Of a stretch of 39,426 bases of DNA, positions 1 through 39,426 are shown in pieces. Positions within the stretch are counted from its first letter, which is position 1. Each line of letters opens with the position of its first letter. The notes under the pieces are model-generated. The model was not told where the DNA came from. It saw only the letters and a program-made list of their open reading frames with translations, and ran no database searches. Both the position numbers and the translations under genes were made by a program. This DNA comes from Noviherbaspirillum denitrificans. GTDB taxonomy: Bacteria; Pseudomonadota; Gammaproteobacteria; Burkholderiales; Burkholderiaceae_D. The DNA lies in assembly GCF_002211445.1 (NCBI RefSeq), contig NZ_LSTO01000001.1, positions 1,003,231-1,042,656 of the forward strand, read 5' to 3'.

Positions 1-2309
1 AAGGCGACTTGTCGCAAATTCCCTACCATGGACAGCATGACCGCGCGAAAGGCGAATTCAACATCACCGGCAGGATCGAGAACGGCAAGCTGAACTATGG
101 CCCGAACCTGCACGCGAAGGACGGCAAATCGCCGATGTGGCCGGTCATCGACCAGATCAATGGCACGATCACCTTTGATCGCGCACGAATGGAAATCCAT
201 GCCGACAGCGCACGGACATCCGGCACGGCGCTGTCCCGCGTCAAGGTCGTCATTCCCGACCTGGCCGACCATGATGCCGTGCTGGACGTCGACGGCGAGG
301 CGGCCGGCCCGCTGCAGAATTTCGTCAAGTTCACGCAGGACAGCCCGGTGGGGGAGTGGATCGGCCACTTTACCGACGAAACGCGGGCGTCCGGCAATGC
401 CCGCTTGCAGCTGAAACTGCAGTTGCCTTTGCATCGCATGCCGGAATCCAAGGTGCTGGGCACACTGAATTTTTCAGGCAATACCGTCAACCTCAAGAAC
501 TTCCTGCCACCCTTGTCGGCGACAAGCGGCAAGCTGGAGTTCAATGAAAAAGGTTTCAGCATCGGCGGCATCAAGTCAAGCTTCCTTGGCGGGCCTGTGA
601 CGATTTCCGGCGGCACCCAGCGCGACGGAACTATTGTCGTGAAAGCCGACGGTAACCTGACGGCCGACGGAATTCGCAAGGTCTACGCCGCATCCGCCGG
701 GCAGCGTGCGCCGGACCGCATCACAGGCAGCGCGCGCTACCTGACGCAGATCCGCGTGCGCAATGGCCAGCCTGACATCACGGTCGAGTCGAACCTCGCC
801 GGCATCGCGCTGGATTTCCCCGCGCCGCTGCGTAAGGCCGCGGGCGAGAGCTTGCCGCTGAAGTTCGAGCTGATCGGTTTGCCTAACGGCGATCAGGGCA
901 TCCAGCGCGATGAGATCAAGTTGTTCCTCGGCTCGGCGATTGCCGCGCGCTACGAGCGCCAGAAGGCCAATGGCGAACCTGACTGGAAGGTAGTCCGCGG
1001 CGGTATCGGCGTGAACGTGCCGCCTCCGATGCCGGACAGCGGCGTCATCGCCAATGTCAGCATGAAATCGCTCGATATTGACGCATGGCGGCGCGCCGCC
1101 AGCTCTGTCGCGACGAATTCCGCGCGCCCTGGCGACACGGGCAAGCAGCAGGACGCACTGTCGATCACGCAATACATCGAACCGGAAGTGCTCGCCGCGC
1201 GCGCGACCGAGCTGGTCATCATGGATCGCAAGCTGGACAACGTGGTGGTCGGCGCATCGCAACAGAAAGGCGTGTGGCAGGCGAACATCGACTCCGAGCA
1301 GGTGTCCGGTTACCTCACATGGACCGAGTCCCGCAATGGGCAGGGTCTCGGCCGCGTGACTGCGCGTCTCGCTTCGCTGGTCATCCCGAAGTCGGCCGCG
1401 AACGATGTGACGGACCTGCTGGAAGGCAAGAACACCACGACGCAGATGCCTGCCGTTGATATCGTGGCCGAGAACTTCGAACTGTTCGGCAAGAAATTCG
1501 GCCAGCTGGAACTCGCCGCCTTCAATGCACGCGGCTTTTCGACGCGCGAATGGCGCATCAGCAAGCTGGCGATCATCAATCCTGATGCGGAACTCAAGGC
1601 CACCGGCAAATGGGCCGCGCGTGATGGCGAAAACACTTCAACCCTCGACTACACGCTCAACATTGCCGACGCCGGCAAGCTGCTGGACCGATTCGGTTTC
1701 GCTAATGTGCTGCGCGGTGGCAAGGGCAAGATGGAAGGCGAAGTGAGCTGGAAAGGACTTCCGTTTTCACTCGACATCCCCAGCCTCAACGGACACGTTA
1801 CGCTCGATCTCGCCAGCGGGCAGTTCCTGAAGGTCGATCCTGCTGCGGCCAAGCTGCTCGGCGTGCTCAGCCTGCAGTCGCTGCCGCGCCGCCTCGTGCT
1901 CGACTTCCGCGACGTGTTCTCGGAAGGCTTCGCGTTTGACGGCGTGACGGCGACGGCCAACATTACCAACGGCGTGGCCAAGACGGACAACTTCAAGATG
2001 CGCGGCGTGGCCGCCACCGTGCTGATGGACGGCACGGCCGACATCGCGAAGGAAGCGCAAAACCTGCATGTCGTCATCATCCCCGAGATCAATGTCGGCG
2101 CCGCGTCGGTCGTGTACGGCCTTGCGGTGAACCCGGTCATCGGCGTCGGCACCTTCCTTGCACAGCTGTTCCTGCGCGATCCGCTGATGAAGGCGTTCAC
2201 TTTTGAATACCAGGTCACCGGCCCGTGGAAGGACCCGGTCGTCACCAAGCTGGTCCGCCAGCCGCAAAGCCCTACCGGGCAAGCCGGCGGATCGCGGAAC
2301 AATAGTTGA
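1..2309 (+). CDS. yhdP: YhdP family AsmA-like protein, C-terminal part (5' end outside window)
   Basis: The reading frame is open from the first base of the window, so only the C-terminal ~769 residues are present; full YhdP proteins are about 1250-1400 residues. The visible part is rich in beta-strand repeats alternating with Gly/Asn/Asp turns. It ends with the family's typical C-terminus: a short hydrophobic segment (VVYGLAVNPVIGVGTFLAQ), then FEYQVTGPWKDP. YhdP belongs to the AsmA-like bridge proteins of the Gram-negative envelope, anchored in the inner membrane and implicated in phospholipid transport to the outer membrane (family knowledge). The TTG at 9 is not taken as a start, because the frame continues upstream. 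The stop lies 8 bp before the nitrilase gene, so the two are probably co-transcribed. Confidence 0.88.
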   Translation, partial: GDLSQIPYHGQHDRAKGEFNITGRIENGKLNYGPNLHAKDGKSPMWPVIDQINGTITFDRARMEIHADSARTSGTALSRVKVVIPDLADHDAVLDVDGEAAGPLQNFVKFTQDSPVGEWIGHFTDETRASGNARLQLKLQLPLHRMPESKVLGTLNFSGNTVNLKNFLPPLSATSGKLEFNEKGFSIGGIKSSFLGGPVTISGGTQRDGTIVVKADGNLTADGIRKVYAASAGQRAPDRITGSARYLTQIRVRNGQPDITVESNLAGIALDFPAPLRKAAGESLPLKFELIGLPNGDQGIQRDEIKLFLGSAIAARYERQKANGEPDWKVVRGGIGVNVPPPMPDSGVIANVSMKSLDIDAWRRAASSVATNSARPGDTGKQQDALSITQYIEPEVLAARATELVIMDRKLDNVVVGASQQKGVWQANIDSEQVSGYLTWTESRNGQGLGRVTARLASLVIPKSAANDVTDLLEGKNTTTQMPAVDIVAENFELFGKKFGQLELAAFNARGFSTREWRISKLAIINPDAELKATGKWAARDGENTSTLDYTLNIADAGKLLDRFGFANVLRGGKGKMEGEVSWKGLPFSLDIPSLNGHVTLDLASGQFLKVDPAAAKLLGVLSLQSLPRRLVLDFRDVFSEGFAFDGVTATANITNGVAKTDNFKMRGVAATVLMDGTADIAKEAQNLHVVIIPEINVGAASVVYGLAVNPVIGVGTFLAQLFLRDPLMKAFTFEYQVTGPWKDPVVTKLVRQPQSPTGQAGGSRNNS

Positions 2310-2317
2310 GGAGCGAC

Positions 2318-3115
2318 ATGGTGAAAGTTGCCGCGATACAAATGGTGTCCACTCCGGTTGTGGACGAAAATTTCGCGTCGGCGCGCCGCCTGGTGGCGCA
2401 AGCCGCGCAGGAGGGCGCGCGCCTCGTCCTGCTGCCGGAATACTGGCCGATCATGGGGATGAACGAGACCGACAAGGTCGCGCACGCCGAGCAGATCGAT
2501 GTCGGACCGATCCAGCAATGCATGGCCGACATGGCCCGCGAAAAGGGTATCTGGCTGATCGGCGGCACACTGCCGATGGCAGCATCGGATGAGAACAAGG
2601 TTCTCAACACCACGATGGTGTACGACCCGCAGGGCGAACATGTTGTGCGCTACGACAAGATCCACCTGTTCAGCTTCACCAAGGGCGCGGAGTCCTACGA
2701 CGAGGCGCGTACCATCGTGCATGGCACGCGCGTGGGCAGTTTCGATGCGCCGTTCGGCAAGGTCGGGCTTTCCGTATGTTACGACCTGCGCTTTCCGGAG
2801 TTGTATCGCGCTATGGGCGACTGCGCGCTGATAGTCGTTCCCGCCGCCTTCACCTATACCACCGGCCGCGCGCACTGGGAAATCCTGCTGCGTGCCCGCG
2901 CCATTGAAAACCAGTGCTACGTGCTTGCAGCCGCGCAGGGCGGTACGCATCCTAACGGACGGCGGACCTGGGGCCACAGCATGCTGATCGATCCCTGGGG
3001 CGACATCAAGGCGGTGCTGCCGGAAGGCGAGGGCGTGGTCGCCGGCGACCTCGATCCCGCACACCTGCAGCGGGTACGTGAAAGCCTGCCGGCGCTGAAA
3101 CATCGCAAGCTCTAA
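2318..3115 (+). CDS. Carbon-nitrogen hydrolase (nitrilase superfamily, Nit-type amidase)
   Basis: A 265-residue protein with the nitrilase-superfamily catalytic triad: Glu41 (LLPEYW), Lys114 (RYDKIHLF) and Cys154 (SVCYDLRFPELYR). The LRFPELYR stretch is characteristic of the Nit1/Nit2 branch, whose members hydrolyse small omega-amides such as deaminated glutathione or alpha-ketoglutaramate. The exact substrate cannot be told from sequence. The ATG at 2318 is chosen because GAGGAG at 2308-2313 sits 4 bp upstream; a TTG at 2306 overlapping the yhdP stop is rejected. It lies between yhdP and tldD, probably as part of their transcription unit. Confidence 0.88.
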   Translation: MVKVAAIQMVSTPVVDENFASARRLVAQAAQEGARLVLLPEYWPIMGMNETDKVAHAEQIDVGPIQQCMADMAREKGIWLIGGTLPMAASDENKVLNTTMVYDPQGEHVVRYDKIHLFSFTKGAESYDEARTIVHGTRVGSFDAPFGKVGLSVCYDLRFPELYRAMGDCALIVVPAAFTYTTGRAHWEILLRARAIENQCYVLAAAQGGTHPNGRRTWGHSMLIDPWGDIKAVLPEGEGVVAGDLDPAHLQRVRESLPALKHRKL

Positions 3116-3233
3116 TACATCCCTTGCCCATGGGTATCGATCCCCGAAATCAACGGGCACCTTGAGGATGTTCTACAATCTATCCATCTTTTGAATCCTT
3201 TCCCCGCGCCCGCCGCGCCCATTGAAAGAAGCC

Positions 3234-4694
3234 ATGAATCTATTCGAACCCAACCTCCAGACCCTCGCCGTTGCCCGCGACATCCTGCTCGCTCCTTTCG
3301 GGCTCGATGAATCGAAGCTGACCAAGGCGCTGGGCGAGATCTTCACGCACAAGGTCGACTATGCCGACCTCTACTTCCAGTTCACCCGCAATGAAGGCTG
3401 GAGCCTGGAAGAAGGCATCGTGAAGACCGGCAGTTTCTCGATCGACCAGGGCGTCGGCGTGCGCGCCGTTTCGGGCGACAAGACCGCGTTTTCCTATTCC
3501 GACGAGATTTCCGAACGCGCGCTGCTCGAGGCGGCCGCGGCGACCCGCACCATTGCGCGCCAGGGCGCCGGCAAGGTGAAGGTGGCATCGGATATCCAGG
3601 CGGTTGGCGGCCGCTCCCTCTACCTGCCGCACGATCCGCTCGCGTCGCTGGACGCGACCGAAAAAGTGAAGCTGCTCGAAAAGGTCGAGAAGATTGCGCG
3701 CGCCAAGGATCCGCGCGTGGTGCAGGTGATGGCCGGACTCGCCGGTGAATACGATGTCGTGCTGGTGGTGCGCAGCGACGGCGTGCTGGCGGCTGACATC
3801 CGTCCGCTGGTGCGCGTATCTGTCACCGTGATTGCAGAGCAGAACGGCCGGCGCGAGGTCGGTTCGAGCGGCGGCGGCGGCCGTTACGACTACAGCTACT
3901 TCAGCGATGAACTGCTCGAGAAATACGCTGCGGAAGCCGTCGAGTCGGCCATCGTCAACCTCGACGCGCGTCCCGCTCCTGCCGGTCCGATGACCGTCGT
4001 CCTCGGACCCGGCTGGCCCGGCGTGCTGCTGCACGAAGCCGTCGGCCACGGCCTTGAAGGCGACTTCAACCGCAAGGGTTCCAGCACCTTCTCGGGCCGC
4101 ATCGGCGAGCGCGTCGCCGCCAAGGGCGTTACCGTGGTGGATGACGGCACCATTGCGGACCGCCGCGGCTCGCTCAACATCGACGACGAAGGCAACCCGA
4201 CCCAGTGCACGACGCTGATCGAGGACGGCATCCTGAAGGGCTACATCCAGGACACGATGAATGCGCGCCTGATGAAGATGCAGGTGACCGGCAACGCACG
4301 CCGCGAATCCTACGCCCACCTGCCGATGCCGCGCATGACCAATACCTACATGCTCGCCGGCGACAAGGATCCGCAGGAAATCATCGAATCCGTGAAGAAC
4401 GGCTTGTATGCCGTCAATTTCGGCGGCGGCCAGGTCGATATCACCAACGGCAAGTTCGTGTTCTCCGCGAGCGAGGCCTACATGATCGAGGACGGCAAGA
4501 TCACCTACCCGGTCAAGGGCGCGACCCTGATCGGCAATGGCCCCGACGTGCTCAACCGCGTCTCGATGATCGGCAACGACATGCAGCTTGACAGTGGCAT
4601 CGGCGTGTGCGGCAAGGAGGGGCAGAGCGTGCCGGTCGGTGTCGGCCAGCCGACGCTGCGGATCGATGGCGTGACGGTGGGCGGAACCGCCTGA
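3234..4694 (+). CDS. tldD: TldD metalloprotease subunit
   Basis: A 486-residue protein matching TldD over its whole length. The metal-binding HExxxH motif is [11 protein letters not shown], with His267, Glu268 and His272. TldD pairs with TldE/PmbA to form a peptidase that matures microcin B17 and degrades unfolded peptides and the CcdA antitoxin in enterobacteria (family knowledge). No tldE/pmbA gene lies in the window, which is usual because the partners are often unlinked. The start at 3234 is preceded by GAAAGAAG (3224-3231); the TTG at 3222 is inside that site. The gene follows the nitrilase gene after 118 bp and is followed by a long stem-loop. Confidence 0.93.
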
Positions 4695-4704
4695 CTGACC
4701 GATA

Positions 4705-4752
4705 GGCAGGGTTTTGGCGAGATTTGATACGAATTTCTGCCAAAGCCTTGCC
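4705..4752 (+). other. Stem-loop after tldD without a T-tract
   Basis: Arms 4705-4718 and 4739-4752 pair over 14 bp if two G-U pairs are allowed, with a 20-nt loop. It starts 10 bp after the tldD stop. No T-run follows, so it is more likely a 3'-end stabiliser or a factor-dependent termination site than an intrinsic terminator. Its right arm overlaps the proposed -35 box of the aroG leader promoter. Confidence 0.4.
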
Positions 4753-4776
4753 AAACCGGATGAATTACTGCACTAT
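4748..4776 (+). promoter_or_regulatory. Candidate sigma-70 promoter for the aroG leader
   Basis: TTGCCA (4748-4753, five of six to consensus) is separated by 17 bp from CACTAT (4771-4776, three of six, but with the important -11A and -7T). Transcription would start near 4783, about 27 nt before the leader-peptide ATG, which is the geometry expected of an attenuator transcript. The -10 match is weak. Confidence 0.35.
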
Positions 4777-4809
4777 TGATTGAAATTTTCAGCAAAACCC
4801 CTGAAAAAC

Positions 4810-4881
4810 ATGACTTTCGCGCGCTTTTACTTTTATTTTTTCTTTAGCTTGTCCAGCCCAACGGCGGTGGAAAAGCGGTAA
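4810..4881 (+). CDS. Phe/Tyr-rich leader peptide of the aroG attenuator
   Basis: A 23-codon frame, ATG 4810 to TAA 4879-4881, begins MTFARFYFYFFFSLSS and ends PTAVEKR. Six Phe and two Tyr fall within residues 3-12, with the run F6-Y7-F8-Y9-F10-F11-F12. This is the hallmark of a ribosome-stalling leader peptide, like PheL upstream of pheA in enterobacteria. It lies 97 bp before aroG, the first enzyme of Phe/Tyr synthesis and the expected target. There is no clear Shine-Dalgarno sequence; a TTG at 4780 is an in-frame alternative start. The underlying DNA is a T-rich tract, which by chance would also encode Phe. The case therefore rests on the combination with the downstream RNA structures. Confidence 0.65.
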   Translation: MTFARFYFYFFFSLSSPTAVEKR

Positions 4882-4924
4882 GCGCACGAATAAAAGAGCT
4901 GAACCGAATCCTGAAAAAACCGCC
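4863..4924 (+). promoter_or_regulatory. Putative antiterminator pairing in the aroG leader
   Basis: GGCGGT at 4863-4868, inside the last codons of the leader peptide, is identical to the start of the terminator's 3' arm (4931-4936). It can pair with ACCGCC at 4919-4924, the terminator's 5' arm. A ribosome stalled on the Phe/Tyr codons (up to 4845) would leave 4863-4868 free and favour this pairing. A ribosome that reaches the stop at 4879 would cover it and let the terminator form. The pairing is only 6 bp across a 50-nt loop, so this is a model. Confidence 0.5.
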
Positions 4925-4942
4925 AGAAATGGCGGTTTTTTC
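4913..4942 (+). terminator. Intrinsic terminator in the aroG leader (attenuator)
   Basis: A perfect 12-bp inverted repeat (4913-4924 and 4931-4942) with a 6-nt loop; the 3' arm runs into TTTTTT. It ends 36 bp before the aroG start and 31 bp after the leader-peptide stop. That is where an attenuator sits, not where a terminator for tldD (stop at 4694) would be expected. Confidence 0.8.
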
Positions 4943-4978
4943 GTTTATACAGACTTGAACCCTGACTGGAGAGTACAC

Positions 4979-6040
4979 ATGCAACGCACCGACGACTTGC
5001 GCATCCGGGAGATGAAGGAACTCGCGCCCCCGTCACACCTGATCCGCGAATTTTCCTGCACCGACAAGGCCTCCAACACGGTCGCCAATTCCCGTGTCGC
5101 CCTGCACCGCATCCTGCACGGCCAGGACGACCGCGTGATGGTGGTGATCGGCCCGTGCTCGATCCACGACACCAAGGCGGCGATGGAGTACGCGCGCCGC
5201 CTGGTCGAGCAGCGCGAGCGCTTCAAGGACGACCTGGAAGTCGTGATGCGGGTGTACTTCGAAAAGCCACGTACCACCGTGGGCTGGAAGGGCCTGATCA
5301 ACGATCCGTACATGGACAACAGCTTCCGCATCAACGACGGTCTGCGCACGGCCCGTGAGCTGCTCCTCAACATCAACGAACTCGGTTTGCCCGCCGGCAC
5401 CGAATTCCTCGACGTGATCAGCCCGCAGTACGTCGCCGACCTCATCAGCTGGGGCGCGATCGGTGCACGTACGACCGAGTCGCAGGTGCACCGCGAACTC
5501 GCATCCGGACTGTCCTGCCCGGTCGGATTTAAGAACGGCACCGACGGCAACATCAAGATCGCTGTCGACGCCATCAAGGCCGCTTCGCAGCCGCACCATT
5601 TCCTCTCCGTCACCAAGGGCGGCCACTCCGCCATCGTGTCGACCGGCGGCAACGAGGATTGCCATATCATCCTGCGCGGCGGCAAGGCGCCGAACTATGA
5701 CGCCGCCAGCGTCGATGCCGCATGCAAGGACATCGCAGCGAACGGCCTCGCATCGCGCCTGATGATCGACGCGTCGCATGCGAACAGCTCCAAGAAGCCG
5801 GAAAACCAGGTGCCGGTATGCGCCGACATCGCGAAGCAGATCGCCGGCGGCGACACCCGCATCGTCGGCGTGATGGTCGAGTCGCACCTCGTCGCCGGCC
5901 GCCAGGACCTGGTGCCGGGCAAGGAACTGACCTATGGCCAATCGATTACCGACGGCTGCATCGACTGGGATGCCAGCGTGAAGGTGCTGGAAGGCCTGGC
6001 GGAAGCGGTGCGCCAGCGCCGTCTCGCGAGCAACGAGTAA
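4979..6040 (+). CDS. aroG: 3-deoxy-7-phosphoheptulonate synthase, class I (AroG/F/H type)
   Basis: A 353-residue class I DAHP synthase, almost the length of E. coli AroG (350). It condenses phosphoenolpyruvate and erythrose-4-phosphate in the first step of aromatic amino acid synthesis. Visible signatures are GPCSIHD, KPRTTVGWKGLINDP, GARTTESQVHRELASG and the metal-ligand region DASHANSSKKPENQ. ATG 4979 is preceded by GGAGAG; the TTG at 4955 is rejected. The feedback-inhibiting amino acid (Phe, Tyr or Trp) cannot be assigned from sequence alone, but the upstream Phe/Tyr leader peptide suggests control by phenylalanine and/or tyrosine. The symbol aroG is used for the family, not to claim Phe sensitivity. 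Confidence 0.93.
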   Translation: MQRTDDLRIREMKELAPPSHLIREFSCTDKASNTVANSRVALHRILHGQDDRVMVVIGPCSIHDTKAAMEYARRLVEQRERFKDDLEVVMRVYFEKPRTTVGWKGLINDPYMDNSFRINDGLRTARELLLNINELGLPAGTEFLDVISPQYVADLISWGAIGARTTESQVHRELASGLSCPVGFKNGTDGNIKIAVDAIKAASQPHHFLSVTKGGHSAIVSTGGNEDCHIILRGGKAPNYDAASVDAACKDIAANGLASRLMIDASHANSSKKPENQVPVCADIAKQIAGGDTRIVGVMVESHLVAGRQDLVPGKELTYGQSITDGCIDWDASVKVLEGLAEAVRQRRLASNE

Positions 6041-6057
6041 TCCGGTTGCATTCGGGC

Positions 6058-6086
6058 AAAGGCACGGCATGCGCCGTGCCTTTTTT
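6058..6086 (+). terminator. Intrinsic terminator of aroG
   Basis: Stem GGCACGGC (6061-6068) with GCCGTGCC (6073-6080), 4-nt loop, followed by six T (6081-6086). Three A before the stem can extend pairing into the T-run. Confidence 0.92.
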
Positions 6087-6096
6087 GTATCCGCTG

Positions 6097-6124
6097 TTGT
6101 GGTGTGTGGCAACTTTGCTATAAC
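6097..6124 (+). promoter_or_regulatory. Candidate promoter for the 6158 gene
   Basis: Extended -10 TGCTATAAC (TATAAC at 6119-6124) with TTGTGG at 6097-6102 and a 16-bp spacer, just after the aroG terminator and 34 bp before the next ATG. Confidence 0.5.
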
Positions 6125-6157
6125 TAAAGCAGGTCCTGCTTTTCACGGGAGGCTATC

Positions 6158-6670
6158 ATGCGCCGCAGGCTCTACTACATGCTGCCCGATGTTCCCAGCG
6201 CACGCGCGTTGCTCGACGAGTTGCTGCTCGCTCGAATCGAGGAACGGTACATGCATTTCTGGGCGAAAGAGGGTACGCCGCTTCCGGACATGCCGGAAGC
6301 AAACTTCTTCCAGAAAACAGATCTTGTGCACGGTGTCGAGTCAGGCATCCTGACCGGCGGCGCGTTGGGTGTGATCGGCGGCGCGCTGCTGGTGCAGTTT
6401 CCGCCCGAAGGCCTGCAGCTGCCGATGGTGGCTATCCTGTTCACCGGCATTGCTGGCGTGCTGTTCGGTGCCTGGGCCTCCGGCATGGTAGCTGCGGCGA
6501 TTCCGAATTCCCGACTGGAAGCCTTCCGGCAAGGCATCGAAAGCGGCAAGGTCCTGTTGATGGTGGACGTGCCGTTCCAGCGCGTGCGGGAAATCGAGGA
6601 CATGGTCGAGAAGCGCCATCCGGAGTTCAAGTTCGGTGGCGTGGAGCCGCATATTCCGGCATTTCCGTAA
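6158..6670 (+). CDS. Small two-helix membrane protein, DUF1269-like
   Basis: A 170-residue protein of unknown function. Residues ~62-80 and ~88-112 form two Gly/Ala-rich membrane segments joined by a short Pro-containing turn. They are flanked by a soluble N-terminal part (LPDVPSARALLDELLLARIEE) and a C-terminal alpha/beta segment (VLLMVDVPFQRVREIEDMVEKRHPEFKFGG). The arrangement resembles DUF1269-type membrane proteins, in which a ferredoxin-like fold is interrupted by a glycine-rich hairpin. A strong GGGAGG (6147-6152) precedes ATG 6158. It is monocistronic between the aroG terminator and the convergent protease gene. I cannot assign a function. Confidence 0.75.
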   Translation: MRRRLYYMLPDVPSARALLDELLLARIEERYMHFWAKEGTPLPDMPEANFFQKTDLVHGVESGILTGGALGVIGGALLVQFPPEGLQLPMVAILFTGIAGVLFGAWASGMVAAAIPNSRLEAFRQGIESGKVLLMVDVPFQRVREIEDMVEKRHPEFKFGGVEPHIPAFP

Positions 6671-6685
6671 TGCCGGCAGGGGTGC

Positions 6686-7318
6686 TCAGAAGCGCTTTGT
6701 GAGCACCATCTGGGCGCCGTCGCGGCGCATTTCGGTCCGGTTCAGGAAGGACATGCCCAGCAGGATGATGGGCAAGCCCTGTTCCTGCACGAAAGCGTCG
6801 ACCTGGTTGATCTCGACGTCGCCCACCTTCACCGTATTCAGCTTGACGCGGTAGGTCGGCGCGACGCCGTTGGCCGTGTTCACGTAACCGGGTGTGCCCT
6901 TCTTGTAGTCGATGCCCAAACGTGTCGCTTCCGACGCCGGGAGCGCAATCAGGGTGGCGCCGGTGTCGAGCAGCATGCGCACGCTGCCGCCATTGATCTG
7001 GCCGTTCACCACGTAATGTCCCTGGCCGTCGGCCTGCAGCGTGACGCTCTGCCTGCCACCGTCGGACGTGGAGCGGTTGACGTGTTCGCCCATCGCGATC
7101 GTCCGCCGTTTGCCGTTGATCTCGATGGTCGCGCCGTCACTGTCGGCCGCGACCAGCTTCACACCTTCAGCGATGGTGGCGCCGACCGAGTAGGTTTTCG
7201 GCCCACCGCCGTCGACGACAAGCACAGCCTTGTTCGGGAAAACGCCGACCACGCTGATATCCGTGGCCAATGCCGCGCCGGAGGCGAGCAGCAGGGCGGT
7301 AAGTGTGGTCAGGCGCAT
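6686..7318 (-). CDS. Retropepsin-like aspartic protease (TIGR02281 type), exported
   Basis: A 210-residue protein with an N-terminal signal sequence (hydrophobic residues 4-17, probable cleavage after ALA). A small N-terminal domain is followed by a single retropepsin domain whose catalytic motif is DTGAT at Asp118-Thr119-Gly120. The second hydrophobic signature is LPIILLGMSFLNR near residue 190. Single-domain enzymes of this type work as homodimers; the natural substrates of the bacterial TIGR02281 group are largely unknown. It starts 10 bp after yajQ on the same strand, so the two probably share a transcript. No convincing Shine-Dalgarno precedes the ATG, which would fit translational coupling to yajQ. 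Confidence 0.85.
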   Translation of the reverse strand: MRLTTLTALLLASGAALATDISVVGVFPNKAVLVVDGGGPKTYSVGATIAEGVKLVAADSDGATIEINGKRRTIAMGEHVNRSTSDGGRQSVTLQADGQGHYVVNGQINGGSVRMLLDTGATLIALPASEATRLGIDYKKGTPGYVNTANGVAPTYRVKLNTVKVGDVEINQVDAFVQEQGLPIILLGMSFLNRTEMRRDGAQMVLTKRF

Positions 7319-7328
7319 GGCAGCGGCT

Positions 7329-7814
7329 TTAATCGCGGAAGTTGTTGAATTCGAGCGGCAGGTCGGTCACTTCCTTGCGCAGCAGCGCCATGGTCGATTG
7401 CAGGTCGTCGCGCTTGGCGCCGGACACGCGCACGGCATCGCCCTGGATGCTCGCCTGCACCTTGATCTTGCTTTCCTTGACGATCTTCACGATCTTCTTC
7501 GCGGTATCGGAATCGATGCCGTTCTTGACCTTGATTACCTGCTTGACCTTGTCGCCGCCGATCTTCTCGATCTTGCCGATATCGAGGAAGCGCACGTCGA
7601 CGCCGCGCTTGACCATCTTCCCGGTCAGCACGTCACGCACCTGGTTGAGCTGGAATTCGCTGTCGGCGTAGGCGGTCAGGTCACGCTCCTTCTGCTCGAC
7701 GCGGGCATCGCTGCCCTTGAAGTCGAAGCGGGTGGTGATTTCCTTGTTGGACTGGTCCACGGCATTGCGGACCTCGACGATATTGGCTTCGGAGACGACG
7801 TCAAAAGAGGGCAT
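7329..7814 (-). CDS. yajQ: YajQ family nucleotide-binding protein
   Basis: A 161-residue protein matching the YajQ family (UPF0234) end to end: [20 protein letters not shown] at the N-terminus, the [10 protein letters not shown] motif, and the conserved [11 protein letters not shown]-terminus. YajQ proteins have two ferredoxin-like domains. Some members (Xanthomonas, Pseudomonas) bind cyclic di-GMP and modulate transcription; in E. coli nucleotide binding was reported. AGGAA lies 8 bp before the ATG. It is divergent from murB across 131 bp and heads a two-gene unit with the aspartic protease. Confidence 0.94.
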
Positions 7815-7930
7815 GGGTTTTTCCTGTTTCAGTGTTGGGGGATGCAGCCGGCGTTTTCATTCTTTTATCGGGCCGCGTGGCAGTTTGGTCAAGGCGATTC
7901 TAGCCGACAAAAAAACGGGTGGCTAGACTA

Positions 7931-7936
7931 TATAAT
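7931..7936 (+). promoter_or_regulatory. Consensus -10 box TATAAT directly before murB
   Basis: A perfect TATAAT at 7931-7936. No good -35 is visible at 16-18 bp. Transcription from it would begin near 7943, only ~3 nt before the murB ATG at 7946, which would make a leaderless or nearly leaderless mRNA. Confidence 0.5.
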
Positions 7937-7945
7937 GCGTCGCTT

Positions 7946-8974
7946 ATGACTACCGTTCTCCCCGTCCAGTACGACTTCCCGTTGAAGCGCCTCAACACCT
8001 TCGGCATCGATGCCAGGGCGAAGGCTTACCTGCCTGTTACCTCGGTGGACATGTTGTCGCATGTCAAACATGACGACTTCCTTGCGCGATTGCCGCGCCT
8101 GGTGCTCGGTGGCGGCAGCAACCTGCTGCTGACCGAGGATTTCCCTGGACTGGTGCTGCACATGCAGATGACGGGCGTAGCGGTCACGGGCGAGGATGAC
8201 GCCGCGGTGTACGTGAAGGCCGCCGCCGGGGAGAACTGGCACGGCTTTGTGCAATGGACGCTGCAGCAGGGCTACGGCGGTCTCGAGAACCTGTCGCTCA
8301 TTCCCGGCAATGTCGGTGCGGCACCGATCCAGAACATCGGTGCTTACGGCGTCGAGCTGAAAGACCGTTTTCATTCGTTGACGGCATTTGATTTCAACAC
8401 CGGTACCACATTCACGCTGGACAACGCCGGCTGCCGGTTTGGCTACCGCGACAGCGTGTTCAAGCATGAATTGCGCGAGGATGCCGCGATTCTGGACGTC
8501 ACCTTCGCATTGCCAAAGAAATGGCAGCCGAACACGCAGTATGGCGACGTGGCGCAGGAACTATCGGCACAAGGGATCGCCGCGCCGACACCCGCACAGG
8601 TCAGTGACGCTGTGATCGCCATTCGCACACGCAAGCTGCCCGATCCGGCGCTGATCGGCAATGCAGGCAGTTTCTTCAAGAACCCGATCGTGACGAAAGC
8701 ACAGCGCGACGCGTTGCTGGAACGTTATCCGCAACTGGTGAGTTATCCGCAGGCGGATGGCAGCTACAAGCTGGCTGCGGGCTGGCTGATCGATCAATGT
8801 GGATGGAAGGGCAGGAGCCGGGGCGCGGCCGGCGTGTACGAGAAGCAGGCGCTGGTGCTGGTCAATCGTGGCGGGGCGACAGGGAAGGAAATCGCCGAAC
8901 TTGCCGCAGCCATCCAGGCGGATGTGATGGCGCGGTTTGGTGTACGGCTCGAACCCGAACCAGCCTTCGTGTAA
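7946..8974 (+). CDS. murB: UDP-N-acetylmuramate dehydrogenase MurB (type I)
   Basis: A 342-residue flavoprotein, the same length as E. coli MurB. It reduces UDP-N-acetylenolpyruvylglucosamine with NADPH in the cytoplasmic phase of peptidoglycan synthesis. FAD-binding GGGSNLLL is at residues 55-62, then [14 protein letters not shown], then the catalytic-Ser region [10 protein letters not shown] and the C-terminal LEPEPAF carrying the catalytic Glu. The GTG at 7919 in the same frame is rejected, because it adds nine residues foreign to the family and lies upstream of the -10 box. The chosen ATG has no Shine-Dalgarno sequence. Confidence 0.95.
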
Positions 8975-8977
8975 AAC

Positions 8978-9007
8978 AAAAAAGGCGATCAAACGATCGC
9001 CTTTTTT
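8978..9007. terminator. Bidirectional terminator between murB and ppnP
   Basis: Stem GGCGATC (8984-8990) with GATCGCC (8995-9001) and loop AAAC, flanked by six A on the left and six T on the right. It can terminate murB (+) and the argF-argG-ppnP transcript (-). Confidence 0.9.
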
Positions 9008-9025
9008 ATTGGTGCATCGAACTGC

Positions 9026-9346
9026 TTATGCCGCAACGAAGTGGCAGACGTAATCCAGCGTCTCAACGGTCTCGATGTCGAAGCTCGAATTGCCCGGCAC
9101 GTTGAAGCTCTGGCCGCCTTCGTAGCTCTTCCACTCGGTTTCGCCCTTCAGGCGGATGCGGCACTTGCCTGCGTTGAGTTCCATGATTTCCGGTGCGCCG
9201 GTGTTGAAGGTCAGCGAGGACGGGAAGATCACGCCGATGGTCTTCTTCGTGCCGTCGGCAAACAGCACGGCGTGCGAGACGCACTTGCCGTCGAAGTAGA
9301 GGTTGGCCTTCTTGACGACGGAAACGTTGTCGAATTGTGTGGTCAT
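9026..9346 (-). CDS. ppnP: Pyrimidine/purine nucleoside phosphorylase PpnP
   Basis: A 106-residue single-domain cupin matching the PpnP (YaiE, DUF1255) family. Signatures include [28 protein letters not shown], and the C-terminal [13 protein letters not shown]. PpnP splits several purine and pyrimidine nucleosides with phosphate into base and (deoxy)ribose-1-phosphate. The start is set at 9346; 29 upstream codons lack family similarity. It lies 22 bp downstream of argG on the same strand and is probably the last gene of an argF-argG-ppnP unit. The functional link to arginine synthesis is not obvious. Confidence 0.9.
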
Positions 9347-9368
9347 GGTTTCAGTGGTTGATGTTGGA

Positions 9369-11659
<2,291 letters not shown>

Positions 11660-11667
11660 AAATGAAA

Positions 11668-11694
11668 ACGGCGGCCAGTGGCGCCTGCCGCCGT
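11668..11694 (-). promoter_or_regulatory. GC-rich stem-loop in the argF 5' untranslated region
   Basis: Arms 11668-11675 and 11687-11694 form a perfect 8-bp stem with an 11-nt loop. In the argF mRNA the stem ends 8 nt before the start codon, where a Shine-Dalgarno would normally be; none is present. Confidence 0.4.
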
Positions 11695-11712
11695 GAGGTT
11701 GTAAGCCGTTCA

Positions 11713-11718
11713 ATTATA
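11713..11718 (-). promoter_or_regulatory. Candidate -10 box of the argF promoter
   Basis: TATAAT on the minus strand at 11718-11713, giving a predicted start near 11706 and a ~47-nt leader. No convincing -35 at standard spacing is seen. Confidence 0.45.
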
Positions 11719-11777
11719 AGGGATTTCTATCCCGAAAAGACAACAAAACCGGGGGGCGGCGAGGGCTTTGCCTGAGC

Positions 11778-12668
11778 TCAGTAAAGCTTTTGCGACGATT
11801 CGTGCACCAGCTGCTGGTAAAGGGCGTGGCGCATCGCCGGAATCTGGCCACTTTCCACTGCGGAGAGGATGGAGCAGCCGGGCTCGCTCAAGTGGTGGCA
11901 GTTGTAAAAGCGGCAATGCCCGAGGTGAGGTCCGAACTCCTTGAACGCTCGCTCGAGCATGCCTTCCGTCAGATGGTAGAGGCCGAATTCCTGGAAACCC
12001 GGCGAATCGATGATGGACGTATTGCCGTCGACCATGAACAGGCGCGTGAACGTCGTCGTGTGCTTTCCGGAATCGAGCGCGGCGGAGATTTCGCGTGTTG
12101 CCAGTTCGGCACCGGGAACGAGCAGGTTGATGAGTGAGGACTTGCCCATGCCGGACTGGCCGATGAGGATCGTGGATTGCCCCTTCAGCAATGGCTCAAG
12201 CGCCGCTATTGTTTCCTCTGGCGAAGTCCGTGCTGAAACCTCATGGACGGGGTAGCCCAGGTTGGCATAGAGCGAAACCCGTTCGCGTGCCTTCGGCAAC
12301 GACTCCGTCACGTCGATTTTGTTGAGGATGATATGCGGACGGATGCCGCCTGCTTCGGCCGCGACCAGCGCACGCGATACGAGGTCGTCCGAGAAGCCCG
12401 GTTCTGTCGCGACGACAATGAACAATTGCGTCAGGTTGGCCGCCAGCAGCTTCGACTTGTACTGGTCGGACCGGTACAGCAGCGTCTTTCGCTCCTCGAT
12501 CTTTTCGATCACGCCCTGGTCGGGCGAGGTCTGTTTCAACTGCACGATGTCGCCCACGGCTACGTCGCTTTTCTTGCCTCGTGTCACACAGTGGAGGCAG
12601 ATGCTCTCTGTCTGGACGAGGTAATGCCGACCATGGGCGGCGATGACTGTCCCCTTGTCGATTCCCAT
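11778..12668 (-). CDS. rsgA: Ribosome small subunit-dependent GTPase RsgA
   Basis: A 296-residue circularly permuted GTPase that checks late 30S subunit maturation. An OB-fold N-terminus is followed by the permuted motif order G4 NKID (116-119), G1 GQSGMGKS (170-177) and G3 DSPG (221-224). A C-terminal zinc site follows (Cys252, Cys257, His259, Cys265, spacing C-x4-C-x-H-x5-C). It is somewhat shorter than E. coli RsgA (350), mainly at the N-terminus. It starts 3 bp after the PCD stop codon, so translational coupling is likely. Confidence 0.95.
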
Positions 12669-12671
12669 CGT

Positions 12672-13022
12672 TTACTGCGCCGCTTGCTGGAAGATCGCAT
12701 CGACCTTGGCGGCACAGATGAAATCGTTTTCGGAGATGCCACCCTTGCCGCTATTGACGGAGTGGGTGTCGAACTTCACTACGCAGCGGTTGTAGGTCAC
12801 GGTCAGTTCGGGATGATGGTCGTCGGCGTGGATCACCCAGGCGATGGCATTCACGAAAGCCAGCGTCTCGTAATAATTCTTGAATACGAAGGTCTTCGCG
12901 ATTTTTCCATCCTGCAGCGCCCAGTTGTCGACGGCGGCGAGATGTTCAGCGATTTCGGCATCAGTCAGTGCGGTTTCGAGATGCCGGCCTTTTTTCTGCA
13001 GCAATTCAGCGGCGGTTACCAT
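12672..13022 (-). CDS. phhB: 4a-hydroxytetrahydrobiopterin dehydratase (PCD/PhhB)
   Basis: A 116-residue pterin-4a-carbinolamine dehydratase. The active-site block HADDHHPELTVTYNRCVVKF and the following DTHSVNSG...ISENDF are clear; the paired histidines carry the dehydration. In bacteria with phenylalanine hydroxylase the enzyme recycles the pterin cofactor, but no phhA is in the window and many bacteria keep the gene without it. Here it sits between an M48 protease gene (22 bp upstream) and rsgA (3 bp downstream) on one strand. Confidence 0.92.
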   Translation of the reverse strand: MVTAAELLQKKGRHLETALTDAEIAEHLAAVDNWALQDGKIAKTFVFKNYYETLAFVNAIAWVIHADDHHPELTVTYNRCVVKFDTHSVNSGKGGISENDFICAAKVDAIFQQAAQ

Positions 13023-13044
13023 GGTTGTCCCCTCGGAATTTGGT

Positions 13045-14304
13045 TTATCGCGCGGCGAGCAGATGCTGGATGCGTACGCTTGCCGGCGGGTGAGAATCGT
13101 AGAAGGCGGAGTGCAGCGGATCCGGTGTCAGCGTCGACGCATTGTCTTCGTACAGCTTGACCAGGGCGGATACCAGGTCTTGCGCGCCGGTATGCTTCGC
13201 TGCGAAGGCATCGGCTTCGAATTCATGCTTGCGCGAAGTGAGCGACACCAGCGGCGAGAACAGGAAGGTGAACACCGGCAGCGCCAGCATGAACAGGATC
13301 AGTGCCATTGCGTCGTTGTTCGCCAGCAGCATCGGGTCGACACCGAGACCGGTGTAAAACCAGATCTGCTTCTTCAGGTGGCCGAGCAGCGCGAGGAAGC
13401 CCAGCGAGAGCGCGAACATGACCGCGATGCGCTTGACGACATGCTTGAGCTTGAAATGGCCGAGTTCGTGTGCCAGCACCGCTTCGATCTCCTGCGGGCC
13501 GAGGCGGGCGAGCAGGGTGTCGAAAAAGACAATACGCTTGGCCGCGCCGAAGCCGGAGAAATAGGCATTGCCATGCGCGCTGCGCTTGGAGCCATCCATC
13601 ACGAACAGGCCCTTCGATGCAAAACCGACGCGTTGCATCAGGCTTTCGATGCGCGACTTGAGGCTTTCGTCCTGCAGCGGCGTGAACTTGTTGAACAGCG
13701 GGGCGATGACAGTGGGGTAAAGCACCAGCATCAGCAGCTGGAAGCCGGTCCACACGAACCATGCATACAGCCACCAGAGGTCGCCGGATTTTTCCATCAG
13801 GGTCAGGATCACCCAGACTAGCGGGGCGCCGATGACGAGGCCGACAATGATGTTTTTGACAAGGTCGCTGATGAACAGGCCGAGCGTCATCTTGTTGAAT
13901 CCGAACCGGGCTTCGAGGACAAATTGACGGTAGTAATCAAACGGCAACTCGATCAGTCCGGAAATGAAGCCGAAGGCCGCGATCAGCGCGAGCTGGTAGA
14001 GCATGCCGGAACCGGTCAGCTTGAACAGCGTGACCGACAGCCATTGCAGGCCGCCGAGCAGGGTGAAACCGATCAGCACGCCTGTATTCACCAGCAGCAT
14101 CAGCAGGCCGAGCTTGGTCTTGGCAACCGTGTAATCGGCTGCTTTCTGGTGGGCGTACAGCGGGATTTTCTCGGCGAATTCCGGCGGCACGGCATCGCGA
14201 TGGGCAATCACGTGGCGGATATGTCGCGATCCCAGCCAGAAGCGGACTGCAAGGGTGACAACCAGGAAACTGACGAACAATACCGAAAACGCAAGTGAAG
14301 ACAT
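13045..14304 (-). CDS. M48 family (Ste24/CAAX type) membrane metalloprotease
   Basis: A 419-residue integral membrane zinc protease. HELGH at 279-283 follows VLA, and the third zinc ligand lies in KHEFEADAFA. Several hydrophobic helices surround the catalytic core (first at residues 3-20, then roughly 65-130, 150-200 and 295-350). This architecture is that of Ste24-type CAAX protease 1 homologues. Bacteria lack prenylated CAAX proteins, so the family is assumed to act in membrane protein quality control. ATG 14304 is preceded by AGGCAGGG; the in-frame extension up to 14748 is antisense to orn and is discarded. It is divergent from orn across only 43 bp. Confidence 0.92.
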   Translation of the reverse strand: MSSLAFSVLFVSFLVVTLAVRFWLGSRHIRHVIAHRDAVPPEFAEKIPLYAHQKAADYTVAKTKLGLLMLLVNTGVLIGFTLLGGLQWLSVTLFKLTGSGMLYQLALIAAFGFISGLIELPFDYYRQFVLEARFGFNKMTLGLFISDLVKNIIVGLVIGAPLVWVILTLMEKSGDLWWLYAWFVWTGFQLLMLVLYPTVIAPLFNKFTPLQDESLKSRIESLMQRVGFASKGLFVMDGSKRSAHGNAYFSGFGAAKRIVFFDTLLARLGPQEIEAVLAHELGHFKLKHVVKRIAVMFALSLGFLALLGHLKKQIWFYTGLGVDPMLLANNDAMALILFMLALPVFTFLFSPLVSLTSRKHEFEADAFAAKHTGAQDLVSALVKLYEDNASTLTPDPLHSAFYDSHPPASVRIQHLLAAR

Positions 14305-14347
14305 GCCCTGCCTGTGAGAAAATGGCGAATTACCGAGGAAAACAATT

Positions 14348-14935
14348 ATGTCACAAGCGACTGAATCCCAAGTCCCTGCAAATGCCCCTGCGCGGCCGAA
14401 CGAATTCAACCTGATCTGGGTCGATATGGAAATGACCGGCCTGGACCCGGACAATGACCGCATCATCGAAGTGGCCGTGGTGGTCACCGACTCGCAGCTC
14501 AATGTGCTGGCCGAAGGTCCGGTGTTCGCGATCCACCAGCCGGATGAAGTGCTGGACAAGATGGACGCCTGGAACAAGGGTACGCACGGCCGTTCCGGAT
14601 TGATCGACCGCGTCAAGGCATCGACCGTGACTGAAGCGGATGCGGAAAAGACGCTGATTGATTTCCTGAAGCATTTCGTCCCCGCCGGCAAGTCGCCGAT
14701 GTGCGGCAACAGCATTTGCCAGGACCGCCGTTTCATGGCGCGCGGCATGCCGAAGCTGGAAGCGTTTTTCCACTACCGCAACCTGGATGTGTCCACGCTG
14801 AAGGAACTCTGCAAGCGCTGGAAGCCGGAAATCGCCACGGGTTTCAAGAAACACCAGAAGCACACCGCGCTGGCCGACATCACCGAATCGATTGACGAGC
14901 TTCGCTATTACCGCGAAAACTTCATCAAGCTCTGA
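14348..14935 (+). CDS. orn: Oligoribonuclease
   Basis: A 195-residue DEDDh-type 3'-5' exonuclease that degrades 2-5 nt RNAs and diribonucleotides such as pGpG. ExoI motif [10 protein letters not shown] carries Asp26 and Glu28. The later ExoII and ExoIII regions ([12 protein letters not shown] and KHTALADI) supply the other metal-binding Asp residues and the catalytic His. It is about 14 residues longer at the N-terminus than E. coli Orn (181). GAGGA at 14335-14339 lies 8 bp before the ATG. A strong terminator follows. Confidence 0.96.
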
Positions 14936-14946
14936 ATTGTTTGACC

Positions 14947-14986
14947 ATGCCGGCCGCCATCCGGCGTGCCGGCATTTTTATTTTTT
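14947..14986 (+). terminator. Intrinsic terminator between orn and prfC
   Basis: A two-part stem: ATGCCGGC (14947-14954) with GCCGGCAT (14968-14975), and inside it CGCC with GGCG (14955-14958 and 14963-14966), one T bulged. A T-rich tail (14975-14986, one A) follows. It ends 6 bp before the prfC start. Confidence 0.88.
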
Positions 14987-14992
14987 GCACGC

Positions 14993-16663
14993 ATGACTTC
15001 CGAAACCGACCTGCCGCCGTCCGACGCCGTCGACGCCGCCTCCGAAAGCAACCGCAAGGTTCCGTCCGAATTGATTTCGCGCGAAGTGGCGCGTCGGCGC
15101 ACCTTCGGCATCATCTCCCACCCTGACGCCGGCAAGACGACGCTGACGGAAAAGCTGCTGCTGTTCTCAGGCGCGATCCAGCTCGCCGGCACCGTGAAGG
15201 CGCGCAAGAGCGGCCGCCATGCCACCTCCGACTGGATGGAAATCGAAAAGCAGCGCGGCATTTCCGTGGCCAGCTCGGTGATGCAGTTCGAATACCGCGA
15301 GCACGTGGTCAACCTGCTCGACACGCCGGGCCACCAGGACTTTTCCGAAGATACCTACCGCGTGCTGACGGCGGTCGATTCCGCGCTGATGGTGATCGAC
15401 GCCGCGAAGGGTGTGGAAGAGCAGACCATCAAGCTGCTCAACGTCTGCCGCATGCGCGACACGCCCATCCTGACCTTCATGAACAAGCTGGACCGCGAGT
15501 GCCGCGATCCGCTGGAATTGCTGGATGAAGTCGAATCCGTGCTGAAGATCCAGTGCGCGCCTGTCACCTGGCCGATCGGCATGGGCAAGAACTTCCGCGG
15601 GGTCTACCATCTGCTGCGCGACGAGATCCTGCTGTTCAAGGCGGGCGAGGAGCGCGCCGACCAGGAATTCGAGGTGGTGAAGGGCATCGACAACCCGCGC
15701 CTGGCGGAAATGTTCCCGCTGGAGATCGAACAGCTCAAGATGGAGGTGGAGCTGGTGCACGGCGCATCGCATCCGTTCGACCTGGAAGAATTCCTTGCCG
15801 GCCGGCAGACGCCGGTGTTTTTCGGATCGGCGATCAACAACTTCGGCGTGCGCGAAATCCTGAATGCCTTGCTGGACTGGGCACCGGCGCCGCGCAATCG
15901 CGACGCGACGGTTCGTGCGGTCGAGCCGAACGAAGAACCGTTCTCCGGTTTCGTATTCAAGATCCAGGCGAACATGGATCCGGCGCACCGCGATCGCATC
16001 GCCTTCCTGCGCGTTTGCTCCGGGCACTTTGAGCGCGGCATGAAGATCAAGCACCTGCGCCTCGGGCGCGAGATCAAGGTGTCGAGCGTGGTGACCTTCA
16101 TGGCATCCAGCCGCGAACAGGTGGAAGAGGCGTATGCCGGCGACATTATCGGCTTGCCCAACCACGGCAACATGCAGATCGGCGACAGTTTTTCCGAAGG
16201 GGAAATGCTGCAATTCACCGGCATTCCGTATTTCGCGCCGGACTTCTTCCGTTCAGTGCGCATCCGCAATCCGCTCAAGATCAAGCAGCTGCACAAGGGC
16301 TTGCAGCAGCTGGGTGAAGAGGGCGCGGTGCAGGTGTTCAAGCCGGTGCACGGCGGCGACCTGATCCTCGGCGCGGTCGGCGTGCTGCAGTTTGAAGTGG
16401 TGGCGAGCCGCCTGCTGAACGAGTACGGTGTCGATGCGGTCTTCGAAGGCACGAGCATCAGCAGCGCACGCTGGATTTCCTGTGAGGACAAGAGGGCGCT
16501 GGCTGATTTCGAGAAGTCTTCCGCAGGCGCAAACATTGCCTTCGATGCGTCGGGCAATATGGCTTACCTGGCCACATCCGGGGTGAACCTGAAGCTGACC
16601 CAGGAGCGCTGGCCGCAGCTGACTTTCCATGCGACACGGGAACATGCGGCAAAGTTGAACTGA
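14993..16663 (+). CDS. prfC: Peptide chain release factor 3
   Basis: A ~556-residue translational GTPase that removes RF1/RF2 from the ribosome after termination. G1 is [10 protein letters not shown]3 [15 protein letters not shown]4 NKLDRE; RF3-specific blocks such as [13 protein letters not shown] and [15 protein letters not shown] are clear. Against E. coli RF3 (529) there is an extra acidic N-terminal stretch of ~25 residues. ATG 14993 has no Shine-Dalgarno and follows the orn terminator by 6 bp. A TTG at 15071, with AAGG 10 bp before it, would give a family-length protein and is an alternative start. Confidence 0.94.
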
Positions 16664-16684
16664 CGGACTGCTGCGGATCATCCG

Positions 16685-16727
16685 GCGGGCTCGCATGCAT
16701 TACGCGGCGAGCCCGCTTTCTTTTTAT
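16685..16727 (+). terminator. Intrinsic terminator of prfC
   Basis: A perfect 10-bp stem GCGGGCTCGC (16685-16694) with GCGAGCCCGC (16707-16716), 12-nt loop, then a T-rich tail to 16727. Confidence 0.9.
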
Positions 16728-16853
16728 CGATTGTTTCGATCGCTTTTTGGCAGTTCGCTGAAGTAAGGGGTGACTTGCCACCAGAACCGCGCCAGTTCGC
16801 TTTCACTTCTGGCACCGTTTGCGAAATGTCAAATGCGCTGCCGGGCGTCCGCC

Positions 16854-16859
16854 TATACT
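16854..16859 (+). promoter_or_regulatory. Candidate -10 box for the 16963 gene
   Basis: TATACT at 16854-16859, 103 bp before the start codon; no good -35 at standard spacing. Otherwise the 16728-16962 gap holds nothing I can recognise. Confidence 0.3.
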
Positions 16860-16962
16860 CTCCCAACGCATTTTCCAACCTCTTTCTCTCCCCGTAGTGG
16901 TGCAGCGACCGGATTCAACGGATCCCGGATTGTTCACGCAGTTTCGGAATCAAGGAGCAACT

Positions 16963-17532
16963 ATGCTGACTGCAACATATTCCCTGGTGGCTATCGCGGC
17001 TGAGCAAGACAAGACCCGTGCAATGCTTTCCCGTCTCCAGCAATGTCTTCAGAGTGCGTGGCGGGGGCTGCAAAACATTGACTTCTCATTCCTCGAAACG
17101 GCATTCGGGAAGCTGATGCAGTTCGACAGGTTTGTCGGCGCGCGCAAGCTGGAGCGCATCCTGATTCCCGCCTTGCGTGGCGCCGGTCGCGAAGCAGACC
17201 AGCTCGTCGCGGAACTGGATGCGCTGCGCGCCAAGAGCGCCGGTATCCTGCGTACACTGGGCGAACAGCTGGCAGAAGCATTCGAGGCCAGCGCGGTCAA
17301 GATCAACCAGATCTGCCATGCGATGGACAGCTACTGCGGCACCATGCTGACTCGCCTCGAGCGCGAGGAGCGTGAACTCATTCCGATGGCGCGCCGCCTG
17401 CTGTCGATCGAGGACTGGTTCACGATCGCCGCGCAGTTCCTGTCCGATGACGACAGCGCGGACGGCCGGCATCACTCACCGCGGCGTGGCACGGCGTCGG
17501 GCCGGCGGCACATCGCCTTCGTACGTCCTTAA
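16963..17532 (+). CDS. Degenerate hemerythrin-like four-helix protein
   Basis: A 189-residue, strongly helical protein. Residues ~48-71 (LMQFDRFVGARKLERILIPALR) and ~117-148 (YCGTMLTRLEREERELIPMARR) align by eye with the two metal-binding helix pairs of hemerythrin domains, which usually read like HHxxEE..LFPALR and HL..EE..L.P.AR. The iron-ligand His residues are largely gone (ARKLER where HHPKEE is expected), so a di-iron centre is doubtful. AAGGAG at 16952-16957 fixes the ATG at 16963. The C-terminal ~25 residues are Arg/His-rich and look unstructured. I do not recognise a function; kinship to hemerythrin is inference. Confidence 0.6.
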   Translation: MLTATYSLVAIAAEQDKTRAMLSRLQQCLQSAWRGLQNIDFSFLETAFGKLMQFDRFVGARKLERILIPALRGAGREADQLVAELDALRAKSAGILRTLGEQLAEAFEASAVKINQICHAMDSYCGTMLTRLEREERELIPMARRLLSIEDWFTIAAQFLSDDDSADGRHHSPRRGTASGRRHIAFVRP

Positions 17533-17580
17533 GGGGAAGGTTGCCAGGCGCTCTTGCGCGCCGTCACAATTGTTGGCATG

Positions 17581-17610
17581 GTGTGTTCCATGTTTTTCCA
17601 TGGAACACAC
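17581..17610 (+). promoter_or_regulatory. Perfect 12-bp inverted repeat abutting the TAXI gene start
   Basis: GTGTGTTCCATG (17581-17592) and CATGGAACACAC (17599-17610) are exact inverted copies separated by TTTTTC. The right arm ends directly before ATG 17611. As DNA it could be an operator; as RNA a hairpin that occupies the ribosome-binding region. There is no T-run after it, so it is not an intrinsic terminator. Confidence 0.6.
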
Positions 17611-18942
17611 ATGCCGAAAATCCTCAGGTTTACCCGCTTTTCCCTGCGCGACTTCCTCGTCGCATCCGGCCCGGCCGCCATTGCGGTCATCGTCGTCTGC
17701 GTGCTTGCCTACTGGCTGGTGGACCCGTCGCCACCACGCCAGGTCACGCTCTCCAGCGGACAGGAAAACAGCGCCTATGAAGCCATCGGCAAGAAGTACG
17801 CCGCCGTGCTCGCCCGCAACGGCATTCGCGTCGACCTGAAACCCTCGCTCGGCTCGAACGAGAACCTGCAACGTCTCAAGGATGAATCGTCGGACATCGA
17901 CATCGCCTTCGTCCAGAGCGGATCGACGCGCCATGAGGAACTGGAAGGCCGCGGCCTGGTTTCCCTTGGCAGCCTGTTCACGGAACCGGTGTGGCTGTTC
18001 CTGCGCGATTCCCGCAATGTCACGCGCCTGTCGCAGCTGAAAGGATTGAAGATCAACGTGGGGGCGGAAGGCACCGGCGTGCCCGGCCTGTTCAAGCAGG
18101 TCCTCTCGGCGAATGGCGTGGAGCCCGCGCAGGTCAAGCTCGGCACACTGGAAAACACGCCGGCGACCGTGGAGCTGCTTGCCGGGCGCATCGATGGCCT
18201 GGTGTTCAGTTCCGCGCCGGACGCGCCGTTGATCCAGATGCTGCTGCAGACGCCGGGCATCCGGCTGTTTGATTTCGCGCAGGCGGAGGCGTATACGCGG
18301 CGCTTTCCCTTCTTCTCGCATGTTGTACTCCCGCGTGGCATTGTCGACTTCGGGCGCGACCTGCCGCCCCGGGACGTCCACCTGATCGCCCCAACGGCGA
18401 CGCTGGTCGCCCGCGACGACCTGCATCCAGCTCTGGTTGACCTGTTCGTGCAGGCGGCATCCGAAATCCACGGTGCGCCGGGATGGTTCCAGAAGAAGGG
18501 CGAATTCCCGACGGCGAATTACACCGAGGTGCCGGTGTCGCCGGCAGCGGAAAAGTTCTACAAGAATGGTCCGCCGCTGCTGCAACGTTACTTGCCGTTC
18601 TGGCTCGCCAATTTCTTTGAGCGCATGTGGGTGGTAGGCGTGGCACTGGGCGCCTTGCTGCTGCCGCTGTCGCGCATCATCCCCCCGCTGTATGTGTGGA
18701 AGGTGCGCTCACGGGTATTCCGCTGGTATGGCCAGCTGCGCGCGGTCGAGCAGGCGATCGAGGATGTGCCGGCGGAGCGGCAGGCGGAAGTCTATCCGGA
18801 ACAGCTGAAACGCCTCAACGAGATCGAAGAGCGGGTCAACCGTATCTCGATCCCGCTGTCGTTTGCCGACGAGCTGTACGGGCTGCGCAGCCATATCAAC
18901 TTCGTTCGGCGGCGCGTGCTCTCACTGATGAAGCCCGATTAG
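17611..18942 (+). CDS. Membrane-anchored TAXI/NMT1-type solute-binding protein
   Basis: A 443-residue protein: an N-terminal membrane anchor (residues ~19-37), a TAXI-type type II periplasmic-binding domain (~43-320), a second membrane segment (~338-360), then an ~80-residue charged helical cytoplasmic tail. TAXI signatures include VTLSSGQENSAYEAIGKKYA, GSNENLQRLKDESSDIDIAFVQSG and LKGLKINVGAEGTGV. TAXI proteins normally deliver solutes to TRAP transporters, but no TRAP permease gene is nearby. The two-anchor layout suggests a sensor or an orphan receptor instead. Start choice is uncertain: ATG 17611 follows the inverted repeat without Shine-Dalgarno, while in-frame ATGs at 17578 and 17590 would put the repeat inside the gene. 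Confidence 0.8.
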   Translation: MPKILRFTRFSLRDFLVASGPAAIAVIVVCVLAYWLVDPSPPRQVTLSSGQENSAYEAIGKKYAAVLARNGIRVDLKPSLGSNENLQRLKDESSDIDIAFVQSGSTRHEELEGRGLVSLGSLFTEPVWLFLRDSRNVTRLSQLKGLKINVGAEGTGVPGLFKQVLSANGVEPAQVKLGTLENTPATVELLAGRIDGLVFSSAPDAPLIQMLLQTPGIRLFDFAQAEAYTRRFPFFSHVVLPRGIVDFGRDLPPRDVHLIAPTATLVARDDLHPALVDLFVQAASEIHGAPGWFQKKGEFPTANYTEVPVSPAAEKFYKNGPPLLQRYLPFWLANFFERMWVVGVALGALLLPLSRIIPPLYVWKVRSRVFRWYGQLRAVEQAIEDVPAERQAEVYPEQLKRLNEIEERVNRISIPLSFADELYGLRSHINFVRRRVLSLMKPD

Positions 18943-19394
18943 GCGCCGATCCAGGGCAGCCCTGCCTTGCACCAGCCGCTGACGGTCTTGCGATGGCCTT
19001 CGGCGTCCTTGTCGCCTTCGAAGCCCTCCAGCACATCGAAGCAGTTGGCATAGCCGTTCTCGGTTGCCAGCTTCGCAGCGTGCCGCGAGCGCACGCCCGA
19101 CCGGCACAGGAACAGCAGAACCTTGTCCTTCGACGCCGCGCGCGCCAGCTCGTCGAGGAAGGCGGGGTTGGGCGTGCCGCCCGGGTAGGTGCTCCATTGC
19201 ACCGCGGCGTGCTGCTGCTCGGGGATGCCGACGCGGCCCACCCAGTCGCGCTCGGCATTGGTGCGAACGTCCACCAGGAGGACGTTCGGATCCTGCCGAA
19301 GCAGCGAATAAGCTTCGGACGGCGTGATCGCGCCTGCATAGGGCAGCTGCCTTTCGGTGCCGCGCAGGCGGGCGGTGGTGAGAATATCCATCAT
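18939..19394 (-). CDS. Rhodanese-like domain protein
   Basis: A 151-residue single rhodanese domain. The active-site loop is CRSGVRS with Cys97, preceded by the CH2-like LLVDVRTNAERDWVGRV. The catalytic cysteine is intact, so sulfurtransferase activity is possible; the physiological acceptor is unknown. GGAG precedes the start; ATG 19391, one codon on, is equally possible. Its stop overlaps that of the convergent TAXI gene by 4 bp. Divergent from glnA across a 387-bp regulatory region. Confidence 0.88.
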   Translation of the reverse strand: MMDILTTARLRGTERQLPYAGAITPSEAYSLLRQDPNVLLVDVRTNAERDWVGRVGIPEQQHAAVQWSTYPGGTPNPAFLDELARAASKDKVLLFLCRSGVRSRHAAKLATENGYANCFDVLEGFEGDKDAEGHRKTVSGWCKAGLPWIGA

Positions 19395-19472
19395 CTGCTC
19401 CGGAAAGTTGGATTTTTTCTATTTTATCCCGATGGCTGGAAGGCTATAGTGTCCGCAGGTCGGAGAGAGCGG

Positions 19473-19489
19473 TGCACTAATTTGGTGCT
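19473..19489 (+). promoter_or_regulatory. NtrC-binding box 1 (glnA upstream activator site)
   Basis: TGCACTA-ATT-TGGTGCT, an almost perfect dyad matching the enterobacterial NtrC box (TGCACCA-N3-TGGTGCA type) at nearly every position. It is centred about 200 bp before the predicted glnA transcription start. Confidence 0.85.
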
Positions 19490-19503
19490 ATTCCTGTGCG
19501 AAA

Positions 19504-19520
19504 CGAACCAAAACAGTGCA
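19504..19520 (-). promoter_or_regulatory. NtrC-binding box 2 (weaker)
   Basis: On the minus strand TGCACTG-TTT-TGGTTCG: one strong half-site and one degenerate. Its centre is 31 bp from box 1, three helical turns, on the same face of DNA. Confidence 0.55.
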
Positions 19521-19532
19521 CATATCGAAAAA

Positions 19533-19549
19533 CGCACTGCTTTGGTGAT
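19533..19549 (+). promoter_or_regulatory. NtrC-binding box 3 (weaker)
   Basis: CGCACTG-CTT-TGGTGAT, centred 29 bp after box 2. Both half-sites are recognisable with four mismatches in total. Confidence 0.5.
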
Positions 19550-19655
19550 TGCTGCGATGTGCCGTTCTCGCGCCATCTATGTTTCAACATCGCACTATTT
19601 GAGCTAATTTGAGCGCTTCATCGCGGTGCACGTGAATTGTTTTTTCTCAAGGCGG

Positions 19656-19671
19656 TGGCATGGAATCTGCT
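19656..19671 (+). promoter_or_regulatory. Sigma-54 promoter of glnA
   Basis: TGGCATG-GAAT-CTGCT keeps the invariant GG (19657-19658) and GC (19669-19670) with exactly 10 bp between, and differs from the consensus TGGCACG-N4-TTGCT at two positions. The start would be near 19682, ~100 nt before glnA. Three NtrC boxes lie 107-199 bp upstream of the -24 element. The rest of the 387-bp gap (19550-19655) shows only a short TTTGAGC direct repeat. Confidence 0.75.
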
Positions 19672-19781
19672 ATCATTCCGGCCTGTGTTTCAAGCCGTAC
19701 TTCGGCCTGTCGCAGGCGAATACAGTCGGCTCAAACCAACTTTATCCGAACCACACCCGCTCATACACTTAGGAGATTCGC

Positions 19782-21197
19782 ATGGCAATGACGGCCGCAG
19801 ACGTCTTGAAGTTGGCGAAAGACAACGAAGTCAAGTTCGTTGATTTTCGTTTTGCAGACACCCGGGGCAAGGAACAGCACGTAACGGTGCCGGTTTCGCA
19901 GTTCGGCATGGACAAGTTCGAGTCCGGCCATGCATTCGACGGTTCCTCGATCGCCGGCTGGAAGGGCATTGAAGCCTCCGACATGCTGCTGATGCCGGAT
20001 CCGAATACGGCCAACATCGACCCGTTCATGGAAGAGACCACGCTGTTCATGCAGTGCGACGTGATCGAACCGTCCGACGGCAAGGGCTATGACCGTGACC
20101 CGCGCTCCATCGCCAAGCGCGCTGAAGCCTACCTGAAGTCCTCCGGCCTGGGCGATACCGCCTACTTCGGTCCGGAACCCGAATTCTTCATCTTCGACAA
20201 CGTTCGCTGGAAGATCGACATGTCCGGCTGCTTCGTCAAGATCGGCTCGGAAGAGGCATCCTGGTCCACCGGCCGCGAACTCGAAGGCGGCAACACCGGC
20301 CATCGTCCGACCGTCAAGGGCGGCTACTTCCCGGTTCCCCCGGTCGACAGCTTCCAGGACATGCGTTCCGAAATGTCCCTGATCCTCGAAGCCATGGGCA
20401 TCCCGGTCGAAGTGCACCACCACGAAGTGGCCGGCGCCGGCCAGAACGAACTCGGCACCAAGTTCTCCACCCTGGTCGAGCGCGCTGACTGGACCCAGAA
20501 CCTGAAGTACGTGATCTGGAACGTTGCTCACACCTACGGCAAGACCGCGACCTTCATGCCGAAGCCGCTGGTTGGCGACAATGGTTCGGGCATGCACGTT
20601 CACCAGTCCGTCTGGAAGGATGGCCAGAACCTGTTCGCGGGCGACGGCTACGCAGGCCTGTCTGATTTCGCCCTGTACTACATCGGCGGCATCATCAAGC
20701 ACGCACGCGCGCTGAACGCGATCACCAACCCGGGCACCAACTCCTACAAGCGTCTGGTTCCTGGTTTCGAAGCACCGGTCAAGCTGGCTTACTCGGCGAA
20801 GAACCGTTCCGCATCGATCCGTATTCCGCACGTTGCCAATCCGAAGGGCCGTCGCGTCGAAGCGCGCTTCCCGGATCCGCTGTCCAACCCGTACCTGTGC
20901 TTCTCCGCCCTGCTAATGGCAGGCCTGGACGGCGTGCAGAACAAGATCCACCCGGGCGAAGCAGCATCGAAGGACCTGTACCACCTGCCGCCGGAAGAAG
21001 ACGCGCTGATCCCGACCGTGTGCTCCTCGCTGGAACAAGCGCTCGAGTACCTGGACAAGGATCGCGAGTTCCTGACCCGTGGCGGCGTGTTCAGCGACAC
21101 CATGATCGACGCTTACATCGACCTCAAGATGCAGGAAGTCCAGCGCTTCCGCATGACGACGCATCCGATCGAGTTCGACATGTACTACTCGCTGTAA
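19782..21197 (+). CDS. glnA: Glutamine synthetase, type I
   Basis: A 471-residue GSI that makes glutamine from glutamate, ammonia and ATP as a dodecamer. Signatures: FDGSSIAGW, the metal-binding [35 protein letters not shown], and [10 protein letters not shown]. Tyr400 in [10 protein letters not shown] is the adenylylation site, so activity is predicted to be controlled by GlnE. AGGAG (19771-19775) precedes ATG 19782. Transcription is predicted from the NtrC-activated sigma-54 promoter upstream, and ntrBC lie two genes downstream. Confidence 0.97.
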
Positions 21198-21230
21198 TCA
21201 GCATTCCGCCTCAAGGCGACGCTGTTCAAG

Positions 21231-21265
21231 AAACGGGGAAAACTTCGGTTTTCCCCGTTTTTTTT
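21231..21265 (+). terminator. Intrinsic terminator of glnA
   Basis: A perfect 13-bp stem (21231-21243 and 21248-21260) capped by a C(TTCG)G tetraloop, with eight T at 21258-21265. Very strong; it separates glnA from the downstream ntrBC region. Confidence 0.95.
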
Positions 21266-21311
21266 GCTGCCGGAAACTGTTGCGTTGCTTTACGATCCAA
21301 GAGGAGAGTGT

Positions 21312-21340
21312 TTGTAAAGCATTGATTCTTATCCTAAACT
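21312..21340 (+). promoter_or_regulatory. Candidate sigma-70 promoter for the DUF4124 gene
   Basis: TTGTAA (21312-21317), a 17-bp spacer, and TAAACT (21335-21340), located between the glnA terminator and the next gene. Confidence 0.45.
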
Positions 21341-21372
21341 AGTAAGCGCCCGCATAGTTTCTCGAAAGAAAG

Positions 21373-21873
21373 ATGATTAAACAACAATTGACCGGTCTGC
21401 TCTTGCTGGTGATGACAGCCGGCATCGCGCACGCGCAAAGCGAGGTCTACCTGTGCGTCGACGAGAACGGAAAAAGGGAATACAAGAACACCGGGATCAC
21501 GAAAGGGTGCAAGAAGGTCGACCTGCCGGGCATCACCATGATTCCCGCGCCGCCGAAAAAGGTCGCGCCGGCACCGCAGACTGCTGCGGCAAAGCCCGCG
21601 GCAAGCACGCCATCCGATTTCCCGAAGGTGGATAATGGCACCCAGAAGGCGCGCGACAATGACCGCAAGCAGATCCTGCTCGACGAAATGAAGGCCGAAG
21701 AGCAGAAACTCGCGAACCTGAAACGGGAGTACAACAACGGCGAGCCCGAACGCCGCGGCGATGAGCGCAACTTCGCGAAGTACCAGGAGCGCGTTGGCGG
21801 CATGAAGGATGACATCGACCGCACGGAAAAGAACATCGAAGCCCTGAAGCGCGAGATCGGCAACATCAGATAG
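21373..21873 (+). CDS. Exported DUF4124-type protein with C-terminal coiled coil
   Basis: A 166-residue secreted protein. A signal peptide ends at AHA-Q (residues ~1-21). A DUF4124-like N-terminal domain (SEVYLCVDENGKREYKNT) is followed by a Pro/Ala-rich linker (~57-80) and a charged coiled coil (~90-160). Function unknown. In related betaproteobacteria a gene of this kind between glnA and ntrB appears to be a recurrent neighbour (recollection, not checked). GAAAGAAAG precedes the ATG. Confidence 0.75.
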   Translation: MIKQQLTGLLLLVMTAGIAHAQSEVYLCVDENGKREYKNTGITKGCKKVDLPGITMIPAPPKKVAPAPQTAAAKPAASTPSDFPKVDNGTQKARDNDRKQILLDEMKAEEQKLANLKREYNNGEPERRGDERNFAKYQERVGGMKDDIDRTEKNIEALKREIGNIR

Positions 21874-21897
21874 GGCGGGTATGACGCTTGCATGGAC

Positions 21898-21921
21898 AGG
21901 GCCGCTTGATGCGGCCCTTTT
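21898..21921 (+). terminator. Short stem-loop terminator before ntrB
   Basis: AGGGCCGC (21898-21905) pairs with GCGGCCCT (21911-21918), 5-nt loop, with only four T. It ends 16 bp before the ntrB GTG and so also lies in the ntrB leader; it may only partly terminate. Confidence 0.6.
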
Positions 21922-21936
21922 GATTTCTGGAGCAAC

Positions 21937-23010
21937 GTGAAAACATCGCATACTTCATTCGACGGTCTCGACCTGCTGTCTTCGGCGGTCGTCATCCTTG
22001 ATGCGGCCAGCCGCATCACCTACGCCAACGCGGCCGCCGAAAACCTTCTCGAAAGCTCGTTCAAGGCGCTGTCCCAGCAGAAGCTGAGCAAGCTCTTCCT
22101 CAACGGCGCGCATCTCGACCAGGTCTTCCAGGAAGCGGTCCAGCATCGCTTCGCCGACAAGCGGCTTGACCTCGCCCTTGAGCGTCCGAGCCGCGAACCG
22201 CTGCTGGTCCATGTGATTGTCACCGCGCTCGACAATCCGGAGACGCCGGTGCTCATCGAACTGCGCGAGAACGTGCAGCAGCTCAAGCTCGACCGCGAAG
22301 AGCGAATGCTTGACCAGAGCCAGGCCAACAAGGAACTGATCCGCAACCTCGCGCACGAGATCAAGAATCCACTCGGCGGTATTCGCGGCGCTGCACAGCT
22401 GCTGGAGCTCGAACTGCCCGAGCGCCACCTCAAGGAATTGCGCGAGTACACACAGGTCATCATCAAGGAAGCCGACCGACTACAGACGCTGGTGGACCGC
22501 CTGCTGGCGCCACACCGCCGGCCGCACATCGTCGGCGACGTCAACATCCACGAAGTCTGCGAGCGCGTGCGCAGCCTCATCGTGGCCGAGTTCCCGACGG
22601 GACTGACGATCAAGCGCGACTACGATCTGTCGGTGCCCGAGTTCAGGGGCGACAAGGAGCAGCTGATCCAGGCCGTGCTCAACATCGCGCATAACGCGGC
22701 ACAGGCCTTGTCCGAACAGATCAAGGCAGGCGATGCGGTCATCACTTTCCAGACGCGCGTGGCACGTCAGGTCACGCTAGCGAAGGTGCGTTACAGGCTG
22801 GCATTAGACTTGCATATCATCGACAATGGTCCGGGCATCCCACCCGACATCCGCGATCGCATCTTCTACCCGCTTGTATCAGGCAAGGACGGCGGCAGCG
22901 GACTCGGGCTGACACTTGCACAGACATTCGTGCAGCAGCATCTGGGCGTTATCGAATGCGAGAGCAGGCCGGGATGCACGGACTTCAGGATTTTGATACC
23001 GCTGCCTTGA
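21937..23010 (+). CDS. glnL: Nitrogen regulation sensor kinase NtrB (GlnL)
   Basis: A 357-residue cytoplasmic histidine kinase/phosphatase with an N-terminal PAS domain (~12-75). The HisKA phosphoacceptor is His140 in NLAHEIKNPLGGIRGAAQLL, and the ATPase domain has N-box NIAHNAAQAL, DNGPGIP and GGSGLGLTLAQ. It has no membrane segments, as expected, since the signal comes from PII protein. It starts with GTG, with GGAG 4 bp upstream. ntrC follows after 56 bp. Confidence 0.95.
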   Translation: MKTSHTSFDGLDLLSSAVVILDAASRITYANAAAENLLESSFKALSQQKLSKLFLNGAHLDQVFQEAVQHRFADKRLDLALERPSREPLLVHVIVTALDNPETPVLIELRENVQQLKLDREERMLDQSQANKELIRNLAHEIKNPLGGIRGAAQLLELELPERHLKELREYTQVIIKEADRLQTLVDRLLAPHRRPHIVGDVNIHEVCERVRSLIVAEFPTGLTIKRDYDLSVPEFRGDKEQLIQAVLNIAHNAAQALSEQIKAGDAVITFQTRVARQVTLAKVRYRLALDLHIIDNGPGIPPDIRDRIFYPLVSGKDGGSGLGLTLAQTFVQQHLGVIECESRPGCTDFRILIPLP

Positions 23011-23066
23011 CCACAAGATCGAGGACGGCTCAACCCACTGCCACACGCGCGGGATACTGAAAAAAT

Positions 23067-24641
23067 ATGAAGCCAATCTGGATTGTTGACGACGACGAAT
23101 CAATTCGCTGGGTACTCGAAAAGGCACTGGCCCGAGAGAACCTCGCTACCAAGAGCTTCTCCAATGCGCGCGAAGTCATGGATGCGCTGCAGACCAGCGT
23201 GCCGCAGGTCCTCGTGTCCGATATCCGCATGCCCGGCGAATCCGGGCTCGAACTGCTTCAGTCTGTAAAGACCAGGTACCCTGGCCTGCCGGTCATCGTG
23301 ATCACTGCCTTCTCGGACCTCGACTCCGCGGTCGCTGCGTTCCAGGGTGGTGCATTTGAATATCTCGCCAAGCCCTTCGATGTCGACAAGGCGGTCGAAC
23401 TGATCCGCCGTGCACTGGAAGAGAGCTTGCGCGAATCGGATGTCGAACAGACGGCTGCCGACACCCCAGAAATCCTCGGCCAGGCGCCGGCAATGCAGGA
23501 TGTGTTCCGCGCAATCGGCCGCCTGTCGCAGTCGAATGTCACCGTGCTGATTACCGGCGAGTCCGGTACCGGCAAGGAACTCGTGGCCCGCGCGCTGCAC
23601 AAGCACAGTCCGCGGGCGGCGCAGCCATACATTGCACTGAATACTGCCGCGATACCGAAGGACCTGCTCGAATCCGAACTGTTCGGCCACGAGCGCGGCG
23701 CCTTCACCGGCGCGCAGGCGATGCGGCGCGGCCGCTTCGAGCAGGCCGAGAACGGCACGCTCTTCCTCGATGAAATCGGCGACATGCCCTTCGACCTGCA
23801 GACGCGCTTGCTACGCGTGCTGTCGGACGGCCATTTCTACCGCGTCGGCGGACACCAGCCATTGAAAGCCAATGTGCGCGTGATCGCGGCCACGCACCAG
23901 AACCTCGAACAGCGGGTCAAGGAAGGCCTGTTCCGCGAGGACTTGTATCACCGCCTGAACGTGATCCGCCTGCGCCTGCCCAGCCTGCGCGAGCGGCGCG
24001 AGGACATTCCGCTGCTGACGCGTCATTTCCTCGCGCAGAGCGCCAAGCAGCTCGGCGTCGAAGCCAAGCGCATGTCCGACAGCGCAATGCAGTTCCTCGC
24101 CAGCCTTGAGCTGCCGGGCAACGTGCGCCAGCTCGAGAACCTGTGCAACTGGATTACCGTGATGGCGCCGGGGCAGACGGTCGAGATCAAGGACTTGCCC
24201 GCCGACCTGACCCACGGTCAGGAATTCGCGCCGCCGGCCATGACTTCATTCACACCTGCCGCGCCGCAGGCGCCTCACCCGCCGGCGTTTGTCTCCACTA
24301 CGGAAACACCAAGCATCAATGCGGCGATCGGCGCTGGCATGTTCGTCCCGCAGACGATGACGTCCATGCCGGTTTCGTCTTCGTTGCCCGTGCCGAATGG
24401 TTCGGCCGAGAAGGCAAGCTGGATCAGCCTGCTTGAATCGGAAGCGGCGCAAATGCTTGCGGCCGGACAGCCGGAGGTGATGGATGCACTGGGAAGGCAG
24501 TTCGAATCGGCGCTCATCAAGACCGCGCTGAAGCACACCCATGGGCGCAAGAACGACGCGGCTGTGCGGCTGGGGATCGGCCGCAATACCATCACACGGA
24601 AGATCCATGAGCTTGGCATAGACGGCGCCAAGGATGACTAA
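23067..24641 (+). CDS. glnG: Nitrogen regulation response regulator NtrC (GlnG)
   Basis: A 524-residue sigma-54 activator: receiver domain with phosphoacceptor Asp52 (LVSDIRMPG), AAA+ domain with Walker A GESGTGKE, the sigma-54-contacting GAFTGA loop and Walker B LFLDEIGD. A Fis-type helix-turn-helix (DAAVRLGIGRNTITRKI) closes the protein. It is ~55 residues longer than E. coli NtrC, mostly in a Pro/Ala/Thr-rich linker (~390-450) before the DNA-binding domain. It should drive glnA from the boxes at 19473-19549. Confidence 0.96.
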   Translation: MKPIWIVDDDESIRWVLEKALARENLATKSFSNAREVMDALQTSVPQVLVSDIRMPGESGLELLQSVKTRYPGLPVIVITAFSDLDSAVAAFQGGAFEYLAKPFDVDKAVELIRRALEESLRESDVEQTAADTPEILGQAPAMQDVFRAIGRLSQSNVTVLITGESGTGKELVARALHKHSPRAAQPYIALNTAAIPKDLLESELFGHERGAFTGAQAMRRGRFEQAENGTLFLDEIGDMPFDLQTRLLRVLSDGHFYRVGGHQPLKANVRVIAATHQNLEQRVKEGLFREDLYHRLNVIRLRLPSLRERREDIPLLTRHFLAQSAKQLGVEAKRMSDSAMQFLASLELPGNVRQLENLCNWITVMAPGQTVEIKDLPADLTHGQEFAPPAMTSFTPAAPQAPHPPAFVSTTETPSINAAIGAGMFVPQTMTSMPVSSSLPVPNGSAEKASWISLLESEAAQMLAAGQPEVMDALGRQFESALIKTALKHTHGRKNDAAVRLGIGRNTITRKIHELGIDGAKDD

Positions 24642-24647
24642 AAGAAG

Positions 24648-24675
24648 AAGGGCCGGTGATTACCGGCCCTTTTTT
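24648..24675 (+). terminator. Intrinsic terminator of ntrC
   Basis: GGGCCGGT (24650-24657) pairs with ACCGGCCC (24662-24669), loop GATT, then six T. It lies between the convergent ntrC and DUF1289 genes. Confidence 0.92.
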
Positions 24676-24685
24676 CATGCCTGCC

Positions 24686-24871
24686 TCAGGTATTGCGGCG
24701 CGGATAACCCTCGGCCGTGATCCTGACCCACACGCGCTCTTTTTCTTCGTCGCTCATGAATACCCACTGCGCGACTTCCTCGACAGTGCGTCCGCAGCCG
24801 CGGCAGACATCATCGAAGGTGGTTGAACAGACGGCAACACAGGGTGTGTCGGGACGGGTGGAATTTTGCAT
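24686..24871 (-). CDS. DUF1289 small cysteine-rich protein
   Basis: A 61-residue protein of the DUF1289 family. Four cysteines are arranged as C-VAV-C...C-RG-C-GRT followed by EEVAQW, the family signature; they likely bind a metal such as zinc or an iron-sulfur cluster (inference). Function unknown. ATG 24871 is preferred to an in-frame TTG at 24886. Divergent from the GST gene across 38 bp. Confidence 0.85.
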   Translation of the reverse strand: MQNSTRPDTPCVAVCSTTFDDVCRGCGRTVEEVAQWVFMSDEEKERVWVRITAEGYPRRNT

Positions 24872-24909
24872 AATGGAGGCCTTCAAACCGACATTTTAGG
24901 CCAATTCCC

Positions 24910-25551
24910 ATGCTCAAGCTCTACTACTACCCAGGCAATGCAAACCTGGCGCCGCACATGTTGCTGGAAGAAATGGGCGTGCCTTATGAACTGGTGCTGG
25001 TGGACCGCACGAAGGATGCGCACCATAGTGCCGACTACCTGAAACTGAATCCGAACGGGCGCATTCCGGTGCTTGTCGACGGCGGTCTTGTCCTGTTCGA
25101 AACGGCGGCCATCTGCCTGCACCTGGCTGACAGCTACCCCGAGGCCGGGTTTGCGCCAGCCGTCGGCACGAAGGAGCGCGCGCATTTCTACAAGTGGCTG
25201 GTCTACCTGACCAATACGCTGCAGGCGGAGCTGATCACGTACTTCTACCCCGAGCGCTGGGCGGAGGACGACGACGCGATTGCACAGGTGAAGGCGCATG
25301 CGGAAGCACATGTCGGTGGCATGCTCGATCTGCTCGACCGGACGCTGGCGGAGAATGGCGGGCCTTACCTGCGCGGCGCGAAGATGTCGGCTGTCGATCC
25401 TTACCTGTTCATGCTCTCACGTTGGACGCGCATGATGGAAAACCCGGCGCGCAACAGGAAACATCTTGGTGCATTCCTGCGGATGATGGCGGAGCGCCCT
25501 GCGGTCAGGAGGACGCTGGAGCAGGAGGGGCTGGGGGAGCCGTTGTTCTAG
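24910..25551 (+). CDS. Glutathione S-transferase family protein
   Basis: A 213-residue two-domain GST: thioredoxin-like N-domain (~1-78, with cis-Pro motif GRIPVLVDGG and the GSH-binding ETAAIC) and an all-helical C-domain. Beta-class bacterial GSTs have Cys10 in a PGACS motif; here the same place reads PGNANLAPH, so Asn10 replaces the catalytic Cys. It may use another residue or have lost classic conjugating activity. Its stop is 7 bp from the convergent prpR stop, with no terminator between. Confidence 0.88.
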   Translation: MLKLYYYPGNANLAPHMLLEEMGVPYELVLVDRTKDAHHSADYLKLNPNGRIPVLVDGGLVLFETAAICLHLADSYPEAGFAPAVGTKERAHFYKWLVYLTNTLQAELITYFYPERWAEDDDAIAQVKAHAEAHVGGMLDLLDRTLAENGGPYLRGAKMSAVDPYLFMLSRWTRMMENPARNRKHLGAFLRMMAERPAVRRTLEQEGLGEPLF

Positions 25552-25558
25552 AATTTAT

Positions 25559-27163
25559 TTACACCCCTTGATTCAACTTCCTCCACAATGTCGTGCGGCT
25601 GATGCCCAAATACTTCGCCGCCGCTTCGCGATTTCCGTTGAATCGCGCCAGCACTTCATGGATTGATTCGGTTTGCGGCGCAGGCAGCCGTTTAACGGGC
25701 GTGTCCGGTTTCGTCGCCGCCGCAAGCTCCGGCGCCACGGCCAGCACAAAGCTCGGCGTCAGCGCCTGCAGCGGTTCCGCTGCCAGAAAGAGCGCCAGGC
25801 GCTCCATCAGGTTGCGCAACTCACGCACATTCCCCGGCCACGCATAACCGCCCAGCAAGGGCGCGCAGGCCAGGAGTTCCGCATGCAGGTTCGCATGCGG
25901 CCGCGCTCCCAGCGAGGCGAGCGCATTCTTCAGTCCCCACTCGGCAAGTGCCACAAGGTCTTCGATGCGGTCGCGCAGCGGCGGCAGCGTCACGCGCAAT
26001 ACGCCGAGGCGATAGAAGAGGTCGGCGCGGAAGCGTCCATCCTTCACGCGCTGGTCGAGGTCGCAGTGCGTGGCGCTGAGGATGCGCACATTGACGGGAA
26101 CGGGACGCGTGCCGCCTACGCGAACGACTTCCCGCTCTTCCAGCACGCGCAGCAAGCGCGTCTGCAACTGCAAGGGCATCTCGCCGATCTCGTCGAGGAA
26201 GAGAGTGCCGCGGTTGGCCGCCTCGAACAATCCTGCATGGCCGCCGCGGCGTGATCCGGTGAACGCACCTTCCTCATAGCCGAACAGCTCCGATTCCAGC
26301 AGCGACTCCGCCACCGCGCCGCAATTGACCGCGAGGAAAGGCTGCCGCGCGCGCTGGCTTTCGCGGTGGATCGCTTGCGCGGCGAGTTCCTTGCCGGTGC
26401 CGGTCTCGCCCTGGATGAGGACCGTCGCTGGAGATTTCGCAAACAGTTCGATCGAATGGCGTACCGACTGCATGGCCGGCGAATCGCCGCGCAGGTCATT
26501 GAGGCCGTGCTTGGCGCGAAGGGTATCGGCCACCGGGGACGCACGGCCGCGACTCGATTCCAGCTGCGTGAAGCGCGCGATTTCCAGCGCGTCTTCGAAT
26601 GCCTGGCGGATCGACGCCGCCGAATAGACGAACACGCCCGCCAGCCCGGCTTCTTCCGCAAGGTCGGTGATCAGGCCGGCGCCGACGATGGCCTTGATGC
26701 CGGCCGCCTTCAGCTCATTGATCTGCGCGCGCGCATCTTCTTCCGTCACATAGGTGCGTTGGGGGATGGCGATATCGAAGGTGCCGAGGAATTCCGCCAG
26801 CTCGGTCATCGGCGTCTGGTAGGTGATGAGGCCGACGTGCGGCGTGATCTTCCTGGCGCGCGCCAGTGCCTGCATCACGTCGAATCCGCTCGCCTTGGCA
26901 ATGACGACCGGCAGCGAGAGTCGGCTCTTCAGGTAGGCGGCGTTGGAGCCGGCGGCGATGACAGCGTCGCAGCGTTCGGTTTCCAGCCGCTCGCGGATAT
27001 GCCGCACCGCATCCTCGAAACCGAGCGGGATCGGTTCGATCGACGCGCGGTCGTCGAATTCAAGGGTGATATCTCGGAACAGGTCGGACAGGCGCGAAAT
27101 CGACACCGTCCAGATGATCGGCTTGTCGGGCAGGTCGGCGGCGGGGCGGGCAGGAAGTCTCAT
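25559..27163 (-). CDS. prpR: Propionate catabolism sigma-54 activator PrpR
   Basis: A 534-residue regulator with an N-terminal PrpR_N sensor domain (~1-190), which in Salmonella responds to 2-methylcitrate. Then comes an AAA+ domain with Walker A GETGTGKE, the sigma-54-contacting GAFTGS loop and LFLDEIGE. A Fis-type HTH ([19 protein letters not shown]) ends the protein. It is divergent from prpB, whose promoter is of sigma-54 type. It lacks a receiver domain, as expected for a ligand-sensing activator. GTTTC motifs overlap its own leader, so autoregulation is plausible. Confidence 0.95.
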
Positions 27164-27292
27164 GTTTCATGAACGTTTCAGTGTTTCGATTGTAACGCAA
27201 TTTGAAACGCTGCGGCGTAATTGATCCAAGGCAGTATTCTATATAAGTCGTTGAAAATAAAAGAGTTTCATCGCGCTAACGTTGAACGTTTC
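27164..27292. promoter_or_regulatory. Putative PrpR operator region (GTTTC/GAAAC repeats)
   Basis: GTTTC occurs at 27164, 27175, 27183, 27265 and 27288, and GAAAC at 27204. The pair at 27183-27208 forms an imperfect dyad, GTTTC-g-ATTG ... CAAT-tt-GAAAC. GAACGTTTC is repeated exactly at 27171-27179 and 27284-27292. These sites lie 15-143 bp before the sigma-54 promoter, where enhancer sites of PrpR are expected. The assignment to PrpR is inference. Confidence 0.55.
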
Positions 27293-27306
27293 CCATGTTC
27301 ACCACG

Positions 27307-27322
27307 TGGCACACGGATTGCA
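27307..27322 (+). promoter_or_regulatory. Sigma-54 promoter of prpB
   Basis: TGGCACA-CGGA-TTGCA matches the -24/-12 consensus TGGCACR-N4-TTGCW at every position, with GG at 27308-27309 and GC at 27320-27321. The start would be near 27333, ~43 nt before prpB. Confidence 0.92.
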
Positions 27323-27375
27323 ATAAGGGCACCAGTATCAATCGTTGCAACAATTCCCCACAACAAGGTGAAGAC

Positions 27376-28266
27376 ATGAGTCAGTACTCCGCAGGCGCCG
27401 CCTTCCGCAAGGCGGTACAAGAAGAATCCCCGCTGCAGGTCGTGGGCACGATCAACGCCAACCATGCATTGCTGGCCAAGCGCGCCGGCTACCGCGCGAT
27501 CTACCTGTCCGGCGGCGGCGTGGCGGCCGGTTCCCTCGGCCTGCCCGACCTCGGCATTTCCGGCCTCGACGACGTCCTGACCGACGTGCGCCGCATCACC
27601 GACGTGTGCGACCTGCCGCTGCTGGTCGACGTCGATACCGGCTTCGGTTCCTCCGCGTTCAATGTGGCCCGCACCGTCAAGTCGATGATCAAGTTCGGCG
27701 CCGCCGCAATGCACATCGAAGACCAGGTCGGCGCCAAGCGCTGCGGCCACCGTCCGAACAAGGAAATCGTCAGCAAGCAGGAAATGGTCGACCGCATCAA
27801 GGCCGCCGTCGATGCGCGCACCGACGAAAACTTCGTGATCATGGCCCGTACCGACGCGCTCGCCGTGGAAGGCCTGGAAGCCGCGCTCGACCGCGCGCAG
27901 GCCTGCGTCGAAGCCGGCGCCGATATGGTGTTCCCGGAAGCGATCACCCAGCTCGACATGTACAAGATCTTCGCCGACACGCTGAAGGTGCCGGTCCTGG
28001 CCAACATCACCGAGTTCGGCGCGACCCCGCTGTACACCGTCGAAGAACTCAAGAGCGTCAACGTCGGCCTCGTGCTGTATCCGCTGTCCGCCTTCCGCGC
28101 GATGAACAAGGCTGCGGAAAACGTCTACACCGCGATCCGCCGCGACGGCACGCAAAAGAACGTGGTCGATACCATGCAGACCCGCATGGAGCTGTACGAC
28201 CGCATCAATTACCACGAATTCGAACAGAAGCTCGACGCCCTGTTCGCACAACAAAAAGCCAAGTAA
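27376..28266 (+). CDS. prpB: 2-methylisocitrate lyase PrpB
   Basis: A 296-residue enzyme, the same length as E. coli PrpB. It splits 2-methylisocitrate into pyruvate and succinate. The catalytic motif KRCGH has Cys123, the same number as in E. coli, and VDVDTGFG is the Mg-binding strand. ATG 27376 is preceded by AAGGTGA (27365-27371); 27 upstream in-frame codons run through the sigma-54 promoter and are not translated. First gene of the prpB-prpC-acnD-prpF unit. Confidence 0.96.
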
Positions 28267-28284
28267 TTTTTCCCGGAGATACAG

Positions 28285-29439
28285 ATGAGTGATCAACAAG
28301 CTGCAGGCTTCAAGCCCAAGAAATCCGTTGCCCTGTCCGGCGTGACCGCCGGCAATACCGCACTGTGTACCGTCGGCCGTACCGGCAATGACCTCCACTA
28401 TCGCGGCTACGACATCCTGGACGTCGCCGACACCTGCGAATTCGAAGAAATTGCCCACCTGCTGGTGCACGGCAAGCTGCCGACCACCGCCGAACTGAAG
28501 GCCTACAAGGCCAAGCTCAAGGCATTGCGCGGCCTGCCGTCGCAAGTGAAGGCGGTGCTGGAATCGCTGCCCGCAGCTTCGCATCCGATGGACGTAATGC
28601 GTTCCGGCGTCTCCGCGCTCGGCTGCGTGCTGCCCGAGAAGGATGACCACAACACCCCCGGCGCGCGCGACATCGCCGACAAGCTGATGGCTTCGCTCGG
28701 TTCCATGTTGCTGTACTGGTACCACTTCAGCCACAACGGCAAGCGCATCGAAGTCGAAACCGACGACGACTCCATCGGCGGCCACTTCCTGCACCTGCTG
28801 CACGGCCAGAAGCCGTCCGAGCTGTGGGTCAAGGCGATGCACACCTCGCTGATCCTGTACGCAGAGCACGAGTTCAACGCCTCCACCTTCACCGGCCGCG
28901 TGATCGCCGGCACGGGCTCCGACATGTACTCCGCCATCACCGGCGCAATCGGCGCGCTGCGCGGTCCGAAGCACGGCGGCGCAAACGAAGTCGCCTTCGA
29001 AATCCAGAAGCGCTACGACAACCCGGATGAAGCGGAAGCCGACATCCGCCGCCGCGTCGAGAACAAGGAAGTCGTGATCGGTTTCGGCCACCCGGTCTAC
29101 ACCGTGTCCGACCCGCGCAACAAGGTCATCAAGGAAGTCGCACGCACGCTGTCCGACGATGCCGGCTCGATGAAGATGTTCGACATCGCCGAGCGCCTCG
29201 AAACCGTGATGTGGGAAATCAAGAAGATGTTCCCGAACCTCGACTGGTTCTCCGCCGTGTCGTATCACATGATGGGCGTGCCGACCGCGATGTTCACGCC
29301 GCTGTTCGTGATTGCGCGTACCTCCGGCTGGTCTGCGCACATCATCGAGCAGCGCATCGACAACAAGATCATCCGCCCGAGCGCGAACTATGTCGGCCCG
29401 GAAGATCTCAAATTCGTGCCGATCAAGGACCGCAAGTAA
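28285..29439 (+). CDS. prpC: 2-methylcitrate synthase PrpC
   Basis: A 384-residue citrate synthase-family enzyme that condenses propionyl-CoA with oxaloacetate. The short length, the N-terminus ([24 protein letters not shown]), and [14 protein letters not shown] with catalytic His269 mark the methylcitrate synthase branch rather than the longer GltA. GGAG precedes the ATG; 18 bp separate it from prpB. Confidence 0.95.
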
Positions 29440-29447
29440 CAGCGATG

Positions 29448-29472
29448 AAAGCCCGTCCGCATGACGGGCTTT
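29448..29472 (+). other. Stem-loop between prpC and acnD
   Basis: A perfect 10-bp stem AAAGCCCGTC (29448-29457) with GACGGGCTTT (29463-29472), 5-nt loop. The tail is CTTACCTT, not a T-run, so termination would at most be partial; it may instead set mRNA stability inside the operon. Confidence 0.6.
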
Positions 29473-29502
29473 CTTACCTTAACACTACCTATCCGCACAC
29501 TC

Positions 29503-32103
29503 ATGAATACCGCCTACCGCAAACCCCTGCCGGGCACCAAGCTGGACTACTACGACGCGCGCGCAGCGGTCGAAGCGATCCAGCCGGGCGCCTGGGAAAA
29601 GCTGCCCTACACCTCGCGCGTGCATGCCGAAAACCTGGTGCGCAAATGCGAACCCGCCATCCTTACGGAATGCCTGAAGCAGATCATCGAAGTCAAGCGC
29701 GAGCGCGACTTCCCGTGGTTCCCGGCACGTGTCGTCTGCCACGACATCCTCGGCCAGACCGCGCTGGTTGACCTCGCGGGCCTGCGTGACGCAATCGCCG
29801 ACCAGGGCGGCGACCCGGCCAAGGTCAATCCGGTCGTGCCGGTGCAGCTGATCGTCGACCACTCGCTCGCCGTCGAATGCGGCGGCTTCGACCCGGACGC
29901 ATTCGCCAAGAACCGCGCGATCGAGGATCGCCGCAACGAAGACCGTTTCCACTTCATCGAGTGGACCAAGGAAGCGTTCAAGAACGTCGACGTGATCCCG
30001 GCCGGTAACGGCATCATGCACCAGATCAACCTGGAAAAGATGTCGCCGGTGATTCACGCCATCGACGGCGTCGCCTTCCCCGACACCTGCGTCGGCACCG
30101 ACAGCCACACTCCGCACGTTGACGCGCTGGGCGTGATCGCGATTGGCGTGGGCGGCCTCGAAGCCGAGAACGTCATGCTGGGCCGCGCCTCCTGGATGCG
30201 CCTGCCGGAAATCGTCGGCGTCGAACTGTCCGGCAAGCGTCAGCCGGGGATCACCGCGACCGATATCGTGCTCGCGCTGACCGAGTTCCTGCGCAAGTCG
30301 AAGGTGGTCGGCTCCTACCTCGAGTTCTACGGCGAAGGCGCGAAGTCGCTGACGCTGGGCGACCGTGCAACCATCTCCAACATGGCGCCGGAATACGGCG
30401 CGACCGCGGCGATGTTCTCCATCGACCAGCACACGCTCGATTACCTGATGCTCACGGGCCGCACCGAAGAACAGGTGAAACTGGTCGAGACCTATGCGAA
30501 GGTCGCAGGCCTGTGGTCCGACAGCCTGCAGAACGCACAGTACGAGCGCGTGCTGAAGTTCGACCTGTCGACCGTAGTGCGCAACATGGCAGGCCCGTCC
30601 AACCCGCATGCACGCGTGGCGACGACCGACCTGGCTGCCAAGGGCATCGCCGGCAAGTGGGAAGAAACCCCGGGCCAGATGCCGGACGGCGCAGTGATCA
30701 TTGCTGCTATCACCAGCTGCACCAACACCTCCAACCCGCGTAACGTGATTGCCGCCGCCCTGCTGGCACGAAACGCGAACAAGCTGGGCCTGACCCGCAA
30801 GCCGTGGGTGAAGTCCTCGCTGGCTCCCGGCTCCAAGGCCGTCGAACTGTACCTGGAAGAAGCTGGCCTGAAGGGCGACCTGGAAAAGCTCGGCTTCGGC
30901 ATCGTCGCCTTCGCCTGCACCACCTGCAACGGCATGTCGGGTGCGCTGGATCCCAAGATCCAGCAAGAGATCATCGACCGCGACCTGTACGCCACCGCCG
31001 TGTTGTCGGGCAACCGTAACTTCGATGGCCGTATCCATCCGTACGCAAAGCAGGCGTTCCTGGCCTCGCCGCCGCTGGTCGTCGCTTACGCGCTGGCCGG
31101 TACCGTGCGTTTCGACATCGAGCGCGATTCCTTCGGCACCGATGCCAACGGCAAACCGATCCTGTTGAAGGACCTGTGGCCGAGCGACGAAGAGATCGAC
31201 GCCATCGTCAACGCCAGCGTGAAGCCGGAGCAGTTCAACAAGGTCTACATCCCGATGTTCGAGAAGCGTGCAGCTTCCGGTGAAAAGATCACCCCGCTGT
31301 ACAACTGGCGCCCGCAATCGACCTACATCCGCCGTCCGCCGTACTGGGAAGGCGCGCTGGCAGGCGAGCGCACGCTGAAGGGCATGCGTCCGCTGGCGGT
31401 CTTGCCGGACAACATCACGACCGACCACCTGTCGCCGTCCAACGCCATCCTGCTGGATTCCGCAGCAGGCGAATACCTCGCGAAGATGGGCTTGCCGGAG
31501 GAGGACTTCAACTCCTACGCGACGCACCGCGGCGACCACCTGACCGCGCAACGCGCGACCTTCGCGAATCCGCAGCTGGTCAACGAAATGGCCGTGGTCG
31601 ATGGCAAGGTCAAGAAGGGCTCGCTGGCCCGCGTCGAGCCGGAAGGCAAGGTCATGCGCATGTGGGAAGCCATAGAAACCTACATGGAGCGCAAGCAGCC
31701 GCTGATCATCATCGCCGGCGCCGATTACGGCCAGGGTTCGTCGCGTGACTGGGCAGCCAAGGGCGTGCGCCTCGCCGGCGTGGAAGCGATCGCGGCCGAA
31801 GGCTTCGAGCGCATCCACCGCACCAACCTGATCGGCATGGGCGTGCTGCCGCTGGAGTTCAAGCCGGGCACGACCCGCCTGACGCTGAACATCGACGGCA
31901 CCGAGACCTATGACGTCGTCGGCGCGCTCAAGCCGCGTGCGGACCTCACGCTTGTGATCACCCGCAAGAATGGCGAACGTGTGGAAGTGCCGGTGACTTG
32001 CCGTCTCGATACCGCGGAGGAAGTGTCTGTCTACGAAGCGGGCGGCGTGCTGCAGCGTTTCGCGAAGGACTTCCTGGCGGCGTCGGACGCGAAGGCGGCG
32101 TAA
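29503..32103 (+). CDS. acnD: Fe/S-dependent 2-methylcitrate dehydratase AcnD
   Basis: An 866-residue aconitase-family protein. Its cluster ligands are Cys406 (ITSCTNTSNP), Cys472 and Cys475 (FACTTCNGMSG), and the swivel domain includes GADYGQGSSRDWAAKG. Together with prpF it replaces the cofactor-free PrpD of enterobacteria, converting 2-methylcitrate to 2-methylaconitate. Length and the prpF neighbour separate it from AcnA. ATG 29503 has no obvious Shine-Dalgarno; the in-frame ATG at 29461 lies in the stem-loop and is rejected. Confidence 0.95.
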   Translation: MNTAYRKPLPGTKLDYYDARAAVEAIQPGAWEKLPYTSRVHAENLVRKCEPAILTECLKQIIEVKRERDFPWFPARVVCHDILGQTALVDLAGLRDAIADQGGDPAKVNPVVPVQLIVDHSLAVECGGFDPDAFAKNRAIEDRRNEDRFHFIEWTKEAFKNVDVIPAGNGIMHQINLEKMSPVIHAIDGVAFPDTCVGTDSHTPHVDALGVIAIGVGGLEAENVMLGRASWMRLPEIVGVELSGKRQPGITATDIVLALTEFLRKSKVVGSYLEFYGEGAKSLTLGDRATISNMAPEYGATAAMFSIDQHTLDYLMLTGRTEEQVKLVETYAKVAGLWSDSLQNAQYERVLKFDLSTVVRNMAGPSNPHARVATTDLAAKGIAGKWEETPGQMPDGAVIIAAITSCTNTSNPRNVIAAALLARNANKLGLTRKPWVKSSLAPGSKAVELYLEEAGLKGDLEKLGFGIVAFACTTCNGMSGALDPKIQQEIIDRDLYATAVLSGNRNFDGRIHPYAKQAFLASPPLVVAYALAGTVRFDIERDSFGTDANGKPILLKDLWPSDEEIDAIVNASVKPEQFNKVYIPMFEKRAASGEKITPLYNWRPQSTYIRRPPYWEGALAGERTLKGMRPLAVLPDNITTDHLSPSNAILLDSAAGEYLAKMGLPEEDFNSYATHRGDHLTAQRATFANPQLVNEMAVVDGKVKKGSLARVEPEGKVMRMWEAIETYMERKQPLIIIAGADYGQGSSRDWAAKGVRLAGVEAIAAEGFERIHRTNLIGMGVLPLEFKPGTTRLTLNIDGTETYDVVGALKPRADLTLVITRKNGERVEVPVTCRLDTAEEVSVYEAGGVLQRFAKDFLAASDAKAA

Positions 32104-32107
32104 GCAA

Positions 32108-32190
32108 GTAGGGTGGGTAGAGCGAAGCGAAACCCACCATTCGATGCACAGAAGCACACGGTGGGTTTCGCTGCGCTCTACCCACCCTAC
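32108..32190. repeat. 83-bp palindromic repeat-like element between acnD and prpF
   Basis: Two 31-bp arms, 32108-32138 and 32160-32190, are inverted copies with one mismatch, around a 21-bp centre. The outer ends read GTAGGGTGGG and CCCACCCTAC. Elements with this GTAGGGTGGG...GAAACCCACC pattern recur as intergenic palindromes in many proteobacterial genomes and are often mis-annotated as short proteins containing RNPP and LYPPY, which this copy would also encode. Only one copy is in the window. As RNA it forms a very stable hairpin inside the prp operon. Confidence 0.8.
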
Positions 32191-32212
32191 GATCCTTTAC
32201 CGGACAACATAC

Positions 32213-33400
32213 ATGGCACACGTACCCCAAATCAAAATCCCCGCCACCTACATCCGTGGCGGCACCAGCAAAGGCGTGTTTTTCCGCCTGCAGGATTTGC
32301 CCGAGCGCTGCCAGGTGCCGGGCAAGGCGCGCGACAATCTCTTCATGCGCGTGATCGGCAGCCCTGACCCGTATTCGGCGCACATCGACGGCATGGGCGG
32401 CGCGACGTCGTCCACGTCAAAATGCGTGATCCTCTCCAAGAGCGACGTGCCCGGCCACGACGTCAACTATCTCTATGGCCAGATCTCCATCGACAAGGCC
32501 TTCGTTGACTGGAGCGGCAACTGCGGCAATCTCTCCACGGCAGCAGGCGCATTCGCGATTCACGCAGGTCTCGTCGATCCTTCGCGCATTCCGGAGAACG
32601 GCACCTGTGTTGTTCGCATCTGGCAGGCCAACATCAAGAAAACCATCATCGCGCACGTGCCGGTCACCAATGGCCAGGTGCAGGAAACCGGTGATTTCGA
32701 ACTGGACGGTGTGACTTTCCCGGCTGCGGAAATCGTGCTGGAGTTCATGGACCCGTCCGACGATGCGGAAGAGGGCGGCTCGATGTTCCCGACTGGTAAC
32801 CTGGTGGATGACCTCGAGGTGCCCGGCATCGGCACGCTGAAAGCCACCATGATCTCCGCAGGTATACCAACCGTATTCGTGAACGCGGAAGAGATCGGCT
32901 ACACCGGCACCGAACTGCGCGAGCAGATCAACACGGATGCAGCCGCCTTGGCGAAGTTCGAAAAGATCCGCGTGGCCGGCGCGCTGCGCATGGGCCTCAT
33001 CAAGAGCCCGGAAGAAGCCGCAACTCGCCAGCACACGCCCAAGATTGCATTCGTCGCGAAGCCGAAGGATTACGTGTCTTCGAGCGGCAAGACGGTCGCC
33101 GCCGGCGACGTCGACCTGCTGGTGCGCGCGCTCTCCATGGGCAAGCTGCACCACGCGATGATGGGCACGGCTGCAGTGGCGATCGGCACTGCTGCCGCAA
33201 TCCCCGGCACGCTCGTGAATATCGCTGCCGGCGGCGGCGAACGCAACGCCGTGCGCTTCGGCCATCCTTCCGGCACCTTGCGTGTCGGTGCGGAGGCAGC
33301 CAAGGTCGATGGCGAATGGCGCGTCACCAAAGCCATCATGAGCCGCAGTGCGCGCATCCTGATGGAAGGCTGGGTACGCGTTCCCGGCGACGCATTCTAA
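32213..33400 (+). CDS. prpF: 2-methylaconitate cis-trans isomerase PrpF
   Basis: A 395-residue PrpF-family protein with the diaminopimelate epimerase-like double fold. It has IPATYIRGGTSKGVFF at the N-terminus, DWSGNCGNLSTAAGAFA and HHAMMGTAAVAIGTAAAIPGT. It isomerises the 2-methylaconitate made by AcnD so that a second hydration can proceed. ATG 32213 is chosen; the in-frame extension to 32144 consists of the palindromic repeat. Shine-Dalgarno is weak. Last gene before a strong terminator. Confidence 0.95.
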   Translation: MAHVPQIKIPATYIRGGTSKGVFFRLQDLPERCQVPGKARDNLFMRVIGSPDPYSAHIDGMGGATSSTSKCVILSKSDVPGHDVNYLYGQISIDKAFVDWSGNCGNLSTAAGAFAIHAGLVDPSRIPENGTCVVRIWQANIKKTIIAHVPVTNGQVQETGDFELDGVTFPAAEIVLEFMDPSDDAEEGGSMFPTGNLVDDLEVPGIGTLKATMISAGIPTVFVNAEEIGYTGTELREQINTDAAALAKFEKIRVAGALRMGLIKSPEEAATRQHTPKIAFVAKPKDYVSSSGKTVAAGDVDLLVRALSMGKLHHAMMGTAAVAIGTAAAIPGTLVNIAAGGGERNAVRFGHPSGTLRVGAEAAKVDGEWRVTKAIMSRSARILMEGWVRVPGDAF

Positions 33401-33416
33401 GCAGCAATGCATGTTC

Positions 33417-33457
33417 AAAAAAAAGCGCAGAGACAGATTTGTCGATGCGCTTTTTTT
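33417..33457 (+). terminator. Intrinsic terminator of the prp operon
   Basis: A-rich arm plus GCGCA (33418-33429) pairs with TGCGC plus seven T (33446-33457); the 16-nt loop holds a further GAC/GTC pair. It ends prpB-prpC-acnD-prpF. Confidence 0.9.
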
Positions 33458-33577
33458 ACGCAGTTTCCGGCGCATCGTAAGTGCAGAGTAAGTCGCGCTG
33501 CGCATACTGAAACACTATAAAAAATCATTCCACGTGCACGTCACCATCGCACGCATCCAATCTGATTCGGGGGCAAC

Positions 33578-35464
33578 ATGAACTTCGCAGACTTCTACAA
33601 GAATTCCATCGAAAATCCCCAGGCATTCTGGGACAACGAAGCCAAACTCATCGACTGGAAAGAGCCCTACAAGCAGGTGCTCGACTACAGCAAACCACCC
33701 TTCACGAAATGGTTCGTCGGCGGCAAGACCAACCTCTGCCACAACGCAGTCGACCGCTGGGCGGACAAGCAGGGCGACAAGCCTGCGTTGATCGCGATCT
33801 CCACCGAGACGGACAGCGAGAAGGTCTACAGCTTCAAGGAATTGCAGTCGGAAGTGATGCGCACCGCGGCGATGATGCAATCGCTCGGCGTGGGCAAGGG
33901 TGATCGTGTGCTGATCTACATGCCGATGATCGCGGAAGCGGCGTTTGCGATGCTGGCCTGTGCACGGATCGGTGCGGTGCACTCGGTGGTGTTTGGCGGC
34001 TTTGCATCCAACAGCCTAGCCACCCGTATCGACGATGCGAAGCCGAAGCTCATTGTGTCTGCAGACGCCGGTTCGCGCGGCGGCAAGGCAGTGCCCTACA
34101 AGCCGCTGCTCGATGAAGCGATCAACCTCGCCGAGCACAAGCCCGCGCATGTGCTGCTCGTCAACCGCGGCCTGGTCCCGATGGACCTCGTTGCAGGGCG
34201 TGACGTCGATTACGCGACGCTGCGCGAACAGAACCTGAAGGCGGAAGTCCCGGTCGAGTGGCTCGAATCAAACGAGATGTCCTACATCCTCTACACCTCC
34301 GGCACGACCGGCAAGCCGAAGGGCGTGCAGCGCGATGTCGGCGGCTACGCAGTCGCGCTGGCTGCATCGATGAAGTACATCTTCTGCGGCAATCCGGGAG
34401 AAACCTATTTCTCGACCTCCGACATCGGCTGGGTGGTGGGCCACTCCTACATCGTCTACGGTCCGCTGATCGCCGGCATGGCGACCATCATGTATGAAGG
34501 CTTGCCGATCCGTCCCGATGCCGGCATCTGGTGGAGCATCGTCGAGAAGTACAAGGTCACGCGCATGTTCTCCGCGCCGACCGCGGTGCGCGTGCTGAAG
34601 AAGCAGCCGCCGGAGTTCATGAAAAAATACGACCTGTCCTCGTTGAAAGCGCTCTATCTTGCAGGCGAACCGCTGGACGAGCCGACCTCGCAATGGATTT
34701 CGTCGGAACTCGGCGTGCCCATCATCGACAACTACTGGCAGACCGAAACCGGCTGGCCGATCATGTCGGTGGCACGCGGCGTCGAGAATACTCCGACTCG
34801 CCTTGGCAGCCCCGGCGTGCCGATGTACGGCTATAACGTCAAGATTCTCAATGAATCTACCGGCGAGGAGTGTGGCGCCAACGAAAAGGGCGTGGTCGTG
34901 ATCGGCGGCCCGCTGCCTCCCGGCTGCATGCAAACCGTGTTCGGCGACGACGAGCGCTTCGTGAAGACCTACTGGTCCAACTTCAAGCAGCCGATGTATT
35001 CGACCTTCGACTGGGGCATCCGCGATAACGAAGGCTACTACTTCATCCTCGGCCGTACCGACGACGTGATCAACGTCGCCGGCCACCGTCTCGGCACGCG
35101 CGAGATCGAGGAAAGCATCTCCAGCCATCCGAATGTGTCCGAAGTGGCCGTGGTCGGTGTCGAGGACAAGCTCAAGGGACAGGTCGCGGTGGCCTTCGCC
35201 ATCCTGAAGAATGCTGAACCGGCATCGACTCCCGATGGCCGCAAGGCGCTGGAAGCGGAAGTGATGGCGGTGGTGGACAAGCAACTGGGCGCGGTTGCGC
35301 GTCCGGCGCGCGTGCACTTCGTCAGCCTGCTGCCGAAGACACGTTCTGGCAAGCTGTTGCGCCGTTCGATCCAGGCGATTTGCGAAGGGCGCGATCCGGG
35401 GGATCTGACGACGATCGAAGATCCGACGTCGCTGCAGCAGATCAAGACAGCATTGACGGTGTGA
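33578..35464 (+). CDS. prpE: Propionate--CoA ligase PrpE
   Basis: A 628-residue acyl-CoA synthetase of the AMP-forming family. P-loop YTSGTTGKPKGV, A5 motif YWQTETGWPI, hinge region GRTDDVINVAGHRLGTREIEE and the C-terminal acetylatable lysine in KTRSGKLLRR are present. The N-terminal DFYKNSIENPQAFWDNEA and the overall pattern fit PrpE (propionyl-CoA synthetase) better than Acs. It has its own unit after the prp terminator; a TATAAA at 33516-33521 may be a -10 box. It supplies propionyl-CoA to PrpC. Confidence 0.92.
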   Translation: MNFADFYKNSIENPQAFWDNEAKLIDWKEPYKQVLDYSKPPFTKWFVGGKTNLCHNAVDRWADKQGDKPALIAISTETDSEKVYSFKELQSEVMRTAAMMQSLGVGKGDRVLIYMPMIAEAAFAMLACARIGAVHSVVFGGFASNSLATRIDDAKPKLIVSADAGSRGGKAVPYKPLLDEAINLAEHKPAHVLLVNRGLVPMDLVAGRDVDYATLREQNLKAEVPVEWLESNEMSYILYTSGTTGKPKGVQRDVGGYAVALAASMKYIFCGNPGETYFSTSDIGWVVGHSYIVYGPLIAGMATIMYEGLPIRPDAGIWWSIVEKYKVTRMFSAPTAVRVLKKQPPEFMKKYDLSSLKALYLAGEPLDEPTSQWISSELGVPIIDNYWQTETGWPIMSVARGVENTPTRLGSPGVPMYGYNVKILNESTGEECGANEKGVVVIGGPLPPGCMQTVFGDDERFVKTYWSNFKQPMYSTFDWGIRDNEGYYFILGRTDDVINVAGHRLGTREIEESISSHPNVSEVAVVGVEDKLKGQVAVAFAILKNAEPASTPDGRKALEAEVMAVVDKQLGAVARPARVHFVSLLPKTRSGKLLRRSIQAICEGRDPGDLTTIEDPTSLQQIKTALTV

Positions 35465-35470
35465 TATTCG

Positions 35471-35500
35471 CTCCCCTCTCCCGCCTGCGGGAGCGGGGAG
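35471..35500. repeat. REP-like palindrome between convergent prpE and xth
   Basis: CTCCCC (35471-35476) pairs with GGGGAG (35495-35500), and CTCCC (35478-35482) with GGGAG (35489-35493), one internal mismatch, 6-nt loop. Similar CTCCCCTCTCCCGC...GCGGGAG palindromes are common intergenic repeats in Burkholderiales and Xanthomonads. It fills the gap between the two stop codons and probably acts as a shared 3' end. Confidence 0.55.
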
Positions 35501-36265
35501 TTACTCGATCGTCGCCACCACCGGCGTATGATCCGACGGCTGTTCCCACTTCCGCGGCACCTTGTCGATCACGCATTCCTTGCAGCGCGCCGCCAGCGCA
35601 GGCGACAGCAGCACATGGTCGATCCGCAGCCCGGCATTGCGCCGGAATCCCATCATCCGGTAGTCCCACCAGCTGAACAGTTTCTCCGGCTGTTCAAATA
35701 ACCGGAACGCATCCTTGAAGCCGAGATCGAGCAGGCGCCGGAACTCCGCGCGCTCAGCATCCGACACCAGCACCTGTCCTTCCCATGCTTTCGGGTCGTG
35801 CACATCGCGGTCTTCCGGCGCGATGTTGTAGTCGCCGAGCAACGCAAGGTTGTCGTGCGTCTTCAACTCATCCGCCAGCCAGTCGTGCAGCGCGTCGAGC
35901 CACTTCAGCTTGTACTGGTACTTGTCCGAGCCGACCGCCTGCCCGTTCGGGATATACGCGCAGACCACGCGCATGCCTTCGATGGTGGCGGCAATGATGC
36001 GCTGCTGCTCGTCTTCAAAGCGCGGATTGTTCCTCACGACCTCGCTCATCGGATGCTTGGACAGGATGGCGACACCGTTATAGGTCTTTTGCCCTGTGAA
36101 GACGACCTGGTAACCGGCTGCCTCGATCTCGGCAACCGGGAACTTGTCGTCGGTGAGCTTGGTTTCCTGCAGGCAGAGGATGTCGATGGGATTGTCCGCC
36201 AGCCATTGCAATACCTGCGGCAGGCGGACCTTGAGGGAATTGACGTTCCAGGTGGCGAGCTTCAT
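35501..36265 (-). CDS. xth: Exodeoxyribonuclease III
   Basis: A 254-residue endonuclease/exonuclease/phosphatase-fold enzyme that cleaves at AP sites and degrades 3' ends in base excision repair. Conserved elements: [16 protein letters not shown] with the metal-binding Glu, [11 protein letters not shown] with catalytic Asp/Asn, and the C-terminal PSDHTPV with the catalytic Asp-His. It is the short ExoA/XthA type. It follows mmsA by 50 bp on the same strand but is functionally unrelated to it. Confidence 0.94.
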
Positions 36266-36280
36266 GAAGTCGGAAATCCG

Positions 36281-36310
36281 GTTGCGGTAAGACGGGAATC
36301 ATACCGCAAC
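36281..36310 (-). promoter_or_regulatory. Stem-loop after mmsA overlapping a candidate xth -10 box
   Basis: A perfect 9-bp inverted repeat GTTGCGGTA/TACCGCAAC (36281-36289 and 36302-36310). On the minus strand TATGAT (36303-36298) could be a -10 for xth, 33 nt before its start. No clean T-run follows the stem in the minus direction. Confidence 0.35.
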
Positions 36311-36315
36311 GGGGA

Positions 36316-37827
36316 TTACCGGCTCGACGGGAAGCTGAACATCGCGCGGCCCGGGTCGTTCGATGCCGGCCAGCGCTGCGTGATGGTCTTGCGGCGGGTA
36401 TAGAAACGCACCGCATCCGGGCCGTAGGCATGCAGGTCGCCGAACAGCGAGCGCTTCCAGCCGCCGAAGGAGTGGTAAGCCACCGGGACCGGAAGCGGTA
36501 CGTTGACGCCCACCATGCCAACGAGGATGTTGTCGCAGAAGTGGCGTGCCGCTTCACCGTCGCGCGTGAAGATGCAGGTACCGTTGCCGTATTCGTGCGC
36601 GTTGATCAGGTTCATCGCTTCTTCCAGCGAAGCAACGCGAACCACGCCGAGCACCGGCCCGAAGATCTCTTCCTGGTAAATGCGCATGCCTGGCTTCACA
36701 TTGTCGAACAGGCAGGGGCCGAGGAAGTAGCCGTTGCTGCGCTCGCCATTCGCATCGCGCACGTCGAGCGTGCGGCCGTCGACCAGCAGGGTGGCGCCTT
36801 CGGCCACGCCGATGTCCACGTAGCCCTTGACCTTCTCGAAGTGCTCGCGCGTCACGAGCGGACCCATGTCATTGCCGGTGTCGGTGCCCGGGCCGACCTT
36901 CATCTTCGCGATCTCGGCCTTCAGGCCGGCGATGACGGCTTCGGCCGTTGCATCGCCGATGGCCACCACCAGCGGCACTGCCATGCAGCGTTCGCCACAG
37001 GAGCCGTAGGCTGCGCCCATGAGTGCATTAACCGCATTGTTGATATCGGCGTCGGGCATCACGACCGCGTGGTTCTTCGCGCCACCCAGCGCCTGCACGC
37101 GCTTGCCGTGCGCGGTGCCGGTTGCATACACGTACTGCGCGATCGGCGTCGAGCCGACGAAGCTGACTGCCTGCACGCGCGGGTCGGCGAGGAGGGTGTC
37201 GACCGATTCCTTGTCGCCGTTGACGACATTCAGCACGCCCGGCGGCAGGCCAGCTTGCAGCGCCAGTTCAGCGATGAAGATGGAGGCGGACGGATCGCGT
37301 TCGGAGGGCTTCAGCACGAAGGTGTTGCCGCAGGCGACTGCCATCGGCCACATCCACAGCGGCACCATCGCGGGGAAGTTGAACGGCGTGATGCCGGCGG
37401 TTACGCCCAGCGGCTGGAATTCGCTCCACGAATCGATCGCCGGTCCGACGTTCTTGCTGTGCTCGCCCTTGAGCAGCTCGGGTGCATAGCTGGCATATTC
37501 GACGTTCTCGATGCCTCGCTGCAGTTCGCCCAGTGCATCGTTCAGCACCTTGCCGTGCTCGGCGGTAATCATCGCGCAGATGGTGTCTGCATTTTCCTCG
37601 AGCAGTTGCTTGAGGCGGCTCATTACGCGGGCACGCTTCAGCGGCGGCGTGTTGCGCCAGGCGGGGTAGGCCTTTTCGGCGGAGGCGATGGCTTCTTCCA
37701 CCGTCGCCTTATCTGCCAGGCGCACCTTCTTTTCGGCGAGGCCGGTAGCGGGATTGAAGACGGCAGCAGTACGCTCGCCGCGCGAGACGTGTTCGCCGTG
37801 GATGAAGTGGCCGATAACGCTGGTCAT
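36316..37827 (-). CDS. mmsA: CoA-acylating methylmalonate-semialdehyde dehydrogenase
   Basis: A 503-residue aldehyde dehydrogenase of the MmsA branch. The catalytic Cys281 lies in GSCGERCMAV; the MmsA-typical PFNFPAMVPLWMWPMA and the C-terminal YGPDAVRFYTRRKTITQRW are present. The enzyme converts methylmalonate semialdehyde to propionyl-CoA, and malonate semialdehyde to acetyl-CoA, with NAD and CoA. ATG 37827 is preferred over 37833 because AAAAGGA lies 6 bp from the former and directly touches the latter. It follows the aminotransferase gene by 18 bp. Confidence 0.94.
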   Translation of the reverse strand: MTSVIGHFIHGEHVSRGERTAAVFNPATGLAEKKVRLADKATVEEAIASAEKAYPAWRNTPPLKRARVMSRLKQLLEENADTICAMITAEHGKVLNDALGELQRGIENVEYASYAPELLKGEHSKNVGPAIDSWSEFQPLGVTAGITPFNFPAMVPLWMWPMAVACGNTFVLKPSERDPSASIFIAELALQAGLPPGVLNVVNGDKESVDTLLADPRVQAVSFVGSTPIAQYVYATGTAHGKRVQALGGAKNHAVVMPDADINNAVNALMGAAYGSCGERCMAVPLVVAIGDATAEAVIAGLKAEIAKMKVGPGTDTGNDMGPLVTREHFEKVKGYVDIGVAEGATLLVDGRTLDVRDANGERSNGYFLGPCLFDNVKPGMRIYQEEIFGPVLGVVRVASLEEAMNLINAHEYGNGTCIFTRDGEAARHFCDNILVGMVGVNVPLPVPVAYHSFGGWKRSLFGDLHAYGPDAVRFYTRRKTITQRWPASNDPGRAMFSFPSSR

Positions 37828-37845
37828 GAACATTCCTTTTTTGTA

Positions 37846-39165
37846 TTAAGCGGTTTCGTTGATGGCGTCGCCGAGCGCGTTGATCAGCAGGTCGATTTCT
37901 TCGCGCGTGGAGATGAAGGGCGGGGCAAGCTGGATGGTGTCGCCGCCGTAGCGGACATAGAAGCCCTTCTTCCAGCACTTCATCGCGATCTCGTACGGGC
38001 GCTTCGCGGGTTCGCCCGGTGCGGCGGCAATCGTCAGGCCGGCGGCGAGACCGTAATTGCGGATGTCGACCACGTGCTTGCTGCCCTTGAGGCTGTGCAC
38101 GGCATTCTCGAAATGCGGCGCCAGTTCACGCACGCGCTGGATCATGTTCTCCTTCACGAGGATATCGAGCGCGGCTACGCCCACGGCGCAGGCGACCGGA
38201 TGGGCAGAGTACGTGTAGCCGTGCGGGAATTCCAGCATGTACTCGGGGCCGCCGGTTTGCATGAAGGTGTCGTAGATTTCCTTCTTCGCGATCACTGCGC
38301 CCAGCGGCTGGGCGCCATTGGTCACCTGCTTGGCGACGTTCATGATGTCCGGCGTGACGTCGAAGGCTTCGGCGCCGGTCATTGCGCCGGAACGGCCGAA
38401 ACCGGTGATCACTTCATCGAAGATCAGCAGGATGTTGTTCTGCGTGCAGATTTCGCGCAGGCGCTTGAGGTAGCCCTTGGGCGGAATGATGACGCCGGCG
38501 GAACCGGAGAAGGGCTCGACGATGACAGCCGCGATGTTGGACGCGTCATGCAGCGCGATCAGGTTGAGCAGCTGGTCGGCGAGTTCCGCGCCGGTTTCGG
38601 GCATGCCGCGGGTGAATGCATTTTGCGGCAGCATGGTGTGCGGCAAGTGGTCCGCTTCCACGGCCTGGCCGAAGGTTTTGCGGTTGCCGACGATGCCACC
38701 GACGGAGATGCCGCCGAAGTTGACGCCGTGGTAGCCCTTCTCGCGGCCGATCAGGCGGGTCTTGCTTGCCTGGCCCTTGGCGCGCCAGTAGGCACGTGCC
38801 ATCTTCAGGGAGGTGTCGGCGGACTCGGAACCGGAGCCGGTAAAGAACACATAGTCGAGCCCGGCCGGCACCAGTTCCTTGATCCGGTTGGCGAGTTCGA
38901 AGGACATCGGATGGCCGTGCTGGAAGGCGGGCGAGTAGTCGAGCGTGGCGAGTTGCTTGCGCGCCGCTTCCGTGATCTCGGAACGGCCGTGGCCGAGGCC
39001 GCTGCACCAGAGGCCCGACAGGCCGTCAAACACCTTGCGGCCGTCGCTGTCCGTGTAATACGCGCCGGACGCGCCGGTGATCATGCGCGGCGAGGCCTTG
39101 AAATTGCGGTTGCCGGTAAAGGGCATCCAGTGCGCTTCCAGCCATTCCGGGTTCGTGTAGTCCAT
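37846..39165 (-). CDS. Omega-amino acid (beta-alanine)--pyruvate aminotransferase
   Basis: A 439-residue class III aminotransferase. PLP-binding Lys279 is in AKQVTNGAQPLGAV; FDEVITGFGRSG has the PLP-contacting Asp250. The N-terminal EAHWMPFTGNRNF closely follows beta-alanine:pyruvate aminotransferases. The paired mmsA gene supports transamination of beta-alanine (or 3-aminoisobutyrate) to a semialdehyde that MmsA then oxidises. GGAG is 6 bp before ATG 39165. Divergent from a LysR-type regulator gene. Confidence 0.92.
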   Translation of the reverse strand: MDYTNPEWLEAHWMPFTGNRNFKASPRMITGASGAYYTDSDGRKVFDGLSGLWCSGLGHGRSEITEAARKQLATLDYSPAFQHGHPMSFELANRIKELVPAGLDYVFFTGSGSESADTSLKMARAYWRAKGQASKTRLIGREKGYHGVNFGGISVGGIVGNRKTFGQAVEADHLPHTMLPQNAFTRGMPETGAELADQLLNLIALHDASNIAAVIVEPFSGSAGVIIPPKGYLKRLREICTQNNILLIFDEVITGFGRSGAMTGAEAFDVTPDIMNVAKQVTNGAQPLGAVIAKKEIYDTFMQTGGPEYMLEFPHGYTYSAHPVACAVGVAALDILVKENMIQRVRELAPHFENAVHSLKGSKHVVDIRNYGLAAGLTIAAAPGEPAKRPYEIAMKCWKKGFYVRYGGDTIQLAPPFISTREEIDLLINALGDAINETA

Positions 39166-39228
39166 GTCTGCTCCAGTCGATCTTGTTGGTTGAACAGGGC
39201 TATTGTGAACCTGCGTGTTACTATCATG

Positions 39229-39260
39229 AATACTCAAATATCAATGTTTACTTGAATATT
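39229..39260. promoter_or_regulatory. Candidate LysR-type operator
   Basis: AATACTCAA (39229-39237) and TTGAATATT (39252-39260) form an inverted repeat with one mismatch and a 14-bp spacer, in AT-rich DNA between the divergent aminotransferase and regulator genes. It directly precedes the regulator ATG, a place typical for autoregulation. Confidence 0.45.
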
Positions 39261-39261
39261 T

Positions 39262-39426
39262 ATGCAAGTAAAAAGACGTGCAATCCTCGGTCAGCTCAGC
39301 GATACGGACATGCGCCTGCTCCGGGTGTTCAAGAGCGTGGTCGATTGCGGCGGGATGGCCGCCGCCGAGCTGGAGCTGAATATCGGCATTTCGACCATCA
39401 GCAAGCATGTGAAAGACCTGGAAACC
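39262..39426 (+). CDS. LysR-type transcriptional regulator, N-terminus (cut by window end)
   Basis: Only the first 55 codons are present. The sequence LSDTDMRLLRVFKSVVDCGGMAAAELELNIGISTISKHVKDLE matches the winged helix-turn-helix of LysR-type regulators. Divergent orientation and a 96-bp shared gap suggest that it controls the aminotransferase-mmsA pair. No Shine-Dalgarno is apparent before ATG 39262, which is the first ATG that keeps the HTH complete. Confidence 0.85.
   Translation, partial: MQVKRRAILGQLSDTDMRLLRVFKSVVDCGGMAAAELELNIGISTISKHVKDLET

Follow-up and report, generated by a model that had tools for sequence, protein, structure and literature searches.

A putative phenylalanine/tyrosine leader-peptide attenuator of aroG in Noviherbaspirillum denitrificans and its relatives in the Burkholderiales

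The DAHP synthase gene aroG of Noviherbaspirillum denitrificans very probably has a functional Phe/Tyr attenuator in front of it, which represents in this genome a family of aroG attenuators that is widespread in the Burkholderiales. We hold it to be highly likely that a ribosome-mediated transcription attenuator of the trp/phe type sets the expression of AroG through the charging of tRNA-Phe and tRNA-Tyr. This reading is based on the anatomy of the region, its conservation, the constraint on its aromatic coding, the conserved sequence of one of its segments (region 2) and its mutually exclusive folds, from which we infer translation of the leader, stalling of the ribosome, readthrough and the amino acids that count. 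The window, that is, the whole stretch of 39,426 nucleotides that was analysed and to which all positions refer, contains the following features around the element.

Ending at 4694: tldD, upstream neighbour of the aroG leader region (identified by NF008006)
4748–4776, plus strand: probable sigma-70 promoter, TTGCCA (4748–4753), a 17-nt spacer and CACTAT (4771–4776); from the sequence and the relatives
4810–4881, plus strand: leader peptide open reading frame of 23 codons, MTFARFYFYFFFSLSSPTAVEKR, with ATG at 4810 and TAA at 4879–4881
4816–4845, plus strand: regulatory codon run, eight Phe/Tyr codons in ten; from the sequence and the orthologs
4847–4876, plus strand: possible 1:2 hairpin in which UCCAGCC (region 1) pairs with region 2; from folding, not generally conserved
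4863–4868, plus strand: region 2, GGCGGT, which repeats the terminator 3' arm and serves as 5' arm of the antiterminator; from the sequence and the folds
4876–4906, plus strand: inner antiterminator helix, CGGT (4876–4879) with ACCG (4903–4906); from the fold and conserved pairs
4913–4942, plus strand: intrinsic terminator, regions 3 and 4 with A6/T6 flanks; from the sequence and folding
4919–4924, plus strand: region 3, ACCGCC, common to antiterminator and terminator; from the sequence and the folds
4979–6040, plus strand: aroG, DAHP synthase (3-deoxy-7-phosphoheptulonate synthase) of 353 residues (NF006723)

An initial annotation of this DNA had described the leader frame with its eight Phe/Tyr codons in ten, the repeated GGCGGT and the spacing to the gene, and a check against the sequence found all of these, coordinates included, to be exact. 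The aromatic run FARFYFYFFF makes up residues 3–12 of the leader, 97 nt separate the leader stop from the aroG ATG (4979), and GGCGGT at 4863–4868 is identical to the terminator 3' arm at 4931–4936 and complementary to ACCGCC at 4919–4924. The gene was also correctly named as a DAHP synthase: its product scores 597.8 bits against the NCBIfam profile NF006723 (cutoff 568), and the PDB sequences closest to it are DAHP synthases, some of them Phe-regulated or Phe-sensitive. A paralog in the same genome, an AroF-like DAHP synthase that is 52% identical (G000:C1:3785238-3786254), is without such a leader.

A leader frame this rich in codons for end products of the pathway is not expected by chance. 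As a statistic we used the maximum number of Phe, Tyr or Trp residues per ten in any ATG-initiated open reading frame of 8–45 residues within 330 nt upstream of the gene; the window reaches 8, a value attained by none of 2000 dinucleotide shuffles, one of which reaches 7. The same statistic was applied to 95 AroG orthologs, mostly of Oxalobacteraceae, Paraburkholderia, Caballeronia and Ralstonia (the window's own, 14 from genomes of the same genus and 80 from other genomes), 94 of which score at least 5, while their shuffled upstream sequences (20 each) do so in 33 of 1900 cases; every one of the 94 leaders begins with ATG. Among the AroF-type paralogs, by contrast, a value above 3 is seen in none of 14 from the genus and none of 23 from the order (0/37 in total). 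The sole AroG ortholog without a leader (L042, positions 1600–2000) has a tldD-like frame ending about 40 nt before aroG, and lies outside the set of elements used below. Removal of four identical repeats leaves 90 distinct leaders, and these were joined by 18 elements from the order and one from the class to give 109. The 90 come from the scan for an aromatic frame; the other 19 were picked by eye after leader, terminator and copy had been seen.

The aromatic positions appear to be kept for what they encode. Across the 27 aligned leaders of 23 codons these positions retain Phe or Tyr, with both synonymous codons in use at several of them (residue 6 has 19 TTT and 8 TTC, residue 9 has 14 TAT and 4 TAC). 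In the full set, Phe is present in 109/109 elements, Tyr in 105/109 and Trp in 45/109, all three together in 42/109; leaders with Trp occur in Massilia and Paraburkholderia. The copy of the terminator arm behaves differently. Alanine 19 and valine 20, which carry it, are always written GCG GTG (48/48: the 27 leaders and 21 of the Massilia type), the codon that follows being GAA or GAG in one leader group, and the 13 leaders of the Paraburkholderia type carry the copy as CTG GCG GAT. In nine of the 109 elements (L039, L043, L106, L151, L158, L160, L069, L155 and L157) the copy is preserved in another reading frame. Synonymous drift upstream, together with these frame-shifted copies, indicates that the upstream part is kept as codons and the copy as RNA. 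Codon invariance as such is not special to region 2, because codons elsewhere are invariant too: TTT AGC at residues 12–13 and AAG CGG at residues 22–23 are found in all 27 leaders, the latter overlapping the inner helix.

Between the leader frame and the gene stands an intrinsic terminator. The stem at 4913–4942 folds as the initial annotation had claimed and was seen both by folding and by a separate scan, although a consensus terminator scan did not report it; the segment 4800–4950 as a whole has a folding z-score of -3.4, with one of 200 shuffles folding as well. A terminator was found in all 90 elements that had been selected on the aromatic frame alone. Over the 38 sequences of the covariance model described below, 99.7% of the cells of its core helix are paired, and the last pair of the helix co-varies, with both sides changed in 8/38.

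In 109/109 elements the stretch from the last aromatic codon to the stop repeats 5 nt or more of the terminator 3' arm, a count that is conditioned for the 19 order and class elements because these were chosen by eye with the copy visible. The copy is 5 nt long in 4 elements, 6 in 63, 7 in 32 and 8 in 10 (shuffled mean 4.2), and in 107/109 it lies 6–17 nt past the last aromatic codon. By exact length alone 67/109 copies fall within the top 5% of shuffles, and by the energy of the duplex with region 3 this rises to 100/109 in the best 5%, made up of 87/90 elements from the scan and 13/19 of those picked by eye. Folding and the conserved sequence point to an antiterminator that shares an arm with the terminator and lies within reach of a translating ribosome.

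When a stalled ribosome is placed on the last aromatic codon and the RNA is folded up to region 4, the 2:3 pairing forms in 109/109 elements; with the ribosome at the stop codon, the terminator folds in 109/109. The first of these figures is weak when taken alone, at about twice chance, since in controls with the intervening segment shuffled region 3 still pairs upstream in 1115/2180 folds, and it is position and conservation that carry the argument. In the full-length RNA with a stalled ribosome the minimum free energy structure holds 2:3 in only 8/109 elements and lacks it in 101/109, and the choice must therefore be kinetic, with the antiterminator forming first. The proposal of the initial annotation that a stalled ribosome leaves the antiterminator free and a ribosome at the stop masks it is in agreement with the folds, with the qualification that the antiterminator is favoured only until the terminator 3' arm has been made. 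The stop lies no more than 14 nt from region 2 in 85/109 elements and at least 16 nt beyond it in 24/109. RNA free of ribosomes forms 2:3 in 79/109, unlike the textbook trp case. A protecting 1:2 pairing, in which region 2 pairs upstream, is predicted for the window itself and appears in 17/109 folds; a conserved 1:2 hairpin was sought by folding in the 109 elements and is not generally found.

RNAalifold, run on 101 distinct segments without the terminator 3' arm, returned a 2:3 helix for all four groups of leaders; an alignment of the complete element gave the terminator alone. The helix is GGCGGU:ACCGCC in the AVEKR and Massilia types and CUGGCGG:CCGCCAG in the Paraburkholderia type, its extension falling on different sides between leader groups, and the pairs of the inner helix CGGU:ACCG of the AVEKR type are kept in 26/27. 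The core is nearly fixed, region 2 reading GGCGG in 107/109 elements and region 3 CCGCC in 106/109; the base flanking it can pair 2:3 in 53/109, compared with 3:4 in 103/109. Covariation of the 2:3 helix was looked for in the 109 elements and gave no support, and as the core hardly varies this speaks neither for nor against the pairing. The conservation of the short frame and the alternative pairing, which the initial annotation had proposed as a check, is thus present in the relatives (94/95 orthologs for the frame, 109/109 for the copy), and in place of the compensatory changes it had proposed to look for among 4863–4868, 4919–4924 and 4931–4936, what is found is a conserved core that hardly varies and in which no compensation is demonstrable.

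For attenuation, transcription has to begin before the leader, and a promoter-like box, a match to the consensus, would place the start there. TG at 4769–4770 lies directly 5' of the CACTAT box. The pattern TTG[CT][CA]A-N17/18-NANNNT occurs no more than 110 nt ahead of the leader ATG in 67/90 distinct relatives against 76/4450 shuffles, and at 22–36 nt before it in 63/90 against 21/4450. A stricter promoter scan of 4000–6500 reported none, neither at the leader box nor behind the terminator.

We suggest the following sequence of events. Transcription would start about 25 nt before the leader ATG, judging from the promoter-like box. With charged Phe and Tyr tRNAs plentiful, a ribosome would pass the aromatic codons, reach the stop at 4879–4881 and cover region 2 (4863–4868), so that region 3 would pair with region 4 and RNA polymerase would stop near 4941. 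With these tRNAs scarce, the ribosome would halt within 4816–4845 and leave region 2 free to pair with region 3 before region 4 is made; no terminator would then form and aroG would be transcribed.

The attenuator reading has weak points in the 1:2 hairpin, which is not generally conserved, in the antiterminator core, which shows no covariation, and in the poor Shine-Dalgarno sequence of the leader, which had been pointed out from the single sequence and is a real and general feature of the family. Of the 90 distinct leaders, 32 have no 3-nt match to the anti-Shine-Dalgarno complement and 49 have only 3 nt, such that 81/90 leaders show a match of 0–3 nt compared with 4–5 nt at aroG in 86/90. 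A leader peptide of C. glutamicum ilvBNC is reportedly formed without a ribosome binding site, as stated in the title of a paper on that operon. Weak initiation makes it conceivable that initiation itself is the control point, and that with leader and terminator conserved as they are it is translation per se (its slowing, general starvation or the initiation rate) which decides on termination rather than the charging of Phe and Tyr tRNAs. Low initiation alone would indeed give readthrough, given that the antiterminator is the predicted fold of RNA without ribosomes in 79/109 elements. We nevertheless regard this explanation as improbable, in view of aromatic residues that persist in very different leaders (Phe in 109/109, Tyr in 105/109) through synonymous drift, and of a gene whose product makes the precursor of exactly these residues.

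The terminator at 4913–4942 is present and strong, and might in principle act by itself, insulating aroG from tldD transcription or ending a constitutive small RNA, with the frame in front of it unused. The ATG start and aromatic content of the frame, conserved in 94/95 orthologs, the promoter-like box 5' of the leader and the copy of the terminator arm kept inside the leader frame all speak against such a role, which we consider very unlikely. A terminator between a promoter and a biosynthetic gene would suit any attenuator, including a riboswitch or a T-box-like element that binds a metabolite or a tRNA directly; in the window, however, every Rfam family stays below its gathering score, and the consensus structures consist only of the short 2:3 and 3:4 helices with short lineage-specific additions, which makes direct binding of this kind extremely improbable. 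The reading we prefer remains attenuation by a ribosome that responds to the charging of Phe and Tyr tRNAs.

Attenuators of this general kind are already known. The enterobacterial Phe leader of pheL-pheA and pheST has a Phe-rich peptide, a terminator and an alternative pairing, and sits before pheA or pheST. The element described here has the same three features, but its gene is aroG and Tyr codons are numerous in it, joined in some leaders by Trp codons. The corresponding Rfam model, RF01859 (Phe_leader), searched on the window with E up to 10, scores 24.9 bits against a gathering score of 55, and the element is therefore not a member; the model gives a weak match in five of 19 relatives (best 26.0 bits), and at the same site in the window the unrelated RNAI family outscores it with 27.5 bits. 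Attenuators that respond to several amino acids are represented by the leaders of thrA (Thr/Ile) and ilv (Ile/Val/Leu), which likewise mix regulatory codons of one pathway family, whereas the codons mixed here are those of the aromatic amino acids and the enzyme catalyses the step by which the common pathway is entered.

The closest precedent is the aroR-aroF attenuator of C. glutamicum, the original study of which is said to be that of Neshat et al. in 2014. According to excerpts of later accounts, a Phe-Tyr-Phe leader precedes the DAHP synthase gene there, and stalling under Phe limitation raises transcription, Tyr being without effect (PMC11802643, PMC4046766). The idea of a Phe/Tyr leader on a DAHP synthase gene, which our element shares, is thus not new. 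The two were compared by description, and differ in that C. glutamicum is an actinobacterium and in that three aromatic codons are named for its leader as opposed to eight of ten here. In gammaproteobacteria the same physiological task, control of DAHP synthases, is performed by the protein regulators TyrR and TrpR, which are absent from the other proteobacterial classes according to the portion of PMC5343134 consulted. According to passages of PMC1173090, attenuators are predicted upstream of DAHP synthase-tyrA operons in Vibrio and, at a different locus, upstream of an operon containing tyrA in the betaproteobacterium Bordetella parapertussis. The main text of a survey of premature terminators contains none of the words aroG, DAHP or phosphoheptulonate (PMC2965389). 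A search of the open literature, partly seen as excerpts and with subscription papers and attenuator databases outside its scope, returned no betaproteobacterial description of this aroG element, in keeping with the remark in the initial annotation that no Phe/Tyr attenuator of a DAHP synthase was known from this group. While the kind of attenuator is familiar, the aroG family of the Burkholderiales appears to be undescribed.

The element offers a concrete mechanism for control of the first step of aromatic biosynthesis in bacteria that are reported to be without TyrR and TrpR. It could be that a single attenuator reads the charging of all aromatic tRNAs and so provides a general cis control of entry into the shikimate pathway in the Burkholderiales, replacing TyrR and TrpR, with the untranslated state ON; we put this forward tentatively and think it rather doubtful. 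The untranslated state would be ON, opposite to the textbook trp attenuator, because ribosome-free RNA favours the antiterminator (79/109) and initiation looks weak. Which of the tRNAs a mixed leader senses could be tested directly on the natural series of leaders with varied mixtures of Phe, Tyr and Trp.

The distribution of the element was followed from the genus outwards. Leader, terminator and copy are present in all 15 genomes of the genus, counting the window's own. From 38 of the 109 elements, relatives of the window among them, we built a covariance model, R1, whose sole full-length match in the window's own genome lies at aroG (E 4.5e-27). R1 matches 137 of 145 genomes of the family at E of 1e-8 or lower, a figure that counts genomes with a match, whether or not beside aroG; six more have only weaker matches and two none, and these matches are not independent of the model since it was built partly from such genomes. 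The element is thus present in nearly all of the family genomes examined, yet is not found in Rfam above threshold.

Nine sites with secondary R1 matches were read, eight of them in relatives and the ninth in the own genome, and seven are plain terminators, among them the next match in the own genome (7.7e-4). Another of the secondary matches, L236 (G302:C55), is a further such leader, truncated where its contig ends; G302 thereby shows two such leaders, this one and G302:C50:53201-53338, which may reflect a mixed assembly or a duplicate locus. At L235 (positions 249–600; G318:C1 near 1349) there is a second copy of aroG close to the start of a contig, where the leader frame meets no stop after its aromatic codons and continues open into aroG; this could be an artefact of the assembly end.

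Outside the family, the element is scattered through the order in a patchy way. In an even sample of the order we read the DNA preceding 57 loci with 59% identity or more to AroG (without a second tandem copy in G036), and 18 of them show the copy together with an aromatic leader and a terminator of the CCGCC/GGCGG form; as two of these, L110 and L111, come from the window's own family, this amounts to 16 of 55 loci outside it, the element being absent at the other 39 of these AroG-like loci. In the class outside the order it was seen at one of 40 loci (L190), the 40 being a part of the places found. L147 has only four aromatic residues in ten but was scored as positive on account of its terminator and copy, whereas L161, L195 and L229, with five in ten and no terminator behind the leader, were counted as negative. 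Many of the order and class leaders resemble that of the window only in the aromatic run and the copy, as in MSQRFYFFFYFWSYLSHRRAK, MLRTAPYFFWFWYPTLLAAGRK and MTRRFFFFFYYFPCLLADGTG.

The leaders of L137 and L144 are followed by terminators with long loops that a simple scan had missed, and L137 has an extra cggcggtgttt stretch 3' of its terminator. A 5-kb contig of G011, a genome of the window's genus, carries a leader (L007) that is identical, flanks included, to that of Massilia horti (L079), and this contig may be foreign to the genome in which it was found.
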